Shown here piece after piece: positions 1-64,000 of a stretch of DNA of 64,000 bases (positions within the stretch are counted from its first letter, which is position 1; every line of letters begins with the position of its first letter). Source of the stretch: Tumebacillus algifaecis. GTDB lineage: Bacteria > Bacillota > Bacilli > Tumebacillales > Tumebacillaceae. The notes under the pieces are model-generated. The model had not been told where the DNA came from. It made no database searches and was given only the letters and a program-made list of their open reading frames with translations. The stretch spans positions 4,155,001-4,219,000 of the forward strand of contig NZ_CP022657.1 of assembly GCF_002243515.1 (NCBI RefSeq), given 5' to 3'. The position numbers were made by a program, and so were the translations under genes.

Positions 1-525
<525 letters not shown>

Positions 526-572
526 AGTTGAAAAAGTTTGTATCTTGACTCGCATCAGATCTCTGTAACACT

Positions 573-593
573 CGTTTAGTTTTCAAGGATCAA
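573..593 (-). promoter_or_regulatory. rrn leader boxA-like antitermination element
   Basis: On the minus strand this reads TTGATCCTTGAAAACTAAAC, about 50 nt before the 16S start. It resembles the Bacillus rrn boxA motif (TGnTCTTTGAAAACT), the NusB/NusE binding site for rRNA antitermination. The call rests on similarity and position. Confidence 0.7.
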
Positions 594-678
594 CAGGTTG
601 TTCATCTCCCAACATCGCGACAGAAAATCGCGCTCTTCGTTGGGCGATCACCGCGTGTCTCTCGCGGCGACAAGAGAT

Positions 679-708
679 AATTTATCACAGCCGACTTCGT
701 AGTGTCAA
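679..708 (-). promoter_or_regulatory. rrn promoter, proximal
   Basis: On the minus strand a perfect -35 TTGACA (703-708) is followed after 17 to 18 bp by ATAAAT/TAAATT (679-685), about 155 nt upstream of mature 16S. Downstream of the -10 lies the block TCTTGTCGCCGCGAG (661-675), which recurs at 747-761 behind a second, weaker promoter-like pair (TTGTGA 789-794 and GATAAG 767-772). The arrangement suggests tandem rrn promoters that arose by duplication. Confidence 0.7.
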
Positions 709-964
709 CCGCTAATTTTCTCTTATCTGCTCACCGCTCAATATCGCTCGCGGCGACAAGAAACATCTTATCATCTCCAACCCACTCCTCACAATGCGCC
801 GCCTCAAACAAAACCTAACAAATCCAAGCCCATTCTCCCGTCCTCACGCCATTCCTTCTGCCAAACTCAGCTTCTTTCTCCTTTTCGCACGTCTATCTCT
901 ACCTCCCCTTGTGCAAACTGTAACCCATACCGCACAATTTTCAGCAGAAAAGGAGTTACTTACG

Positions 965-1405
965 ATGTACTTGCACAGGACTACGCTCACCATCACAGCA
1001 ACAATCCTCGCCTCTGCCCTGCTCATCGGTTGCGGCACGAAAGAAAAGATCACGCCCGGGCAGCAACAGCCGATCGACGAGCCGACTGCCGCCGCCATCG
1101 GCTCTCAAGCACCTGCCAAGCCGACTCTCAATATGAAAGTCGCCGTCTCCGGCAACCAAGCGACGATCACCTTCCTAACAACCAACATCAAACTTGCACC
1201 CGAACACTACAGCGGCCTACACATCCCCGGCGAAGGTCATATCCACCTGTTTGTCGATGGAAGCGTCACGCGGATCGGTGTCAAAGAAAACACCTATCGC
1301 TTACAAAACCTCACCAAAGGCAAGCACACCCTCGAAGCGACGCTGCATACGAACAACCACCAACCCTATAACGTCAAAGACACCACCGAATTTGTGGTCG
1401 ATTAA
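965..1405 (+). CDS. Exported lipoprotein of unknown function
   Basis: This encodes a 146-residue protein with a type II signal peptide: a basic start, a hydrophobic stretch and lipobox LLIGC with the acylated cysteine near residue 20. A short, polar Pro/Gln-rich linker follows, then an all-beta-looking domain with several His residues (HIPGEGHIHLFVDG near residues 83-97), which could bind metal. The ATG at 965 was chosen over the upstream in-frame ATG at 794 because AAGGAG sits eight bases before it and the signal peptide begins there. It stands alone and ends in a terminator shared with the converging transporter gene. The domain is reminiscent of small secreted beta-sandwich proteins, but I do not recognise the family. 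Confidence 0.85.
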   Translation: MYLHRTTLTITATILASALLIGCGTKEKITPGQQQPIDEPTAAAIGSQAPAKPTLNMKVAVSGNQATITFLTTNIKLAPEHYSGLHIPGEGHIHLFVDGSVTRIGVKENTYRLQNLTKGKHTLEATLHTNNHQPYNVKDTTEFVVD

Positions 1406-1412
1406 ACGAAAA

Positions 1413-1449
1413 GAACCCTGCCCGCCTCTCGCGAACAGGGTTCCTCTTT
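1413..1449. terminator. Bidirectional terminator
   Basis: Inverted repeat GAACCCTG/CAGGGTTC (1413-1420 and 1436-1443) is followed by CTCTTTTC on the plus strand and by a T-rich run on the minus strand. It separates the converging lipoprotein and EamA genes. Confidence 0.75.
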
Positions 1450-1479
1450 TCAAATGCTACTTACCTAATACTTACTACA

Positions 1480-2379
1480 CTACGCCTTCGCCGCATCTTT
1501 GTTCCGCGCCCGCATGCGCAGCTCAGACACGACGATGCCAAGCAAGATCATCACGATGCCAACCCATTGCACACCGACCACATGTTCGCGCAACAGGAAA
1601 AATGCGGCCACGACGGCCACCGGCAGCTCGATCGAGCCGAGCACCCCAGCGAGCGAACCGCCGACTTTGGGAATCCCGATGTTAAAGAACACCGGCGGAA
1701 TGACTTGACCCAGCGCCCCGATGATCAGCGCCCAGACCCACAAGCCGTCCCACAGCGTCCCATTCCATAAGAACGTCGGTGGGAACACGAAGAACACCGC
1801 CACCGTCGCTGCCACCGAGATGATCGCGCTGTTCACCCACGGAGATGTCCCGGGACGCACATAGCTTGTAAAATACAAGAACATGCTGTACGTCACCGAC
1901 GACAACAACCCGAGCAAAATACCGGACATCGACACCCCGCTCCACTCCGTATGCCACAGATCGACGGCGAATACCGTTCCGGCCAAAATCAGCACGATCG
2001 CCGCCCATTTCGCTCTGTTCGGCTTTTTCCGCGTCATCACAAAATCGATCAGCATCACAATCCAAGCAAACTGGAACAAAAGCACGATCGCAAGCGACGC
2101 TGGCAGATCGGACAATGACAAGTAATAAAACACGCTGGTACAGCTCGACAAAAGCCCGAGAAAACCAAACAAGAGCACATCTCGTAGCTTCAACTGCTTA
2201 ACATGTCGAAACTGAAACGCTGCGATCACAAGCAACAACGAAGCCGCCATAAAATACTGGGAAGAAGTCACATCTCCCGGCGTATATCCGGCTTCATACG
2301 CTTTCTTAACCACTGGCGAGATCAAGCCATAGCTCGCCCCGCCGATGAGCACAAACAAAATCGCCCACATACGACTCAT
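1480..2379 (-). CDS. EamA/DMT-family transporter
   Basis: This 299-residue integral membrane protein has about ten hydrophobic segments in two halves of roughly 140 residues, the duplicated EamA layout of the drug/metabolite transporter superfamily. The first helix runs from residue 5 (MWAILFVLIGGASYGLI), and the second repeat begins near residue 150 (GILLGLLSSVTYSMFLYF). The short basic tail RMRARNKDAAKA is probably cytoplasmic. Family members export amino acids, nucleobases or other small metabolites across the cytoplasmic membrane; the substrate cannot be read from sequence. It is monocistronic and ends at the shared terminator at 1413-1449. Confidence 0.9.
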   Translation of the reverse strand: MSRMWAILFVLIGGASYGLISPVVKKAYEAGYTPGDVTSSQYFMAASLLLVIAAFQFRHVKQLKLRDVLLFGFLGLLSSCTSVFYYLSLSDLPASLAIVLLFQFAWIVMLIDFVMTRKKPNRAKWAAIVLILAGTVFAVDLWHTEWSGVSMSGILLGLLSSVTYSMFLYFTSYVRPGTSPWVNSAIISVAATVAVFFVFPPTFLWNGTLWDGLWVWALIIGALGQVIPPVFFNIGIPKVGGSLAGVLGSIELPVAVVAAFFLLREHVVGVQWVGIVMILLGIVVSELRMRARNKDAAKA

Positions 2380-2550
2380 CCTACATCCTCCACCTTCTAC
2401 CCTCTCTCATTACTTCATAGACTATCGATCATACACCAAGCGGTTAACGTATGCACGACTTCACAGTATCATGATAAAATACCACAGAAAGACAAACAAA
2501 GACAACAACTGTTCTTAGGATGAAACATTTCCGCCTTCCACATCCCAGAC

Positions 2551-2587
2551 AAAAAAATACCCAGTCTCCCTGATAAGGAAACCGGGT
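2551..2587 (-). terminator. Terminator of the pgi/AlbA_2 operon
   Basis: On the minus strand an 11-bp stem (2577-2587 with 2559-2569, two G-U pairs, 7-nt loop) is followed by TATTTTTTT. It lies six bases beyond the stop of the AlbA_2-domain gene and is a clear intrinsic terminator. Confidence 0.9.
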
Positions 2588-2592
2588 TCTGC

Positions 2593-3507
2593 TCACAATA
2601 AGCCTAACGTCGCAGCCGTCCGTGGTCCGATGCGACGTTTGATGTACAACTCTGCGACCACATACGGGTCGTCTACCCACACTGACTGATTGTTCTGCTT
2701 CACCGCCACCCTCCGCCGTTGTTGCCCACCACCTATCGTCTCCAGCACCGAATACATCGTCGTGCCAACAGGAACGTACAAATGTACAATTTTCCGCCCG
2801 CTCACGGTGAGGATTCGCACTTCTGGAAAAGGGGATAACAACGGATAGATTCGCGCGTGCAAAAGCGAAGAGACGGCGAGCAGGTAACGATCTTCACTTC
2901 CGTAGCGAGAGATTTCATGGTTGATCCCGACCATTCTTTTGTCATCGCTGATCCCTAAAAACAGGTTGCCGTTGTTCGAGTTGGCGAAAGCGACGACCGA
3001 CTTGAGAATCTTCTCCTTCGAGTTCTGAAAATCGAGCTTAAACTCGATCTCCTGATTCTCCTCTCGTGCAATGGCGCGGAACACGTTGTCTTCCCGTCCG
3101 AGGTACAGATAGCGCGAGATCGCCCGCAGTCGATAGGTGTACGACTCAAACACGTCCTGATCGAGCACGATGTCTTCCAGTCGATAGCGCACTTCCTGCC
3201 ACAACTGATCGATGCTATCGTGAAAACAGATGTCAAACTGCACCTTGCGCCCGAGCGCATAGATGTCAAACCCCACCCCGCAACTGACTTCACTCGGCTG
3301 GTACTGGTCAGCACCTTCCACGGCGAACACGCCCGCTTGCACCATTGCATCAAAATAAAGGCGCGGCACGACCACTTTTTTGCGAATCCGCTCCTTGAAC
3401 ACTGCCAGCCCCTCGCGCTCGACCTCATGAAACAGACGCACCCGCACCGTATCCCGCTCCACCTGTTGTAGCACAGCGATAAACTGACAGCTGATCAGCC
3501 TGTTCAT
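2593..3507 (-). CDS. AlbA_2 (Schlafen-type) domain protein
   Basis: This encodes 304 residues. The C-terminal half (about 150-290) matches the AlbA_2 / divergent AAA_4 fold: the entry motif ENQEIEFKLDF, then AFANSNNGNLFLGISDD and a VHLYVPVG strand. Members bind nucleic acid or nucleotide and are often annotated as putative transcriptional regulators. The N-terminal ~145 residues form a separate mixed alpha/beta region that I do not recognise. The ATG overlaps the TGA of pgi (ATGA, 3504-3507), so translation is coupled to glucose-6-phosphate isomerase. The functional link to glycolysis is unknown. The domain call is fairly firm and the role is open. Confidence 0.8.
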   Translation of the reverse strand: MNRLISCQFIAVLQQVERDTVRVRLFHEVEREGLAVFKERIRKKVVVPRLYFDAMVQAGVFAVEGADQYQPSEVSCGVGFDIYALGRKVQFDICFHDSIDQLWQEVRYRLEDIVLDQDVFESYTYRLRAISRYLYLGREDNVFRAIAREENQEIEFKLDFQNSKEKILKSVVAFANSNNGNLFLGISDDKRMVGINHEISRYGSEDRYLLAVSSLLHARIYPLLSPFPEVRILTVSGRKIVHLYVPVGTTMYSVLETIGGGQQRRRVAVKQNNQSVWVDDPYVVAELYIKRRIGPRTAATLGLL

Positions 3508-4820
3508 TCGCTCCGTCCCGGTTTTCCAAGCAGTTTGAACATGTTTTGCTTATACGCTTCCACACCTGGCTGGTCGAACGGGTTTACCCCGAGCAGGTAT
3601 CCACTGAGCGCGCAAGCTTTTTCAAAAAAATAGAACAGGTGACCGACGTGACGTTCATCCAACTTGCCGATCTGCAAAAGCAAATTGGGAACTGCTCCAC
3701 TCTCATGCGCCTCGATCGTACCCAGCCACGCCTTTTCATTGACAAATGTGAGACCCTTGCCTGCCAGATAGTTCAGACCGTCCAAATCACCGTCCACCGC
3801 AGGCACCAACACTTCACAACCTGTATCTTCCACCCAAAGCACCGTCTCGAACAAATGGCGCGGCCCTTCCTGCACATATTGCCCCAGCGAATGCAAGTCG
3901 GTCGAAAATTGCACGGAAGCGGGAAAGATCCCCTTCCCATTCTTGCCTTCACTTTCCCCAAACAACTGCTTCCACCACTCCGCAAAGCCTGCGAAGGCCG
4001 GTTCATACGCCGCCAGCAGTTCGATCACCCGTCCTTGGCGATACAACTCATTGCGCCAGACCGCATATTGATAGCAGTGATTTTGTGTTACATCAGGTGT
4101 GGCGTAGCGCACGCTGGCATCCTGAGCCCCGCGCAACAACTCGCGAATATCCAATCCAGCCACACACATCGGCAACAGACCGACCGCCGTCAACACCGAA
4201 TAGCGCCCTCCCACATGCGCAGGGATGACCAGCGTACGATACCCCTCCACTTCCGCAAATCTTAGCAATGCCCCCTTGAACTGATCGGTGGTCGCGACGA
4301 TGCGCATAGCCGCTTCCTTGGCACCGTAACGTTTGATCAACCAGTCGCGCACGATGCGAAACGCCAGCGCAGGCTCAATCGTCGTTCCCGACTTGGAGAT
4401 CACATTGACTGCAACCTCTTGATCGTCAAGATTCGACAAAATTTGCACTATATAGGAAGCGGAAAGATTATGCCCAAGAAAATAGACGTGGGGAGCGTTC
4501 GTTTTTCTTTTACGAAACGGCTTAAAATGCGAAGGGGTCAGCAGTTCAATTCCAGCGCGGGCGCCCGAGTAGGAACCGCCGATCCCGATGACCAGCAGCA
4601 CATCTGCCTGTTGTCGAATCCTGTCGGCTGTCTGCTCGATCTGCGCCACTTCCTCGCTGTCCGGTGACAGCGGCTCCAGCCAACCGAGGAAATCTTGGCC
4701 CTGCCCCGTGCCGCGATGGAGCCCGTCATGTGCTCGCTGCACATCCCCCTGCCACTTTCCAGCCAGACTCCCCGCAAAAAAACGCCCAGCTGCCGGAAAA
4801 TCGAAATGAATCTTCGACAT
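3504..4820 (-). CDS. pgi: Glucose-6-phosphate isomerase
   Basis: This 438-residue protein interconverts glucose 6-phosphate and fructose 6-phosphate in the cytoplasm, at the head of glycolysis. Diagnostic sequence includes LLVIGIGGSYSGARAGIELL near residue 75, the phosphate-binding VISKSGTTIEPALAFR near 140, the signature region DLHSLGQYVQEG near 300 and a C-terminal GVEAYKQNMFKLLGKP carrying the conserved lysine. Its length matches the short bacterial form (about 450). The start at 4820 (MSKIHFDF) follows AAAGGGGG by seven bases; a longer reading frame to 4889 lacks a site. It is the first gene of a two-gene operon with the AlbA_2-domain gene. Confidence 0.96.
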   Translation of the reverse strand: MSKIHFDFPAAGRFFAGSLAGKWQGDVQRAHDGLHRGTGQGQDFLGWLEPLSPDSEEVAQIEQTADRIRQQADVLLVIGIGGSYSGARAGIELLTPSHFKPFRKRKTNAPHVYFLGHNLSASYIVQILSNLDDQEVAVNVISKSGTTIEPALAFRIVRDWLIKRYGAKEAAMRIVATTDQFKGALLRFAEVEGYRTLVIPAHVGGRYSVLTAVGLLPMCVAGLDIRELLRGAQDASVRYATPDVTQNHCYQYAVWRNELYRQGRVIELLAAYEPAFAGFAEWWKQLFGESEGKNGKGIFPASVQFSTDLHSLGQYVQEGPRHLFETVLWVEDTGCEVLVPAVDGDLDGLNYLAGKGLTFVNEKAWLGTIEAHESGAVPNLLLQIGKLDERHVGHLFYFFEKACALSGYLLGVNPFDQPGVEAYKQNMFKLLGKPGRSE

Positions 4821-4994
4821 CGTTTGGCCCCCTTTCCTCTCCCTTCGTTTTATCAATATGAATGGCTCAGCCCGCTCATACGTCCACAATATTTCAAAGG
4901 ATTAACCGAACCGAGCTCTTTGTTGTTAATTTTCATTAACCTAACCACTTAGGAATTTTGATCTTTACGAAAAGAGTGTTATTAATATTTTTCG

Positions 4995-5023
4995 TTGACA
5001 AAATCTCTCATCACAATCAAAAT
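4995..5023 (+). promoter_or_regulatory. Promoter of the first coiled-coil protein gene
   Basis: A perfect -35 TTGACA (4995-5000) and a weak -10 CAAAAT (5018-5023) are 17 bp apart, about 45 nt before the start at 5070. The surroundings (4890-5050) are AT-rich and also serve as the divergent upstream region of pgi. Confidence 0.5.
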
Positions 5024-5069
5024 AGCAAACAGGGGAAGTAAGGATCTATTTGTGGGAGGGGTAAACAAA

Positions 5070-6488
5070 ATGAGAACAAAGAAAAGCTGGCTGCTCGGGG
5101 CGATTGGGATCGGCCTGGTAGCTTCTACGCTGGTGTTGTCCGATGGACTAGCTGCCAGCAATAACGGCAATGGCAACGGAAATGGGAATGCATATGGCCA
5201 AGGCAATGGGAATGCGTATGGCCAGAACAAGAATGATGATCAAGAATTGTTGCAGGAGTTGGAGCGCTTACGTGCTTCTTGGGACGCGCAGACGGCTGCC
5301 GTCAACTCTCTGCAAAACAGAGTCAACGCACAGGATCAATTGATCGCACAGCTGCGAACTGAACAAACACAACAAAATCTTGTCATCCAGTCTTTACAAA
5401 CAACATCTGCTGATCAGTTGAACAAGGTCCAATCTCTGGAAACCAAGTCGGTGGAGCAGGCGACCGCCTACACCACCCTGCAGACGAAATCTGCAGCACA
5501 AGACCAGTTGATTCAAACTTTGCATACGAAATCGATCAATCAAGAGCAAACGATCGTCGGATTTCAAACCCAACTTCAACACGCGACCGGATTGGTCGAG
5601 GATTATGCGGTTCAGTTGCCGCTCTGGCAGAGCAAGGCGGAAGCGCTACAGGCGAAAAACGTGGAGCAGGACGATTTGATCAATGAACTGTATGGTCGCA
5701 TCGCCAACTTGAATACACAAGATCATACGGCTGAACTGGCCAACCTGAACGGACAAATTTCCACGCAAGCGGGTGTGATCGAAGCTCTGAAAGCGAAACT
5801 TGCCGCGCTGGAGGAAAAGCTTGTCAACCTCACGCCGAACACGCAGTTGCCGACTCAACCCGATCCGGGCACTACACCGACTCAACCTGATCCGGGCACT
5901 ACACCGACTCAACCTGATCCGGGCACTACACCGACTCAACCTGATCCGGGCACTACACCGACTCAACCTGATCCGGGCACTACACCGACTCAACCTGATC
6001 CGGGCACTACACCGACTCAACCTGATCCGGGTACCACACCGACTCAACCTGATCCGGGCACCACACCGACTCAACCTGATCCGGGCGTGATTCCGACGCA
6101 ACCGACCGAAAAGGGGATTTATGAAGAAGGTTCCGCACTGATCTCCTACACAGGTACTTGGAGCGATTTCAGCACTCCGCTCACCAGCGGTGGTGGCGTT
6201 AAGTACAGCGACGCCAAAGGAGCTTCCTTTAAAATTGACTTCACTGGCACCGCCCTGAAAGTCGTCGGCTACAAATCCCGTTACATGGGGATCGCAGACA
6301 TCTACTTAGACGGTTCCAAAGTTGGTACGATCGATTATTTCTCTGCGCAAACTCTCTATAAGCAGGTCCTGTTCAGCGCAACCGATCTGGAATTCGGTAA
6401 ACATACCATAGAGATCGTAGCAACAGGTAAAAAGAACGATGCTTCGCTCAACTCGAACATCAACATCGACATGATTGTCATCGAGTAA
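5070..6488 (+). CDS. Exported coiled-coil protein with Pro-Thr repeat stalk
   Basis: This 472-residue protein has a Sec signal peptide (RTKKSWLLGAIGIGLVAST, probable cleavage after LAA near residue 29), then a Gly/Asn-rich low-complexity patch (about 30-55). A long Gln-rich coiled coil follows (about 60-255), then nine exact or near-exact PTQPDPGTT repeats (about 261-341), and a C-terminal beta-rich domain (about 350-472, core FTGTALKVVGYKSRYMG). The C-terminal domain is shared with the next gene and resembles galactose-binding-like domains at the ends of Firmicute secreted proteins; that is an inference. No sortase motif or S-layer homology domain is visible. The start follows GGGAGGGG. Position beside a polysaccharide operon suggests a cell-surface or matrix role. 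Confidence 0.85.
   Translation: MRTKKSWLLGAIGIGLVASTLVLSDGLAASNNGNGNGNGNAYGQGNGNAYGQNKNDDQELLQELERLRASWDAQTAAVNSLQNRVNAQDQLIAQLRTEQTQQNLVIQSLQTTSADQLNKVQSLETKSVEQATAYTTLQTKSAAQDQLIQTLHTKSINQEQTIVGFQTQLQHATGLVEDYAVQLPLWQSKAEALQAKNVEQDDLINELYGRIANLNTQDHTAELANLNGQISTQAGVIEALKAKLAALEEKLVNLTPNTQLPTQPDPGTTPTQPDPGTTPTQPDPGTTPTQPDPGTTPTQPDPGTTPTQPDPGTTPTQPDPGTTPTQPDPGTTPTQPDPGVIPTQPTEKGIYEEGSALISYTGTWSDFSTPLTSGGGVKYSDAKGASFKIDFTGTALKVVGYKSRYMGIADIYLDGSKVGTIDYFSAQTLYKQVLFSATDLEFGKHTIEIVATGKKNDASLNSNINIDMIVIE
5850..6092 (+). repeat. Nine tandem 27-bp repeats (PTQPDPGTT)
   Basis: Units begin at 5850, 5877, 5904, 5931, 5958, 5985, 6012, 6039 and 6066, each encoding PTQPDPG plus TT (VI in the last). A degenerate tenth unit (PTQPTEK) begins at 6093. 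Copies differ at only a few third positions, such as CCC/CCT and GGC/GGT, so the array is recent or kept uniform by slippage. It forms the stalk between the coiled coil and the C-terminal domain. Confidence 0.97.
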
Positions 6489-6503
6489 CGAGCTATGCAG
6501 TAC

Positions 6504-6545
6504 AAAAGAACCACACGACGCCGCCTGTCGTGTGGTTCTTTTTTT
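6504..6545 (+). terminator. Terminator after the first coiled-coil protein gene
   Basis: A perfect 16-bp stem (6504-6519 with 6527-6542, core GAACCACACGAC) with loop GCCGCCT runs into a T tract. It separates the two paralogous genes, so the second has its own promoter. Confidence 0.95.
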
Positions 6546-6603
6546 CTATTGGCAGTTCTTCCGTCATTTCATGATTAATTTTGCTCAATTAAAATACTAC
6601 TTA

Positions 6604-6633
6604 TTGACTAGTTTTATAGAATCAAGGCATAAT
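6604..6633 (+). promoter_or_regulatory. Promoter of the second coiled-coil protein gene
   Basis: TTGACT (6604-6609) and CATAAT (6628-6633) are 18 bp apart in an AT-rich spacer, with about 50 nt of leader before the ATG at 6688. Confidence 0.55.
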
Positions 6634-6687
6634 AAAGTTGGGGATAGATACTTAATTTAACAAGTGTAGGGAGAAGGGGTATGTGAG

Positions 6688-8727
6688 ATGAAAGCTGCTA
6701 ATACGACGCTGATCATGGCGCCGCTCGCGCTAGCAACGGCCATTTTGGTATTTGCCTTCAGCGGTCCAGAGATTCCGCCGACGACATCTAGCCAAGCAGC
6801 CGGTAACCAGCCGACTACGTCGTCACAACAGAAGAATGCCACTGTCAACAATCAAGGGGTACCGGGGGATCTCTCGCGCTTGGAAGAGCAGGTTCAAAAA
6901 CTTGCTAAGCAGGTGACAACTCAGGAGAGTTTGATTCAAACTTTGCAGACAAAACTTTCCACACAGTCGCAAAGTTCAACCGGATTGGAAGGGCAACTCG
7001 CCAACCTTCAAGAGCAGACATCTGGACAACAGCAGCAGTTGGAGCGCCTACAAACCCAGTCATCATCCCACCAACAAGGGATCGCAGAATTAAAAAAAGT
7101 GACAGCATCGCACGGTCGGAACATCGAAGACCTGAACTCTACAACGAAGACCGATCGCAAAGAGATAAAAGAACTGCGGAACTTGACCGCCATTCAATCG
7201 TCAGAAATAGATGGTCTGCAATCTGTCGCCACAACGTACGAGCAGCAACTTGCAGGTCTTGAAATGGATTCTAAGCGCTACACCGCACAGTTCAAAGACA
7301 TGCGGACCGTTACGAGCGCGCTTCAAGAAGACTACAAGTCACTGCAACGAGCCACCACGGACAACACCAACCAGCTCGGCAACATCAGCAACTCGCTGTA
7401 TGCGCAAAGCATCAAGATCGCCGCGCTCAACAACAACCCAACTTCGATGACAACGCTGACCTCCCGTATCGCAAAGTTGGAGGAAGACACGGAAACGCAA
7501 GCGTCGAGCCTGAACAGCTTGCGCACGATGACGATCGGGCACAAAAACGAAATCGATGGATTGCTCGCACAAAACGCGAGCTATGGCAATCGCCTCACCG
7601 CTTTGGAGCAAGAGGATGGGCTGCTGAACTCCGCAATCACCGCTTTGAAAAATAAGGACCTGTCGCTCGACGGTGAGATCGCACGCCTGACCTCCGATCT
7701 CGCTTTGGAGACGACTGCGCGCACAGCGGCAGACACGGGGCTGGCAAGTGAGATCACAGGCGTGAGCAACGCCTTGAGCGCTGAAACCTCTGCCCGCGTG
7801 GCCCAAGACGATGCGCTTAGCGCAAGCCTGACAAGTCTGGGCACCTCGCTCGGCGAAGAGCTCACCGCGCTGAAAACTAAGCTCACCAATGACCTCGCAA
7901 GCCTAAGCAGCGCACTGCAAGGACAGATCGACACCCTGTTCACCGAGAACCAAACGCAAGACAGCGCCTTCACAGCATTCCAACAGGGACTGGCCACGCA
8001 GATTCAGACTCTGGTTGATCGACTCACCGGACATGATGCTGACATCAGCGAGCTGCGCACCACCTCGTCCGGGCTGACAGGCACCGTCCAAACCTTGCAG
8101 GACAGCTTGCAAACCCAAACGAACAGTCTGACCAACCTGACGACCACAGTCAACGGCATCAACACCAGCATGAACGCGGTAGACGGCCGGATCACCCAGT
8201 TGGAGAGCAAAGTCACCCAGATGGTGCAACCGGGCGGAGGGACCACCCCAGACCCAGGCACCGATCCAGGCGCAGGTCCGGGAGGAGGAACCCCACCCGC
8301 TCCGATTTACAAAGAGCTGGAAGAAACGGACCCCACCTTCACCTACAGTTCAGGCTGGGCCGATTTCTCGGGAGCGAACTTCTCCGGCGGAAAACTGATC
8401 TGGTCAACCGGCAGTTACAACCCGTCCTTTCCAAAGGACAATGTCACATTCAAATTTACGGGCACCTCGTTCAAACTGTTCGGCTACAAACACAAATATC
8501 AAGGTATCGCCTACGTGACGATCGATAACGGCGCACCTGTCGAAATCAATTTCTACAGCGCAACTACGCTCTACAAACAGGAGATTCTCAGCATCAGCAA
8601 TTTGGACAACAAGGAACATACGGTCAAGATCGAACGCGCTTACGTGAAGGGCGACGCGGCTGGCTTGGGAGACTATATCAACCTCGACAAAGTCATCCTC
8701 AACTTCGAGAACAAGCCCACACCGTAA
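6688..8727 (+). CDS. Exported long coiled-coil protein
   Basis: This 679-residue protein has an N-terminal hydrophobic segment (about 8-26, signal peptide or anchor) and a Ser/Thr/Gln linker. A very long coiled coil (about 55-510) follows, dominated by Gln, Thr, Leu and Ser heptads with recurrent LQTQ-type segments; its later part (about 330-420) has trimeric-fibre-like LxxETxAR motifs. Next come a Gly/Pro hinge near 515-540 and a C-terminal domain paralogous to the preceding protein (core FTGTSFKLFGYKHKYQG, then LYKQEILSISNLDNKEHTVKI). The start follows GGGAGAAGGGG. An upstream ATG at 6680 hits a stop at once. I read it as an elongated surface fibre tipped by a binding domain. Neither partner nor ligand can be named. 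Confidence 0.85.
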   Translation: MKAANTTLIMAPLALATAILVFAFSGPEIPPTTSSQAAGNQPTTSSQQKNATVNNQGVPGDLSRLEEQVQKLAKQVTTQESLIQTLQTKLSTQSQSSTGLEGQLANLQEQTSGQQQQLERLQTQSSSHQQGIAELKKVTASHGRNIEDLNSTTKTDRKEIKELRNLTAIQSSEIDGLQSVATTYEQQLAGLEMDSKRYTAQFKDMRTVTSALQEDYKSLQRATTDNTNQLGNISNSLYAQSIKIAALNNNPTSMTTLTSRIAKLEEDTETQASSLNSLRTMTIGHKNEIDGLLAQNASYGNRLTALEQEDGLLNSAITALKNKDLSLDGEIARLTSDLALETTARTAADTGLASEITGVSNALSAETSARVAQDDALSASLTSLGTSLGEELTALKTKLTNDLASLSSALQGQIDTLFTENQTQDSAFTAFQQGLATQIQTLVDRLTGHDADISELRTTSSGLTGTVQTLQDSLQTQTNSLTNLTTTVNGINTSMNAVDGRITQLESKVTQMVQPGGGTTPDPGTDPGAGPGGGTPPAPIYKELEETDPTFTYSSGWADFSGANFSGGKLIWSTGSYNPSFPKDNVTFKFTGTSFKLFGYKHKYQGIAYVTIDNGAPVEINFYSATTLYKQEILSISNLDNKEHTVKIERAYVKGDAAGLGDYINLDKVILNFENKPTP

Positions 8728-8734
8728 CCACAAA

Positions 8735-8767
8735 AAAACCGCTGACTCAGACAGAGTCAGCGGTTTT
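8735..8767. terminator. Bidirectional terminator
   Basis: A perfect 14-bp stem AAAACCGCTGACTC/GAGTCAGCGGTTTT (8735-8748, 8754-8767) with a 5-nt loop is flanked by A7 on one side and T-rich sequence on the other. It serves both the coiled-coil gene and the converging polysaccharide operon. Confidence 0.95.
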
Positions 8768-8805
8768 CTCTTCCTATTAAATAGGGTCAATCCCGATGGA
8801 TAGAA

Positions 8806-10725
8806 TCATTCCCGATGGGCAGCAACTTCGGCCAGCGACGCTTCCAGCTCCTTGCGCGCGTGCTCCTCCGCCCCCTCCTGTGGCTTCCACAGATAAGTCG
8901 GGACAATCTGTTTAAACAACGCCTTGATCGCCTCCGCCTTCCGCTCCACATCGGGCGCAAACGCCATCTGCTCCAGACGCTTGATCATAAACTGCAATTC
9001 TTCCCACGAAAAGTCGAGCGGACGGCCCACAAAAATGCGATTGTGCTTCGTCTCCTCCGTGCCCTCTTCGTTGGTCAAAATCTCTTCAAACAACTTCTCA
9101 CCGGGTCGAATGCCCGTATACACAATATCAATATCTTCTTCCGGTCGCAATCCGCTCAAGCGGATCAAGTCACGGGCTAGGTCGGCGATGTTCACAGGGG
9201 CTCCCATGTCGAGGATAAAAATCTCCCCGCCTTCTGCCAGCGCCCCCGCCTGCACGACCAACTGTGACGCTTCCGGAATCGTCATGAAATAGCGCACCAT
9301 ATCGGGATGTGTCACCGTCACCGGACCGCCCGCCAGAATCTGGCGTTTGAAGATCGGGATCACACTGCCGCGGCTTCCCAGCACATTGCCGAATCGCACC
9401 GCCACAAACTGCGTCTGCGAGATACGGTCAAGCCCTTGAATAACCATTTCAGCCACCCGCTTCGATACACCCATCACCGAGGTCGGGTTGACCGCCTTGT
9501 CGGACGAGATCATCACAAAGCGCTTCGCCCCATATTCGTGCGCGCACTCCGCCACATGCATCGTCCCTAAGACGTTGTTCTTGATCGCTTCTTGTGGGTT
9601 GCGCTCCATCAGCGGCACGTGCTTGTGCGCCGCCGCATGAAACACAACGCTTGGCCGATACGTATCAAACACCGCATTCAGCCGCTTGCGATCTTGAATG
9701 TCCGCGATAATTGTCACCAAAGGCAGCGCCGGAAACTTATTGCGCAGTTCCAACTCAATCTCATAGATCGAATTCTCCCCGTGTCCCAGCAACAAAAGCT
9801 GCTTCGGTGCAAACTTGCTGATCTGGCGGCACAGCTCTGACCCGATCGACCCGCCTGCTCCCGTCACCAGCACCACTTGGTCCGAGACGTAGCTTGCGAC
9901 GCCTTCCAAATCGACCGTAACCGCCTCGCGTCCCAGCAGATCTTCGACGCTGACCTCGCGGATCATGTTCACCGACACCTTGCCCGCCACGATGTCTGCC
10001 ACGCGCGGCAACGTGCTGATCTGGCAGTTGGTGAGTTTGCATATCTCCAGAATCTGCGCGGTCTCTTTCTCCAAAGCCGACGGAATGGCGATCAAAATCT
10101 TTTGCACCCCGTACTTTTCAACCGCATGAGGGATCTTGCTCCGCCCGCCGACGACAGGTAGACCTAAAATCGACAGGCCCTGCTTTTTCAAGTCATCATC
10201 GATAAAAGCGACCGGATTCAGCGTCGAATAGGGGGACGTCTTCAATTCCCGGGCGATCAGCACACCTGCACTCCCCGCGCCAACGATCAGCACGCTGGGC
10301 AGGCTCGGCTCCGTGCGCGCGACCGCATCACGAAACATTCGCTGCGCCAAACGCATCCCACCCACACCAAGCAAGGTGAGCAACCAAGTCAACAGCAACA
10401 CGGTACGCGGCACAACAAACCATTCAACTTGCAAGTGAATCATCTGCTGGATCAAGGTTAAAATCAGTCCGGCCACGACCGTCGCCTTCAAAATGGTCTT
10501 CAATTCCCCGATGCTCGCATATTCCAGCACCGAATGATACATTTTCATCGCATAGAAGATAATCGGCGTCAACACCACATGCATCAGCAGCAGATATGGG
10601 AACGCACTCATAAATTGTGGCAATACTTGAAAGTCAAAGCGCAAGCAATACGCCAAAGTCACCGCCATCGCGGCAATGCACGCATCGAGCGCGCCAAGCG
10701 TGAGCAATCGCAGGCGACCATTCAC
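8806..10725 (-). CDS. pglF: Membrane UDP-GlcNAc 4,6-dehydratase (PglF/CapD type)
   Basis: This 639-residue enzyme of the long, membrane-bound nucleotide-sugar dehydratase family has four or five N-terminal transmembrane helices (about 5-115), a CoA-binding-like Rossmann region with VLIVGAGSAGVLIARE near 145, and a C-terminal SDR domain from about 285 with the NAD-binding motif LVTGAGGSIGSE. In the long family a Met replaces the usual SDR tyrosine, and that is seen here in NPTSVMGVSKR. The predicted reaction converts UDP-GlcNAc to the 4-keto-6-deoxy sugar, step one of UDP-diNAc-bacillosamine synthesis. The PglE- and PglD-like genes lie next to it, which supports this over the WbpM/FnlA-type alternatives. 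It is the last gene of the polysaccharide operon. Confidence 0.9.
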   Translation of the reverse strand: MNGRLRLLTLGALDACIAAMAVTLAYCLRFDFQVLPQFMSAFPYLLLMHVVLTPIIFYAMKMYHSVLEYASIGELKTILKATVVAGLILTLIQQMIHLQVEWFVVPRTVLLLTWLLTLLGVGGMRLAQRMFRDAVARTEPSLPSVLIVGAGSAGVLIARELKTSPYSTLNPVAFIDDDLKKQGLSILGLPVVGGRSKIPHAVEKYGVQKILIAIPSALEKETAQILEICKLTNCQISTLPRVADIVAGKVSVNMIREVSVEDLLGREAVTVDLEGVASYVSDQVVLVTGAGGSIGSELCRQISKFAPKQLLLLGHGENSIYEIELELRNKFPALPLVTIIADIQDRKRLNAVFDTYRPSVVFHAAAHKHVPLMERNPQEAIKNNVLGTMHVAECAHEYGAKRFVMISSDKAVNPTSVMGVSKRVAEMVIQGLDRISQTQFVAVRFGNVLGSRGSVIPIFKRQILAGGPVTVTHPDMVRYFMTIPEASQLVVQAGALAEGGEIFILDMGAPVNIADLARDLIRLSGLRPEEDIDIVYTGIRPGEKLFEEILTNEEGTEETKHNRIFVGRPLDFSWEELQFMIKRLEQMAFAPDVERKAEAIKALFKQIVPTYLWKPQEGAEEHARKELEASLAEVAAHRE

Positions 10726-10755
10726 CAGACTCTCCCCCTAACACCCATTGCGTCA

Positions 10756-11880
10756 CTACAGATTCACTTGCTCTTTTGCATGTTCGATTTCTTCTTGAAT
10801 CGCCGCCACTACTTGATCGACCTGTTCTTCGGTCAAACTGTTAAAGAACGGGATAGCCAACGTCTTTTCGGCCACACGCTCCGTGACTGGGAGATCCCCC
10901 GGCTTAAACCCAAACCGCTCCACATAGAACGGTTGCAGGTGAATCGGGGTAAAGTATGGTCGGCAACCGATCCCACGCTTGCTCAACCGCTCCATCACCA
11001 GATCGCGGTTGACCGTTTCGGCAAAGCGAATCACAAACACGAACCAACTCATCTTCACATCGGCATCCACATGCGGCAGGATGATTTCTGGTATAGCTTT
11101 CAACTTTTCCAGATACAGCTGGGCCACTCGCTCACGATGCGCCAAAATCTCATCGATGCGCTCCAACTGGGCAACACCAAGCGCTGCACTCATCTCATCC
11201 ATGCGGAAGTTGTAACCCAACCGCACGTGTGACAGCCACAAGCCATCTTCTCCACGCCCTTGGTTGCGGATCGAGTGGCACAGCTCGGCGATCTCATCGT
11301 TGTCAGTTACGATGATCCCGCCTTCTCCGGTCGTCATCTGCTTGTTCGGATAGAAGGCAAACACCCCGGCATCGCCAAGACCACCGACGCGCGCACCTTT
11401 CCACTCGCCGCCGATCGCTTCACAAGAGTCTTCGATCACCCACAGGTTGTACTTGCTGGCAAGAGCGCGAATCTCATCCATGTTCGCAGGCTGGCCAAAC
11501 ACGTGCACTGGCAAAATCGCCTTGGTCTTCTCCGTGATCTTCGCTTCGATCTGCGTCACGTCGAGATTGTAAGTCGCTTCATCGATATCGACAAAAACGG
11601 GAACGGCACGCTCGAACAAGATGCAGTTCGCCGAGGCCACGAACGAGAAGGAAGTGGTGATCACTTCATCGCCTTCGCCAATGCCCATCGCAGCGATCAG
11701 CATGTGCAGACCGCTCGTTCCACTGTTGCAGGAAATGGCGTGCTTGACGCCCACATAGTCGGCCATCATCTGTTCGAACTGGCGCATCTTCGGCCCGAGC
11801 CCCAAAATGCCCGAGTCCAGCACTTCCATGACGAGATCTTTCTCGCGCTGTGTAATATCGGGTCCCGAAAGTGGAATCAT
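10756..11880 (-). CDS. pglE: PLP sugar aminotransferase (PglE type)
   Basis: This 374-residue DegT/DnrJ/EryC1/StrS aminotransferase adds an amino group at C4 of the keto sugar, using PLP with glutamate as donor. The family substrate loop appears as IPLSGPDITQREKD at the N terminus, NSGTSGLHMLIAAMG near 55, the PLP-contact aspartate in VIEDSCEAIGGEW near 160, and the Schiff-base lysine in AFYPNKQMTTGEGG near 185. Together with the flanking genes it is predicted to make the 4-amino intermediate of bacillosamine. An alternative 4-amino-6-deoxy sugar (a perosamine- or viosamine-like product) is possible if the substrate differs. Confidence 0.9.
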   Translation of the reverse strand: MIPLSGPDITQREKDLVMEVLDSGILGLGPKMRQFEQMMADYVGVKHAISCNSGTSGLHMLIAAMGIGEGDEVITTSFSFVASANCILFERAVPVFVDIDEATYNLDVTQIEAKITEKTKAILPVHVFGQPANMDEIRALASKYNLWVIEDSCEAIGGEWKGARVGGLGDAGVFAFYPNKQMTTGEGGIIVTDNDEIAELCHSIRNQGRGEDGLWLSHVRLGYNFRMDEMSAALGVAQLERIDEILAHRERVAQLYLEKLKAIPEIILPHVDADVKMSWFVFVIRFAETVNRDLVMERLSKRGIGCRPYFTPIHLQPFYVERFGFKPGDLPVTERVAEKTLAIPFFNSLTEEQVDQVVAAIQEEIEHAKEQVNL

Positions 11881-11892
11881 GATCGTCGCTCC

Positions 11893-12516
11893 TCATTCAT
11901 TCGTTTTGATTATTTTGGCCGGCACGCCGACCGCCGTCACACCATCTGGAACATCCCGCACCACGGCCGCACCTGCACCGATCACAACCCGATCCCCAAT
12001 CTTGACCGACTGGATCACCGAGGCCCCGATGCCGACATGCGTCAGGTTGCCGATCTGCACCGTTCCGGCCACATGCACGCCAGGTGACAGATGTGAGCCG
12101 TCCCCGACGACGCAGTCATGATCGACAGTCGCTGCCGTATTGAGGATCACCTGTGACCCGATCGTGCTGTCCGCATTGACGATGCATCCTGGCATGACCA
12201 GCGTACCCTCGCCCACCGTGACACCGCTGCCCAAGAGAGCGGACGGATCGATGAGCGTGGCCAACTTGGCACCCGCTGCCTTCAATTGCTCCGCTACCTT
12301 TTGCCGCACCGGGTTGTTGCCGATTGCGACAAAAAACCAAGTGTCCGCATACTGTGCATACGGAAATTCATCCACGGTTCCCAAGTAGGTCCCGTGTGGC
12401 GCATCCGGCTTGCGATTGTCCAAAAAGCCGAGCAGTTCATACCCGCTGCGCCGCGCCACATCGGCGACCACTTTACTGTGGCCGCCCATGCCTATGATGA
12501 TCAGCGTTTTCTTCAT
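11893..12516 (-). CDS. pglD: Sugar N-acetyltransferase (PglD/NeuD type)
   Basis: This 207-residue protein has an N-terminal Rossmann-like sugar-binding half (LIIIGMGGHSKVVADVARR) and a C-terminal left-handed beta-helix made of hexapeptide repeats. PglD enzymes acetylate the C4 amino group of the UDP-sugar with acetyl-CoA, using a His base; the candidate is His in TAATVDHDCVVGDGSHLSPG. This completes UDP-N,N'-diacetylbacillosamine. It sits 12 bp downstream of the PglC-type gene's stop and 12 bp before the aminotransferase start. NeuD-like O-acetyltransferases share the fold, so the operon context decides the assignment. Confidence 0.88.
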   Translation of the reverse strand: MKKTLIIIGMGGHSKVVADVARRSGYELLGFLDNRKPDAPHGTYLGTVDEFPYAQYADTWFFVAIGNNPVRQKVAEQLKAAGAKLATLIDPSALLGSGVTVGEGTLVMPGCIVNADSTIGSQVILNTAATVDHDCVVGDGSHLSPGVHVAGTVQIGNLTHVGIGASVIQSVKIGDRVVIGAGAAVVRDVPDGVTAVGVPAKIIKTNE

Positions 12517-12526
12517 CCCGCACTCC

Positions 12527-13138
12527 TTACAGCGAAGCTCGCGTATTTCTCGACGGACCTTGGAACTTGGAAATCGTCACATGCCCGGCCTGATTGATGT
12601 CTTCGGAACGCACTACTTTCATCGCGGTCAGGTAGAGAATCTTCAGATCCAATCCAAACGAACGATGCTCTACGTACCACACATCGAGTCGGAATTTTTC
12701 TTCCCACGAGATCGCGTTGCGCCCATTGACTTGCGCCCATCCGGTGATGCCCGGCTTCACATCGTGGCGACGCGCCTGCTCCTCCGTGTACAGCGGCAGG
12801 TACTCCTTCAACAGCGGGCGCGGCCCGACCAGCGAAATGTCGCCTTTCAGCACGTTGAACAACTGCGGCAATTCATCCAAGCTCGTTTTGCGCAACAGTT
12901 TGCCAAACGCCGTCAACCGCACATCGTCTGGCAACAGCTCTCCGTTCGCATCGCGCGCATCGGTCATCGAACGAAATTTATACAAGTTGAACAGCTTACC
13001 TTGCAATCCTGGACGCTCCTGCTTGAAGATCACAGGCGACCCAAGCTTTTGTCGAATCAAAAACGCCACAACCAAAATGACGGGCGACAACACCAGCAAC
13101 AAGACGGCAGATACCGTCACATCAAAAATACGTTTCAT
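12527..13138 (-). CDS. pglC: Polyprenyl-phosphate sugar-1-phosphate transferase (PglC type)
   Basis: This 203-residue monotopic phosphoglycosyltransferase has one N-terminal re-entrant hydrophobic segment (about 7-30), then the family landmarks [21 protein letters not shown], the catalytic Asp-Glu in [17 protein letters not shown] and SLVGPRPLL, and the later [13 protein letters not shown]. It moves sugar-1-phosphate from a UDP-sugar to undecaprenyl phosphate at the inner face of the membrane, starting repeat-unit assembly. Its small size without a WcaJ-type N-terminal extension fits PglC/WecP-like enzymes, and the adjacent bacillosamine genes suggest that diNAc-bacillosamine is the first sugar. 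Confidence 0.9.
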
Positions 13139-13163
13139 TTACCCACCCCATTAACCACAATCT

Positions 13164-14357
13164 CTAACCGATAAATCTCCCACTTGCCGCCAGCTCGTAG
13201 ATCCGCATCATCTCAGCAGAGATGAAGGAAAGATCGTATGGCGCGGCTTTCTCTTTGCTGCGCGTCCCCATTTCAGCGCGCATCTTTTGATCTTGATACA
13301 ACTGATAAAATGCGTCAGCCGTAGCTTCCACATCACCCGTTGCCACGAGATACCCATTCTCGCCGTCCTGCACCAAGTCGCGATTGCCACGCACATCGGT
13401 CACGACCAGCGGCAATCCCGCCGCCATCGCTTCCATCACCGAACGCGGGAGCCCTTCCCGCTTCGACAACAATGTGCTGACATCGGCTGCCAGCATCAGG
13501 TCGGGAATGTCCAGCCGATACCCCAAGAAGGTCACGATCTGGCTCAAACCCATTTCTTCCACCTGCTGCTTATACGTCGCTTCCAGTTCGCCGACTCCGA
13601 CGAGCAGACAGCGCACGGCAATCCCGCGTGCCGCTGCCCGTTTCACCGCTTCGAACAGTTGCGATTGATTTTTGTTAGCGTTCAGTTCGGCCACGCATAA
13701 AATGACCATCTCTTCTTCGTGAAGCCCCAGCTCACCGCGCAACCGCGCCCGCACAGCGGCCTGATCTGGCGGCTGAAACACCTGCGTGTCCAACCCCACG
13801 CCAGGCACATAGCGCACTTCGCCGCGAACAGGAAACTTTTGAGCCCTTGCATAGTCTTCCTGATTGATCGTGATCAGCACATCAGTCTGGCGCGCCATCA
13901 GCCACTCAACAGGGGCGAACAGCAACCAGTTCGCTTTGGGCGCCCCGGTAAAAAAATGAAAGCCGTGTGCCGTGTACAGCACGCTTGGCACCCCGCAGAC
14001 TCGCGCGGCGATCCGGCCCAAGATCGAAGCGACAGGCGTGTGCACATGCACCAGCGTGAACTGCTCCTCCCGAAACGAGCGGATCAGCGCCCGAAGCGCC
14101 GCGACGTTCTTCGGCTGGAACGGGCTCCGTTCAAATTGCACATCATGGCAGATCAGCCCGCGCGCTTCCAAACGCTCCTTGGCGTAATCGGCGGAAGCGT
14201 ACACATGCACCTCGTACCCTCTGTCCTGTAACCCGGTGAGAAAAGGAAGATGAAACAACTCAAAATGGCGGTAGACCGAAGCGACAAACGCCGCTTTTTT
14301 GCTGTTCAAATTCCCTGATGTTGCTACAGCCTCCACAGCGTCACACCGTCCGGGCAC
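13164..14357 (-). CDS. Glycosyltransferase family 4
   Basis: This GT-B fold retaining glycosyltransferase of up to 397 residues has an N-terminal acceptor domain with LVHVHTPVASILGRIAAR near 115 and TAHGFHFFTGAP near 145. The donor domain carries the E-x7-E element KREGLPRSVMEAMAAGLP near 315. It resembles the first-addition transferases of the PglA/EpsD kind that act on lipid-linked sugars. The start is uncertain: the GTG at 14357 overlaps the previous gene by 34 nt and has a weak ribosome site, while later candidates are GTG 14336 and TTG 14309, the last just before NSKKAAFVASVYRH where family similarity begins. Confidence 0.85.
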   Translation of the reverse strand: MPGRCDAVEAVATSGNLNSKKAAFVASVYRHFELFHLPFLTGLQDRGYEVHVYASADYAKERLEARGLICHDVQFERSPFQPKNVAALRALIRSFREEQFTLVHVHTPVASILGRIAARVCGVPSVLYTAHGFHFFTGAPKANWLLFAPVEWLMARQTDVLITINQEDYARAQKFPVRGEVRYVPGVGLDTQVFQPPDQAAVRARLRGELGLHEEEMVILCVAELNANKNQSQLFEAVKRAAARGIAVRCLLVGVGELEATYKQQVEEMGLSQIVTFLGYRLDIPDLMLAADVSTLLSKREGLPRSVMEAMAAGLPLVVTDVRGNRDLVQDGENGYLVATGDVEATADAFYQLYQDQKMRAEMGTRSKEKAAPYDLSFISAEMMRIYELAASGRFIG

Positions 14358-15601
14358 TTGCTTTGGTCGAGCATGTTTTTCACATCGACGACGATGCCCG
14401 TCTTGGCATCGAGTAAATCTTGAATGCCCGCCCAGCCAAGGTCGCGATACGCTTGATGCGGCACCGCAACGACCACCGCATCTGCTGGTGCCAACTTTTC
14501 GAGCGGTACAAGAGGCAGTCCGTACTCATGCTCTGCTTCCTGCGCATCGGCCAGCGCGTCGGTCACGGTGACGACGATGCCAAATTCGCGCAGTTCTTCG
14601 ATGATGTCGATGACGCGGGAATTCCGCAGGTCGGTGACGTTCTCTTTAAACGTCAGTCCGAGCACGGTGACGCGCGCGCCTTGGATCAGTTTGTTATGCA
14701 AAGCGAGCTGCTTGACGAGCGAGGTGGCAATAAATTTTCCCATCGAGTCGTTGATGCGGCGTCCCGCCAAAATCACTTGCGGGTGATAACCGATGCTTTC
14801 CGCTTTGTACGTCAGGTAGTAAGGATCGACGCCGATGCAATGCCCGCCGACCAGACCTGGCGTGAATTTCAAAAAGTTCCATTTCGTCCCCGCCGCCGCC
14901 AACACTTCGCTGGTATCGATGCCGAGGTGGTCAAAAATGATCGCCAACTCGTTCATCAGTGCGATGTTCAGGTCGCGTTGCGTGTTCTCGATCACTTTGG
15001 CCGCTTCGGCCACTTTGATCGAGGACGCGCGGTACACGCCAGCCTGCACCACCATGCCATATGTATCGGCAATGATCGATAACGTATCCTCGTTCATCCC
15101 CGAGACGACTTTGACGATGTTGGTAAACGTGTGCTCCTGATCGCCCGGGTTGATCCGCTCCGGCGAGTATCCGACAAAAAAGTCCTTGCCACAGGTAAGC
15201 CCCGACATGCGCTCCAGAATCGGCACGCAGACTTCTTCGGTCGTCCCCGGATAGACGGTCGATTCGTAGACGACGATCGCGCCTTTGGTCAGTTGACTCC
15301 CAACCGTCTCCGATGCTTTCATCAGCGGAACCAGATCTGGCTTCTTGGCCTGATCGATCGGCGTCGGCACTGCGACGATAATAAAGTCACACGATGACAA
15401 CCGTGTCGGATCGGCCGTGTACTCGATGTTGGTTCGCTCCAGATCAGCGGCCGACATCTCACCTGTGTAGTCAATTCCCTGTTGCAGGGTTTCGATGCGG
15501 TGGCGATTGACGTCAAAACCCACCACCGGCACCACTTCCCCAAAAGCGGCCGCTACTGGCAAGCCGACATAGCCGAGCCCTACAATCGCGATCTTTCTCA
15601 T
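14324..15601 (-). CDS. UDP-sugar 6-dehydrogenase (WbpA/TviB-like)
   Basis: This 425-residue NAD-dependent dehydrogenase oxidises C6 of a UDP-hexose or UDP-HexNAc to the uronic acid. It shows the N-terminal Rossmann motif IAIVGLGYVGLPVAAAFG, the STVYPGTTEE loop, NTQRDLNIALMNELA near 220, and the catalytic cysteine in GLVGGHCIGVDPYYL near 265. Overall it looks closer to the WbpA/TviB type (UDP-GlcNAc) than to the UDP-glucose type, but the distinction from sequence alone is tentative. Its start lies one base past the stop of the epimerase gene, so both probably act on the same precursor to make a uronic-acid building block. Confidence 0.87.
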   Translation of the reverse strand: MRKIAIVGLGYVGLPVAAAFGEVVPVVGFDVNRHRIETLQQGIDYTGEMSAADLERTNIEYTADPTRLSSCDFIIVAVPTPIDQAKKPDLVPLMKASETVGSQLTKGAIVVYESTVYPGTTEEVCVPILERMSGLTCGKDFFVGYSPERINPGDQEHTFTNIVKVVSGMNEDTLSIIADTYGMVVQAGVYRASSIKVAEAAKVIENTQRDLNIALMNELAIIFDHLGIDTSEVLAAAGTKWNFLKFTPGLVGGHCIGVDPYYLTYKAESIGYHPQVILAGRRINDSMGKFIATSLVKQLALHNKLIQGARVTVLGLTFKENVTDLRNSRVIDIIEELREFGIVVTVTDALADAQEAEHEYGLPLVPLEKLAPADAVVVAVPHQAYRDLGWAGIQDLLDAKTGIVVDVKNMLDQSKCPDGVTLWRL

Positions 15602-15602
15602 C

Positions 15603-16625
15603 TTATTTCACCCCGTAGTAATCTTTGTACCAGGCGACGAATCGGTGGATTCCATCTTCGATCGAGGTGGCCGGTTTAAAATCAACATCGCGCATCAGAT
15701 CATCCACGTCCGCATACGTTGCCGGAACGTCGCCATCTTGCATCGGCAGCATTTCTTTAATAGCCTGCTTGCCGAGCGCCTTTTCTAACGTTTCAATAAA
15801 GTAGGACAATTGCACCGGCGAGTTGTTGCCGATGTTGTAAATTTTATAAGGTGCATAGGACGTGCCTGGATCGGGTGCGTCGCCCGTCCACTCCGGGTTC
15901 GGCTCCGGCACCTTTTTCGTCAATCGGGCTATGCCTTCGACGATATCATCGACGAACGTGAAGTCGCGCTTCATCTCGCCGTGGTTGAACACCTTGATCG
16001 GCTCGCCCGCCAAAATCGCCTTCGTGAACAGGAACAGCGCCATGTCTGGCCGCCCCCACGGCCCATAGACGGTGAAAAAGCGCAGCCCTGTCGTCGGCAA
16101 GCCGAACAGGTTGCTATACGTGTGTGCCATCAGCTCGTTCGACTTTTTGGTCGCCGCATACAAAGACAGCGGATGATCCACATTTTGATGCACAGAAAAC
16201 GGCATCTTGGTATTCGCCCCGTAGACGGACGATGACGAGGCATAGATCAGATGCTTGACCCCATGATGACGGCATCCTTCAAGGATGTTCAGAAAGCCAA
16301 CCACGTTGGAGTCGATATAGGCGCGCGGGTTTTCCAGCGAATAACGCACGCCCGCCTGCGCCGCCAAGTTGATCACCGTGTCAAAGCGATGCTCGTGGAA
16401 CATGCGCTCCACCGTCTCTTTGTCTTCCAAAGACGCTTCGACCAGCGTGAAATTTTGATGATCCTGAAATTGTGCGAGGCGATCTCTTTTCAATTGCACT
16501 TCGTAGTAGTCGTTCAGGTTGTCCAGTCCGACCACTTCTGCCCCCTCAGACAGCAAGCGCTTGGCCAGATGCGAACCGATAAAGCCGGCCGCTCCGGTGA
16601 TCAGTACCTTTTGCGTAGCTCCCAT
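15603..16625 (-). CDS. NAD-dependent UDP-sugar 4-epimerase (CapI/LpsL type)
   Basis: This 340-residue extended SDR enzyme carries the cofactor motif [18 protein letters not shown] near residue 7, [16 protein letters not shown] near 35 (typical of UDP-glucuronate 4-epimerases such as CapI), and the catalytic Ser/Tyr/Lys set in ASSSSVYG and [10 protein letters not shown]. It probably inverts C4 of a UDP-uronic acid, giving UDP-galacturonate or its N-acetyl version. The dehydrogenase that supplies uronic acids follows immediately, so the polymer is predicted to be acidic. Confidence 0.87.
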
Positions 16626-16657
16626 GCGGTTGTACCCCTTTCCCCAAGCCTATCCTG

Positions 16658-17839
16658 CTAGCAGATGCGCTGCTCGGCCAGCCGCCGCAAACGAGTATAA
16701 AAAGTGTAGCGGCGTTCATCGAGCTGGTTTGCGTGATATTCTTTTGCTTTTTGCCAATTCTGTTCGGAACGCTCCGTATACAGCTTGGCGTCTTCAATCA
16801 TTTCAGCGATCCGTTGAGCCAGCGCCTCGGCGTTCTCCACCGGGACGAGGTCGTCGCTTGCGAGCAGTTCTGGTATCCCGCCAATGTTGGTGCCGATGCA
16901 AGGCAGCCCCCTCGCCATCGCTTCGATCACCGCCCGCGGCAACCCCTCGGTGCGCGACGGCAAGATAAACAGATCGGCGCGATCAAGCTCCTGCCTGACC
17001 GCCTCTGCTCCTGGCAACATCCCTAAAAAATCGACTTTACTCGAAATATCTAAGGAGGCAGCCACTTCTTCAAATTGCTGGCGGCAGACGCCGTCTCCCG
17101 CCAGCACCAGCCGGGCATTGATTCCATTCTGGATCAAGCGGTGCAACGCTTGAATCTGCACGTCCTGCGCTTTATACAGCGTCGCCATACTACCGGCATT
17201 AAAGATGCGCACTTCCCCTTGCGGCGCGTCGGCCCGAGGAGAATCGGCATACGCAATGTCATGCAGCTCGATCGACGAATAATGGGTCTGAAACGCGGCC
17301 CGGTTCGGGTAGCGCTTTTGCAACGTTTTTTCGGTGACATAGGAAACGCCGTCCGCCTGATCGCATTGGCGTCTCAAATTCCATGTGGTCATCACCCGCG
17401 CCACCGGGCGGGCGATGCTCTTCACCGTGCCTGGTGCCAGCGACTCCCACGGATCGCCGACCACTTCACAGGCGTACGGTATGTTCGTCTTTTTCACGAC
17501 GTTCCAGACCAAGGTGCCGATCGCGCCAGGCACGCGCAACAACACGGCATCGGCCGACTTCACCGCTTTTTTGACTTCCTCTTGCAAGGAGCGGCGTACC
17601 TTTAGATACTGCCACGGGCCCTGATAGTCGGGCAGGCACCAGAACTCGACGTTCTCGCCGCTGGATAGCTTCCATTTCGGGTCGGCCACTGCGACCTGCT
17701 TGACGCGAGCGACGACGAGCACCTCATCGAAAACGTGGAGGTAGCGCTGCCAAAACGAGGCGTCTGAGACCGAATCATTCCAGACCTGACCGTCGGGCGT
17801 GCGAAAAAAATGTGCTTCCAGTGCGACTAACAGCTTCAT
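16658..17839 (-). CDS. Glycosyltransferase family 4
   Basis: This 393-residue GT-B glycosyltransferase has the donor-domain features VRIFNAGSMATLYKAQD near 215, VLAGDGVCRQQFEE near 250 and the E-x7-E motif RTEGLPRAVIEAMARGLP near 300, followed by IGTNIGGIPELL. The N-terminal half has no recognisable acceptor signature. It overlaps the polymerase gene by four bases (ATGA at 17836-17839), so the two are translationally coupled. It probably adds a later sugar of the repeat unit; the linkage cannot be inferred. Confidence 0.85.
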   Translation of the reverse strand: MKLLVALEAHFFRTPDGQVWNDSVSDASFWQRYLHVFDEVLVVARVKQVAVADPKWKLSSGENVEFWCLPDYQGPWQYLKVRRSLQEEVKKAVKSADAVLLRVPGAIGTLVWNVVKKTNIPYACEVVGDPWESLAPGTVKSIARPVARVMTTWNLRRQCDQADGVSYVTEKTLQKRYPNRAAFQTHYSSIELHDIAYADSPRADAPQGEVRIFNAGSMATLYKAQDVQIQALHRLIQNGINARLVLAGDGVCRQQFEEVAASLDISSKVDFLGMLPGAEAVRQELDRADLFILPSRTEGLPRAVIEAMARGLPCIGTNIGGIPELLASDDLVPVENAEALAQRIAEMIEDAKLYTERSEQNWQKAKEYHANQLDERRYTFYTRLRRLAEQRIC

Positions 17840-19365
17840 CGACGAATCTCCTTTTGTTCAAGCGCAGTGTGGTACACCGTTTCTTTATTCGAAGCGAGAT
17901 ATAAAATCATAAAGGGCACGGCACCATTTTTGATACATACAAAGACCAAGTTGTCCGAGTCACTGCCAAGCATCAGCAAACTCAAATTGATCAAAAACGG
18001 CAAGATGAGCAGGCGACTGTCTCCTTTTTCCCACGTTAGAATCCAGATTCTCAGCCTTCGCACATACACGCCAAAGATGATAAACGAGGTCGAAGCGGCA
18101 AAGATGCCAAAGTTCAGCATCGCCTCTCCGGTCAGCCCGTAAATGCGTGAGGAAAATTTTTGTCCCGGTGAATCTTCGATTGAGCCGTATTGCAATTCGG
18201 TCCCTTCCTTGAGCTTGGTGTCAGGACGACCCGGCCAGAACGAAGACGGAATCAATAGCGCAGCCGACCCTAAATAGGTCCGCCCATAAGCGTATTCAAA
18301 GCCGTTGTCCGGGATGTTCAGCCGATAGAGCAGATAGGCTTGTACGTCGCTTCTCCCAAGGTCGGCGAGCAAGGTCGTTTCGAGGCCGCGATTGTGGGAG
18401 GACTGCAAATCTTCTTTTGCCGACCCGCCTTCGACCAACGCCTGAATCCCTTCGACGCCACCCGCTTTATAAAATCCATAGATGTACATAAAGGAGATGA
18501 GGAAAACCAAAGCGACGGCGATAAACTGTTTGGACATCGGACGCACCCAAAGGTGGATCATGCCCGCAGCCCAAAACAGACCCCAGATCGTGTTGGAACG
18601 AGAACCGCGCAGACCGCCGAATAATAATTTCAGTATGAAATAGACGCCGAGGATGGCGATGATCACCAGCCAGCTTTTCGACCATTTTTTCTCTTGGGTA
18701 TAGACCACCCAGAACATGAGGAAGAGGATGGGGAAGCTCTCGGAGATCATGAACACGAAGCCCATGCCTTTGAAGTTTTCCGCAGCCCCTTCTTCAAATG
18801 CGGTGATGTAGCCGACGATCCCGCCGCTTTGTGCGTAGACGATCATCTGCAGGCCACCGGTGAGCAACAGCCCACCGATGACGAAGATCAAGAACCGCCG
18901 TCTGTTGATCGTCCAGCGCATCGTCCGCTTGGGAAGCGATTTGATGCTGAATCCAAAGTCGCGTATGACGCGGTAGATCACCAGTCCGAAAAAGTTGACC
19001 CATGCCATCCATCCGAGCCAGTCCCGCCAATCGGCTGGCGGGATGACGTAACGCATCCAGTAGTCATACGTGATATGCATCAGTGGAGCAGCAAAGAAAA
19101 AGTGCGCCATGAACAGCCCCAGGATGCCGGCCGGATCGAACAGGTCGTATCTTCCGGTCATCCAGTTCACCGCATCGATCAGCACGATCAGCCCGCTCAG
19201 TCCGATCGGCACCAAAAACCAGTGCAGATAGTGCGGATCTTTATACACGAGCCAGGTGAAGATCGAGACCACGATGTAACTGGGCAGGACATAACTCAAA
19301 ATGCGCATGTTGGCTTGTTGACGATCGACTCTAGTTTGCAGAAACAATTGTTGCAGATTCGTCAT
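17836..19365 (-). CDS. Wzy-like polysaccharide polymerase, membrane protein
   Basis: This 509-residue protein has about eleven to twelve hydrophobic helices and a long extracellular loop (about 295-400) between the later ones, the shape of O-antigen/EPS polymerases. These join lipid-linked repeat units on the outer face of the membrane. Sequence identity within this class is poor, so the call rests on topology and on the position between a flippase and a glycosyltransferase gene. It overlaps the flippase gene by 35 nt, with its ATG at 19365 inside the end of that gene. An O-antigen ligase is the main alternative. Confidence 0.75.
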   Translation of the reverse strand: MTNLQQLFLQTRVDRQQANMRILSYVLPSYIVVSIFTWLVYKDPHYLHWFLVPIGLSGLIVLIDAVNWMTGRYDLFDPAGILGLFMAHFFFAAPLMHITYDYWMRYVIPPADWRDWLGWMAWVNFFGLVIYRVIRDFGFSIKSLPKRTMRWTINRRRFLIFVIGGLLLTGGLQMIVYAQSGGIVGYITAFEEGAAENFKGMGFVFMISESFPILFLMFWVVYTQEKKWSKSWLVIIAILGVYFILKLLFGGLRGSRSNTIWGLFWAAGMIHLWVRPMSKQFIAVALVFLISFMYIYGFYKAGGVEGIQALVEGGSAKEDLQSSHNRGLETTLLADLGRSDVQAYLLYRLNIPDNGFEYAYGRTYLGSAALLIPSSFWPGRPDTKLKEGTELQYGSIEDSPGQKFSSRIYGLTGEAMLNFGIFAASTSFIIFGVYVRRLRIWILTWEKGDSRLLILPFLINLSLLMLGSDSDNLVFVCIKNGAVPFMILYLASNKETVYHTALEQKEIRR

Positions 19366-20605
19366 GGGGTTCCCCCTTGCGCAACGCGTACAGATTCAGA
19401 CCGAGCGTTGCGAGCGTCAAAAACGCGTAGCCTACGGTCATCGCGATCGCGGCGCCCATGATGCCTTGCACCGGGACAAGCCACCAAGAGAGGGCGGTCA
19501 CCAGCGCTGTCATCAGAGCAAACAGCGGGACCTGCGCTTTGAACAGGCGAGCGGCCGTCGCACCATACCAGAAGATTGAGGACAGGTTGGAAATGCCGGA
19601 ACCGATCATCAGAACGAGCAACACATCTGCGTGCAGCGCGTACTCCGGCCCATAGGACAGCTCCAAAAATGTTGCACCGAACAGCCAAGCGCACAAGACG
19701 CCAAACGCTCCGATGCCAGCACCGAGCGCGGTCAATTTGAGCAACAGCTTTTTGAACGCGGTGCGATTCGTTTGAAAGTAGACGGCGAGCCGTGATGAAG
19801 CGGTCTGCCCGAGCGCGTTGATGATCGTCTGGTTCGCCAACCACAAGTAGGCCAAAGCTGCATAGATGCCAAGCTCGGCCACGCTCCATGCATGTTCAAT
19901 AAAATAGCGAGGCACGTTGAAGTTGAGATTGGTCAGCAAGGACGCGATGCCCATCGGCAGTGCCAGTCGCGTCAACATCCACAGGCGTTGGCGCTGGAAA
20001 GCAGGCTTGGTGCCAAACGGTTCCGGAGCGGCCAAAGCGAGCCGATTGCCATTTTTCGCATCATATAGGAGAAGGCTGACCAGCCACATCACCGCCTGAG
20101 CGGTGACAGCCCAAACCACAGAGCCTGTAGCAAACAGACAGATCACAAACAAGATCAAGGTACCGACGCCGCGCAACACCAGCGATTTGGAGATGAGATC
20201 CATCCGCTCTCGCTGCTGAAACAACCCGTAATACACGTCGGAAACCGCTTCAAACGCTTTGGCCAAGCCAACGAGCAAGACCACATACGCGGTGGTCGGG
20301 TCATAGCCAAAGAGGACGGTAAGCACGGCGATGACGACGAGTGACAAGAGCGCCATCAACAGCCGCAACCCGAGATAATCGGCAAAAAGGTAGGTCCGCT
20401 TGGCGTCTGTCGCTTGTACCATGCGCAGCTGTAAATTCAAAAACAGCACCACCGGCGCTGTCAGTGCCAACCCCAGCGCATACTGCCCGACCATCTCCGG
20501 ATTCCCTAGCTGTGCCAAGGCGACCATCATCCCCCACTGACACACCGTGTACCCCAGATTACCCGCGAGCGTCCAAGAAAAATTGCGTCGTAACGAGAAT
20601 CCCAT
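19331..20605 (-). CDS. Wzx-like oligosaccharide flippase
   Basis: This 424-residue membrane protein has about twelve helices and fits the MOP/Wzx polysaccharide flippase family. It starts with FSLRRNFSWTLAGNLGYTVC, the usual N-terminal amphipathic stretch plus first helix, and has the paired helices GTLILFVICLFATGSVVWAV and IGAFGVLCAWLFGATFL. It would move the undecaprenyl-linked repeat unit across the membrane for the polymerase. It is the first gene of the ten-gene minus-strand operon, about 100 bp from an extended -10 promoter. The start site has only a weak purine-rich ribosome site (GAGAAGAAG). Confidence 0.85.
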   Translation of the reverse strand: MGFSLRRNFSWTLAGNLGYTVCQWGMMVALAQLGNPEMVGQYALGLALTAPVVLFLNLQLRMVQATDAKRTYLFADYLGLRLLMALLSLVVIAVLTVLFGYDPTTAYVVLLVGLAKAFEAVSDVYYGLFQQRERMDLISKSLVLRGVGTLILFVICLFATGSVVWAVTAQAVMWLVSLLLYDAKNGNRLALAAPEPFGTKPAFQRQRLWMLTRLALPMGIASLLTNLNFNVPRYFIEHAWSVAELGIYAALAYLWLANQTIINALGQTASSRLAVYFQTNRTAFKKLLLKLTALGAGIGAFGVLCAWLFGATFLELSYGPEYALHADVLLVLMIGSGISNLSSIFWYGATAARLFKAQVPLFALMTALVTALSWWLVPVQGIMGAAIAMTVGYAFLTLATLGLNLYALRKGEPHDESATIVSAN

Positions 20606-20705
20606 CTTCTTCTCAGATCCCCCAATTGCAGGCCATATTAGATTTTTTGCTTTAGCGATTATTCTAATATACTTAATTTACATTAGAACATAACTTCATG
20701 GGGTT

Positions 20706-20714
20706 ATTATACCA
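20706..20714 (-). promoter_or_regulatory. Extended -10 promoter of the polysaccharide operon
   Basis: On the minus strand TGGTATAAT is a perfect extended -10, with no good -35 at 16 to 18 bp. It sits inside an imperfect inverted repeat bounded by GGGG and CCCC (20700-20721), which may be an operator. Transcription would start about 95 nt before the flippase gene. Confidence 0.5.
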
Positions 20715-20782
20715 TATCCCCCAAAGAATTCTGTGATAGATTCGTGAGTTCTCGACAAATAGTTAAAATGACTTTATTTAAA

Positions 20783-21099
20783 AATGTAACTATATGCAAT
20801 CATATTTTTGTAACGGACTTACTCTGTCCCCTATATTAACATCTATGGAAATTAAGGATGTTTTTCCTCCTTGTTCTACAGGTCACCTCCTACTCAAGAA
20901 AGTCTGATTCTCACGCAGTTACATTTCACCACAAAATATTATCATTTAATTATTTCGAATTTGTCTTTTGTGTAGTTACATTAATAAAAATCATTTGCTA
21001 AATATGTAATCATCTGGTAAAATAAAAAACGAAGGGGCTGACATAAGTTCTAAGTTCAGTTCCCTCTCCTATGATCCATAACACGGAGGTGAGTTACAT
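20783..21099. promoter_or_regulatory. Four copies of AGTTACAT around the peptide promoter
   Basis: AGTTACATT occurs at 20917-20925 and 20974-20982, inverted at 20783-20791, and AGTTACAT recurs at 21092-21099 just before the peptide ATG. The ~490-bp gap between the flippase and the peptide gene is AT-rich, holds no convincing longer gene, and carries divergent promoters. The repeats may bind a regulator of the peptide cassette; chance in AT-rich DNA is possible. Confidence 0.3.
20995..21023 (+). promoter_or_regulatory. Promoter of the peptide/radical SAM cassette
   Basis: TTGCTA (20995-21000) and TAAAAT (21018-21023) are 17 bp apart, the best sigma-A-like pair in the gap. The predicted start near 21030 leaves a leader of about 70 nt before the 27-codon peptide gene. 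Confidence 0.6.
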
Positions 21100-21181
21100 G
21101 TCATTGCTGGCACAGGTAAAAACAATCACTGCAAATGTAGAACGCACTCGTAACGAAACTAACAACATCAACATCAATTAA
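21098..21181 (+). CDS. 27-residue peptide, candidate RiPP precursor
   Basis: The short frame begins ATG after a strong GGAGGTGA site six bases upstream and encodes MSLLAQVKTITANVER followed by TRNETNNININ, then TAA. The N-terminal half is amphipathic (a possible leader) and the C-terminal half is Asn/Thr/Ile-rich without Cys (a possible core). It is followed by a hairpin and then by a B12-type radical SAM gene and an exporter, the standard order of a ribosomally made, modified peptide. Codon choice and ribosome site argue for real translation. Product class, cleavage site and modification are unknown. A regulatory leader peptide for the downstream gene is the alternative. Confidence 0.72.
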   Translation: MSLLAQVKTITANVERTRNETNNININ

Positions 21182-21194
21182 GAATCGGGAGGGA

Positions 21195-21249
21195 ATGCTG
21201 CTCGTTCTGCTCGCGACATCTGCGACACGGAACGAGCAGTATCCTTTTT
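21195..21249 (+). terminator. Intercistronic terminator/attenuator hairpin
   Basis: A 13-bp stem (21195-21207 with 21230-21242, one G-U pair; core CTGCTCGTTC/GAACGAGCAG) carries an inner 4-bp helix (TCGC/GCGA) and is followed by CCTTTTTC. It lies between the peptide gene and the radical SAM gene, so it should let most transcripts stop after the peptide and give precursor excess over enzyme. Confidence 0.85.
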
Positions 21250-21268
21250 CAAAAGGGAGGTTTTCAGG

Positions 21269-23497
21269 ATGAGCACACTCTTGTTATATCCACCGATCAC
21301 TGATCCAACCTCAGGCTATCACAGCTTGATTTACCTAGAAACGTACGCCCGTCAACAAGGCTTCCAAGAAATTGACATCATCGATACGAACATCGAGGCG
21401 TTTTTATATACAATGACTCCCAACCAAATTGAACAGATCAAACAACACATCCGTATGCGACGCGAGCAATTGGAGTCTCAGGTGAACTTGGATGCGGCCG
21501 AACAGATGGAGCTTTTGCACCTGTGGAAGTCTGAACATTTCAACTTCGACAGCTTGCAAACTGCCGTAGCCACATTGCGGGATGAGCGTGCTTTCTACGA
21601 TTATTTCCAATACCGTCCTGCTGCCGAACTACTCTCAAACTGGCTCAATGTTTTGTCTGTCCTCGGATATCCTGGGCAATTCGCAGGGTTTAGCCTCTCG
21701 ATCCGTTCGCAATTCAATTTGATGAGTTCAAACGACATGAGTGATCATGAAATTACGAAACGCGTCACACAACCTTTTGTTCCCTACTATCAAGAAATAC
21801 TCTTCCCGCACATCCGTGACAAAGGCTACAAAACGATCGGTATTAATGTAACGTACTGTGCACAGCTGCCCTTCGCACTCGCGCTCGGTCGCATGATCCG
21901 TGCAGAGTTCCCGGAAACTATCATCCTGTACGGCGGCACAGAGGTCGCCGATGTTTGGAAGTACCTCACTCACAAATCAGAGTTCTTCACCATCTTCGAC
22001 GTAGCCGACGCCTGTGTTGTCGGTGAAGGGGAATCTGCCTTCACTAGCCTGCTTCGCATGGTTGAGGAGGGAGGAAATTTCAGCCCGCTCGCCAACACGT
22101 TGTTCCATCCGAAACATGAGCTGGCAGCCCCTGAAGAATTGATCGTGTACCAACCGATTCATGATTTGCCGACCCCGGACTATAGTAAGTTGAATTGGGA
22201 TCTTTACCTGTCGCCTCACCCCTATGTCTACTACTCTCCATCACGGGGCTGTTATTGGAACAAATGCACCTTTTGTGACTATGGATTGAATTTCGATTCT
22301 CCGACCAGTCCTTGGCGTCAAACTCCCTTGGACAAAATCGTGGAAGACCTGAGAGTACTCTCCAGACAGTATAAGCACATCTATTTTTCAGTCGATGTAC
22401 TTGCACCCGCCCTCTTGTTGAAGTTGGCCGAACGTCTGCTCGAAGAGAAGATTGAGATTCGCTGGGGTGCTGAGATTCGGTTGGAGGAATATTGGTCCCC
22501 CGAGCGATGCAAACTGCTGAAAGCAAGCGGGTGTACCGATATTTCTGTTGGATTTGAATCTGGCAATCAACGAATTTTGAATCTCATCAACAAAGGTACG
22601 CAAGTCATGAAAATTCAAGAAACCATTCAGAATTTCTACGATGCGAACATCGGGGTTCAGGTGATGGGTTTCACCGGTTTCCCTACTGAAACGCTCGAAG
22701 ATGGCTTAGAGTCGGTTCAGTTTTTGCATGAGCATATTGAGAAGTGGACATTTGGCGGTTTAGGAACGTTTGTCTTAACACCTGGAGCGATCGTCGCCAA
22801 AGAACCTGCCCGTTTTGACCTACACAACGTCGGTCCTTACCAAGGGGAGGACATCGTCCGCCAACTGCATTTTGAAAATCCCTCCGGTCAGAGCCTAGCC
22901 GATCAGGACACGTTGAACGAAGCGAAGAAAAAGTTAGTAAAAAACCATTTTGATCGACCTTGGGTTGGGGGAATCGATACCGGACATACGATGTTTTACC
23001 ATGATCGCTATGGAACAGAAATAGTCCGTGTCCTGCATGAAGGTGATCATACGGCCAGCGTGGAAGAGGTCTACACGCTTAACGGGATGATCGCGGAAGA
23101 TATCCCGCATTTCCCGGTTGAGTTCCTGTTCAGTGGAGGCAATTTGGATGATCTGCACCACGTATCTACCAACAAACAAAAAGGCTTGATGCATCATGAA
23201 ATTCAAGCTCTGCTCCGAGAGCGCACGTTACAGCGGGCAGACTCGGTGACTGAACTCCGCCGCTATTTCATCAAAAATGATGGGACCCCGTTCCCATTCC
23301 CAGAAGCGATGATCGATTTCTTGACGCATTTCTCGTCGCATCGATCGCTCAGCGATCTGCTGCCTCAATTGCCAGAGGAACTTCGAGAGGTGTACAGAGA
23401 GCTATGGGCGCATAGTGTGGAGCATCATTTTATCCGTCCGCTGACCCAGTACGATCAGCAACCGATCCCCACAACTCACGAGCTCACAACTTCCTAA
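21269..23497 (+). CDS. B12-binding-type radical SAM enzyme, CX4CX2C motif
   Basis: This 742-residue protein has a Rossmann-like N-terminal region (about 1-280), resembling the cobalamin-binding domain of B12-dependent radical SAM enzymes, with ILYGGTEVADVWKYL near 213 and VVGEGESAFTSLL near 245. The clear DxHxxG cobalamin-ligand motif is absent. The radical SAM core starts near 325 with SRGCYWNKCTFCDYG: the cluster cysteines are spaced CX4CX2C rather than CX3CX2C. It continues with SVGFESGNQRILNLINKG and VMGFTGFPTET. The last ~60 residues (FLTHFSSHRSLSDLLPQL) look like a winged-helix, possibly a peptide-recognition element. Context makes it the likely modifying enzyme of the 27-residue peptide; the reaction (C-methylation, epimerisation or other) cannot be told. 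Confidence 0.85.
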   Translation: MSTLLLYPPITDPTSGYHSLIYLETYARQQGFQEIDIIDTNIEAFLYTMTPNQIEQIKQHIRMRREQLESQVNLDAAEQMELLHLWKSEHFNFDSLQTAVATLRDERAFYDYFQYRPAAELLSNWLNVLSVLGYPGQFAGFSLSIRSQFNLMSSNDMSDHEITKRVTQPFVPYYQEILFPHIRDKGYKTIGINVTYCAQLPFALALGRMIRAEFPETIILYGGTEVADVWKYLTHKSEFFTIFDVADACVVGEGESAFTSLLRMVEEGGNFSPLANTLFHPKHELAAPEELIVYQPIHDLPTPDYSKLNWDLYLSPHPYVYYSPSRGCYWNKCTFCDYGLNFDSPTSPWRQTPLDKIVEDLRVLSRQYKHIYFSVDVLAPALLLKLAERLLEEKIEIRWGAEIRLEEYWSPERCKLLKASGCTDISVGFESGNQRILNLINKGTQVMKIQETIQNFYDANIGVQVMGFTGFPTETLEDGLESVQFLHEHIEKWTFGGLGTFVLTPGAIVAKEPARFDLHNVGPYQGEDIVRQLHFENPSGQSLADQDTLNEAKKKLVKNHFDRPWVGGIDTGHTMFYHDRYGTEIVRVLHEGDHTASVEEVYTLNGMIAEDIPHFPVEFLFSGGNLDDLHHVSTNKQKGLMHHEIQALLRERTLQRADSVTELRRYFIKNDGTPFPFPEAMIDFLTHFSSHRSLSDLLPQLPEELREVYRELWAHSVEHHFIRPLTQYDQQPIPTTHELTTS

Positions 23498-23506
23498 GAG
23501 ATTGGA

Positions 23507-24784
23507 ATGTTCCCAATGTCCTCACTTTCTGCTGGATTGGGCAGCCTATTTAGCAACCGGAATTTTCGAAATCTTTGGTTTGGACAGACTATCTCCTCTT
23601 TCGGCGATGTCGTGTACAGCATTTCGATTTCGTGGTACGTGTTTGAACAAACAGGCTCGTCCATGCATGTGGCACTATTACTCGTTGCAACCTTTTTGCC
23701 TGAAGTGATCTTTGGCATGTTCCTCGGAGCCCTTGCTGACCGCTGGAATCGGAAGTTGCTGATGCAGATCGCAGATCTGTTTCAATTTACAGCAACCGCT
23801 TTGCTTGCCCTCTCCTTTTGGTTCGGCACATTTGCACTGTGGCAGATCTATCTGGTATCGATTTGCTTATCGCTAGGAAAGTCACTTTTCTCCAGCTCAC
23901 TCACTGCATGGCTACCTGAAATCGTTGAAAAGGAGCAGTTGCTGCGCGCCAATTCTCTCATGTCTACATCCAAGCAGGTCAACCGCTTGTTCGGCGCAAC
24001 GGTCGGAGGGATCCTGATCGCTTGGGCGGGCGCTATTGTCACAATTGCGATCGATTCACTTACCTTTTTGGTCTCCTTGGGATTTCTCATGATGGTACGG
24101 TACCGAGTGAGTGAATCACTCGATCGGAAGACATCTGACACCTCGATTTGGGCCGATATCAAGGTAGGCCTCCGCTGGATGAGCAAGCAGCCGATCATCC
24201 TCCTGCTCGTCGTGATCGGGATGATCAGCAATGTGGCACTCGGGCCGACCAACGTGCTACCCCCGATGTATATTCAGGTGGAAATGCAGTCGGATGCCAG
24301 TGCGTTGGGTTTGTTCGATGCTGCGATCGGACTTGGTTTATTACTCGGCGGTATTTTGATCGGTGTAGTTTCCCCGCAAAGAATTGGCAGATGGTTTATC
24401 GGCGGTCTCGGAATACAGGGGCTAGGCATGATGCTCGTAGCACTAGCTCCTGCGCTGCCAGTCGCTTGCATCGGTAACTTCTGTATCGGCTTTGCGGTGA
24501 TGATGTCAGCCTTGCCACTCGGAACGCTGATTCAAGTGCTGACACCTTCTGCCATGCGAGGTCGGGTTGGTAGCGTAATGTCGATCGGTCTATCCTTGGC
24601 CATCCCGATCACTTACGGGGGGATTGGCGTTTTGGCTGCGCAGATCGGATCGAGAATGACGTATGTCCTTGGCGGTGGTCTCTTGCTAAGCTGCGTACTG
24701 CTAGGCATCCTCAACCCGCGATTGCGAGGCTACAGCCTAAACCAAGCTCCTGTCTCTACTCCAACCGTTGAACAAAGCGCCTAA
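23507..24784 (+). CDS. MFS exporter (MefA/EntS-like)
   Basis: This 425-residue transporter has twelve predicted helices and matches the MFS_3 group (MefA macrolide efflux, EntS siderophore export), which pump small molecules out with protons. The cytoplasmic loop signature between helices 2 and 3 reads GALADRWNRKLLMQIADL, and the second half opens with NRLFGATVGGILIAWAGAI. It begins nine bases after the radical SAM gene, with a weak ribosome site (GAGATTGGA) and an alternative ATG at 23516, so it is probably coupled to the enzyme gene. Export of, or immunity to, the modified peptide is the natural reading. Confidence 0.9.
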   Translation: MFPMSSLSAGLGSLFSNRNFRNLWFGQTISSFGDVVYSISISWYVFEQTGSSMHVALLLVATFLPEVIFGMFLGALADRWNRKLLMQIADLFQFTATALLALSFWFGTFALWQIYLVSICLSLGKSLFSSSLTAWLPEIVEKEQLLRANSLMSTSKQVNRLFGATVGGILIAWAGAIVTIAIDSLTFLVSLGFLMMVRYRVSESLDRKTSDTSIWADIKVGLRWMSKQPIILLLVVIGMISNVALGPTNVLPPMYIQVEMQSDASALGLFDAAIGLGLLLGGILIGVVSPQRIGRWFIGGLGIQGLGMMLVALAPALPVACIGNFCIGFAVMMSALPLGTLIQVLTPSAMRGRVGSVMSIGLSLAIPITYGGIGVLAAQIGSRMTYVLGGGLLLSCVLLGILNPRLRGYSLNQAPVSTPTVEQSA

Positions 24785-24816
24785 AGGACATCTCATACGG
24801 GATGTCCTTTTTTTGT
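24783..24816 (+). terminator. Terminator of the peptide cassette
   Basis: A 10-bp stem AAAGGACATC/GATGTCCTTT with an 8-nt loop leads into a T run, directly after the MFS stop. The following ~200 bp up to 25016 hold no gene I can support. Confidence 0.93.
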
Positions 24817-25016
24817 GTACACTATTTTTGAAACTTGTGAACCTTTTCCAGATCTCAAACGTACTATCTTTGAACTCATCTGTCTGTTTCTAAACGCCCG
24901 CAAGCATGTCCATAATCGCTGGTTTTGGGCATCTGAGGATTGATTCAATGCCCGTTTCCGACGCTGTTCTACCTGTTGTTCGCCCGAAAAATATTTCGCA
25001 AAAGGAAGTGACGTTC

Positions 25017-25964
25017 ATGCCCGCACATGAAGTGACCATACCTAGCACCTTTCCGCTTCAAGGCACGCTCAACATACCGCACCACAGCTCAGACCTGCTT
25101 CCCGCCATCCTCTTTCTGCACGGGTCCGGCCCGATCGACCGCAATTCGGATGCGCCAGGCCTGCCGATCAATTTGTTCAAACAGCTTGCTGAACACGCGG
25201 CCCGCATCGGATTTGCCTCGCTCCGCTATGACAAGCGCGGGATCGGCGCCAGCGGAGGCGATTACCACGCGGCAGGGATGTACGATCTAGTCGATGACGC
25301 GGTGGCTGCCGTCCGCTTTTTGAAAAACCAACCGGGCATCGACCCGGAGCGCATCTACGTGCTCGGCCACAGCGAAGGCGCGATTCTCGCCCCGCAATTG
25401 TTCGAGCGTGAAGCGGTCAAAGGGCTGCTCCTCCTCTCCGGCATCGCCGAATCGCTGAAAGTCACCGTCGCTCGCCAAAATGACATGGCCTTCACCGAAC
25501 TTGCCAAGATGTCCGGATGGAAGGGCTTCCTGATCCGCCTGTTCAAAGTGGCCGACAAAGGACGCAAAGATAGCGACAAGACGGTCGCAAAGCTTACCAA
25601 CTCCACGACCGACACGATCCGCATCAAAGGGGTCAAAGTAAACGCCAAGTGGTTCCGCGAACATTACGCGTATGATATTTGCAATACCTTGCCCCATGTG
25701 AGCTGCCCGACGCTGGTCGTCACTGGAAGCAAAGACATCCAAGTCCTGCCCGAGCACGCCGAAACGATCGCTTCTCTCGTCTCCGGCCCGAGCGAATGGC
25801 ATCTCATCCCCGACCTCCACCACCTCCTGCGCAAAGATGCGGGGGAACCATCGATGCTCGGCCTGAAAGCAACGTACAAAAAAGCGGTGCAACTGCCGAT
25901 CGACAAAGAGCTGCTCGACCTGATCAACGATTGGCTACAACGCCAAGAACGAGCGGAGTCATAG
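25017..25964 (+). CDS. Alpha/beta hydrolase
   Basis: This 315-residue cytoplasmic hydrolase has the oxyanion region AILFLHGSGPIDRNSD near residue 33, the nucleophile elbow GHSEGA (Ser near 122), the acid in VVTGSKDIQVLPEHAE near 240 and the catalytic His in LIPDLHHLLRK near 265. It resembles the YtmA/Yqkd and acyl-peptide-hydrolase-like esterases; the substrate is unknown. The start at 25017 (MPAHEVTIP) follows AAGGAAGTG; the longer frame from 24906 has no ribosome site and poor coding character. It is monocistronic. Confidence 0.88.
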   Translation: MPAHEVTIPSTFPLQGTLNIPHHSSDLLPAILFLHGSGPIDRNSDAPGLPINLFKQLAEHAARIGFASLRYDKRGIGASGGDYHAAGMYDLVDDAVAAVRFLKNQPGIDPERIYVLGHSEGAILAPQLFEREAVKGLLLLSGIAESLKVTVARQNDMAFTELAKMSGWKGFLIRLFKVADKGRKDSDKTVAKLTNSTTDTIRIKGVKVNAKWFREHYAYDICNTLPHVSCPTLVVTGSKDIQVLPEHAETIASLVSGPSEWHLIPDLHHLLRKDAGEPSMLGLKATYKKAVQLPIDKELLDLINDWLQRQERAES

Positions 25965-25974
25965 AGTGTAAAAC

Positions 25975-25997
25975 GAAGCCTTCGGGCTTCTTTTTTG
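25975..25997 (+). terminator. Terminator of the hydrolase gene
   Basis: GAAGCC-TTCG-GGCTTC (25975-25990), a UUCG tetraloop hairpin, is followed by six T. Confidence 0.92.
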
Positions 25998-26027
25998 TTA
26001 TCATGATCTCGAAAGGTGGGACCACCC

Positions 26028-26702
26028 ATGATCAAAATTCTCATCACCGATGATGATCCGCACATTCGCGAACTGATAAAACACTATTTGCAAAAAGCGG
26101 GCTTTCACACGCTCGAAGCGCAAAACGGCGTCGAAGCGTTGCGGCTCGTGGAACAAGAGCTTCCCGATCTGATCGTGCTCGACATCATGATGCCGCAGAT
26201 GGACGGATACGAATTTTGCCACACGATCAAACAGGAGTATGACCTGCCGATCCTCATGGTCACCGCCAAAAGCGAATCGGAGCAAAAAATCAAAGGCTTT
26301 CAGCTCGGCACCGACGACTATCTCGTCAAGCCGTTCGACCCGCTGGAGTTGGTCATGCGGGTCAAGGCGCTGCTCAAGCGCTACCGTATCAACGCCTCGC
26401 AAACGCTTCGCATCGGCGATGTGCAAATCGACAGCTTGACCTATGAAGTGGTCAGCTCCGATCAACGTATCGCCTTGCCGCCCAAAGAGTTTGAACTGCT
26501 CTACAAACTGGCCGGGTACCCTGGGCAGATTTTTACGCGAGCGCAGTTGATCGAAAGCATCTGGGGGCTGGACTATGAGGGCGATGACCGCACGGTCGAT
26601 GTCCATGTCAAGCGGCTTCGCGAACGGTTGCAGCCCTTGGTGACCGCTTTTAAAATCTCGACGGTGCGCGGACTTGGCTACCGCTTGGAGGTCAACTCAT
26701 GA
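26028..26702 (+). CDS. OmpR-family response regulator
   Basis: This 224-residue protein has an N-terminal receiver (about 1-115) with the acidic pocket ITDDDP, phospho-acceptor Asp52 in LIVLDIMMPQMDG and the switch lysine in DYLVKPFDP. A C-terminal winged-helix DNA-binding domain (about 128-224) ends in TVDVHVKRLRERL and VRGLGYRLE. The start at 26028 follows AAGGTGGGA. It is coupled to the histidine kinase gene by a four-base overlap and precedes an RND pump gene, so it probably controls that pump in answer to membrane stress or an antimicrobial. The signal is unknown. Confidence 0.94.
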   Translation: MIKILITDDDPHIRELIKHYLQKAGFHTLEAQNGVEALRLVEQELPDLIVLDIMMPQMDGYEFCHTIKQEYDLPILMVTAKSESEQKIKGFQLGTDDYLVKPFDPLELVMRVKALLKRYRINASQTLRIGDVQIDSLTYEVVSSDQRIALPPKEFELLYKLAGYPGQIFTRAQLIESIWGLDYEGDDRTVDVHVKRLRERLQPLVTAFKISTVRGLGYRLEVNS

Positions 26703-28063
26703 TCAAGTCGCTCTACCTGCGCATCGTGCTCACGTTCATCGGGGTCGTGCTCGTCAGTCTGATCGCTACCTTCTTCATCTCCCTCTACCTGTTCCAAACT
26801 GAAGCGCTCGAAATGGTGCAAGAAGACATGACCAAAGTCGGCAAACAGGTGATCCGCCTCTTTGATACGCAAAGCCCAAAAGATGTAGACTCGTTCTTCC
26901 GCAACATGTCTGTGCTCAACGACTATTGGCTCGTGCTCTACCACGAACAGGGCGGCAAGCGTTTCTTCGCCCCTTACCCGACCAAAGATCGACCCGAAAT
27001 CGACCAAAGTGTGGTCAGCAAAGTGCTGCAAGGCGGCGTATATCGCAGTTCGCTGGAGGGCAAAGTGAATTTCGAGAAAATTTTGGTCGGAATGCCGCTG
27101 CAAATCGACGGTAAGCGTTACGCCCTGTTTGTCCAGCCCGCTTCTGGCAAACAGGCGCAGGAGGCGCACTACTACCTACTCATCGTGCTGTCGACCATTC
27201 TCGGCATCGGCTCGTTGCTCATCTTGGTCTCGTCGCGCTTGCTCGTCCGCCCGCTCAAACAGATGACGACTGCGACGAACCGGCTCGCCACTGGCGATTT
27301 TGATGTGCGCATCAAGTATCGGCGCAAAGACGAACTCGGCACGTTGGCCAATAGTTTCAACCACATGGCACAAGAGTTACAACAGCTTGAACAAATGCGC
27401 CAAGACTTCGTCTCCAACGTCTCGCATGAGATCCAATCGCCGCTGACTTCGATTCGCGGTTTTTCCAAAGCGCTGCAAGATGGTGAGCTGTCACCAGAAG
27501 ACCAAAAGCGTTACCTGCAGATCATTTCCGATGAGAGCGAGCGCATCTCGCGCCTCAGTGAAAATCTGCTCCGCCTCGCCTCTTTGGAATCGGAGCACTA
27601 TCCGTTCCACCCGATACCGTGCCGACTCGATGAAAGCATCCGCCAAGCGGTGATCGCGGCCGAGCCGCAATGGTCCGCCAAAGAACTGAACATCGAACTG
27701 CTCCTGCATCCTGTGACGCTTCCCGTCGATGTCGATCAGCTCAGCCAAGTCTGGACCAACCTGCTCGCCAACGCGATCAAATACACCCCGCCCGGCGGTA
27801 CGATCCGCATCGAGTTGCGCCTGCAAGAAAACGCCGTCACCGTCGCTTTTTCCGACACGGGAAGCGGAATCTCCGCCGCCGATCTGTCCAAAATCTTCGA
27901 ACGCTTCTATAAGGCTGATAAATCGCGCGACCGCGCGCTCGGTGGGAATGGTCTGGGTCTTGCCATCGTCAAAAAAATCATTGCGATCCACGGCGGCAAG
28001 ATCAGCGTCAAAAGCCAACTGGAGATCGGCACCACGTTCGAGATCGACTTCCCACGAATTTGA
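26699..28063 (+). CDS. Sensor histidine kinase
   Basis: This 454-residue class I kinase has a transmembrane helix at about 8-32, an extracytoplasmic sensor of ~125 residues, a second helix at about 158-180, then HAMP (about 181-233). The dimerisation/phosphotransfer domain carries His243 in NVSHEIQSPLTSIRGF, and the ATPase domain has the N box ANAIKYTPPGG, the G1 box DTGSGIS and the G2 box GGNGLGLAIVKKI. The H box reads HEIQSP rather than HELRTP, a tolerated variant. It pairs with the preceding response regulator. Confidence 0.94.
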   Translation: MIKSLYLRIVLTFIGVVLVSLIATFFISLYLFQTEALEMVQEDMTKVGKQVIRLFDTQSPKDVDSFFRNMSVLNDYWLVLYHEQGGKRFFAPYPTKDRPEIDQSVVSKVLQGGVYRSSLEGKVNFEKILVGMPLQIDGKRYALFVQPASGKQAQEAHYYLLIVLSTILGIGSLLILVSSRLLVRPLKQMTTATNRLATGDFDVRIKYRRKDELGTLANSFNHMAQELQQLEQMRQDFVSNVSHEIQSPLTSIRGFSKALQDGELSPEDQKRYLQIISDESERISRLSENLLRLASLESEHYPFHPIPCRLDESIRQAVIAAEPQWSAKELNIELLLHPVTLPVDVDQLSQVWTNLLANAIKYTPPGGTIRIELRLQENAVTVAFSDTGSGISAADLSKIFERFYKADKSRDRALGGNGLGLAIVKKIIAIHGGKISVKSQLEIGTTFEIDFPRI

Positions 28064-28136
28064 TGTTGTTCATATTCAGTTCACATAGACACACTATGCT
28101 TACCTCAGTTAAGCAAAGAAAGGGGTAAGCATTTTG

Positions 28137-31100
28137 ATGAGTGGAATTACCAAACTCAGTTTGAAACATACGGTCGCCGTCAGCATCCTCTGTGTGCTGA
28201 TTCTGATCGGCGGGCTGTTCTCGACCAGCCAAATCAAAATCGAAACCTTCCCCGACGTCACCTTCCCAGGCTTGCTCGTGCAAGCGATCTATCCTGGCGA
28301 AGCGGCGGCCGACGTGGAAAAGGAAATCACCAACCCGATCGAAAAGTCGCTCCTCGCCATGCAGGGGACCGACGGGATCACCTCCAATTCAGCCGAAAAC
28401 GCATCGACCATCTTTATCTCCTACCCGTTCGGTACCGATATGACCGACATGACGAGCAAGGTGGAAGAGGCGATCGCCAAAATCAAACTGCCCGATCGCG
28501 CGGATGTCAACGTCATCCGCATGTCGGGCAACTCGATGCCCGTCTACCAAGTGGCAGTCTCTGGCTCCAACGCGACCGAGCTGCAAAACTTGTTCGAAAA
28601 AAGCGTGATGCCCGAACTCAAACAGATCAATGGCGTTGCTAATGCCGCGCTCAAAGGCGCTCAGGTCACCGAACTGCAAGTGGTGGTTGACCAAGACAAA
28701 GCCCAAGCGCACGGCCTAACGCTTGCCGCTATCAAAGATGGGATCCAAGCCAAAGAGTACTCGCTCCCGCTCGGCAATGTAGAGAGCGCTGGCAACTCGA
28801 TCCCCGTGCGCCTGACTGGCGACCTCAACAGTGTCGATGAGTTAAAAAAACTCAAGCTCGCCGCAGGTCAATCTGCGTCCGTACCGCAAGGAATTCCCGG
28901 TCAAACACCGAATCTGCAGGGCGGTCAAGGACAAACTGCCGTGCAGACGGCGCCGGTACTACTACAAGATGTGGCCACCATCTCCGAAGTGACCACCCAA
29001 TCGGAAATCACGCGCTTCAACGGCCAGCCCTCGCTGACCATCGAAGTGCAAAAGACGCAAGACGCCAACACTGCCGAAGTGGTCACCAAAGTCAAAGATG
29101 TTCTGAGCAAATGGCAAGCGGAGAAAGATCTCACCTTCCATGTCATCTTTGACCAAGGGGCGGAAGTGGAAAAATCGGTCTCTGCGCTGATCCGTGAAGG
29201 TCTGCTCGGCGCCATGTTCACCGTCCTGATCATCTTGCTCTTCCTGCGCAGTGTGCGGGCGACACTGATCTCGATTCTGTCCCTGCCGCTGTCAATCATG
29301 GGTACGATCTTCGTGCTCAACCAGTTCGGCTACACGCTGAACATCATGACGCTCGGCGGTTTGGCTGTCGCGATCGGCCGCATCGTCGATGACTCGATCG
29401 TCGTCATCGAAAACATCTACCGCTGGCGTCAGGAAAAAGGCGACACGATGAGCGGCAAAGCGCTCGCTTACCACGCGACCAAAGAAGTAACTGGCGCCGT
29501 CGCTTCCTCGACGTTTGCCACGGTGGTCGTGTTCGCACCGCTCGCCTTGGTGTCTGGCATCATCGGCGAATTTTTCCGCCCGTTCGCCATCGCCGTCGTC
29601 ACCTCGATTCTCTTCTCGTTGCTCGTCTCGCTGGTCTTGATCCCAGTGCTCGGGAGCACGTTCTTCAAAAAGATCAAGCTGGAGCATAAAGAAGGCAAGA
29701 TCACGCAAGGGTTTGAAAAACTGCTTCGCGCTTCCCTGCGCAAAAAAGGTCTCGTCATCAGCCTGACCGTCGTTCTGCTGGTCGGCTCGCTGGCGATGAT
29801 TCCAGTGCTCGGCGTCTCCTTCCTGCCGCAAGGAGAAGGCAAGCAGATCCAAGCGACGATGAAGCTTCCGAACGGCACCTCGCTGGAACGCACCGATGAG
29901 GTCGCCAAGAAGGTCGAAGCTTACCTGAAAGACCAAAAAGGCATCGAGTACAGCCAAGTCTCGATCTCCTCAGGCACGTCGCTCAATCTCCACGAAATGG
30001 GCAGCACGCCGAACGAAGCAAACTTTACGATCCATCTGCAAGATGACGTGTCCTTGTCTGACATGATCGATACGACGAAAAAAGAGTTGACCGCACTGGT
30101 CCAAGAAGTTGAGAAAAACGCTGAAATCACCGTCAAGGAAAGCCAAGACCAAGGCGGCCCACCGTCTGGGAACAACATCAACATTCAACTGTATGGGCAA
30201 GACTTGACGGCGCTTGGCAAAGCGGCGACTCAAGTCGAAGAAGCGCTGAAACAAAACCCGGATTTGAAAGATGTCACCAACAACATGAACGAACAGCGCC
30301 CAAAATGGGGCATCACGTTGAACAAAGCGGGTGAAGACGCAGGAGTCAGCGGATATGTGCTGATGGCGGCCGTCTCCGAACAACTGCGCCCCGTCGCAGT
30401 CGGCAACTACGAATTGGGTGGCAAGACCTGGGAGGTCACCTTGAAATATTCGGAGGCGATCACGACCCAAGAGCAGTTGGCAGCCGTCAAACTGCCGACC
30501 GCAGCAGGTGTGAAAACGCTGGGCGAAATCGCCGACATCAAGGTCGAAGAAACTCCGGTCGCCATCCCGCATCAAGATGGCAAAGTGTATGCGAGCCTCA
30601 CCGCCAACATCAAAGGCTCCGACACAGCAAAAGTGACCAACGCTGTGTTGGCCGACCTCGACATGATGACCTTGCCGGATGGGGTCACCCATGAGACGGG
30701 TGGCGGACTGGAAATGATCACCGAAGGCTTTACCGATCTAGGCATGGCGATGGTTGCAGCCGTCTTCCTCGTCTTCCTGATCTTGAGCATCACCTTTGGC
30801 GGCTTGAAAACGCCGCTGGTCATTCTGTCCTCGCTCCTGTTCGTGCCAATCGGTGCCCTCGGTTCCCTGCTCATCACTGGCGAACCGCTGTCGATGAGCG
30901 GCATGATCGGTCTGCTCATGCTGATCGGGATCGTCGTCACCAACGCGGTCGTCCTGCTTGACCGCGTCGAGAAAAACCGTGATGCAGGCGTAGAAATGAC
31001 CGAAGCGGTCGTCGAAGCGGCCAAAACGCGCCTGCGTCCGATCGTGATGACGGCGCTGGCTACCATCTTCGCGCTGCTTCCGCTCAGCCTGTCGCAAGAA

Positions 31101-31241
31101 CAGGCGGGTCTGATCTCGAAAGGTCTGGCCCTCACCGTCATCGGTGGCTTGACCACCTCCACCTTCCTCACCCTGCTGTTCGTGCCTGTCCTGTACAGCA
31201 TGGTGACGAAAAAACGCAAACCGCGCATCGAAGAGTTTTAA
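28137..31241 (+). CDS. RND-family efflux permease (SwrC-like)
   Basis: This 1034-residue resistance-nodulation-division transporter has a first helix near 12-30, a large periplasm-type domain, helices 4-6 with the proton-relay region GGLAVAIGRIVDDSIVVIENIYR near 395, and the duplicated second half. It resembles Bacillus SwrC, which exports surfactin-type lipopeptides without an outer-membrane partner. No membrane fusion protein gene is adjacent. An ATG at 28137 was preferred to a TTG one codon earlier; AAAGGGGT sits about ten bases upstream. It lies ~70 bp after the two-component genes, which probably regulate it. Confidence 0.92.
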   Translation: MSGITKLSLKHTVAVSILCVLILIGGLFSTSQIKIETFPDVTFPGLLVQAIYPGEAAADVEKEITNPIEKSLLAMQGTDGITSNSAENASTIFISYPFGTDMTDMTSKVEEAIAKIKLPDRADVNVIRMSGNSMPVYQVAVSGSNATELQNLFEKSVMPELKQINGVANAALKGAQVTELQVVVDQDKAQAHGLTLAAIKDGIQAKEYSLPLGNVESAGNSIPVRLTGDLNSVDELKKLKLAAGQSASVPQGIPGQTPNLQGGQGQTAVQTAPVLLQDVATISEVTTQSEITRFNGQPSLTIEVQKTQDANTAEVVTKVKDVLSKWQAEKDLTFHVIFDQGAEVEKSVSALIREGLLGAMFTVLIILLFLRSVRATLISILSLPLSIMGTIFVLNQFGYTLNIMTLGGLAVAIGRIVDDSIVVIENIYRWRQEKGDTMSGKALAYHATKEVTGAVASSTFATVVVFAPLALVSGIIGEFFRPFAIAVVTSILFSLLVSLVLIPVLGSTFFKKIKLEHKEGKITQGFEKLLRASLRKKGLVISLTVVLLVGSLAMIPVLGVSFLPQGEGKQIQATMKLPNGTSLERTDEVAKKVEAYLKDQKGIEYSQVSISSGTSLNLHEMGSTPNEANFTIHLQDDVSLSDMIDTTKKELTALVQEVEKNAEITVKESQDQGGPPSGNNINIQLYGQDLTALGKAATQVEEALKQNPDLKDVTNNMNEQRPKWGITLNKAGEDAGVSGYVLMAAVSEQLRPVAVGNYELGGKTWEVTLKYSEAITTQEQLAAVKLPTAAGVKTLGEIADIKVEETPVAIPHQDGKVYASLTANIKGSDTAKVTNAVLADLDMMTLPDGVTHETGGGLEMITEGFTDLGMAMVAAVFLVFLILSITFGGLKTPLVILSSLLFVPIGALGSLLITGEPLSMSGMIGLLMLIGIVVTNAVVLLDRVEKNRDAGVEMTEAVVEAAKTRLRPIVMTALATIFALLPLSLSQEQAGLISKGLALTVIGGLTTSTFLTLLFVPVLYSMVTKKRKPRIEEF

Positions 31242-31262
31242 GCGACGATGTGCCACTCCCCG

Positions 31263-31302
31263 AGCTGTCAGTGGATCAACTTCCACTGACAGCTTTTTTT
31301 TG
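31263..31302 (+). terminator. Terminator of the RND pump gene
   Basis: A perfect 13-bp stem AGCTGTCAGTGGA/TCCACTGACAGCT (31263-31275, 31282-31294) is followed by eight T. Confidence 0.96.
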
Positions 31303-31355
31303 TGGGCTCATCTCGCGTCCTCCGCTGTGATTCGACCTGTTCTTTTTTACCAGTC

Positions 31356-31412
31356 TTGTTATAATGGTCTTAACTATCTTTTCTCTATCAATCAAATCTG
31401 ATTTTATGATAG
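31356..31412 (+). promoter_or_regulatory. Promoter and possible operator of the LysR gene
   Basis: A TTGTTATAAT extended -10 lies near 31356-31366. Downstream, CTATCA (31385-31390) and TGATAG (31407-31412) form an inverted repeat enclosing AATCAAATCTGATT. LysR regulators often bind such dyads in their own promoter region; which site they use here is an inference. Confidence 0.35.
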
Positions 31413-31450
31413 ATAAATATCAGCACACCTATAGAAGAGGAGGGGACGCG

Positions 31451-32341
31451 GTGACGCTGTTGCAATTTCAGGTGTTTGTGACGGTGATCGAATCGAAGAG
31501 CTTTACCAAAGCGAGCGAGCAGTTGGGGCTTTCGCAGTCGGCCGTTTCACAGACGATCTCTGCGTTGGAAGGAACGCTTGGCGTAATGTTGCTCAATCGG
31601 AGTCGCAGTGGGATCACACCGACCAAAATCGGAGAGCATATGTTGATGCATGTCCGGGAGATTTTACGTCGAACGATGTTAATTAAACAAGAAGCGGACG
31701 CCTTGCGGGGACTGGAGGTCGGGACACTGCGCATCGGGTCGATCCCTGGCATCGCGTCCAAGCTCCTGCCAAAGATCATCGGGACGTATGCAAGCCGTTT
31801 TCCGGGGATTGAACTGATCGTGTCGGAAGGCAGCCAAGAGGAGGTCACCAACTGGGTCTTCCATTCGGTCGTCGATTTGGGCCTGCTTCCACTGCCGATC
31901 GAAGGGGTGGGCAGCTTCCCTTTGATCCAAGACCACCTACAAGTGTTCCTGACACCACACCACCCTTTGCAACAGCAAGCGTCACTGAGCATCGAGCAGT
32001 TGGCAAACGAACCACTCATCCTCCCGAAGTACAGCTGTGTCGGGCAGGTTCGCGAACAGTTTGCGGCAGTCGGTCTGGTGCCACAGGTGTTGTTTGAAGT
32101 GCGTGATACGGCGACGATCCTCGCGATGGTACAAGAAGGCATCGGCGTGGCGGTGTTGCCCGAATTGAGCATTCCGACTAGTTTGCACCCAACGCCAGCT
32201 CTGCCGTTGCTGCCCGCTAGCCCACGTACGCTGGGGCTTGTCACGCGCTGTATTCAGACGGTGTCTCCTGCGGCTTCCAAGTTTGTCATCCATGCACAGG
32301 AGTACGTAAAGCAAGACTGTCCGCATCTACTTGCGGTGTAA
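31451..32341 (+). CDS. LysR-family transcriptional regulator
   Basis: This 296-residue regulator has an N-terminal winged HTH (about 1-60: FVTVIESKSFTKASEQLGLS, QSAVSQTISALE, LLNRSRSGI) and a periplasmic-binding-like effector domain from about 90 (GTLRIGSIPGIASKLLP). It starts at the GTG at 31451 after AGAGGAGGGG; the longer frame upstream lacks a ribosome site. The next gene, an MFS transporter, begins 20 bases after its stop in the same direction, so the two likely form an operon and the transporter may carry a compound related to the inducer. Confidence 0.92.
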   Translation: MTLLQFQVFVTVIESKSFTKASEQLGLSQSAVSQTISALEGTLGVMLLNRSRSGITPTKIGEHMLMHVREILRRTMLIKQEADALRGLEVGTLRIGSIPGIASKLLPKIIGTYASRFPGIELIVSEGSQEEVTNWVFHSVVDLGLLPLPIEGVGSFPLIQDHLQVFLTPHHPLQQQASLSIEQLANEPLILPKYSCVGQVREQFAAVGLVPQVLFEVRDTATILAMVQEGIGVAVLPELSIPTSLHPTPALPLLPASPRTLGLVTRCIQTVSPAASKFVIHAQEYVKQDCPHLLAV

Positions 32342-32361
32342 GATGAGTGGGGGAACGAAAG

Positions 32362-33549
32362 ATGAACACGAAAGGGGTACGCAACAATGTGTGGCTGATC
32401 TACGGCTACACGTTTGCGACCGGATTGTTTTTTGACCGCGCGCTGTGGGTCTTGTTTTTGGTGGAACGCGGAATGAATATGGCACAGGTCGGCTTGTTGG
32501 AATCGCTGTTGCACTTTGCGATCCTGTTTTTTGAAGTGCCGACCGGGATTGTTGCCGATCTATACGGGCGGCGAAAGAGCATGTTGATCGGAACGTTTAT
32601 TTCACTGTTCTACGCCCTGTTCATGATGATCTCGGGCAATTTCTTCACCTTCACGCTCGCCTTCTCCCTGATGGGACTCGCGATCACGTTCAAGTCGGGC
32701 GCTTCACAGGCTCTGCTCTATGAAACGTTGCAGGCGGGCGGCAAGGAAAGCAGTTATACGAAGATCACGGGCAATGAGACCGCCTTGTTTCTGCTTTCGC
32801 TGTCGATCGCACAATGGACGGGCGGATTGATGGCCGGGCTGAGCTGGAATTTGGTCTATTCCTCGATCATCGTCGCACAACTGCTCGCGATGGTGGTGGT
32901 CTGGTTTGTCAAAGAACCGGAGCGGGTAGCCGTGCCGGAGGAGAAAAAGACTACCTTGCAATTGTGGAAGGGGCAGTTTGTGGACACGCTCTCGATCTGG
33001 AAAAAGGAGCCTTCCCTGCACCGTCCGGTCATACTGTTCATCTCGGTGGTGACGGTCATGACGGTCGTGATCTTCTACGCGCAAGAGTATTTGAAACGGC
33101 AAGGCTTTTCGACAGGCGAGATCGGATTTATTTTCATGGCCGAATCACTGCTCGGTGCGGCGGCGGCCAAACTGGCGCATCGCGTCGAGGAAAAGATTCA
33201 ATTTTCCAAGCTGTTTCAAGTGATCTATTTTGGGTTTTTGCTATTTTTGATCATCTTTGCTGTCGTCAACGGTTGGGTGTCCGTGCTGCTGCTGTACGCG
33301 ATGGGGATGCTGAGCACCGGACTGGAGCCGATCTTCAACAATTTTGTGCAGGCCAAATTGACCGCCCAAGTGCGGGCGACCTTCTTCTCGCTGATCTCGC
33401 TTTTGACTTCGTTTGGGATCATGCTGATCTTTCCGCTCTTCGGAGCGGTCGTTGATAGTATCGGGTTTGTGTACTCGTTTATCGGCCTCGCCGTTTTGTT
33501 GGTCTTGATGCGAGTTGTACTGATGAACAGGGGACCGCGCGCTGCGTAA
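32362..33549 (+). CDS. MFS transporter
   Basis: This 395-residue transporter has twelve predicted helices. The conserved loop between helices 2 and 3 reads VADLYGRRKSMLIG, as in drug-efflux MFS proteins. The start at 32362 follows GGGGGAACGAA. It is expressed behind the LysR regulator and ends at a GC-rich hairpin. The substrate is unknown; a drug or metabolite exporter is likely from the family. Confidence 0.9.
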   Translation: MNTKGVRNNVWLIYGYTFATGLFFDRALWVLFLVERGMNMAQVGLLESLLHFAILFFEVPTGIVADLYGRRKSMLIGTFISLFYALFMMISGNFFTFTLAFSLMGLAITFKSGASQALLYETLQAGGKESSYTKITGNETALFLLSLSIAQWTGGLMAGLSWNLVYSSIIVAQLLAMVVVWFVKEPERVAVPEEKKTTLQLWKGQFVDTLSIWKKEPSLHRPVILFISVVTVMTVVIFYAQEYLKRQGFSTGEIGFIFMAESLLGAAAAKLAHRVEEKIQFSKLFQVIYFGFLLFLIIFAVVNGWVSVLLLYAMGMLSTGLEPIFNNFVQAKLTAQVRATFFSLISLLTSFGIMLIFPLFGAVVDSIGFVYSFIGLAVLLVLMRVVLMNRGPRAA

Positions 33550-33573
33550 CGGGCAGCGCGTTGCTTTTTGCAA

Positions 33574-33618
33574 GCGACAGGCGACAGGCAGCGCGCACGC
33601 CTGTCGCTTTTGTTTTTT
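33574..33618 (+). terminator. Terminator of the LysR/MFS unit
   Basis: Stem GCGACAGGCG/CGCCTGTCGC (33574-33583, 33598-33607) is followed by TTTTGTTTTTT. A second hairpin, CGCGCTGC/GCAGCGCG, lies just upstream around the MFS stop. Confidence 0.9.
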
Positions 33619-33706
33619 CTATCACCTAGGCACCAACATGCCTGATACAGCCACCTTTCGTGTTACACTGATGGGACAGATTATTTTTGGTTAATGAGGT
33701 GAACCG

Positions 33707-34279
33707 ATGGCACGTGAAAGAAAGTTCACGACAGATCAATTATTTCAGGAAGTGAAACAGCTCCTGCTACAACACAAATATGAAGGATTCCATTTTGGAT
33801 TGCTGGCCGAGCGCCTCGAAGTCTCGCGTGGCACCCTTTACAAATACTATGAGAACAAGGAAGAGCTGATCTCCGATTTCATGATTTATGAGATGGAGTT
33901 GATGCTCGGTGAAATCAAGCTGATCGAAAACCACACCGGATTTACTGCACAATTCGATTACTTGATGCAGGTGATTTTCCGACATAGCATGATTCATCAA
34001 ATTCTCGGGATGATCCATCAACTTCCGGTCAGTTCCAATCCGAAAGTGATCGCCAACAAAAAAAAGATGGACGAGTCCCATCTCAGCCTCTATCAACTCT
34101 TGCAACGCTTTATCGACTTAGGCCGCCAAGAAAAAATCCTCAAGGACGATCTGCCTGACGGACTCTTGTTGGGGATCATTTTTCAAACGATCAATCTCCC
34201 CAATCATTTTGGGATCGCACAGGACGAGTGGCTGCGCTCCATCAAGGAGATTTTGCGTCACGGAATGTTCACAAAATGA
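33707..34279 (+). CDS. TetR/AcrR-family repressor
   Basis: This 190-residue regulator has an N-terminal HTH (about 9-55: TTDQLFQEVKQLLLQHKYEG, then LLAERLEVSRGTLYKYYENK) and a helical ligand-binding domain with no recognisable effector signature. The ATG follows GAGGTGA. Immediately downstream lie two identical-arm 14-bp palindromes flanking a promoter for the MMPL transporter gene. This makes it very likely that the protein represses that pump and is released by its substrate. Confidence 0.93.
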   Translation: MARERKFTTDQLFQEVKQLLLQHKYEGFHFGLLAERLEVSRGTLYKYYENKEELISDFMIYEMELMLGEIKLIENHTGFTAQFDYLMQVIFRHSMIHQILGMIHQLPVSSNPKVIANKKKMDESHLSLYQLLQRFIDLGRQEKILKDDLPDGLLLGIIFQTINLPNHFGIAQDEWLRSIKEILRHGMFTK

Positions 34280-34282
34280 TAA

Positions 34283-34331
34283 TTGACACTTGTGTCACCT
34301 AAGGAAGATAATAAGGGTGACACCAGTGTCA
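34283..34331 (+). promoter_or_regulatory. MMPL promoter with two TetR operators
   Basis: TGACAC-TT-GTGTCA (34284-34297) and TGACAC-CA-GTGTCA (34318-34331) are palindromes with identical 6-bp arms and centres 34 bp apart. The first overlaps a perfect -35 TTGACA (34283-34288). The -10 GATAAT (34307-34312) lies between them at 18-bp spacing, and the second covers the start region. This is the textbook layout for repression by the adjacent TetR protein. Confidence 0.88.
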
Positions 34332-34400
34332 TTTTTGTATGGAGTGAGTATTGAGGGCCCTCGATTGCAACTCTGGTTCAAAATGAGAGGCGGATATCAA

Positions 34401-36500
34401 ATGAAAAACGTATTGCGCAAAGTGACCGATTTTACTGCAACAAAAAAAGGGATGTGGATCACACTCAGTCTCTGGTTCGTGATGACGATGTTGCTGGCTC
34501 TGTTTGCGCCAGGAGCCAAGGAGTACGAAGTTTCCAGCATTGATTCGTTACCGCAAGATGCCCAATCGGTCATCGCCCAAATGAAAGTCGATCAGAATTT
34601 TGAAGGTACGGAAGATGTGCCTGCCTTACTCGTGTTTCAGTCCAACGCAGGCGAGCTGAAAGCGGACGAACTGTCTGCCCTGCTGAACGAGATACGCGGT
34701 GCCTCGATCGTCGGACTAAAGGAAGTGCTGTCCATTGATGGATTACCGCCCCAAGCGGTCGCCAGCTTTTTCTCAGATGACAAGACGACAGCTGTCATCC
34801 CCGTCCGTTTCGATTCTGGACTGGAAAGCAAGCAATTGGACGAAAAGCTGACCCAAATCAAAGACATCGCCGATCAGTCCTCGTCGCTGGCGATGTATGT
34901 CACGGGTCCTGCTGGCATTGCTGTCGATTCGTTAAACCTCTTCTCCCGAGCGGATGTCGTATTGCTGTTGTCTACCGTCGGCCTGATCCTGATCTTGTTG
35001 ATCGTGATCTACCGTTCGCCACTGCTGGCCTTGATCCCACTGCTTGCGGCGGCCTTTGTCTATGAAGTGGTCAATCAGTTGTTAGGGCTGTTTGGGAAAG
35101 CCGGACTGGAACTGAGCAAGCAGTCCTTGTCGATCATGTCCATCCTGCTATTTGCGGCGATTATCGACTATTCACTCTTTGTATTTTCCCGATTCCGTGA
35201 AGAATTGAAACAGCATGAGAACAAGTTCGATGCGATGAAATGGGCGATGCGCGAAACGGGGCTTCCGGTCTTTTTCTCCGGCGGTACCGTCTTGGTGGCG
35301 ATGCTCCTCTTGTTTTTTGCAGAGTATGGAGATTATCGCAACTTCGCCCCGATTTTCGGTACGACGATGTTCGTAATTATGCTGGCCTCGGTGACTTTGG
35401 TGCCTGCCTTATTCACACTGTTTGGCCGTAAGTCGTTCTGGCCGAAAATCCCGAGAGTCGGCGACCAACAGATTTCCCCGAACTCCGTCTGGTCAAAAGT
35501 GGGGCGCATGGTCACAAAGAAACCGATCATCTCCGCACTGTCCATTCTGATTCTGCTGGTCCTTTCGGCCAGCAATCTGTTCAATCTGTCGTATGAATTC
35601 GATACGATCAAATCATTCCCGAACGACATGCCCTCGCGCGTCGGCTATGAAATTCTGGAAGACAAGTTTGAAAAGGGCGATCTGGCCCCAACCACCGTCC
35701 TGTTCGAATCTGAGCGCGCCCTGTCCCAAGCCGAGCAAGAGAGTTTGCGCGACACGCTTTCCGCACAGCCCTTGGTCAACAACGTTCGGTTGAGCGAGCT
35801 GTCTCCGAATGAAAAAGTGGTCCGCTACAGTCTGACCTTCACCGAAAGCCCTTATGCGATCGAATCGATGGACGCGCTTGAAAACATGCGTGAGGAGTCG
35901 GGCGCACTGGTCCAAGCGAGCGGACTGGAAGGAACGCTCTATTTTGCCGGAGAGACGGCGACAAAAGTGGATGATCGGGCGGTCAACAACCGCGACCTGT
36001 TGGTGATGGTTCTGCTTGAGTCCATCCTGATCTTCCTGTTGCTGATCGCGATGACTCGTTCGGTGAAAATGCCGATTTATATGATCGGTACGATCTTGCT
36101 GTCCTTCCTGTCTGCCGTCGGGCTTGGACTTTTCCTGACCGACCTTCTATTTGACATCGAAGCGGTCAGCAACCGAGTTCCGCTGTACACGTTCGTGTTC
36201 CTGGTCGCGCTCGGGATCGACTACAACATCATCCTGATCTCCAGATTCATGGAGGAGCGGCGAAAACATCCGGTCAAAAAAGCGGTCGAACTTGCGGTCG
36301 CCTCGACGGGCGGTGTGATCTCATCGGCAGGTTTCCTGCTGGCTGCGACGTTTGCTGTGCTGATGACCCAGCCGATTCAAGTCTTGTTCGTGTTTGGATT
36401 TATCGTGGCGATCGGCATTCTGCTCGATACCTTCCTGATCCGCGGAATCCTGTTGCCAGCCTTGATCGTCATGTTTGAGAAAGACAAACCGGCGCGCTAA
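34401..36500 (+). CDS. MMPL-type RND transporter (YdfJ-like)
   Basis: This 699-residue membrane protein has two MMPL halves. Each has one N-terminal helix, an extracytoplasmic domain and five clustered helices; the proton-relay residues fall in FAAIIDYSLFVFSRFREE near 270 and VALGIDYNIILISRFMEE near 610. MMPL pumps of Firmicutes export lipids, drugs or solvents. The start at 34401 (MKNVLRKV) follows GAGGCGG; an in-frame ATG at 34383 is the alternative. It is controlled by the operator pair just upstream. Confidence 0.92.
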   Translation: MKNVLRKVTDFTATKKGMWITLSLWFVMTMLLALFAPGAKEYEVSSIDSLPQDAQSVIAQMKVDQNFEGTEDVPALLVFQSNAGELKADELSALLNEIRGASIVGLKEVLSIDGLPPQAVASFFSDDKTTAVIPVRFDSGLESKQLDEKLTQIKDIADQSSSLAMYVTGPAGIAVDSLNLFSRADVVLLLSTVGLILILLIVIYRSPLLALIPLLAAAFVYEVVNQLLGLFGKAGLELSKQSLSIMSILLFAAIIDYSLFVFSRFREELKQHENKFDAMKWAMRETGLPVFFSGGTVLVAMLLLFFAEYGDYRNFAPIFGTTMFVIMLASVTLVPALFTLFGRKSFWPKIPRVGDQQISPNSVWSKVGRMVTKKPIISALSILILLVLSASNLFNLSYEFDTIKSFPNDMPSRVGYEILEDKFEKGDLAPTTVLFESERALSQAEQESLRDTLSAQPLVNNVRLSELSPNEKVVRYSLTFTESPYAIESMDALENMREESGALVQASGLEGTLYFAGETATKVDDRAVNNRDLLVMVLLESILIFLLLIAMTRSVKMPIYMIGTILLSFLSAVGLGLFLTDLLFDIEAVSNRVPLYTFVFLVALGIDYNIILISRFMEERRKHPVKKAVELAVASTGGVISSAGFLLAATFAVLMTQPIQVLFVFGFIVAIGILLDTFLIRGILLPALIVMFEKDKPAR

Positions 36501-36541
36501 GCGCAGGAGCGGTTCTCCGCGCCAAATGAAACGCAGTCGAA

Positions 36542-36574
36542 AAAAGGGAAGCCCGTGACAGGCTTCCCTTTTCT
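36542..36574. terminator. Bidirectional terminator
   Basis: Stem AAAAGGGAAGCC/GGCTTCCCTTTT (36542-36553, 36561-36572) with a 7-nt loop is flanked by A and T tracts. It ends the MMPL gene and abuts the converging methyltransferase stop. Confidence 0.93.
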
Positions 36575-37176
36575 TATTGCTTTTGCGCCAAAAGCTGGAT
36601 CACGTGGGACAGACCTTGGTGACCCGTCCCTTCCTCGCGAACCACTTCGCCCATGAAAAAGTGGACAATCTTCCAATCGGCAAACGCTTGCAACAGATCC
36701 TCCGCTTGGTACAGCAACGCCTCATCTTTCGGTCCACCGCTCTTGTAGGGCAGTTGATACTTCGAATAGACTTCGGTCAGATAGTACCCGCCCGGTTTGA
36801 CCGCCGTTTTCACGCCTTGCAAGGTGCGATTCCGCAATGCTTCCGGGAAATGACCAAAGATGCAGACGATGCCGTCCCACTGTGCGGGCTGCCAAACGGC
36901 GTTGCTGAGATCGACCCATTCGGTCGCGACCGCAACGTTGCGCTCGGCGGCGAGCTGTTTCGTTTTTTGAAGGCCCGATTCCGCCAAGTCCCAAGTGGTG
37001 ACGCGATGCCCTTGCTCAGCGAGGAAGACGGCGTTGCGCCCCTCGCCTTCCGCGATGGCCAGCCACTTGCCCTCCGCTGGTAGTCGATGGGCGATCGAGG
37101 CCAGAAAAGCGTTGGGCTCTTTGCCAAACACATAATCGGCGGTGTTGAAGCGCTCATGCCAGTGGTTGTTCATCAT
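36574..37176 (-). CDS. Class I SAM-dependent methyltransferase (TehB-like)
   Basis: This 200-residue protein has motif I degenerate as LAIAEGEGRNAVFLAEQG near residue 35, then the acidic end of strand 2 in VTTWDLAESGLQ and the loop IVCIFGHFP. This E-G-E-G form of motif I is typical of TehB/thiopurine-type methyltransferases. The start is ATGATG at 37171-37176 after AAAGGAGG. The target is unknown; family members methylate small electrophiles, tellurite or thiols. The longer frame upstream is not supported. Confidence 0.88.
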   Translation of the reverse strand: MMNNHWHERFNTADYVFGKEPNAFLASIAHRLPAEGKWLAIAEGEGRNAVFLAEQGHRVTTWDLAESGLQKTKQLAAERNVAVATEWVDLSNAVWQPAQWDGIVCIFGHFPEALRNRTLQGVKTAVKPGGYYLTEVYSKYQLPYKSGGPKDEALLYQAEDLLQAFADWKIVHFFMGEVVREEGTGHQGLSHVIQLLAQKQ

Positions 37177-37510
37177 TCGTTTCCTCCTTTGACTCGACCA
37201 GATCGTAGACGGCGACGTCCGGCAGGCACTGGATGCACCCATGGTGGTACAACGACTACAGGGCCCACCTCTCCCCAAATAGAGAAAAACGCTACGCTGT
37301 GTTTCCAGCCTAGCTTATTTTTGACAACCATACAATCTTGGATGCGGTGGCATCACATTGGCCATCATCGGCAGTGCTGCTCGGGACGGGCAGTTTGCTC
37401 TTGGCTTTATTCAATTGCTCCAAGCTGTATTAACCTGCGTGGGGTTGCCTCCTAACGGTTTTCAAAACCGCCCCGTATTGCTTCGTACCAGTCTATGATC
37501 TATTTGAGCT
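37177..37510. other. Gene-poor stretch with possible coding remnants
   Basis: No full gene is visible. On the minus strand 37154-37252 could encode a 32-residue peptide from a TTG (MYHHGCIQCLPDVAVYDLVE, then SKEETNDEQPLA), overlapping the methyltransferase start; it has a CxxC pair but a poor ribosome site. On the plus strand about 37333-37498 keeps an open frame with a hydrophobic middle (LGCGGITLAIIGSAARDGQF) but has no start codon, as in a decayed membrane protein gene. Confidence 0.25.
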
Positions 37511-37762
37511 CTACCACTTTTTTCTTACAATTGGTAGTAAGCTAGTGACTACTAATAAGATCAAAGTATAAGCGCCATAATTGTGATAGGTACCTGTCCT
37601 AACATCTGAGGTTAAAGTGCATGAAAATAGAGACAGCTGCATACTTACTGTCTGCCCCTCGCTGCCGGTCCATAGCGAATGTATGACTTCCACTTGCTCA
37701 AAAAAGAGGAAAAACAAACCAATCGTTACTAATGCTAAAAGGAAATTGATATATCGCAACAT
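37511..37762 (-). CDS. Small two-helix membrane protein
   Basis: This 83-residue protein is hydrophobic at both ends (about 4-22 and 66-80) with a polar Ser/Thr-rich loop between and a basic C terminus (RKKW), suggesting two transmembrane helices. The ATG follows AGAGGGGGTATAAAT, a good site. It lies 44 bp behind the XRE regulator gene and is probably co-transcribed. I do not recognise the family. Proteins of this shape beside XRE regulators can be immunity or accessory proteins, but nothing here proves that. Confidence 0.65.
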   Translation of the reverse strand: MLRYINFLLALVTIGLFFLFFEQVEVIHSLWTGSEGQTVSMQLSLFSCTLTSDVRTGTYHNYGAYTLILLVVTSLLPIVRKKW

Positions 37763-37806
37763 ATTTATACCCCCTCTGTAGAATGAAAGTAAGAATGCGC
37801 GATGAT

Positions 37807-38067
37807 CTACAGATCACCGCGCTTTTGTTGCAGAGCCATCTTGTATTTACTTGAATTCTCCAGCTCGAAGTTGACCTCTTTTACAAGATATTCAAGTGGA
37901 ACTTCGAGCCGCGCTGCGAGTGCAACCAAGATTTTGTATGACGGACGAGCTCGATCAGATTCGATCTGGGACACCATTGACGGAGTGCAAAGACCTTTCG
38001 CCAGTTCGATTTGCGTGAGACCTGTTTTCAAACGTATTTCCCTAATTCGTTGCCCAAGAGAATGCAT
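37807..38067 (-). CDS. XRE-family HTH regulator
   Basis: This 86-residue protein is almost entirely an HTH_3 domain (about 2-58): LGQRIREIRLKTGLTQIELA, then TPSMVSQIESDRARPSYKIL and LAARLEVPLEYLV. A short polar tail follows. The ATG at 38067 after GGAGGTGGG was chosen over 38082. There is no ligand domain, so it is probably a dimeric repressor or activator of local genes. It lies downstream of the peptide/TPR-regulator pair, separated by a terminator and a perfect palindrome that could be its operator. Confidence 0.9.
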   Translation of the reverse strand: MHSLGQRIREIRLKTGLTQIELAKGLCTPSMVSQIESDRARPSYKILVALAARLEVPLEYLVKEVNFELENSSKYKMALQQKRGDL

Positions 38068-38105
38068 AACACCCACCTCCAAGATGTGTTCGTCCTATCA
38101 AAACA

Positions 38106-38138
38106 ATAAACCACCTCGTAAAATCTGAGGTGGTTTAT
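38106..38138. terminator. Terminator upstream of the XRE gene
   Basis: A perfect 12-bp stem ATAAACCACCTC/GAGGTGGTTTAT with a 9-nt loop is followed on the minus strand by TGTTTTG. It probably ends the TPR-regulator/peptide transcript. Its strength in either direction is moderate because the T run is interrupted. Confidence 0.65.
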
Positions 38139-38167
38139 CGTTCAAATTTTTGGTCGTCTTTTAATCG

Positions 38168-38198
38168 GTGACAATTGTCACTTCAGATGAGTGACAAT
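38168..38198. promoter_or_regulatory. Candidate operator, GTGACAATTGTCAC plus half site
   Basis: A perfect 14-bp palindrome GTGACAATTGTCAC (38168-38181) is followed 23 bp later by the half site GTGACAAT (38191-38198). Another GTGACAAT lies at 39989-39996, at the end of the MFS gene of the same island. HTH regulators of the XRE type bind such dyads; either neighbouring regulator may use it. Confidence 0.45.
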
Positions 38199-38237
38199 AA
38201 AAGGCCCCTCATAATGAATGTACGAGGGACGAAAGAA

Positions 38238-38372
38238 TTAATACACTGGAAGATAAACGATTCCTGGCGGTTGTGGGGGTTTCGTTTCAGCGGTTATGTT
38301 CATTTTTGTTGAACCGAAAACGAAGGTTGCAACTAGGATTAATCCTACTCCCAAAAGCATTTTTCTTTTCAT
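38238..38372 (-). CDS. 44-residue exported peptide, candidate pheromone precursor
   Basis: The ATG overlaps the TGA of the TPR regulator (TGATG) and follows GAGAGGGG. The product starts MKRKMLLGVGLILVATFVFG, a Sec signal sequence, continues STKMNITAETK and ends PPQPPGIVYLPVY. This fits RRNPP systems (PapR, NprX, Phr), where a short exported propeptide encoded just behind the regulator is trimmed to a C-terminal 5-10-mer, taken up by Opp, and bound by the TPR domain. The Pro-rich, aromatic tail would be the signal. No comparable sequence comes to mind, so the pheromone type may be new. It is easily missed by gene finders. Confidence 0.75.
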   Translation of the reverse strand: MKRKMLLGVGLILVATFVFGSTKMNITAETKPPQPPGIVYLPVY

Positions 38373-39553
38373 CAGAATCCCCTCTCATTCATAAATTCAC
38401 TCTTCGTATTTGAAAATATGCGACTTCTTTCATAGTAACTCATGGCTGTTTCTGCGTCATTCTTCAAAAAATAAAATTCCATGAGGCACTTACAAGCATA
38501 GAAACGTACCGAACGAGAAAATTCATCACTTCTGCTTACGCTGGCTGCGTACGAAGGATCGTCTTTCGCGACCGTATACATGATCTGTAGTTTGCCCCAG
38601 TATTCTGGATACTGCTTGGTCAAACTAGCGTATTCTTCGATCAATTGGATAGCTGTGGTGTAATCTTTAAGTTGAATTAGAGACTTCACGTATTCCTTGA
38701 TGATTAAAGCCAAAGTGTCCTCAAAAGACTCTGCAAAATGCATTGCTTCAGAAAGCAATTTAGCAGATTCCGTATAGTTCCTTATTATATATTCGTAATG
38801 CGCGGCATTTAGAAGAGCAATCGCAATTTGCTCATTGCTATCGATCTGTTTAAAAAACTCTAAGGACTTGTAAGCATGTTCCATTGCTTTTTGAATGTTA
38901 CCTCGGTCCTCTTGCATGATCATTCTTGTGTATTGTGCCATAGCAAGTGTTTCAGCATCATCTACAAAAACAGTTTCGACCATTTGAAGTAACTCATGAC
39001 AACTGCTGTATTCCTTAAAAATGGTATAACATAACATAAGACTGGCTGTTACTAGATGAAGTAGCCTTTTTTCTTTATATTGTTCGTTCAGTTTCTTGGC
39101 GTAATCCATCGCACTAGTCCAAACATTGTAAGCCTTCTCGTATTCGCCTTGCGAATAATAGATTCTACCAAGGTTATTCAGACTGAAACCTCGTTCAGTT
39201 GAGCCTAAAGCCATCTCGACCAACTCTTCAGCGAATGCAGTATTACGAATATACATGGGCTTTGTTCGATTATCCGAGTTAAAGAACGCTTCTAGTTCTT
39301 GTTGTTGTTTATAAGTATCCATTTGTTTTAGACGAGCCACTGAGACCCCTAACCCATTTGCAATTTCCTCGACTTCAGAAGGAGAAACGGGTCGTTCAGC
39401 AACAAGAATCAAACGTAACGTCTCACGACTCATATGTAGCCGAGAGGAAAAACCACGTATGGTTTCCCCTTTTTCGTACATGATCTCTATAATTCTCCGA
39501 AGCAGATTGACATTTTCCATTTCGGAAACCATTTTATGTTCAGACGTGCTCAC
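38372..39553 (-). CDS. HTH-TPR regulator, RRNPP-like
   Basis: This 393-residue protein has an N-terminal HTH (about 14-72: LLRRIIEIMYEKGETIRGFS, then RLHMSRETLRLILV) and a helical C-terminal domain made of tetratricopeptide-type repeats (about 105-385; for example FSLNNLGRIYYSQGEYEKAY). This is the architecture of RRNPP peptide-responsive regulators such as PlcR, NprR and AimR. The start is the GTG at 39553 after GGAGGGG. Its stop overlaps the start of a 44-aa exported peptide, its probable ligand source. Upstream lies an AT-rich control region with GTAAT/ATTAC arms at 39596-39607. Target genes are unknown; the exporter upstream and XRE gene downstream are candidates. Confidence 0.85.
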   Translation of the reverse strand: MSTSEHKMVSEMENVNLLRRIIEIMYEKGETIRGFSSRLHMSRETLRLILVAERPVSPSEVEEIANGLGVSVARLKQMDTYKQQQELEAFFNSDNRTKPMYIRNTAFAEELVEMALGSTERGFSLNNLGRIYYSQGEYEKAYNVWTSAMDYAKKLNEQYKEKRLLHLVTASLMLCYTIFKEYSSCHELLQMVETVFVDDAETLAMAQYTRMIMQEDRGNIQKAMEHAYKSLEFFKQIDSNEQIAIALLNAAHYEYIIRNYTESAKLLSEAMHFAESFEDTLALIIKEYVKSLIQLKDYTTAIQLIEEYASLTKQYPEYWGKLQIMYTVAKDDPSYAASVSRSDEFSRSVRFYACKCLMEFYFLKNDAETAMSYYERSRIFSNTKSEFMNERGF

Positions 39554-39786
39554 CTATATCCCCTCCGTGAACAATATATGTCATTTTGTAAACAAGTAAT
39601 CAATTACCAATATTTTTAATTATAACTACGAAGTAGAAATTAGTCTATCAATTGTAACATTTGTTTGAATATACTACCTATTATTTTGTTACGATCAAAA
39701 ACGACATTTCATTAAATTTTTATTTACTCCCCAAACCTTTCTCCATGCTTATCGAGACTAGTTAAGTAAGTCACGCACTTCAAAAT

Positions 39787-39905
39787 AAAAAGCCGTTGCT
39801 AACGCAACCGCATCAAATTGCAGACAAATGCCCTTCTTGCCAGAAAACAAGAAGGGCATTTCAGCGTGTAGTCAAAGTACCTTTCTGTACGAGGTCTACA
39901 CGCTG
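39787..39905. repeat. Three consecutive hairpins between MFS and TPR-regulator genes
   Basis: In order: a stem near 39790-39810 followed on the minus strand by TTTTTATTTT (terminator-like); a perfect 14-bp stem AAATGCCCTTCTTG/CAAGAAGGGCATTT (39826-39839, 39848-39861); and a 10-bp inverted repeat CAGCGTGTAG/CTACACGCTG (39862-39871, 39896-39905). The middle hairpin recurs in weaker form at 49274-49311. The rest of 39554-39995 holds no gene, only the regulator's upstream region. Confidence 0.6.
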
Positions 39906-39995
39906 AGACCACCACAATAAAATTGCGATAGCTTTCTAGAACTTAGTTGATACGAGTTGAGTGTCATGCAATTATGTCAAAACTCCAAGTGACAA

Positions 39996-41261
39996 TCAAA
40001 GCCCCTTGAGATCCTTTTTCGCAAGTAGAATCCCTTGTGCTTTAGAGGATGACATCCCGTTCACCTGTTTGCGTTTGACCATGACATACCCGAGGATCAA
40101 CAAACTGCTGAGGGCAAGCCCGTTTAAGATCGTTTGAATGCCAAACCAGTCGGTCATCACTCCAACCGGGAAGGACGCCATTTGCGCCGCTGATACTACA
40201 GCACTTTGCACCCCCATCACTTTCCCCATATGCTGGTCGGGAGTGGTCGTTTGTAGCGCATTGCTGATGACAATCCCGCCAATCGAAGCCACCGCACCAC
40301 GAATGGCGAGCGCGATGCAATCGATCCATAAGTAGGGCGAGGCGGCGATCGCCCATGTGGTCAGACATAAGGCCAGCGTATTGAAGATCAAGGTCGCGAG
40401 AACATTTTGTTTGAAATACTTTTCGAATGTCCCACATAGCACCGAACCGATCACATATCCAATTCCCAATGAGGAGTTCAACCAGCCAGCAGTTTCCACA
40501 CCAAGGTGGAGCAGTTTGTCAGAGATTGATGGAAACAGATAGTCGATCCGGCCCAAAGCGATAAACAGGAAGTTGAGAATGACCATCGTCAGGAGCACCC
40601 GATGCAGCCGGAATGCTTCACCCGCATTTTTTAGTTCGGAAAACAAAGTAGGTTGGACACTGACGTTCTGGATTTTGTCTGGAATCTTCATCTGCCAGAT
40701 CGCATAGAGGATGGCCGAAAAGCTCAAGAAGTTTAGATAGAACACCATTTTGTATCCAAACAGCGCAACCAAAGTCGATCCGATCACCGGACCTGCAAAC
40801 ATCGCCAATTGAAAAGTCGCGTTGTAAACCGACAATGCTTTCGACAACTGCTCAGGCGGAACGATGTTTGGAACGATCGAACGGCGAGCTGGAAGATCAA
40901 GACCGATCAATAATCCATATAAAAAATTGATGGTGTAGTACAGGTAGAGATCCATCACGTTCATCGTGATGAACACGGCGAGCAGCAAGGTCAAAAACGC
41001 TTGCATCCCCTGCGTGAAAAACAGCAACTTGCGTCGGTTAAACCGATCGGCAAGGATACCGCCTAACAACATGAACAGAATGTTCGGCACCGCTTGCACA
41101 AAAATGAGCATGGAAACGTCGGTCGCTGATTCATTGAAGGAGAAAACATACCATTGTTCTGCGTACAACTGCGCCCACGTGCCAAGGTTGGAAACGATCA
41201 AACCAAGCCAAAGCAGTCGAAAATCACGAATCTTCAAGACGGAAAACATATTGGATGCCAT
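39996..41261 (-). CDS. MFS exporter (MefA/EntS-like)
   Basis: This 421-residue transporter has about twelve helices and belongs to the MFS_3 group: FSVLKIRDFRLLWLGLIVSN at the N terminus, GGILADRFNRRKLLFFTQGM in the helix 2-3 loop, and DLPARRSIVPNIVPPEQLSK after helix 4. The ATG follows GAGGTG, which is formed by the last codons of the 71-aa gene four bases upstream, so the two are coupled. Export of a small molecule or peptide is expected from the family. The neighbouring TPR regulator and peptide gene suggest density-dependent control. Confidence 0.9.
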   Translation of the reverse strand: MASNMFSVLKIRDFRLLWLGLIVSNLGTWAQLYAEQWYVFSFNESATDVSMLIFVQAVPNILFMLLGGILADRFNRRKLLFFTQGMQAFLTLLLAVFITMNVMDLYLYYTINFLYGLLIGLDLPARRSIVPNIVPPEQLSKALSVYNATFQLAMFAGPVIGSTLVALFGYKMVFYLNFLSFSAILYAIWQMKIPDKIQNVSVQPTLFSELKNAGEAFRLHRVLLTMVILNFLFIALGRIDYLFPSISDKLLHLGVETAGWLNSSLGIGYVIGSVLCGTFEKYFKQNVLATLIFNTLALCLTTWAIAASPYLWIDCIALAIRGAVASIGGIVISNALQTTTPDQHMGKVMGVQSAVVSAAQMASFPVGVMTDWFGIQTILNGLALSSLLILGYVMVKRKQVNGMSSSKAQGILLAKKDLKGL

Positions 41262-41264
41262 TTG

Positions 41265-41480
41265 CTACACCTCTTGCAGAGCAGGCTTTCTGTCGTCATC
41301 CGCTAAGAAAACCATCTCTTCTAGTATCCAGACCGCATCAACCACTTGGGCATGATGACAACACTCACCGATCGCAAGGTGCGCAAGTGCATCTTCCGTC
41401 ACGTAGGTCATCATTTGATAAGTGCCATTCAGAACTGGCCACTCTGTTGCAAGGCTCCCTGCCCTACCACTCCCTTGCAT
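41265..41480 (-). CDS. 71-residue protein of unknown function
   Basis: The ATG at 41480 follows GAGGTGAT at good spacing, and the stop lies three bases before the MFS start, so a real coupled gene is likely. The product has a Gly/Ser-rich start (MQGSGRAGSLATEWP), a central helix with GECCHHAQVVDAVW carrying Cys-Cys-His-His, and an acidic end. There is no signal peptide or membrane segment. I do not recognise it. It could be a metal-binding regulator, a partner of the exporter, or a ribosomal peptide substrate; nothing decides between these. Confidence 0.6.
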   Translation of the reverse strand: MQGSGRAGSLATEWPVLNGTYQMMTYVTEDALAHLAIGECCHHAQVVDAVWILEEMVFLADDDRKPALQEV

Positions 41481-41675
41481 GATCGATCACCTCTTCTCTG
41501 CTATATAACCACAGCATCGTCATATTTCCCGATTATAAATGAGGATACGGTTTTCGTTGATACTCTTTTACATCTCATCTTAGATAGGATACTCATGATT
41601 ACCTTGTATTGTCAATTATGTAAATTGATATTATTTATGATTTTATATAGTTTGGTTTCCTTCATCTTTCTTAAA

Positions 41676-41701
41676 ATGCCAGACTCATCTGAGCCTGGCA
41701 T
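41676..41701 (-). terminator. Terminator of the terC-like gene
   Basis: ATGCCAGaCTC/GAGcCTGGCAT (41676-41686, 41691-41701, one mismatch, 4-nt loop) is followed on the minus strand by TTTTAAG. The stem contains the stop codon of the TerC-family gene. Confidence 0.8.
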
Positions 41702-42398
41702 CATCATACTTTTTACTTCTGGAAAAAGGCACGCTGACCACGCGATTTTGCCTTTTCCAGCCGTAGAGCAGGAAGCTCGCGATGAGCAACCACGGGATCA
41801 ACGCGTCCGCCTGTGCGAGATGTGTGGAGAGGAAGAGCCCGACGACCAGATCTTGCCGCACCATTTCCCATGCCGTATACCCTAAAAATGCGGCAGCCGC
41901 AGAGATCACAAATGGGAAGCGCTCCATCAGCCGCGTCACAAAATCGGCGCTGAACATGATCACCGGAACTGAAACGGCAAACCCGATCGCGATCAACAGC
42001 AGGTTGTCACCCGCGACGGCCGCGACGGCGACCGTGTTGTCGATGCTCATCACGAGGTCGGCGAGCATGATCGTTTTCACGGCACCCCACAGTCCAGACT
42101 GCGGATCGCGCAGCCCAGTCTCATTCTGCTCTTGGCGAAGCAGCCCGATCGCGATGTAGACGAGCAAAAGTCCGCCCACCGCCTGCAGAAAGGGAATCTC
42201 CAGCAACTGCGCCGCCACAAAGGTCAAACCAACTTTCAACACCACCGTCCCCATGCTGCCCCACCAAAACGCTTTTTTCTGCAGTTGAGCGGGCAAGTTC
42301 CAGCAGACAAGAGCGATCAGCAAGGCGTTATCACAGCTTAGAACGATGTTGATCAGAATCAGTTTGATCAGTTCTCCGGCAAACGGCTCTGCGAACAT
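41685..42398 (-). CDS. TerC-family integral membrane protein (YjbE-like)
   Basis: This 237-residue protein has about seven helices and two copies of the TerC metal-site signature, NIVLSCDNALLIALVCWNLP near 20 and LADLVMSIDNTVAVAAVAG near 125, with conserved Asp-Asn pairs inside membrane segments. Recent work links Bacillus TerC proteins (MeeF/MeeY) to Mn export, including metalation of exoenzymes. The start at 42398 (MFAEPFAG) is seven to eight bases after GGAGGTGT; a GTG at 42410 would overlap that site. I looked for a yybP-ykoY manganese riboswitch upstream and could not convince myself of one. Confidence 0.9.
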   Translation of the reverse strand: MFAEPFAGELIKLILINIVLSCDNALLIALVCWNLPAQLQKKAFWWGSMGTVVLKVGLTFVAAQLLEIPFLQAVGGLLLVYIAIGLLRQEQNETGLRDPQSGLWGAVKTIMLADLVMSIDNTVAVAAVAGDNLLLIAIGFAVSVPVIMFSADFVTRLMERFPFVISAAAAFLGYTAWEMVRQDLVVGLFLSTHLAQADALIPWLLIASFLLYGWKRQNRVVSVPFSRSKKYDDARLR

Positions 42399-42528
42399 CA
42401 GGACATACACCTCCGGCTTGACAGTCGTAACTATCTCTAATGTATGTACGCCGCGGACAACTAGAGCCCATTTGCGAAAAAGAACCTACATGATCTCGCG
42501 CACTCCTCGGGGTATCAGATCAGGACAA

Positions 42529-42571
42529 CCCAACTAGCCAAAGCTTCGCAGGGAAGCTTTGGCTAGTTGGG
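42529..42571. other. Perfect 19-bp hairpin across the radical SAM stop codon
   Basis: The arms 42529-42547 and 42553-42571 are perfectly complementary (core CTAGCCAAAGCTTC) around a 5-nt loop. The TAG stop of the radical SAM gene lies in the stem. There is no good T tract on either strand, so this may be a weak terminator, an mRNA-stabilising stem or an inserted palindrome. Confidence 0.7.
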
Positions 42572-43384
42572 AAGAAATCCTAGTTGGGAGCGAAAGAGTT
42601 GCTCGGGTGGAAATTCCTGTTGCAGTTGTTGCCAGACGCGCAGGTAGGCAGTTCGGTCGTACCAGTCATTGAGATCCGCTTCCCGGTAGAGGTCTTGGAT
42701 ACCCAACCGCTCGGTGCGCCTGCCCCCGCTACCATCTCCCATGAAGTAGTCGTCGAGGCAGACGCGGGTGACGATGCCCGCCAGCGTGCGGGCGAAGTTG
42801 TCACTGCACGGCAAGACGGGCGCGATCGCCGCTTGGACGGGGAGCCCAGCATCGGCGATCGTTTGCAACGCTTGGAGCCTTGCTCGAATCGGCGGGGCTT
42901 TCGGTGCGAACAGCCTGCGGATCTCGTCGCGGTCCGTTTCGACGGTGATCGAGATGCGAATGCGGTCTTTCAATTGTGCAAAGAGGTCGAGGTCGCGAGT
43001 GACGAGCGGACTGCGCGTTTGGACAAACAGGAAGTCGGGCGGCTCCTCCACCATCGTTTCGAGCAAACCGCGAGTGACTTTTTCCTGCGCTTCGAGCGGT
43101 TGGTACGGGTCGGTGCTGGAGGACATAAAGATGGTGACCGGACCTTTTTTCTTGGCGCTTTGCAGTTCCTTTTTTAGCTTGGTGGCCGCTTCCGTCTTCA
43201 CGTCGATCCAAGTGCCCCACTCTTCGCCCCGAAACAACGCCACTGGCATCTGGCGCACATAGCAGTAGGAACAGGCATATGAACAGCCTGTGTACGGGTT
43301 GAGCGTGTGGCTGTACCCGCTGAGAAATCCGCTGGCCGGATTGAGCAGTCGGGACGGCTTTTTGTGGGTGATCGTCAGTTTCAT
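42563..43384 (-). CDS. Radical SAM protein, spore photoproduct lyase-like
   Basis: This 273-residue radical SAM protein has the cluster motif NPYTGCSYACSYCYVRQM (CX3CX2C) near residue 28, the SAM-contact strand IFMSSSTDPYQPLE near 80, and VQTRSPLVTRDLDLF near 115. This matches the short SPL-family proteins (Rv2578c/PA0069 type) rather than true SplB, which is longer and has a fourth catalytic Cys. The reaction is unknown. The start at 43384 (MKLTITHKKP) follows GGGGAGGTG; the longer frame to 43498 runs into the broken M81 gene upstream and is not the start. Confidence 0.88.
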   Translation of the reverse strand: MKLTITHKKPSRLLNPASGFLSGYSHTLNPYTGCSYACSYCYVRQMPVALFRGEEWGTWIDVKTEAATKLKKELQSAKKKGPVTIFMSSSTDPYQPLEAQEKVTRGLLETMVEEPPDFLFVQTRSPLVTRDLDLFAQLKDRIRISITVETDRDEIRRLFAPKAPPIRARLQALQTIADAGLPVQAAIAPVLPCSDNFARTLAGIVTRVCLDDYFMGDGSGGRRTERLGIQDLYREADLNDWYDRTAYLRVWQQLQQEFPPEQLFRSQLGFLPN

Positions 43385-43397
43385 CTCGCACCTCCCC

Positions 43398-43661
43398 TCA
43401 TGTGATGTCAAGCGGCCAGATCGGGCGGGCAACCTTGTGGTACAAAAAGCGGTGCGCAGCCAAGGTGGGGATGACGTCCCAGCCCGCTTGTTCCGCATAG
43501 TCGAGAAAAGCGCCGACGGGCGTATGGCTTCCCTTCTAGACGGTCAGGATGTCATCGCCTGAGCTCAAGCCCCATTTTTCCCAGGCAACACGCGGAGTGG
43601 GTACCGGGGAAAAGCTGTTCGATTCATGGCTGATCATGCCGATCGCGACTCGTTTTTTCAT
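43398..43661 (-). pseudogene. Broken M81-family (MlrC) metallopeptidase gene
   Basis: A start after GGAGGTACTT encodes MKKRVAIGMISHESNSFSPV, the N terminus of MlrC-type peptidases with its His-Glu-Ser-Asn metal motif. An in-frame TAG follows codon 41 (SSGDDILTV). The same frame then goes on with KGSHTPVGAFLDYAEQAGWD and VIPTLAAHRFLYHKVA, which fits the family's TPIGGF and VPTLWA region, before ending at 43398. The family is about 490 residues, so over 80% is deleted and there is a premature stop. The SPL-like gene begins 13 bases later, so the deletion may have placed it behind this promoter. Confidence 0.8.
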
Positions 43662-44018
43662 AAGTACCTCCGATCCATGCAGTTGTATAAATTTTATCAC
43701 AAAAAAGAAAAGCCGCTGTGGGCTTCCCTTTTTGCTGTGTTCGTTTGGCTTACCCGCGCGCCATGTACGTGAAGTGCTGGTCACTACACGACTTGCCAAA
43801 TGAAACGGATTAGCAAAGCGGTAGTGTTCTGATCCCCCACATTAGCTGAGGCATTTCCGCAGTTCCAACGGAATCTCATCGACGTGTACTCTATTCTTGA
43901 GCGATCTAACACATCAGTTCAAGGCCAACTCAAATGTGGAACAAGCACAAATGGATGCGTAAATTTTCCAAGGGATATGATATGTTAGGAATGGAACAAA
44001 GAAGGGGGATGTCAGCAA

Positions 44019-45209
44019 ATGAATCGATCTGGAAAAGTGATTCAAACGACCGAAAAGTATGGAGCGAAAAATTATCATCCGCTGCCGATTGTGATCTCGC
44101 AGGCAGAGGGTGTCTGGGTAGAAGACGCAGAAGGCAATCGATACATGGATATGTTGAGCGCCTATTCCGCACTCAACCAAGGACATCGTCATCCGAAGAT
44201 CATTCAGGCGTTAAAAGACCAAGCGGACCGCGTCACGCTGACCTCACGGGCGTTTTACAACGACCAGTTGGGAGATTTTTACGAACAGATGTCAAAGGTG
44301 ACGGGCAAAGAGATGATCTTGCCGATGAACACTGGGGCTGAAGCGGTTGAAACCGCTTTAAAAGCGGCGCGCAGATGGGGCTATTCGGTGAAACAGGTGC
44401 CGGAGAATCAGGCGGAGATCATCGTTTGTGAAGGTAACTTTCACGGAAGGACGATCACGATCACTTCGTTTTCTTCAGCTGAAGAGTACAAGCAAGGGTT
44501 TGGACCGTTCACCCCAGGGTTTCGAATGATCCCATACGGCGACATTGAGGCGCTTCGGGCAGCGATCAACCCAAACACTGTCGCTTTTCTCGTCGAACCG
44601 ATCCAAGGCGAAGCTGGCATCATCATACCGCAAGATGGGTTCCTGAAAGCGGCGGAGGAGTTGTGCAAAGAACATCGCGTGCTGCTGTTGGCCGATGAAA
44701 TCCAAACCGGCTTTGGCCGCACCGGCAAGATGTTCGCCTCCGATTGGGAAGATGTGAAACCGGACATGTACATCATGGGCAAAGCGCTAGGCGGCGGGGT
44801 GTTCCCTGTATCTGCCGTAGCGGCAGACAGCGAAGTGCTCAGCGTCTTTGAACCGGGCTCTCACGGCTCCACGTTTGGAGGCAATCCTCTGGCGGCAGCA
44901 GTCGCGCTCGCATCCGTACAAGTGGTGGAAGAAGAGCAGCTTCCACAGCGTTCGCTGGAGCTCGGCGCCTATTTTCTAGAGCGGTTGCGCGCCATTCAAC
45001 ATGAGACGATCCAAGAGATCCGCGGACGCGGACTGTTCATCGGGATTGAGCTGAACACAGCGGCGCGCCCCTTCTGCGAGAAACTGAAAGAACTGGGGCT
45101 GCTGTGCAAGGAAACGCATGAAACAACCATCCGTTTCGCACCGCCGCTCGTGATCACACGGGAAGAGTTGGACTGGGCGCTGGAGCGCATTGAGCAAGTG
45201 TTTGCATAA
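44019..45209 (+). CDS. rocD: Ornithine aminotransferase
   Basis: This 396-residue class III PLP aminotransferase moves the delta-amino group of ornithine to 2-oxoglutarate, giving glutamate semialdehyde for arginine catabolism or proline supply. It shows [20 protein letters not shown] near 47, [20 protein letters not shown] near 100, [15 protein letters not shown] near 140, the PLP-contact [13 protein letters not shown] near 228, and the Schiff-base lysine in [16 protein letters not shown] near 255. Length and sequence fit Bacillus RocD. The ATG follows AAGGGGGATG. It stands alone; the 357 bp before it (43662-44018) hold no gene I can support. Confidence 0.95.
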
Positions 45210-45224
45210 GCAAAGTAGTGCTGG

Positions 45225-45256
45225 ATGCCGGATCGGTAGATGATCCGGCATTTTTG
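45225..45256 (+). terminator. Terminator of rocD
   Basis: A perfect 10-bp stem ATGCCGGATC/GATCCGGCAT with a 7-nt loop is followed by TTTTG. Confidence 0.93.
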
Positions 45257-45305
45257 CGCTTTCCAGTCAAAAAACTCCGATGTTGAGAGCACTGCAAAAC
45301 ACAGC

Positions 45306-45759
45306 ATAAAACCTGGAAACTAAACAGGTAGAGGTACGATCACTCGATGTAAATTGTTACAGCCGATTCTAAATGACCAAAGGTTGACGGATGTATTGAC
45401 CACCATACATACCCTAGAACAGAAAAAGGACGCCTCTGAAAGATGTGCCACTGCGCCAACAGTTGCACCAGAGCCGTCCCCCAAAAAACCATATGGTTAT
45501 AGTATCTCATTATCAATTTGAAGAAAAGCTTGGTGTTTTTCATACGGAGTGCAGAGAAGCATATTTACCCAATATGTAAGATGACTTATACACAAGCGGG
45601 AGTCGGAGGCGCGTAGGACGAAAGCCAATCGACGATCGGATCACCTACGTCATTCGTCGTTTTCGTTTCAAAGGTTGCGAGCGGATTCATCATGAATTAC
45701 CGGATTTGCTCGCCCTGCCGGATCGGGTTCTCGATGCTTTCATGGAGCGAAAGTCATGA
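45306..45759 (+). pseudogene. Decayed transposase-associated zinc-ribbon (DUF6431-like) remnant
   Basis: Between 45580 and 45759 the plus strand keeps an open frame without a start codon: GSRRRVGRKPIDDRITYVIR, then RFRFKGCERIHHELPDLL and ALPDRVLDAFMERKS, then a stop. The IRRxRCxxCxRIHHELPD pattern is what I know from DUF6431 proteins encoded by insertion elements. One zinc cysteine is lost (RFKGC) and the VPYKRY continuation is missing. About 45312-45524 also has an open plus-strand frame (LNDQRLTDVLTTIHTLEQKK) that may be the end of a partner gene. I read the whole stretch as the ruin of a mobile element; the DUF6431 match is from memory. Confidence 0.5.
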
Positions 45760-45792
45760 AATGGTAACAAAATTAGCCCAGTCGAGTCATAT

Positions 45793-45819
45793 GGAGCGCT
45801 CTCGCTCCTCGTCTATAAT
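45793..45819 (+). promoter_or_regulatory. nosD promoter with overlapping palindrome
   Basis: A perfect -10 TATAAT (45814-45819) lies 26 bp before the nosD ATG. Between the expected -35 and the -10 is the perfect palindrome GGAGCG-CTCT-CGCTCC (45793-45808), well placed for a repressor. No consensus -35 is evident (ATGGAG at 17 bp). Confidence 0.5.
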
Positions 45820-45844
45820 CAACCTTGTAACAGGAGGTGACCAC

Positions 45845-47170
45845 ATGAAGAGATCGGAACGGGTTCTCTGTGTCTTGCCATTTCTGGTCTGTGCCTTTCT
45901 TTTTTCTGGAACTGCTCACGGGCAAAGTTCGGAGCGCCCGACCAACGTACAGGCTTTGATTGACAGTGCCAAGCCAGGCTCGACCGTTCAGCTTCCCCCA
46001 GGGTTGTATGAGGGACCTGTCGTCATCAGCAAGCCGTTGCAACTGCGCGGGAACGAGGCGCAACTGGTCAGGGCGTCTGACGCGCCGACAGATCAACCGT
46101 TGTTGCAGGTGAAGGCGAGCGGAGTTGTCGTGTCTGGGCTCATTTTGCAAGATGACCAAACGCCGCTCGTCTTGGAGGGTGATGCGAACGAAGTGACTAA
46201 CACCTCGATCACGAGCAGGCAGACGGCGATCAAACTGATCAACGCCGATCACAACCTGTTGCAAAATTTGCAGATCAGGGGAACGGAACCGGAGCTAAAC
46301 GACAGAGGGCATGGTATCGAACTGCGGCAGGCGAATGACAACCGCATCGAGAACTCACAGTTCCAGTTCGTCCAAGATGGAATCTATCTTGAGCACAGCG
46401 CCCGCAACCAGATCAGCCACAACCACATCACCGACTCCCGCTACGGGGTGCATCTGATGTTCACCGAGCGGTCACGAATCTCCGACAATCTATTGGAAAG
46501 AAACGTAACCGGTGCGATGGTGATGGAGGATGTCGGCAGCCACATTCTAAACAATAGGATTTTCAAACAGTCTGGGCACGTGCACTCGCAAGGTGTGCTG
46601 TTGTACAACGTGACGCATGCGAGCATTGCCAACAATCTGATCGCCGACAATCGCATCGGACTCTACGTAGACAGTTCCACTGCCAACTCGATCCTCGACA
46701 ACGATATCTCCAACAATTTCTTGGGTGTGCTGATGACGGGGGCAACCGACAATGAACTGCGCGGCAACGTATGGAGCGGCAATGTCGTACAAGCGCAAGC
46801 GGTTGATAGCAGCAACAACCGCTTGTGGGCAAATTTCTGGGATACCCACCGTGGTTTGGATTTGAACGGCGACAATCTTTCGGAATTGCCGTATCTCGCC
46901 TCCCCCTTTTTCCTCGCCCTGACCGATGCGGTGCCTGCCTATCAGCTTTTCTTTCAGGCGCCTGGTTTTGCCGTGCTAGAAGAAATGTTCACCAGCAAGA
47001 CCGATCATTGGCTGCAAGACACAGCTCCACTGCTGGCTGCACCCGATCATCCAGCAAACGAAGCACAGGCCGAGCCGCTCCCCAAGCGAGTGCTCTTCGT
47101 GTCTCTGCTCATGCTGGCGGCAGGAATACTGCCCTTTTGGAAAAATAGAATCTGGAGGTCTTCAATATGA
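45845..47170 (+). CDS. nosD: NosD-like copper accessory protein
   Basis: This 441-residue exported protein has a signal peptide (about 1-28, ending HGQS). A right-handed parallel beta-helix follows (about 40-340) made of Asn-rich turns such as NRIENSQF, NQISHNHI, SRISDNLL and NSILDNDI, and a C-terminal anchor (VLFVSLLMLAAGILPFW, about 415-433). NosD with NosY and NosF matures the copper-sulfur centre of nitrous oxide reductase. The start follows AGGAGGTGACC; the longer frame from 45692 is not needed. It is first in nosD-L-Y-F, with its ORF overlapping nosL by four bases. Confidence 0.9.
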   Translation: MKRSERVLCVLPFLVCAFLFSGTAHGQSSERPTNVQALIDSAKPGSTVQLPPGLYEGPVVISKPLQLRGNEAQLVRASDAPTDQPLLQVKASGVVVSGLILQDDQTPLVLEGDANEVTNTSITSRQTAIKLINADHNLLQNLQIRGTEPELNDRGHGIELRQANDNRIENSQFQFVQDGIYLEHSARNQISHNHITDSRYGVHLMFTERSRISDNLLERNVTGAMVMEDVGSHILNNRIFKQSGHVHSQGVLLYNVTHASIANNLIADNRIGLYVDSSTANSILDNDISNNFLGVLMTGATDNELRGNVWSGNVVQAQAVDSSNNRLWANFWDTHRGLDLNGDNLSELPYLASPFFLALTDAVPAYQLFFQAPGFAVLEEMFTSKTDHWLQDTAPLLAAPDHPANEAQAEPLPKRVLFVSLLMLAAGILPFWKNRIWRSSI

Positions 47171-47691
47171 AAAAACAAAACTTACTCTTCACCGCGCTTG
47201 CCGCACTGCTGATCAGCACGACGCTGAGCGGTTGTGGTACAAAAGAGGTGCAACCGGTAGCCGTTGACGAAAAAGTGGACAAATGCGCTATTTGTAACAT
47301 GCTGGTAAAAGACGACAAATTTGCGGTCGAACTGGTACAAGAGAATGGGAAAGCGATGAAATTTGATGATATCGGTTGTTTGTTCGCCTGGGCAGCCAAA
47401 AATGGCACCGATCAGGTTCAACAACAGTTCGTCCGCGATTACAACACCGATGAGTGGGTCAAGATCGAAAAGGCTGCGTATGTGTTTCACAAGGACATCA
47501 TGACACCGATGGCCTACAATGTAATCTCCTTCAAAGAAAAAGCGGATGCAGAAGCCTTTTTGAAACAGCATGGTCAAGGGAGCTTGCTGACCTACGACGA
47601 TCTGACCAAGCATTCGTGGGAGATGAACAAAGAGATGATGAAAGAAAAGATGGAGCATAACCATTCCGGCTCGGGCATGTCTGGCATGTAA
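47167..47691 (+). CDS. nosL: NosL copper chaperone lipoprotein
   Basis: This 174-residue lipoprotein has lipobox STTLSGC (Cys near 23), then the NosL copper motif DKCAICNMLVKDDKFAVEL near 39-57, in which the Cys-x-x-Cys-x-Met residues bind Cu(I), and FDDIGCLFAWA near 75. A Met/His-rich tail (KMEHNHSGSGMSGM) may also bind copper. NosL hands copper to the NosDFY complex and so to NosZ. It overlaps nosD by ATGA and is followed two bases later by the permease gene. Confidence 0.94.
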   Translation: MKKQNLLFTALAALLISTTLSGCGTKEVQPVAVDEKVDKCAICNMLVKDDKFAVELVQENGKAMKFDDIGCLFAWAAKNGTDQVQQQFVRDYNTDEWVKIEKAAYVFHKDIMTPMAYNVISFKEKADAEAFLKQHGQGSLLTYDDLTKHSWEMNKEMMKEKMEHNHSGSGMSGM

Positions 47692-47693
47692 AG

Positions 47694-48518
47694 ATGAACA
47701 TCTGGATACTGGCCAAACGGGAGATGAAACTCGGGTTTCGCAATCCGTGGTCCTACTCATTTCTGGTCTTGTTCTTCCTGTTTAGTCTCGCCCTTTTGCT
47801 CATCCTGTCGGACGGCGGGCTCCACCTGCAAGGCTATACCCATTCAACTGGGATGATGATCAACTTTATCCTGTATCTGCTACCGCTGATGACGTTGTTG
47901 CTCGGCTCCTTTTCACTGACCTCCGAAAAAGAGGATGGGACATGGCGTTTGCTTTCCACCTATCCGCTCTCCTCTTTTTCCTTTTTGCTCGGAAAATTTA
48001 TCGGTCTGTGCGCCGTCTTGCTGGCGATTCTCTGCGCTGGATTTGGTCTGTTCGGGATCATGGGCGCGTTGCTGAACCTTACAGTCAGTCTACAGCAGTT
48101 TCAGATTTTTATTTTCTTTTCCATCGCGGTGATGCTGATGTATCTGGGGCTTGCGATGCTGATCGGAACGCTGGCGAAAAACAGGTGGCAGGCGCTCACC
48201 GTATGCGTTGGCATTTGGTTTCTCACCGTGCTCGCCTGGCCGACGCTGTTGATCGGGATGCTCCAACTGCTGCCATATCCGGCCATCCAGCCAGTGCTCG
48301 GCCTGCTTACGCTCCTGAATCCAGCCGAGCTGGTGCGCATCGTGACGGTGATCAAAATCGGCGGCGGCTCTGTGTTCGGACCCGAATATTACCGCTTTGT
48401 CGAATGGGCGCAAGGAAGCTATGGCACGATCATCGCTACTCTGTACGGTTGTTTGTGGCTCATCGGGTTGACAGGTTTGGCCAGTAGGTTGTGGGAGAGA
48501 GGGCGCCATCATGACTGA
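47694..48518 (+). CDS. nosY: NosY-like ABC permease
   Basis: This 274-residue ABC-2-type membrane protein has six predicted helices: an N-terminal cytoplasmic helix (ILAKREMKLGFRNPWSYSF), the TSEKEDGTWRLLSTYPLSSF loop typical of ABC-2 permeases, and a final helix near 245-265. With NosF it forms the ABC transporter whose ATP use drives NosD during copper-site assembly. The exact cargo is debated in the literature. Spacing to nosL and the eight-base overlap with nosF show one operon. Confidence 0.9.
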   Translation: MNIWILAKREMKLGFRNPWSYSFLVLFFLFSLALLLILSDGGLHLQGYTHSTGMMINFILYLLPLMTLLLGSFSLTSEKEDGTWRLLSTYPLSSFSFLLGKFIGLCAVLLAILCAGFGLFGIMGALLNLTVSLQQFQIFIFFSIAVMLMYLGLAMLIGTLAKNRWQALTVCVGIWFLTVLAWPTLLIGMLQLLPYPAIQPVLGLLTLLNPAELVRIVTVIKIGGGSVFGPEYYRFVEWAQGSYGTIIATLYGCLWLIGLTGLASRLWERGRHHD

Positions 48519-49251
48519 GCATTATTTCGAAGTGGAAAATGTTAGCAAAACGATCAAAGGGAAGACGTTGCTCCACCCGCTGTCCTTTGCGCTGAGTGAG
48601 GGAAAGGTGCTCGCGCTCTGCGGGGGAAACGGGGCGGGGAAAAGCACGTTGCTCAAGATGATCGCGGGGATCAGTCGGCCCACGACCGGCACGATTCGGC
48701 TTATGAATATCGAGCCAGAGCGCGATCGGACTGCCTATGCGGAACGGCTCGGGTTTATGCCGGATGATTTTCAGTTTTCGGTCGGTTTGAGCGCTTGGGA
48801 TACGTTGCAGTTTTACGCCGGATTGCGTGGAGTAGGCAAGCGGCGGGTTGCCGAAGTGTTGGAACGAGTGGGGCTTACCGCGGCGCGCAACCAATCGGTC
48901 ACCTCCTTCTCCAAAGGAATGCGCCAACGCCTGCTGTTTGCCCAATCTCTGCTCGCAGAGCCCGCTTTGCTGGTTTTAGACGAGCCGACCAATGGGTTGG
49001 ACCCCTTCTGGATGGAATCGTTCATCCATCTCCTCCAGGAAATCAAACAGGCGAAACAAACGGTCATCTTCTCCACGCACCAACTGGATGTGGCCACAGC
49101 TGCTGCCGATGAAGTGCTGTTCTTAAACGGCGGGAAAGCGATCAGTCAGGGCAGCGTTGCAAGCTACCTCCAACAATATCCGGTGCACGGGTTGACCGAT
49201 GCATTTGCAGATTCTTTGCGCGGACAATACCACAAAGACCCCCTTCATTAG
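48511..49251 (+). CDS. nosF: NosF-like ABC ATPase
   Basis: This 246-residue nucleotide-binding subunit has Walker A GGNGAGKST near 38-46, a Q loop near 83, the signature region as TSFSKGMRQRLLFAQ near 135 (FSKGM in place of LSGGQ, common in this subgroup), Walker B LLVLDEPTNGLDP and the switch His in VIFSTHQLD. It energises NosY. No gene follows before the converging purD. The operon ends without an obvious strong terminator of its own except the hairpin repeat at 49274-49311. Confidence 0.92.
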   Translation: MTEHYFEVENVSKTIKGKTLLHPLSFALSEGKVLALCGGNGAGKSTLLKMIAGISRPTTGTIRLMNIEPERDRTAYAERLGFMPDDFQFSVGLSAWDTLQFYAGLRGVGKRRVAEVLERVGLTAARNQSVTSFSKGMRQRLLFAQSLLAEPALLVLDEPTNGLDPFWMESFIHLLQEIKQAKQTVIFSTHQLDVATAAADEVLFLNGGKAISQGSVASYLQQYPVHGLTDAFADSLRGQYHKDPLH

Positions 49252-49261
49252 GAAAGGCTTC

Positions 49262-49311
49262 AAGATTGCAAACAAATGCCCTTCGTTGCTCGGCGCCAGA
49301 AGGACATTTTC
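49262..49311. repeat. Second copy of the ATGCCCTTC hairpin element
   Basis: GATTGCAAACAAATGCCCTT (from 49264) matches the sequence leading into the hairpin at 39826 (ATTGCAGACAAATGCCCTTC) almost base for base, and CCAGAAGGACATTT closes a looser stem here. Two intergenic, gene-end positions suggest a dispersed terminator-like or small repeat element. Confidence 0.5.
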
Positions 49312-49380
49312 CAATTGTTTGACCGTATGTAGAATCACAGTGGGCCTTTCACCCGCTTTTAGCTGATTTCCAAAGAACTC

Positions 49381-49423
49381 GATCAAAAAGAGCCCCGCTC
49401 CGCAGCAGGGCTCTTCGTTGATC
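49381..49423 (-). terminator. Terminator of the pur operon
   Basis: Stem AAGAGCCC/GGGCTCTT (49388-49395, 49408-49415) is followed on the minus strand by TTTTTGATC, nested within GATCAA/TTGATC arms. It lies two bases beyond purD. Confidence 0.92.
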
Positions 49424-49425
49424 AA

Positions 49426-50691
49426 TTAGCGAAACGCTTTTTCCGCGATGTCTTTGCGGTAATGCACATCGGCGAAGTGCACCTGCTCCACCGTGCGATA
49501 GGCCGCTTCTTGGGCGGTTTTCAAATCTGCACCGAAGCCAGTCACACCCAGCACTCGACCGCCGTTGGTGGTGATGCCCGCTTCTGATTGCTTGGTGCCC
49601 GCATGGAAGATGACCGCCTCGTCGCTCGCTTGGTCGAGCCCGGTGATCAGATCGCCTTTGCGATAGTCGGCCGGATAGCCGCCTGCCGCCATGATCACGC
49701 AAACGGCAGCGCGATCGCTCCACGTCACTGCCAACTCTTCCAACGTGCCGTCGATCGTAGCGTTGAAGATGTCCAACAGGTCGGTTTCCAAACGCGGAAG
49801 CACCACTTGGGTCTCGGGATCGCCAAAACGAGCGTTAAATTCGATGACTTTCGGGCCATCGGCGGTGAGCATCAGGCCCACGTACAACGTGCCTTTGTAT
49901 TGGCTACCGTTATTGGCGAGGAAGTAGATCACCGGACGGATGATCTTCTCTTCCACCGCTGCCAACAGCGCTTCGTCCACCACCGGAACTGGCGAATAGG
50001 TGCCCATCCCACCCGTATTCGGGCCTTGGTCTCCATCGTAGGCCGGCTTGTGATCTTGAGCTGGTGCCATCAGCTTGACGGTGTCGCCGGAGATGAAGGC
50101 CATCACCGTCGCTTCTTGGCCGCTCAGGAACTCTTCGACCACAACTTGTTTGCCCGAGTCACCAAACGCTTTGTCTTTCATCATCAGGTCGATCGCCGCA
50201 TCCGCTTCGGCGATCGTGTGGGCGACGACTACGCCTTTTCCTGCGGCTAGACCGTCCGCTTTGATCACGATCGGAGCTCCTTGCGCACGGACGTATTCTT
50301 TGGCCGCTTCCAATTCGCCAAAATAGGCCGAAGCAGCAGTCGGCACATTGGCAATCGCCATCACTTCTTTGGCGAACGCTTTCGAACCTTCGATCAGCGC
50401 GGCTCCTTTGCGCGGGCCGTAGATGCGCAAGCCCCGTTTTTCAAATTCATCAACGATGCCGAGCAACAGCGCCGCTTCTGGACCGACGACGGTCAGTTCG
50501 ATGCCTTCCGCCTCGGCAAAGTCGGCGAGTGCCTGCACATCTTCTGCGGAGATGTTCACACAGGTTGCCAGCTGCGCGATGCCAGGGTTTCCCGGCGCGC
50601 AGTACAACTTGGGCTGCTGTGGTGACTGCGCCAGTTTCCAGATGATCGCATGCTCGCGGCCACCGCCGCCTACCACTAGGACTTTCATCAA
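49426..50691 (-). CDS. purD: Phosphoribosylamine-glycine ligase
   Basis: This 421-residue ATP-grasp enzyme makes glycinamide ribonucleotide, step two of de novo purine synthesis. It opens with KVLVVGGGGREHAIIWKLAQ, has the ATP-binding stretch IVIKADGLAAGKGVVVAHT near 148 and the signature region FNARFGDPETQVVLPRLETD near 288. Length is normal for GARS. It is the last gene of the operon, 26 bp after purH, as in Bacillus. The start codon has a good AGGGAGG site. Confidence 0.97.
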   Translation of the reverse strand: MMKVLVVGGGGREHAIIWKLAQSPQQPKLYCAPGNPGIAQLATCVNISAEDVQALADFAEAEGIELTVVGPEAALLLGIVDEFEKRGLRIYGPRKGAALIEGSKAFAKEVMAIANVPTAASAYFGELEAAKEYVRAQGAPIVIKADGLAAGKGVVVAHTIAEADAAIDLMMKDKAFGDSGKQVVVEEFLSGQEATVMAFISGDTVKLMAPAQDHKPAYDGDQGPNTGGMGTYSPVPVVDEALLAAVEEKIIRPVIYFLANNGSQYKGTLYVGLMLTADGPKVIEFNARFGDPETQVVLPRLETDLLDIFNATIDGTLEELAVTWSDRAAVCVIMAAGGYPADYRKGDLITGLDQASDEAVIFHAGTKQSEAGITTNGGRVLGVTGFGADLKTAQEAAYRTVEQVHFADVHYRKDIAEKAFR

Positions 50692-50717
50692 CTCAGCCTC
50701 CCTTTCTCTCGTTTGGT

Positions 50718-52265
50718 TTAGTGTTTAAAATGACGAACGGACGTGAAGATCATCGCGATCCCCGCCTCATCTGCCGCCGCAATCGAGTCTGCATCTTTGA
50801 TCGAACCGCCCGGCTGAACGATGGCGGTCACACCTGCCGCCGCGGCCGCTTGCACCGTATCTGCCATCGGGAAGAACGCATCGGATGCCAACACGGAACC
50901 TTTGGCTAGGTCGCCCGCTTGCTCGATGGCGATCTTCGCCGCACCGACGCGGTTCATTTGCCCAGCACCAACCCCGACCGTGCGGTCTGCGCCAGCCAGC
51001 ACGATCGCATTCGATTTGACATGCTTGACCACTTTCCACGCGAACAGCAACTGCTTCATCTCTTCGCTGGTCGGCTGGCGTTTGGTCACCACTTGGACGT
51101 CCGTTTCGGTGACCGTTTGCAAGTCGAGGTCTTGGATCAAAAGCCCGCCCTGCACTTTCTGGGTGGTGCGCGGTGTGCCAAGCGCCGGGATGCCGCCTTG
51201 CGGGGTCATCTCGACGGTCATGACGCGGAGGTTTTTCTTTTGGGTCAACAGCTCGAGCGCCCCGGTGGTGTAGGACGGCGCGAGGATGATTTCGAGAAAC
51301 AGTTCGCTCATCTTTTGCGCGGTCTGAAGGTCCACTTCACGATTCAGCGCGACGATGCCACCGAAGATCGACACGGGGTCCGCTTCGTACGCTTTGATGT
51401 ACGCGTCCAAGATGGTTTCAGCAATGCCGACCCCGCACGGGTTGGTATGCTTGATCGCCACCACAGCCGGCTCGTTGAACTCTTGAACGATCGCAAGCGC
51501 GGCGTTGGCATCGTTAATGTTATTATAAGACAATTCTTTGCCGTGCAGTTGCTTTGCACCTGCAATCGTGTGCGAAGCCGCACCCGGCTCGGCATAAAAA
51601 GCGGCCTGTTGATGCGGGTTCTCGCCGTAGCGCAGGTCTTGCACCTTTTCGTAGGTGACGGTCAGGCGTTCTGGAAACGCTTCGCCTGTCGCTTGCGTGA
51701 GGTACTGCGAGATCAGCGCGTCATACGCTGCCGTGTGGCGGAACACTTTGGTCGCCAAGCCCAATTTTTCGGCACGGGTCAGCGGGTTGTCGTTGTCGAG
51801 CCCATCGATGATCCGCGCATAGTCGCCGCTATCGACGACGACGGCAACGTCCTGATAGTTTTTCGCCGCAGCCCGCAACATCGACGGACCGCCGATGTCG
51901 ATGTTTTCGATCGCTTCTTCAAACGTTACGTTCGGCTTTTCAATCGTGGCTTGGAACGGGTAGAGGTTGACGATCACATAGTCGATCGGCTTGATGTCGA
52001 GCCCCTCAATCGCTCCCATGTGCTCGTCGTTGGCACGGATGGCGAGCAGGCCGCCGAAGATGTTCGGGTGGAGCGTCTTGACGCGGCCATCCATGATTTC
52101 CGGAAAGCCTGTGATGTCCGAAATGTTGGTCACGGGCACACCCGCTCCGTGCAGCAGTTTGTGCGTGCCGCCTGTGGAGACGACTTCGACGTCGTGGCTG
52201 ACGAACGCTTGAGCCAGTTCGATGACACCCGTTTTATCCGATACCGAGATCAGTGCGCGTTTCAT
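50718..52265 (-). CDS. purH: AICAR transformylase/IMP cyclohydrolase
   Basis: This 515-residue bifunctional enzyme performs the last two steps to IMP. The N-terminal cyclohydrolase (about 1-150) has the MGS-like fold with LISVSDKTGVIELAQAF and GGTHKLLHGAGVPV. The C-terminal transformylase has the Lys-His pair in VVAIKHTNPCGVG near 268 and the ending ASDAFFPMADTVQAAAAAGV. Length matches B. subtilis PurH (about 512). It sits 28 bp after purN. Confidence 0.97.
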   Translation of the reverse strand: MKRALISVSDKTGVIELAQAFVSHDVEVVSTGGTHKLLHGAGVPVTNISDITGFPEIMDGRVKTLHPNIFGGLLAIRANDEHMGAIEGLDIKPIDYVIVNLYPFQATIEKPNVTFEEAIENIDIGGPSMLRAAAKNYQDVAVVVDSGDYARIIDGLDNDNPLTRAEKLGLATKVFRHTAAYDALISQYLTQATGEAFPERLTVTYEKVQDLRYGENPHQQAAFYAEPGAASHTIAGAKQLHGKELSYNNINDANAALAIVQEFNEPAVVAIKHTNPCGVGIAETILDAYIKAYEADPVSIFGGIVALNREVDLQTAQKMSELFLEIILAPSYTTGALELLTQKKNLRVMTVEMTPQGGIPALGTPRTTQKVQGGLLIQDLDLQTVTETDVQVVTKRQPTSEEMKQLLFAWKVVKHVKSNAIVLAGADRTVGVGAGQMNRVGAAKIAIEQAGDLAKGSVLASDAFFPMADTVQAAAAAGVTAIVQPGGSIKDADSIAAADEAGIAMIFTSVRHFKH

Positions 52266-52293
52266 AGATTTAGTTCCTCCGTTCTCTCTTCCA

Positions 52294-52902
52294 CTACTTT
52301 TTCTCTGTCTCGATTTTGCCGTTCACAAGCTGTAACTGCCCGGTCAAAAATTGTGCCGCCACTTCTGGCAGCAACCGATGTTCCGCAGCATGAATCTTCG
52401 CTTCCAGCGTTTCGAGCGTATCTTCCGGAGCGATCCAGACCGTCTCTTGACGGATGATCGGGCCGGTATCCACGCCTTCATCTATAAAATGCACCGTGAC
52501 GCCCGTGTACTTCACGCCCGCTTCGAACGCGTCGCGAATCGCGTGCAGCCCTGGAAACAGCGGGAGCAAAGAAGGATGCAGGTTGATCGTCCGCCCCGCA
52601 TACGCTTCCAAAAACGTCGGGCCACAGATGCGCAAATAGCCAGCCAGCACGACATACTCCACACCGCGCGCGCGCAGATCGGCGACAAGTTGTGCCTCAT
52701 ACGCCGCTTTATTTACGAACTCTTTCGGTGAATAAACGAGCACAGGAACCTCCGCTGCCTCTGCTCGTTCGATCACCTTCGCCCCTGGTCGGTCACAGAC
52801 GAGGCAGGCCAGTTCGGCGTCAATTTTTCCTGCCCGCACCCAATTGATCAGGACCTGGGCATTCGACCCAGATCCTGATGCCAAAATTGCAAACTTCGCC
52901 AT
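52294..52902 (-). CDS. purN: Phosphoribosylglycinamide formyltransferase
   Basis: This 202-residue enzyme formylates GAR from 10-formyl-tetrahydrofolate. It shows FAILASGSGSNAQVLINW at the N terminus, the catalytic Asn/His region INLHPSLLPLFPGLHA near 108, and GVTVHFIDEGVDTGPII with the essential Asp near 145. It is of the short folate-dependent PurN type, not PurT. It starts five bases after the purM stop. Confidence 0.96.
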   Translation of the reverse strand: MAKFAILASGSGSNAQVLINWVRAGKIDAELACLVCDRPGAKVIERAEAAEVPVLVYSPKEFVNKAAYEAQLVADLRARGVEYVVLAGYLRICGPTFLEAYAGRTINLHPSLLPLFPGLHAIRDAFEAGVKYTGVTVHFIDEGVDTGPIIRQETVWIAPEDTLETLEAKIHAAEHRLLPEVAAQFLTGQLQLVNGKIETEKK

Positions 52903-52906
52903 ATGC

Positions 52907-53941
52907 TTAGATCCCCTTCAACTGTACGTCGTGCGGACCTTCGATGATCGCGCCGATGATGTTCGCTTCTTCGCCGAGCGCTTCGGCTGCTGCCACCACG
53001 TCTTTCGCTTGCGCTTCTGGCAGGATCAAGATCATGCCGATGCCCATGTTGAAGGTGCGGAACAGGTCAAACGTCTCGATGTTGCCGAGGCGACGCATCG
53101 TGTTAAACACCGGCTGAATCGGCCACGACCCGACTTGAATCTCCGCCGACAACCCTTCCGGCAACGCCCGCGGGATATTTTCCAAAAATCCGCCCCCGGT
53201 GATGTGTGCCATCGCGTGGATGTCGAAGCGCTCGAGCAGTGCCAAGATCGTTTTCACATAAATCTTGGTCGGGGTGAGCAGCACTTCACCGAGCGGCTGC
53301 CCGATCTCCGGGAACACATGGTCGAGCGAATATTCGTTGTCGCCGAAGAACAGCTTGCGCACCAACGAGTAACCGTTGGAGTGGATGCCGCTGGAGGACA
53401 GGCCGATGATCAGGTCGCCCGCTTGGACGTTTGCGATGTCGATCAGTTTGTCTTTGTCCACCACGCCGACCGTAAATCCGGCGATGTCATATTCCCCGTC
53501 CTGATACATGCCCGGCATCTCGGCCGTCTCGCCGCCGATCAGCGCACAGCCTGACTGCTCACAGCCGTCGGCGATGCCTTTGACGATGCTTTCGATCGTC
53601 TCCGGAACCACTTTGCCCGTCGCGAGGTAGTCGAGGAAAAAGAGCGGTTCAGCGCCCATCACCACGATGTCGTTGACGCACATCGCCACCGCATCGATGC
53701 CGATCGTGTCATGCTTGTCCATCGCAAAGGCGAGCTTCAACTTCGTGCCGACACCGTCGGTGCCGGAGACGAGCATGGGGTTTTTATATTTGGATACGTC
53801 GAGCTGGAACCCGCCGCCAAATCCGCCGAGCATCGTCGCCACTTCCGGGCGCATCGTGCGCGCCACGTGGGATTTCATGCGGTTGACCGCTTCGTTGCCC
53901 GCGTCGATATCGACGCCCGCCGCTTTGTACAGTTCGCTCAT
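52907..53941 (-). CDS. purM: Phosphoribosylformylglycinamidine cyclo-ligase
   Basis: This 344-residue AIR synthetase closes the imidazole ring. It has [19 protein letters not shown] at the start, the glycine-rich [20 protein letters not shown] near 60, [17 protein letters not shown] near 147 and the C-terminal [17 protein letters not shown]. PurM and PurL belong to the same ATP-binding superfamily. Length is normal. It lies 11 bp after purF. Confidence 0.97.
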
Positions 53942-53952
53942 CTTGTATCCTC

Positions 53953-55379
53953 CTAGCGATCCATGATCGATTTGGTCAGGTCTTCATACACTTCGGTCGG
54001 GTATTTCCCGTTGAAACAAGCGTTGCAATGCCCGTGCTCTTTGCCGTCCATGATGCCAAACGCCTGCATCATCGTGGCTTCGGTCAGGAAAGCGAGCGTG
54101 TCCGCACCGATGTACTCGCGAATCTGCTCGACCGATTTATTCGAAGCGATCAGCTCATGGCGAGCCGATGTGTCGATACCGTAGAAGCAGGAATGGGTGA
54201 CAGGCGGCGAGGCGATGCGCACATGCACTTCGACCGCTCCCGCTTCGCGCAGCATGGTGACGATGCGGCCCGAGGTGGTGCCACGCACGATCGAGTCGTC
54301 GATCATCACGACGCGCTTGCCTTCAACGATCTTGCGCACCGCGTTCAGCTTGAGCTTAACACCGCGCGCGCGCAGTTCTTGGCTCGGTTGGATGAAGGTG
54401 CGGCCAACGTAGCGGTTTTTGATCAGCCCGATCTCATAAGGGATGCCCGATTCTTCGGCATAGCCGATCGCCGACGAGATCGAAGAGTCTGGCACGCCGA
54501 TGACGACGTCCGCTTCGACCGGATGTTCCCGGTAGAGCAGTTTGCCAAAATCTTTGCGCACCGCATGGACGTTAAAACCGTCGATGTCCGAGTCGGGACG
54601 CGCGAAATAGATGTATTCGAACGTGCAGAGCGCGCGCTTGGCCGAGCCTGCAAAGCGGGTCGATTCCACTCCGTCTTTGGAGATGATCAGCATTTCGCCT
54701 GGCTCGATGTCGCGGACGAACTCAGCGCCGATCGTATCGAAGGCGCAGGACTCGGACGACACGCAGTACGCATCACCAATTTTGCCGAGCACCATCGGAC
54801 GCAGGCCGTTCGCATCGCGCATCGCATACAGCTTGTCATCGGTCAGGATGCAGAACGCATAGGCTCCTTTGACGATCGACAGCGCTTCCCGAATGTTGTC
54901 CGCCATGTCGGTGTGGCCGGAGCGAGCGATCAGATGTGCGACCACTTCGGTGTCAGAAGTCGATTGGAAAATGGCACCGCGGTGCTCCAAGAAGCTGTGC
55001 AGTTGGTGGGCATTGACCAAGTTGCCGTTGTGAGCCAGCGCCATGTTGCCGCGCTGGAAATTGAACACCAGCGGCTGTGCGTTGATCAGTTGCGAAACGC
55101 CAGTCGTCGAGTAGCGCACATGGCCGACCGCCGCATGGCCTTTGGAAAGACGAGGCATGGCCTCGTTCGGAATCGCTTCCGACACGAGACCCATGCCTTT
55201 TTGATGATACAGTTTGAGACCGTCAACGGTCGCAATCCCCGCCGACTCTTGACCGCGGTGTTGGAGCGCTACGAGCGCGAAGTAGGTGAGCTGTGCCGCA
55301 TTTTCATGGCCAAAGATAGCGAACACGCCGCATTCTTCATGCCATTTGTCGAACAGCTCGTCGTCCGTCATGTCCAGGT

Positions 55380-55395
<16 letters not shown>
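53953..55395 (-). CDS. purF: Amidophosphoribosyltransferase
   Basis: This 480-residue enzyme makes phosphoribosylamine from PRPP and glutamine, the committed step. A short propeptide (about 27 residues) precedes Cys in [14 protein letters not shown], as in Bacillus PurF, where cleavage exposes the N-terminal nucleophile. The PRPP-binding motif is [14 protein letters not shown] near 365. Cysteines that could ligate the 4Fe-4S cluster of Bacillus-type PurF appear in CTFEYIYF and in the C-terminal HCNACFNG. The start at 55395 (MSDELNLD) follows AAAGGAGC and overlaps purL by 16 nt; a GTG at 55413 is less likely. Confidence 0.96.
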
Positions 55396-57606
<2,211 letters not shown>

Positions 57607-57614
<8 letters not shown>

Positions 57615-58287
57615 CTTGTTTGTCCCTCCATGCTTTCAGAATCGACGTGAATAGCGCTTTGCCATCTTCGGAGCCGAGCAATTGATGGACGGCGCGCTCC
57701 GGGTGCGGCATCATGCCCAGCACGTTGCCAGCTTCATTGCAGACCCCGGCGATGCGCTCCAGCGAGCCGTTCGGATTGTGCTCATAGTAACGGAAAACGA
57801 TCTGATTGTTCGCTTTCATCCGGGACAAAGTCTCTTCGTCCACATGGTAGTTGCCTTCGCCATGCGCGATCGGGATGTGGATCACTTGGCCTTGTGCGTA
57901 GTCGGACGTAAACGGCGTGCTGTTGTTCTCGACGACGAGCGGTGAGATCGCACAGCGAAATTGCAGGTGGTCGTTGTGGCGCAACGCGCCCGGCAGGAGC
58001 CCCGATTCGGTGAGAATCTGGAAACCGTTGCAGATCCCGATGATAAATTTGCCCTCGGCAGCAGCCTGTTTGACCGCTTCCATCACAGGCGAAAAGCGGG
58101 CGATCGCACCGCAGCGCAGGTAGTCCCCGTAGGAGAAGCCACCCGGAACGATAATCGCATCATAGCCGGAGAGATCGGTGGTCGTGTGCCAGACCGGTTC
58201 GACCGCTTCGCCCAGCACGTCTTCCACCGCTTTCACCGCGTCGATGTCACAGTTGGAACCCGGAAAAACCAGGACGGCGAACTTCAT
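57607..58287 (-). CDS. purQ: FGAM synthase, glutaminase subunit
   Basis: This 226-residue class I glutamine amidotransferase supplies ammonia to PurL. The nucleophile Cys is in [20 protein letters not shown] near 87, and the His/Glu pair near 195 is in [14 protein letters not shown]. The first strand reads [20 protein letters not shown]. It starts just beyond purS (three bases between) and overlaps purL, as in Bacillus. Confidence 0.97.
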
Positions 58288-58290
58288 CGT

Positions 58291-58539
58291 TTAGGCCTCC
58301 ACAAGTTCAAATTCGTATTTTTCGATCACAGTGTTTGCCAGCAGTTTTTCACACATGTCGGTCACACGCGCTTCCGCTTGGGCGCGATCTGCCGTGTCGA
58401 GCTTCAGTTCGAGAAACTTGCCGATGCGTACATCCTGTACTTCCGCGTAGCCCAGCGCATGCAGCGACTTGGTGACGGCGGTGCCTTGCGGGTCGAGAAC
58501 GGACTGTTTAAGCGTGACGTGAATGCGAGCGGTGATCAT
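58291..58539 (-). CDS. purS: FGAM synthase, PurS subunit
   Basis: This 82-residue small subunit bridges PurQ and PurL. The sequence [20 protein letters not shown], then [20 protein letters not shown] is diagnostic. The start at 58539 follows AGGAGGAG; the long frame to 58659 lies within purC. It overlaps purC by ATGA. Confidence 0.96.
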
Positions 58540-59255
58540 ACTTCGACTCCTCCTAAGCGGCGCAGCATTTCTTGATAGGCTTCTTCCACATCGCCCATGT
58601 CGCGGCGGAAACGGTCTTTGTCCAGCTTTTCGTTGGTGTCCGCATCCCAGAAGCGGCAAGTGTCGGGCGAAATCTCATCGGCCAGCAGCAATTCGCCTTG
58701 CGGGGTGATACCGAATTCGAGTTTGAAATCGACCAATTTGACGTTGCGGTCTTTGAGGTAGTTGATCAGGATGTCGTTGATCTGACGGCCATACGCGGCC
58801 ATCTGCGCCACCGTCTCCGGGGTCGCCAGCTCCAGCACGTCGATGTGCGAGTCATTGATCAGCGGGTCGCCGAGGTCGTCGTCTTTGTAGTAGAACTCGA
58901 CAACCGCTTTCGGCAGGACGGTCCCTTCGGCGAGGCCGAGGCGTTTGGCAAGCGATCCGGCCGCAATGTTGCGGACGACAACTTCAAGCAACACAATTTC
59001 GACTTTTTTGACCAGTTGCTCGTTGTCGTTCAACTTGGAGATGAAGTGGGTCGGAATGTTGTGCTTTTCGAGCATCTCCATAAAGATGGTGGAGATGGCG
59101 TTGTTCAGTTGGCCTTTGCCAGTGATGGTGCCTTTCTTTTCGCCGTTGAATGCGGTGGCATCATCTTTGTATTCGACAATATATTGATCCGGGTGTTCGG
59201 TATGGTAAACGCGTTTTGCTTTGCCTTCGTAAAGCATTTCGCCTTTGGTTGTCAT
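58536..59255 (-). CDS. purC: SAICAR synthetase
   Basis: This 239-residue enzyme joins CAIR and aspartate with ATP. Typical features are [16 protein letters not shown] near residue 5, [18 protein letters not shown] near 28, [20 protein letters not shown] near 85, and [20 protein letters not shown] with SPDTCRFWD near 175. The start at 59255 follows AGAGGAGGAG. A 107-bp gap with nested hairpins separates it from purB, unusual in this otherwise tightly packed operon. Confidence 0.97.
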
Positions 59256-59283
59256 GGTAGAACTCCTCCTCTTGATCAAAACA

Positions 59284-59347
59284 CCGGGACTCACTCCCCG
59301 CCTCCTCTCGGTCAAGGGATGGAGGCGGTCCGGCAGTAAAGTCCCGG
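59284..59347 (-). other. Nested hairpin between purB and purC
   Basis: Outer arms CCGGGACT/AGTCCCGG (59284-59291, 59340-59347) enclose inner arms CCGCCTCC/GGAGGCGG (59298-59305, 59321-59328). On the minus strand the outer stem is followed by TGTTTTGATC, so it may act as a partial terminator or an RNA processing signal that sets expression of purE-purB against the downstream genes. Confidence 0.65.
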
Positions 59348-59362
59348 ATTTTTTATATTTGA

Positions 59363-60655
59363 TTACAGGCCAAGACGGTCAAAGATGGTATCGACGTGTT
59401 TGAGATGCCAGTTGTAATCGAAGCAGTCATCCAGTTCGGCTGGCGAGAGGTGAGACGTGATCACCGCATCGCTTTCCACGATTTCGCGGAAGGAGCGCTG
59501 TTCTTCCCACGACTGCATCGCACGAGCTTGTACCGTGTCGTATGCCGTCTCGCGGGTCAGCCCTTTGTCGATCAGAGCGAGCAGGACGCGCTGGGAGTAG
59601 ATCAATCCGTACGTGCGATCCATGTTGCGCTTCATGTTCTCCGGGAACACGGTCAGGTCTTTGATGATGCGGATCATCTTGCGCAGCATGTAGTTGACCA
59701 GAATCGTGCTGTCCGGGATGATCACGCGCTCGACGGAGGAGTGCGAGATGTCGCGCTCATGCCAGAGCGGTACGTTTTCATAAGCGGCCAGCGAGTTGCC
59801 GCGCAGAATGCGGGCGAGACCGGACACTTGCTCACAGGAGACCGGATTGCGCTTGTGCGGCATCGCCGAGGAGCCTTTTTGCCCTTTGTAGAACGGCTCT
59901 TCCGCTTCGCGGAATTCGGTTTTTTGCAAGGCGCGAATCTCAGTGGCGATCTTGTCCAAGGTGCAGCCGATGATCGCCAGCGTGCTCATGTAATGTGCGT
60001 GGCGGTCGCGCTGCAAAGTCTGGGTCGAGATCGGTGACGCTTTCAGGCCGAGCTTTTCGCAAACGAACTGCTCGACGAACGGGTCGATGTTCGCATAGGT
60101 GCCGACCGCACCCGACATTTTGCCGTATTCGATCGTTTCGGTCGCTTGATTGAAGCGTTCAAGGTTGCGCTTCATCTCTTCGAACCAAAGGCCGACTTTC
60201 AGACCGAACGTGGTCGGCTCGGCATGCACGCCGTGCGTACGACCCATCATCACGGTGTATTTGTGCTCTTTCGCCTTGGTGCCGAGCACCTCGATGAAGT
60301 CTTCGATGTCTTGGCGAATGATCTGGTTGGCTTGACGAATCTGGCTGGACAACGCCGTATCGACAACGTCTGTCGAGGTCAGACCGTAATGCACCCACTT
60401 CGACTCATCGCCGAGCGATTCGGAGACCGCACGGGTGAATGCCACCACGTCATGACGGGTCGATTCTTCGATCTCCAAGATGCGCTCGACGGTGAAGGTA
60501 GCTTTTTCACGGATCAGTTTGACATCCTCTTTGGGGATGATGCCCAATTCTGCCCATGCTTCGCAAGCGAGAATTTCTACTTCGAGCCAATTGGCGAAGC
60601 GATTGTGCAGCTCCCATATTTTACCCATTTCCGGTAAGGTGTAACGATCGATCAC
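59363..60655 (-). CDS. purB: Adenylosuccinate lyase
   Basis: This 430-residue enzyme of the fumarase/aspartase superfamily removes fumarate from SAICAR and from adenylosuccinate. It has the N-terminal [20 protein letters not shown], the His motif [18 protein letters not shown] near 135, and the signature loop [19 protein letters not shown] near 262 with the catalytic Ser. The start is the GTG at 60655 (encoding MIDRYTLPE) after GGGAGGAAC; this matches Bacillus PurB in length (about 431). Confidence 0.96.
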
Positions 60656-60705
60656 AGTTGGTTCCTCCCATGTCCCCAATGTTGCAGGTGTGTATAGTAG
60701 TCGTT

Positions 60706-61218
60706 CTAGTTGTTCAGATAGGCTTCTACGCCGATCGTTTGCAGTTTGTCGTCTTTTGCTTCCACTTCGGAAGCGAGTTGTGCGCGGTAGCTGTCGAGAC
60801 GAGTTGCGAGTTCATCGTCTGCAGTCGCGAGAATTTGTGCAGCGAGCAGTCCGGCATTAAAAGCGCCGTTGACGGCGACCGTTGCGACCGGAATGCCTTT
60901 GGGCATCTGTACGATCGCGTAGAGTGCGTCGATGCCTTGGATCGCCCCACCTTGGATCGGAACACCGATCACCGGAAGAGTCGTGCAAGCGGCCACAACG
61001 CCCGGCAGATGAGCGGCCAGGCCCGCGCCGGCGATGATCGCGCCGAAGCCATTTTCGCGAGCGGAGCGCGCGAGTTTCATCGTTTTATCAGGTACGCGGT
61101 GTGCCGAAGAGATGCGGATTTCCGTCTCGACTTCCAGTGCGTGCAGTGCTTTTGCCGCTTCGTTCATCACTTTCAAATCGGAATCACTGCCCATGAGAAT
61201 CAATACTTTTCTCGCCAT
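60706..61218 (-). CDS. purE: N5-CAIR mutase / AIR carboxylase-type PurE
   Basis: This 170-residue protein has [13 protein letters not shown] at the N terminus, [13 protein letters not shown] near 38, [20 protein letters not shown] near 62 and [10 protein letters not shown] at the end, with the flavodoxin-like fold of PurE. Class I enzymes rearrange N5-CAIR made by PurK. Here the usual Trp of the GSxSDW motif is Leu (GSDSDL), and no purK follows; purB starts 50 bp on. Either PurK is encoded elsewhere or this enzyme works from AIR and CO2. It is the first gene of the operon. Confidence 0.93.
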
Positions 61219-61296
61219 GATTGATTGTCCTCCCTTTCAGGAACCAGCGTTAGTTTTCACCAAATTTTTGTCACAAAACCCTAAAAGCTACATACG

Positions 61297-61365
61297 AAAG
61301 CCCAGATGGGTAGAATTCGTCGCGGCACGTCGTGCGGTCGAGCGAAACCTACCCGCCTGGGCTTT
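61297..61365 (-). terminator. Riboswitch expression-platform hairpin
   Basis: Arms AAAGCCCAG..GGGTAG (61297-61313) and CTACCC..CTGGGCTTT (61349-61365) form a long interrupted stem downstream of the purine aptamer and upstream of purE. The T run after it is short (GGGCTTTCG), so it is a candidate rather than a clear terminator. Confidence 0.55.
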
Positions 61366-61451
61366 TATCCCTTCGGTGTCATGTCCACGATGAGTAGACA
61401 TGTGAATCGCTCGGACCTGCTCGTAAGAAGCGGAACCCTAGATTCACTTTC

Positions 61452-61516
61452 GTTCGTAGTCCAGCGATTCCGGTCGCCGGGTAGAGACTCTCGGGCCAAT
61501 TCCCAAGGATATACGA
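61452..61516 (-). ncRNA. Purine (guanine-type) riboswitch aptamer
   Basis: On the minus strand the conserved core reads GAGTCTCTACC, then CGGCGACCGGAATCGC and TGGACTACG, flanked by P1 arms TCGTA/TACGA. This is the purine riboswitch layout P1-J1/2-P2-J2/3-P3-J3/1. The specificity base in ACTACG is C, which pairs with guanine or hypoxanthine; adenine riboswitches carry U. It should shut off the pur operon when guanine is plentiful, as in B. subtilis. Confidence 0.9.
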
Positions 61517-61580
61517 TCAGATTCAGTTGTTGTCTTTGTCTACTGTAAGCATACCAAAACGCATCTGGGGACGTCAATGA

Positions 61581-61624
61581 AAAACCGAACATTATAGGTG
61601 AACTTTTTATGATCGTTCGAATTT
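61581..61624 (-). promoter_or_regulatory. PurR operator pair and pur promoter
   Basis: AAAACCGAACATT (61581-61593) matches the PurBox consensus AWWWCCGAACWWT. A second, inverted box AAATTCGAACGAT (61612-61624 on the minus strand) lies 18 bp away, the usual PurR arrangement. A perfect TATAAT on the minus strand (61591-61596) overlaps the first box. PurR, relieved by PRPP, should repress here. The divergent plus-strand gene may also be affected. Confidence 0.88.
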
Positions 61625-61642
61625 TGGCCCGAAAAATGGATT

Positions 61643-61671
61643 TTGACATACTTTTTCCCCGTCTTCAATAA
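61643..61671 (+). promoter_or_regulatory. Promoter of the divergent small genes
   Basis: A perfect -35 TTGACA (61643-61648) and CAATAA (61666-61671) at 17 bp lie about 40 nt before the start at 61710. They sit next to the PurBoxes of the pur operon. Confidence 0.5.
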
Positions 61672-61709
61672 ACTTGTCGTAGATCTGGAACTGTATGGAG
61701 TGATTGGAC

Positions 61710-62147
61710 ATGGCACGCATCTATCGGATACGCGACACGCAACGCTTTCTATTTTTGCCTTTGTTGTTCCCGTTGATCCCGCTCCTGCTGCAATGGATGC
61801 GCCCAGGCAATGCTGTGGTGTTATTTGGCGTGGTGACGATCTATGTGCTGTTTACCTTTCGCATGCTGTTTTTGCGACGCGAACTGGAGATCGGCGAGCA
61901 GGAGATTCGCATCGATAGCGGGCGCTGGAAGCAAGTGTATTCGCATGAGCAGATTTATGAAATTTTTCTGAGTAAAAATCAGGTTGTGCAGATGCGCATC
62001 GGTGAGCGCAACCGCTACATTCGCATTCTGACCCCCGATTACTGGGATGCGATGAACGCCATTCAACACTTTGCATGGCGACATGCGATTCCTGTGACCG
62101 ACAAGCGGCCGAAACAGCTGAGTGGACGGAGGAGGGAAGTTTCATGA
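61710..62147 (+). CDS. Small membrane protein with PH-like tail, unknown
   Basis: This 145-residue protein has two adjacent hydrophobic segments (about 12-28 and 35-53: FLFLPLLFPLIPLLLQW, VVLFGVVTIYVLFTF), then a soluble beta-rich part (about 60-125) with LEIGEQEIRIDSGRWKQVYS. This resembles the bacterial PH/YdbT-like layout of two helices followed by a pleckstrin-like domain. The start at 61710 follows GGAGTGATTGG; a TTG at 61704 is the alternative. It overlaps the next gene by ATGA. The function is unknown; the link to the divergent pur operon is only positional. Confidence 0.7.
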   Translation: MARIYRIRDTQRFLFLPLLFPLIPLLLQWMRPGNAVVLFGVVTIYVLFTFRMLFLRRELEIGEQEIRIDSGRWKQVYSHEQIYEIFLSKNQVVQMRIGERNRYIRILTPDYWDAMNAIQHFAWRHAIPVTDKRPKQLSGRRREVS

Positions 62148-62545
62148 TGCTGCGCGACTATTTGCGGACACTGCCTCAGTCTCATCTGTTCGACCTGTAT
62201 GAAACGCTGTACCAGCAGGAGACGAACGTCCACCTTACGGAGGTCGAGTTGTGTGAGGAGATCGTGGCCTATTGGGAGAGCCCTGCGCATTGGGATGAAT
62301 TCGTGGCCGCCCTGTCCCCTTTCGAGCGCCGAGCGATGACCCGACTGGCCCTGCATGAGCGCTGTCGGATCGACGCCTTTATGGAGGAGGCAGCAACGCT
62401 AGGGCTTGTGATCTTATATCGTGAGCACAACCGCTATGAGATGCCAGATGACGTCCGCGTACAGCTGTTGGAGCGACTGCCCTCCTTACGCGACCTGCTC
62501 CGGGCCGAACCGGAAGGAGATGCGGACGGCACGACGCCTGTGTAG
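62144..62545 (+). CDS. 133-residue hypothetical protein
   Basis: The ATGATG start follows GGAGGAGGGAAG, and the gene overlaps its upstream neighbour by four bases, so it is real and coupled. The product is acidic and all-helical: DYLRTLPQSHLFDLYETLYQ, then WDEFVAALSPFERRAMTRLA and FMEEAATLGLVILYRE, a pattern like the winged-helix N-terminal segments of some Firmicute helicase-type proteins. No catalytic motif is visible. I do not assign a function. Confidence 0.7.
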   Translation: MMLRDYLRTLPQSHLFDLYETLYQQETNVHLTEVELCEEIVAYWESPAHWDEFVAALSPFERRAMTRLALHERCRIDAFMEEAATLGLVILYREHNRYEMPDDVRVQLLERLPSLRDLLRAEPEGDADGTTPV

Positions 62546-62560
62546 CAGGATTTTTATGCA

Positions 62561-62602
62561 AAAAAAAACATGTAGATCGGCACCAGTAGGTACCGATCTA
62601 CA
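62561..62602 (-). terminator. Terminator of the NCS2 permease gene
   Basis: A perfect 10-bp stem TGTAGATCGG/CCGATCTACA (62571-62580, 62593-62602) is followed on the minus strand by a run of T (62561-62568). Confidence 0.93.
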
Positions 62603-62659
62603 CGCGTTGCTCTTCCGATCAGGAAGGGCTTTTTGTCGTGCCAAACGCACGATGACTGC

Positions 62660-64000
62660 CTATTCGCCCGCCAAGAAGATGTAGCGCGCCAGAGCGAGAA
62701 TGGCGATGACCCACATCAGCCAGTGCACCTTGACCTTTTGATCTGCGTCTTTGGTGAACAGGTTGCGGATGACATTCAGGATCACGAAGAAGATGATCCC
62801 GATCGAGATGCCGTTGGCGATCGAGTAGGTGAACGGCATCAGCGCGATGGTCAGGAATGCTGGCATCGCGATGCCGAAATCATTCCACTCGATATGGCGG
62901 ACCGAACCCATCATCAGGACACCGACCACGATCAGCGCAGGTGCGGTCGCCGAATCGGGGATCACCGCCACAAACGGCGACAACAGCACGACGGACAGCA
63001 GGAACAAAATCCCGGTGGTGACGGCGGTCAAACCGGTGCGGCCGCCCGACTCGATGCCCGCTGCCGACTCGATGTATGCCGTCATCGGCGTGACGCCGAG
63101 CAGCGCGCCGATCGAAACGCCAGAACCGTCAACGAACATCGCTTTGCCCAGACGTTTTTCGCCGTCCGGACGATTCAAAAGACCTGCACGGTTCGCCGTG
63201 CCGACCAAAGTACCGAAAGAGTCAAATAAAGTAACAAAGACGAAGATGATGACAACTTCCCAGAAGATCGCACTGCCCAGCATCGAGAAGTCGAGCTTGA
63301 ACAGAGCCAAGTCGCCGAAGTCCGGCAGGAACGTCGGGTTGCTCAGGGCTTCTGTGCTCGTCACGCCAAGCGGAATGCCAATCAAGGTAGTCAAGATGAT
63401 CGTGATCAACAGCGCGCCGCGCACACGGATCGTGGTCAACACACCTGCGATGAGCAAACCGATCAAGGTCAGAGCGGCCGCTTTGTTCGCGATGAAGTCG
63501 GTCAGGCCGATGTTCCATTCGAAGAACAGCAGGTTAACTACCGGCGCTCCGTTTTTGATCGCCTCAGCGGACGGTCCGCCGACGAAAGTGACGGTGCTGA
63601 CCTGCCCCAGTTTCAAGCCGATCAAGGTGATGAACAGACCAATACCTACGGTGATCGCATATTTCAGTGAATCGGGCAACGCTTTGACCAGCATCTGACG
63701 GAATCCGGTCACCGTCAGCAAGATGAAGATGATCCCGGCTACAAACACCGCTCCTAACGCCACTTGCCAAGTCATCACGCCACCATTGGCAGCTGCGACG
63801 ACCGCAAAGTACGCATTCAGACCCATCCCGGGGGCCAGTCCGACCGGGAAGTTGACGAACAGGCCCATCATGATGGTGACAAGACCGGCACCGACCGCGG
63901 TTGCGAAGAACACGGCGCCCTCCGACATGCCCGTCCCTTTCAGAATCACTGGATTCAGGAACAGAATGTACGCCATGGTGACGAACGTGGTGATCCCGGC
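62660..64000 (-). CDS. NCS2 (AzgA-like) purine permease, 5' end cut off
   Basis: At least 446 codons are visible; the frame stays open to the window edge (AGITTFVT before MAYILFLNP), so the true start lies outside. It shows NFPVGLAPGMGLNAYFAVV near the visible residue 50, YAITVGIGLFITLIGLK, TLFDSFGTLVGTANRAGLL and GALLGVTPMTAYIESAAGIE, diagnostic of AzgA/PbuG-type proton symporters for adenine, guanine or hypoxanthine. About 12-14 helices are expected. Its place near the pur operon fits purine salvage; its own promoter is outside the window. Confidence 0.93.
   Translation of the reverse strand, partial: AGITTFVTMAYILFLNPVILKGTGMSEGAVFFATAVGAGLVTIMMGLFVNFPVGLAPGMGLNAYFAVVAAANGGVMTWQVALGAVFVAGIIFILLTVTGFRQMLVKALPDSLKYAITVGIGLFITLIGLKLGQVSTVTFVGGPSAEAIKNGAPVVNLLFFEWNIGLTDFIANKAAALTLIGLLIAGVLTTIRVRGALLITIILTTLIGIPLGVTSTEALSNPTFLPDFGDLALFKLDFSMLGSAIFWEVVIIFVFVTLFDSFGTLVGTANRAGLLNRPDGEKRLGKAMFVDGSGVSIGALLGVTPMTAYIESAAGIESGGRTGLTAVTTGILFLLSVVLLSPFVAVIPDSATAPALIVVGVLMMGSVRHIEWNDFGIAMPAFLTIALMPFTYSIANGISIGIIFFVILNVIRNLFTKDADQKVKVHWLMWVIAILALARYIFLAGE

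Follow-up and report, generated by a model that had tools for sequence, protein, structure and literature searches.

The window analysed here, a 64,000-nt stretch of the Tumebacillus algifaecis genome (GCF_002243515.1, NZ_CP022657.1, positions 4,155,001-4,219,000 of the forward strand), lies on a single complete chromosome of 4.5 Mb, whose relatives are Tumebacillus species. On its plus strand, a compact cassette is arranged in the order of precursor gene, hairpin, radical SAM gene, MFS gene, and terminator (Table 1). The co-directional 27-codon gene, hairpin, 742-aa radical SAM protein, and MFS_3 exporter that an initial annotation had read from the letters were all found where it had placed them, as were the strong ribosome site of the short gene (GGAGGTGA) and the terminator-like hairpin at the cassette end. 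The single upstream promoter of that annotation is less secure; one promoter-like site is indeed present, but such sites occur in the region at chance level (7 found vs 5.9 expected). Because the upstream neighbours form a minus-strand gene block ending near 20605, and the downstream neighbour, an unrelated hydrolase gene from 24906, is split off by the terminator, the cassette stands alone. An Rfam search of the region gave no match. The AT-rich segment 5' of the cassette (20750-21020) carries repeated TGTAAC/GTTACA words, which are perhaps operator sites.

Table 1. Features of the cassette, with positions counted from the first nucleotide of the window.
Feature	Position	Strand	Basis
Promoter-like site, putative	20995..21023	+	TTGCTA-17-TAAAAT, TG ahead of second hexamer
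Ribosome-binding site GGAGGTGA of precursor gene	21085..21092	+	Sequence
RiPP precursor gene, 27 aa	21098..21181	+	Homologous short ORFs in T. avium, T. lacus, Paenibacillus, and others
Hairpin, precursor-enzyme intergenic	21187..21249	+	Folding vs shuffles
Cobalamin-dependent radical SAM enzyme, 742 aa	21269..23497	+	Profile matches, predicted fold
B12-binding domain, residues 180-261	21806..22051	+	PF02310 below cut-off; fold match to OxsB, TsrM, TokK, MgmA
Radical SAM Cys motif CYWNKCTFC (CX4CX2C)	22250..22276	+	Alignment
C-terminal RRE-like winged-helix domain (predicted), residues ~601-724	23069..23440	+	AlphaFold model and VIA-align list
MFS_3 exporter, 425 aa	23507..24784	+	Pfam/NCBIfam matches; related MFS gene adjoins enzyme in 9/9 Bacillota clusters
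Intrinsic terminator at cassette end	24783..24820	+	Terminator-like hairpin 24783-24810

The precursor peptide of the window, MSLLAQVKTITANVERTRNETNNININ, is laid out as a leader, MSLLAQVKTITANVERTRNE, followed by the Asn-rich end TNNININ (core codons 21158-21178), and it contains no Cys; NCBIfam and Pfam searches with this peptide returned no match. None of 1000 dinucleotide shuffles produced, upstream of the enzyme, an ORF that combines a ribosome site with four or more Asn among its ten C-terminal residues; the same filter misses the precursors of P. spiritus (one Asn) and T. flagellatus (fewer than four Asn in the last ten residues). Decay of the peptide frame between relatives had been named as an observation that would refute the RiPP reading, and no such decay was seen in the T. 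avium copy, (M)SLLAQVKAVTVAVESTRNATNNINIKG, which keeps the frame. This copy differs from the window by nine synonymous codon changes and nine others, two of the latter being the start codon and an extra terminal codon, and codons 21-26 (TNNINI) carry synonymous changes only. In T. avium (G002, L091:2812-5825), an insertion of ~3 kb interrupts the enzyme gene, and the peptide now ends in NINIKG; this copy of the cassette is therefore probably dead. The insertion contains minus-strand ORFs resembling transposition genes. With such a decayed relative at hand, the window cassette might be thought to hold a real precursor and yet be decayed or silent in this strain; however, none of its three frames is broken and the enzyme retains every invariant residue, leaving this explanation scarcely credible.

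The hairpin that follows the precursor gene has a folding energy of -36.5 kcal/mol (z = -4.4 vs shuffles) and a T-rich tail. Strong intergenic hairpins likewise follow the precursor gene in T. lacus (z = -7.3), Paenibacillus tengchongensis (z = -4.0), and G224, a genome close to Paenibacillus (z = -2.3), and that of P. spiritus is GC-rich and not beyond shuffles. T. avium keeps the window stem arms CTGCTCGTTC/GAACGAGCAG, and the lowest-energy fold of its whole interval differs; the hairpin sequences otherwise differ among the clusters, which fits an element that sets a ratio rather than a specific regulator. By inference, the hairpin probably controls the peptide:enzyme ratio, acting as a partial terminator or by stabilising the mRNA.

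The enzyme matches Radical_SAM (PF04055) over the Pfam cut-off and B12-binding (PF02310) below it (25.0 bits; cut-off 32.1), and its best NCBIfam match is TIGR03975, at 104.9 bits vs a cut-off of 281.85. The Cys triad is invariant in the homologue alignment. The spacing CX4CX2C was rejected as a family-specific mark because it recurs in a paralogue of 26% identity encoded by this genome, and its invariance is partly due to selection, since the contig scan was seeded with the Cys-motif peptide itself; this second B12-type radical SAM protein lies outside the window (G000:C1:3988817-3989800; L099:4383-6320, minus strand). In an AlphaFold model computed from 32 homologues (mean pLDDT 90), residues 1-595 align to OxsB, TsrM, AprD4, TokK, CysS, and MgmA (Z 17-22), and the two marks of a cobalamin radical SAM enzyme, the Cys triad and a B12-binding Rossmann domain, are thereby predicted in one chain (OxsB/TsrM fold match, Z 21). 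A full-length MetH is encoded in the host genome, so the host uses cobalamin.

When folded alone, the C-terminal part of the enzyme is predicted to form strands and a winged helix, and its structural neighbours are mostly RREs; residues 601-724 match TigE (Z 8.3), TbiB1 (7.8), lasso B1 (7.3), MccB (7.1), PqqD (6.5), CteB (6.5), and PbtF (6.2), with TruD/LynD and ThcOx as further neighbours at Z 6-8. Pfam gave no match on this domain alone, which makes the RRE reading a structure-only one, and a Foldseek search with it gave no significant E-value (above 0.1). Any single Z is modest, but so many RREs agree that coincidence is an unlikely cause, and the modelled domain thus resembles an RRE. The enzymes of the aroma-sacti branch, described below, have a different, shorter C-terminus.

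The search for homologues of the enzyme covered the relatives, 399 genomes of the class, and the GTDB contig set. All eight other Bacillota homologues (about 50-70% identity) are accompanied by a short precursor gene, the end of which is Asn-rich in seven clusters and Asn-poor in one; these ends include TNNNNNNN, NNNININ, NNVNNIH, NNNVIC, and six exact TNNNVC repeats. Besides T. avium, precursors are encoded in T. lacus (MDLNNLLSEVEGITSEIEQVQLIDDTNNNNNNN, the core being pure poly-Asn), P. tengchongensis (MKREEEELLLSIMNITEECGAIFSPDNNNININ), G224 (MKKEEQELLAAILEVTEEFDSVTTRGNNVNNIH), P. spiritus (MSREELEMLTHILEVTEEREVQPAPPSNIVIIQ, with the core SNIVIIQ and its single Asn), T. flagellatus (MNKNLEQEILELEETLADEVFGEQKTNNNVIC, on the opposite strand), G003 (MTKLEQEILAIEAELAGELSGEAQ followed by six exact TVPTQNTNNNVC copies, a multi-core precursor that is also on the opposite strand), and Halobacillus (MANTPLLENETEGIDFAEFEEVVELNRDYSLASAADTNNCNC, at the operon end). 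Enzyme homologues without a short ORF had been named as the other refuting observation, and this test too is passed, a short precursor being present in all eight clusters. The expectation that a short Asn-rich ORF precedes each homologue does not extend to the Asn-poor core of P. spiritus, to the strand of the gene in T. flagellatus and G003, or to its place in Halobacillus. The Cys-free, Asn-rich core that had been claimed is true of the window but describes only one branch, as sister branches end in Cys. Near several relatives (L029, L069, L066, L072, L079, L080, and remote ones), no precursor was recognised.

In Actinomycetota, the enzyme homologues (36-50% identity) stand beside precursors of other leader types, which can sit kilobases from the enzyme gene. 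Those of Micromonosporaceae have an NHLP-like leader, end in DNNVNIIAVLIL and similar sequences, and occur with YcaO; those of Streptomyces and kin carry the aroma-sacti leader (NF045560) and end in NQVNVLC, SNTNVVC, NNNNTVC, or NNNCLC; and those with Os-type NHLP-clan leaders end in DNNF, DNNI, or VNNNL. At L030:2408-2872, and likewise at other Micromonosporaceae loci, a second NHLP-type precursor ending in ACCCPCCCT adjoins the NNVN precursor and the YcaO gene, giving two different cores in one cluster. Two tandem aroma-sacti precursors with slightly differing Asn cores (GGNNNNCLC and NDNNNCLC) lie beside a single enzyme at L067:5235-5800 and L068:5246-5739, and a second B12 radical SAM gene follows downstream at L067.

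The layout of the window, i.e., a short Asn-rich ORF, a terminator-like hairpin, and then the enzyme gene, is also that of an attenuator, in which the ORF would be a regulatory leader peptide, stalling at its Asn codons would control the hairpin, and the enzyme would act elsewhere. Such control depends on a leader ORF lying directly upstream and co-directional, an arrangement that is met in the window but not across the family: the peptide gene is on the opposite strand in T. flagellatus and in G003 (there with its six exact repeats), it closes the operon in Halobacillus, and in Actinomycetota the peptides have true RiPP leaders and are sometimes kilobases away, and the enzyme itself has an RRE-like domain. 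Attenuation was rejected on gene order and strand as a general explanation, and it is regarded as very improbable. The RiPP interpretation that had been put forward is supported, on the other hand, by the short precursors beside all close Bacillota homologues, the kept frame, and the RRE-like domain; of the features expected of a RiPP system, a short conserved precursor gene beside a modifying enzyme is found in all nine Bacillota clusters, the window included, and an enzyme with a putative leader-binding domain is found at the fold level only, without binding data.

Since the Asn-rich tail had initially been picked using an Asn filter, the strongest support for its pairing with the enzyme comes from a count made without that filter and from a control within one genus. 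A search by leader sequences alone recovered an N(x0-2)N core in 42 of the 43 loci with a leader homologue, the single exception being a contig that starts at the enzyme. These loci are related within each lineage, and the independent evidence therefore amounts to four leader families sharing one core type, not to 42 cases; the leaders in question (the short Bacillota type, NHLP, aroma-sacti NF045560, and Os-type) are unrelated and share the N(x)N core and this enzyme family. For the genus control, aroma-sacti proteins were found in 29 of 150 Streptomyces genomes, and a close enzyme homologue in five of these 29. The precursors end in NxNV(L/V)C in all five, whereas the 24 genomes without the enzyme have tails of the EIAGGALF, GGVVW, HDLKLL, or CxC type and no Asn core (5/5 vs 0/24; Fisher p = 8e-6, uncorrected for kinship). 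The Asn core thus goes with the B12 enzyme and not with the leader.

Part of the family carries an accessory set that encodes a TIGR04463-like SPASM radical SAM enzyme and a CoaC-like flavoprotein of the HFCD type. T. flagellatus, G003, Halobacillus, Streptomyces ODS25, and the aroma-sacti clusters have both, and each of their cores has a C-terminal Cys. The window, T. avium, T. lacus, and the three Paenibacillus-type clusters have neither, and no core among these has Cys at its end. Among Bacillota, the set is present in 3/3 Cys-ending vs 0/6 non-Cys-ending clusters (p = 0.012), and about four changes are needed to place it on the enzyme tree. HFCD decarboxylase chemistry is established, and the simplest reading of this distribution is that the SPASM enzyme and the flavoprotein act on the Cys end, which would leave the B12 enzyme, shared by the clusters, to act on the Asn stretch that they also share. 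The sister clusters thereby recall sactipeptides and ranthipeptides (SPASM radical SAM, Cys thioethers), an identity that was rejected for the window, where a search covering 15 kb around the cassette found no SPASM homologue and the peptide contains no Cys. Two TldD/PmbA-type genes are present in each of the T. flagellatus and G003 clusters. The window cassette contains no protease gene, as had been noted, but the minimal pathway deduced from this absence applies to one branch only, and a distant TldD/PmbA-like pair, possibly the leader protease of the window system, is encoded elsewhere in its genome.

The best reading of the cassette is a new RiPP subfamily in which a B12 enzyme modifies an Asn-rich tail; the reaction is inferred, C-methylation being the most likely. 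The full scheme, which is judged probable, takes the cassette, its conserved frame, and the family-wide pairing of enzyme and Asn core from sequence comparison and the enzyme fold from prediction, and adds several inferred steps. The leader of the 27-aa precursor would be bound by the RRE-like C-terminal domain of the radical SAM enzyme, which would use cobalamin and SAM to modify the tail TNNININ; the leader would then be cut off by a protease encoded elsewhere, possibly the genomic TldD/PmbA-like pair, and the product would presumably be exported by the MFS protein, while the hairpin after the precursor gene would allow far more peptide than enzyme to be made. That the Asn-rich tail is the substrate is inferred with good confidence. 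That Asn is C-methylated is put, by analogy, at about an even chance; this reaction is preferred since methylation of sp3 carbon is common among B12-dependent radical SAM enzymes and is carried out on peptidyl Gln by MgmA, the methyl-coenzyme M reductase glutamine C-methylase. MgmA shares the cobalamin radical SAM fold (9ccb, Z 19.2) and also acts on a polypeptide, adding a methyl to the alpha-carbon of a residue with an amide side chain (PMC11796369); however, its substrate is a large enzyme rather than a leader-core peptide, and it has 417 residues, 16% identity, and no C-terminal RRE-like region.

Methylation is not forced by the fold, since B12 radical SAM enzymes also form cross-links (PbsB) and contract rings (OxsB), and the window enzyme could instead cross-link its core (e.g., by joining a carbon of Asn to an adjacent Ile, Val, or Asn) or epimerise it without methyl transfer. 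PbsB is such a precedent, as it forms C-C cross-links in a cluster for biphenomycin-like RiPPs that also encodes a TldD-type protease (PMC12257519); the non-methylating OxsB is among the top fold matches, and the Asn of the cores often alternates with Ile, Val, or Thr (NININ, NTN). Nevertheless, the known B12 cross-linker acts on phenols, PbsB joining ortho-Tyr in a FHAFRF core with an MNIO partner, none of which is present in the window, where the core has no aromatic residue, and the pure poly-Asn core of T. lacus is a further point against cross-linking, which remains possible but doubtful beside C-methylation. The RiPP C-methyltransferases of TIGR03975 (rSAM_ocin_1) are likewise cobalamin-type radical SAM enzymes of RiPP clusters, but the window enzyme stays below their cut-off, has the spacing CX4CX2C, and was seen with no DUF5825 partner beside it. 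The aroma-sacti peptides (NF045560) provide the leader of the Streptomyces members; however, their ends in genomes without the B12 enzyme are not Asn-rich, and this leader is unrelated to that of the window.

No curated family covers the window peptide, nor the enzyme over cut-off, and none of the open-access papers searched for Asn-rich cores, Tumebacillus RiPPs, aroma-sacti, and B12 radical SAM enzymes with TldD/HFCD describes the family (paywalled work was outside the scope), in agreement with the initial annotation, which knew of no described family with this peptide. For the family as a whole, the balance tips slightly towards a RiPP class across Bacillota and Actinomycetota, in which one B12 enzyme would iteratively modify consecutive or alternating Asn by a transformation not yet described (e.g., to beta- or alpha-methyl-Asn, or to Asn cross-links), with sister clusters adding C-terminal Cys decarboxylation or azole chemistry. 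The short C-terminal motif N(x)N, presumably the substrate, is now paired with an enzyme family of unknown reaction, and this pairing spans differing leaders and accessory enzymes; the natural combinations of the enzyme with four leader families show evolutionary swapping of RiPP cores and enzymes. Two genes, of 27 and 742 codons, suffice for a direct test of the chemistry; should the modification fall on an Asn carbon, the RiPP toolbox would gain a reaction on a polar, poorly activated residue.

In the Asn-poor cluster of P. spiritus, the MFS gene is followed by one that encodes an asparagine-synthetase-like protein (L048:9619-11460; TIGR01536, 512 bits). The C-terminal nitriles of nitrilobacillins are made by AS-like enzymes (PMC13060819), and by analogy the P. 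spiritus enzyme may possibly act on the SNIVIIQ precursor, although it could equally be a plain housekeeping enzyme.

Follow-up and report, generated by a model that had tools for sequence, protein, structure and literature searches.

A predicted TPR receptor and propeptide gene pair in Tumebacillus algifaecis and its relatives, with a candidate operator and a second regulator nearby

The gene pair and its surroundings

The 64-kb stretch of Tumebacillus algifaecis DNA analysed here, which we call the window, carries two genes, R1 and P, on its minus strand, an orientation left unstated in the initial annotation. Their reading frames and translations bear out the initial annotation, which described an HTH-TPR gene overlapping a 44-codon gene with its own ribosome site. 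The R1 stop and the P start share one base (TGATG), and GAGAGGGG lies within the 3′ end of R1, immediately 5′ of the ATG of P. Around the pair we distinguish the following features.

38372 to 39553, minus strand: R1, HTH-TPR regulator and presumed pheromone receptor (open reading frame of 393 aa, GTG start)
38238 to 38372, minus strand: P, predicted exported propeptide (open reading frame of 44 aa, ATG start)
38256 to 38291, minus strand: core of P, A28-V39 (AETKPPQPPGIV), which is likely to be the pheromone or its central part (from an alignment of 60 peptides)
38204 to 38230, minus strand: terminator-like hairpin of the intrinsic type directly 3′ of P (from position and fold)
38176 to 38196, unstranded: dyad TGTCA-N11-TGACA in the P-R2 interval, presumed to be an operator (pattern match)
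38103 to 38142, minus strand: strong hairpin followed by TTTATTGTTTTGATA, directly 5′ of R2 (from fold and related loci)
37807 to 38067, minus strand: remnant of a second regulator, R2, with the HTH domain and without the TPR part (start at ATG 38067 or possibly at TTG 38082)
37797 to 37822, minus strand: terminator-like hairpin where the R2 remnant ends (terminator search)
39975 to 39994, unstranded: second dyad, TGTCA-N10-TGACA, 441 nt 5′ of the R1 start and just behind an MFS gene

In Pfam, R1 matches TPR models and, weakly at its N-terminus, HTH_31, and an AF2 model, for which the input was the window R1 and L007 alone, is an all-helical TPR superhelix (pLDDT 80.5, pTM 0.64). With the fold matches described below, these give R1 the N-terminal HTH and C-terminal TPR domains that characterize RRNPPA receptors. 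No family in an NCBIfam search of R1 reached its cut-off, and P, whose 44-aa translation is MKRKMLLGVGLILVATFVFGSTKMNITAETKPPQPPGIVYLPVY, gave zero Pfam matches. The initial annotation credited P with a Sec signal; a charged start and a hydrophobic stretch are indeed present, and since export was judged from charge and hydrophobicity, the label should be read on that basis. The hairpin directly 3′ of P is the probable end of the R1-P transcript. Promoter and terminator counts at the locus were near chance and not above it, and an Rfam search of positions 37000-40500 at gathering score matched no RNA element. The host genome, a single 4.5-Mb contig, contains six SBP_bac_5 genes of the peptide-uptake type.

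The R1 family, its peptide genes and the region downstream

R1 has matches in 10 of 101 genomes, seven of which belong to the same bacterial family and hold several to many copies each; the other three yield weak partial TPR or HTH matches. A profile search of 398 genomes of the class, taking at most the best four candidates per genome, returned strong matches in the same seven only and weak partial matches in six further genomes. The nearest relative with a name, and the only such one found, is from Tumebacillus flagellatus (52% identity). Up to 18 candidates were scored in most of the seven genomes, and the set we compared comprises at least 73 distinct R1 genes, each encoding at least 330 aa, identical proteins and four loci that are duplicates or partial outsiders (L007, L014, L016 and L022) having been set aside; its four lowest members are distant, scoring 22-38 bits against the window R1. 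We also looked for R1 on phages and plasmids: none of 50,697 phage records matched R1, the three plasmid matches were all cyanobacterial TPR proteins, and none of 110 pattern matches in viral contigs was confirmed.

Behind homologous regulators, where the initial annotation suggested looking for it, the small reading frame recurs. An open reading frame with a charged start and a hydrophobic stretch starts no more than 30 nt from the R1 stop in 58 of the 73 genes (57 having a PxxP-like motif in the same count), as against 2 of 86 other open reading frames of at least 200 aa at the same loci. Three further peptides were added by eye, namely those of L047 (slightly below the hydrophobicity cut-off), L065 (with a more distant start) and L054 (a propeptide of 104 aa with about five core copies), so that the adjoining gene for a small, predictedly exported propeptide expected of RRNPPA systems accompanies 61 of the 73. 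Its start is most often offset from the R1 stop by -1 (28 loci), 0 (11), +1 (7) or -4 (5), with a Shine-Dalgarno-like sequence within 18 nt of the start at 60 of the 61 loci. The peptide gene is under constraint: its pN/pS across seven close pairs is 0.35, falling to 0.22 within the core.

The remaining 12 R1 genes, in which we detected no peptide, are those of L028 (at a contig edge) and L048 (5′ of another R1), L068_5098, and nine genes in tandem arrays. The nine form one clade, found in three genomes of the window's genus; relatives without a downstream peptide gene, which the initial annotation held would count against a signalling pair, thus exist as a single tandem clade, set against the 61 of 73 genes that have the peptide. 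These arrays (L066, L069 and L072, in all three genus genomes) consist of R1 copies with R2 last, and their R1 proteins end in a conserved RRFPYDKFL-like tail that replaces the EEGF-like end, where the ribosome site of P is located.

At the orthologous locus of another genome (G002) the pair is followed by a 427-aa protein with HTH_3 and TPR domains, R2, which has no significant pairwise match to R1 (best E 0.30). Our survey covered mostly about 1.45 kb downstream of each locus (L039 ends at the contig end), and within it R2 lies no more than 700 nt from the R1 stop at 38 of 61 loci, in 36 of these 155-222 nt past the P stop. The remnant in the window, where aligned (37831-38067), matches the N-terminus of the G002 protein with 76% identity across 79 residues and has a pN/pS of 0.25; no further R2 fragments were found in 30001-39000. 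The R2 superfamily is wider, occurring in 33 of 200 genomes of the class at E ≤ 1e-15.

Directly 5′ of R2, a hairpin with a TTTATTGTGTTTATA-like tail is seen as a pattern in 23 of 61 entries, some of them folding poorly. The stems of this hairpin vary with pairing kept (CCACCTC/GAGGTGG, CCATCCC/GGGATGG, CCAACGC/GCGTTGG) and the tails are similar; the element at 38103-38142 may be an attenuator, a second terminator or a DNA site. At some loci the R2 stop is overlapped by a further gene, X (L074, 5774-6160, plus strand; copies at G000:C1:1296617, 3801309 and 468646), which encodes a protein of 126-135 aa with the sequence MKVKLMTPYERHNWECYSRTK... and without a Pfam match. Gene X is present in 4 of 41 genomes searched, strongly in one genus only, and could be an output gene.

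Between P and R2, past the terminator-like hairpin, sits the sequence TGTCA-N9-11-TGACA, which in the window overlaps a second palindrome, TGACAATTGTCA. Neither this dyad nor R2 featured in the initial annotation. An exact dyad occurs within 260 nt 3′ of the P stop at 21 of 61 loci, as against 0.1% of shuffled sequences, the dyad having first been spotted by eye in the same loci used for this count; at L034 it lies 3′ of a second peptide gene, which brings the total to 22. In 20 of these 22 loci it is 164-191 nt past the R1 stop, and it is absent from the other 39. The host genome has 20 exact dyads and 3 sites of the reversed pattern, and four of the 20 are at the host's three R1-P loci.

Which of the two regulators would own this site can be approached through its distribution. 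When the loci are split, after the data had been seen, into a close clade (34 loci whose R1 reaches at least 270 bits in comparison with that of the window) and the rest, the dyad is present in 22 of the 34 close loci and in none of the 27 distant ones (p 5e-8 for this post hoc split). The dyad thus tracks the R1 clade, even though 13 of the 27 distant loci have an R2; three close loci without a near R2 keep it, and the same dyad is shared by very different R2 proteins, whose identities to a single reference are about 30% and about 60%. These observations sit poorly with a reading that we consider rather unlikely, in which R1 and P are a receptor and its pheromone but the dyad belongs to R2 as part of its own promoter and R1 acts elsewhere, a reading suggested by the HTH of R2, by the location of the dyad 5′ of R2, and by the presence of the dyad within the close clade at 19 of 25 loci with R2 versus 3 of 9 without (p 0.04).

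The peptide core and its likely receptor

An alignment of 60 peptides over 12 residues, from which L068_5287 was left out and in which about 20 peptides were placed by eye, reveals a core that corresponds to A28-V39 of P, its first part, A28-P35, being an 8-mer of the form AxxxPxxP. The core opens with A in 58 peptides and with S in the other 2. At position 3, T is present in 29 and W in 12; Pro occupies position 5 in 49 peptides, position 6 in 42 and position 8 in 55; and I stands at position 11 in 31. Core residues 1-8 have a mean pairwise identity of 0.47, compared with 0.21 for signal residues 2-20, 0.13 for the eight residues preceding the core, 0.18 for core residues 9-12 and 0.09, the lowest value, for the last four residues of the peptide.

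The initial annotation placed the pheromone in the last 5-10 residues of P, a proposal that survives in part but not as written. Because conservation is lowest at the extreme C-terminus of the peptide, the likelier signal is AETKPPQP(PGIV); that is, the sequences suggest that the window pheromone is likely AETKPPQP or AETKPPQPPGIV and not simply PPGIVYLPVY. That the extreme C-terminus is nonetheless the pheromone, as in many Phr and AimP peptides, we regard as improbable: it is the usual rule in known systems (PMC10075063, PMC7425212), and certain peptides of the present family do stop shortly past the core (for example that of L064, AQDLPLDPVGIH), but the unit that is repeated in tandem propeptides is the core. 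Seven propeptides contain 2-5 cores (L033, L045, L050, L051, L052, L054 and L062). The second propeptide gene at L034, between P and R2, reads as holding four more tandem pheromone copies.

Divergence of the core follows divergence of R1. Core distance correlates with the distance between R1 TPR regions (r 0.49) and less with that between R1 HTH regions (0.32); with the HTH removed the correlation with the TPR region is 0.42 (p 0.001 in 999 permutations), and that with the HTH, the TPR region removed, is -0.16. Signal-sequence distance, taken as a control, also tracks the R1 TPR region (r 0.31, partial 0.26), so common descent accounts for part of the core correlation. At the 33 loci where R2 has at least 340 residues, core distance correlates with the TPR region of R1 (r 0.61) and not with that of R2 (0.05); R1 is therefore likely the receptor of the P-derived peptide, as judged from these comparisons. 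The same value of 0.05 led us to reject R2 as the pheromone receptor at R1-P loci.

The first (A) helices of TPRs line the concave face of the superhelix. We simulated peptide traits on the R1 tree and took family-wise p values, and two of seven peptide features passed, an aromatic residue at position 3 (p 0.01) and Pro at position 5 (p 0.02); the features that failed were W (0.07) and T (0.47) at position 3, an acid at positions 7 (0.08) and 2 (0.19), and P at position 6 (0.76). R1 columns linked to peptide positions 3 and 5 (p<0.01) fall in TPR A-helices in 13 of 20 cases, where 31% are expected (p 0.001), but no such enrichment is seen among columns linked to positions 2, 6 and 7 (5 of 17). 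Covariation at the latter three positions yielded nothing firm. Co-variation of the peptide with TPR residues, a check the initial annotation had proposed, is consequently borne out by distances, as would be expected from peptide-TPR co-evolution in an RRNPPA system, and is mixed at the level of sites. Together with the gene layout, the co-variation of the peptide with the R1 TPR region supports the original view of an RRNPP-type receptor and propeptide pair. Pro-rich exported peptides may also have other roles, and since the support for P as a signal is sequence-based one might suppose that P is an exported or membrane peptide with a different job (antimicrobial, immunity or membrane sensor) that R1 regulates. 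This we judge quite improbable given that the core co-varies with the TPR region of R1 and not R2, that pheromone-like units are repeated in tandem, that the overlap with R1 is constant and that the length of P and its spacing fit the RRNPP rules (PMC10075063).

Relation to known systems and a proposed mechanism

In a Foldseek search of the PDB with the R1 model the top match is Rap3T with its pheromone, and RapJ-CSF, PlcR-PapR7 (match 38) and NprR are also in the list, amid many eukaryotic and designed TPR proteins. The latter fit the model equally well as, or better than, RRNPPA proteins, with fold Z scores of about 22-23 for LGN/Pins, 20.6 for RapI and 19.0 for NprR, and matches in BFVD are to generic TPR-type and other viral proteins. 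Within the RRNPPA group, the best PDB kin of a sequence profile of 28 R1 proteins are the receptors of the Rap-Phr and NprR-NprX systems: RapJ at 6.5e-9, NprR, more weakly, at 1e-5 and Rap3T at 3.6e-5. AimR is not among the matches listed (the best 60 for the profile and the best 50 and best 50 for the fold). Sequence and model thus place R1 with the TPR receptors, its subfamily not being proven.

NprR and Rap are both assigned to clan B (PMC12700828), and tandem pheromone copies are also known in NprR and Rap systems (PMC9765709, PMC11343458), but R1 is only about 12-15% identical to Rap and NprR in the fold alignments and the P peptide is different. The cores AENLPINPF and AQDLPPLP are loosely like ADLPFEF of PapR7, a likeness seen by eye; PlcR, for its part, is described as a five-TPR receptor (PMC12700828). 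AloR-AloP of Paenibacillaceae likewise has many paralogues, a peptide immediately 3′, orphans and lineage-specific expansion (PMC7425212), but the AxxxPxxP core is not SHGRGG-like. The arbitrium system AimR-AimP-AimX has the same order of receptor, peptide, inverted-repeat operator and target, and in its operator, which lies 3′ of aimP, a 25-bp spacer separates two 6-bp boxes (PMC6458997). R1-P differs from that description in being a chromosomal multi-copy family, in having half-sites 9-11 bp apart and not 25 at the loci examined, and in having a gene for a further HTH-TPR regulator downstream as its presumed target.

The published rules for RRNPP systems are a receptor of 250-500 aa with HTH and TPR domains, a propeptide of 10-100 aa and a spacing of -60 to +400 bp (PMC10075063), and R1-P fits the receptor size, propeptide size and spacing of RRNPPA pairs (Rap, Rgg, NprR, PlcR, PrgX, AimR), although R1 has no close relative outside one bacterial family in the genomes searched. 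The pair itself is of a known kind. The suggestion in the initial annotation that it may be a new signalling type is too strong, as the layout was already known and the 21 novel candidate subfamilies reported with RRNPP_detector (PMC10075063) may include it. Indeed, R1-P pairs may already be in the tables of that study because Alicyclobacillaceae, the NCBI family of Tumebacillus, is named there among the hosts of candidate systems. Text searches of the literature on RRNPP systems, Tumebacillus and Alicyclobacillaceae found no account of the R1 family or of R1-P-R2 among the papers listed, and for tandem receptors and operators no R1-P-R2 cassette is among the matches listed (best 12 of 477). 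What may be new is the conserved internal Pro core, the lineage-wide expansion, the dyad and the second regulator.

We propose that R1 and P would form a self-contained peptide-signalling unit of the RRNPPA type. Translation of P would be coupled to that of R1, and the product would be exported via its hydrophobic N-terminus and trimmed extracellularly to a short, Pro-rich fragment around AETKPPQP(PGIV), which an oligopeptide permease would re-import and which would then dock against the concave side of the superhelix formed by the R1 TPRs. The HTH of R1 would bind TGTCA-N10/11-TGACA 3′ of P, as well as the upstream copy in the window, and the peptide would alter this binding in one direction or the other. 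The ancestral target of the downstream dyad would be R2, which in the host has lost its TPR part and kept its HTH. We think it quite likely that R1-P is an RRNPPA-type unit whose processed peptide is read by R1 and acts on the dyad and R2. The layout, the constraint on P, the core and its co-variation with R1, the position of the dyad and the neighbouring R2 can be read from the sequences themselves, and it is probable from them that cells signal by peptide through R1-P pairs and control the neighbouring second regulator.

A more far-reaching reading, to which we are drawn only tentatively, is that R1, P, the dyad and R2 make up a bacterial relay resembling arbitrium, in which R1 switches an exchangeable R2 without its own peptide and the internal AxxxPxxP pheromones are a new class. 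On this reading it is conceivable, though we would not yet favour it, that R1 switches R2 either when free or when bound to pheromone, with gene X coupled at several loci of one genus. Similarly speculative is the idea that AxxxPxxP signals, present in as many as five copies in one propeptide, might have diversified into numerous private channels, and we are equally hesitant about the R2 superfamily perhaps holding other receptors with different pheromones of their own. If the proposed scheme is true, one small bacterial family holds at least 60 receptor-pheromone pairs of the same kind, with the signal core, a candidate DNA site and a conserved downstream regulator all visible in sequence. 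Sequence could then address how a receptor and its pheromone shift specificity jointly while remaining a pair and what number of private channels one cell can accommodate, and the step from R1 to R2 would be an arbitrium-style switch outside phages with a receptor-class protein as its output.

Elsewhere in the host genome, an HTH-TPR gene of the R2 superfamily (L118, C1:3196000-3201500, open reading frame 2166-3449, plus strand) overlaps a propeptide gene in which AFINGGEPLSPKF, a different type of pheromone, is repeated almost perfectly in five tandem copies. Six more HTH-TPR genes (L104, L109, L110, L116, L119 and L121) each overlap or adjoin an exported peptide of their own, with motifs among these peptides that include SITTPIxD (twice), IDPPIGPLVISNR and SETPGPGPLGVSILK; with these six, the host genome therefore appears to hold at least 10 receptor-peptide pairs of several families.
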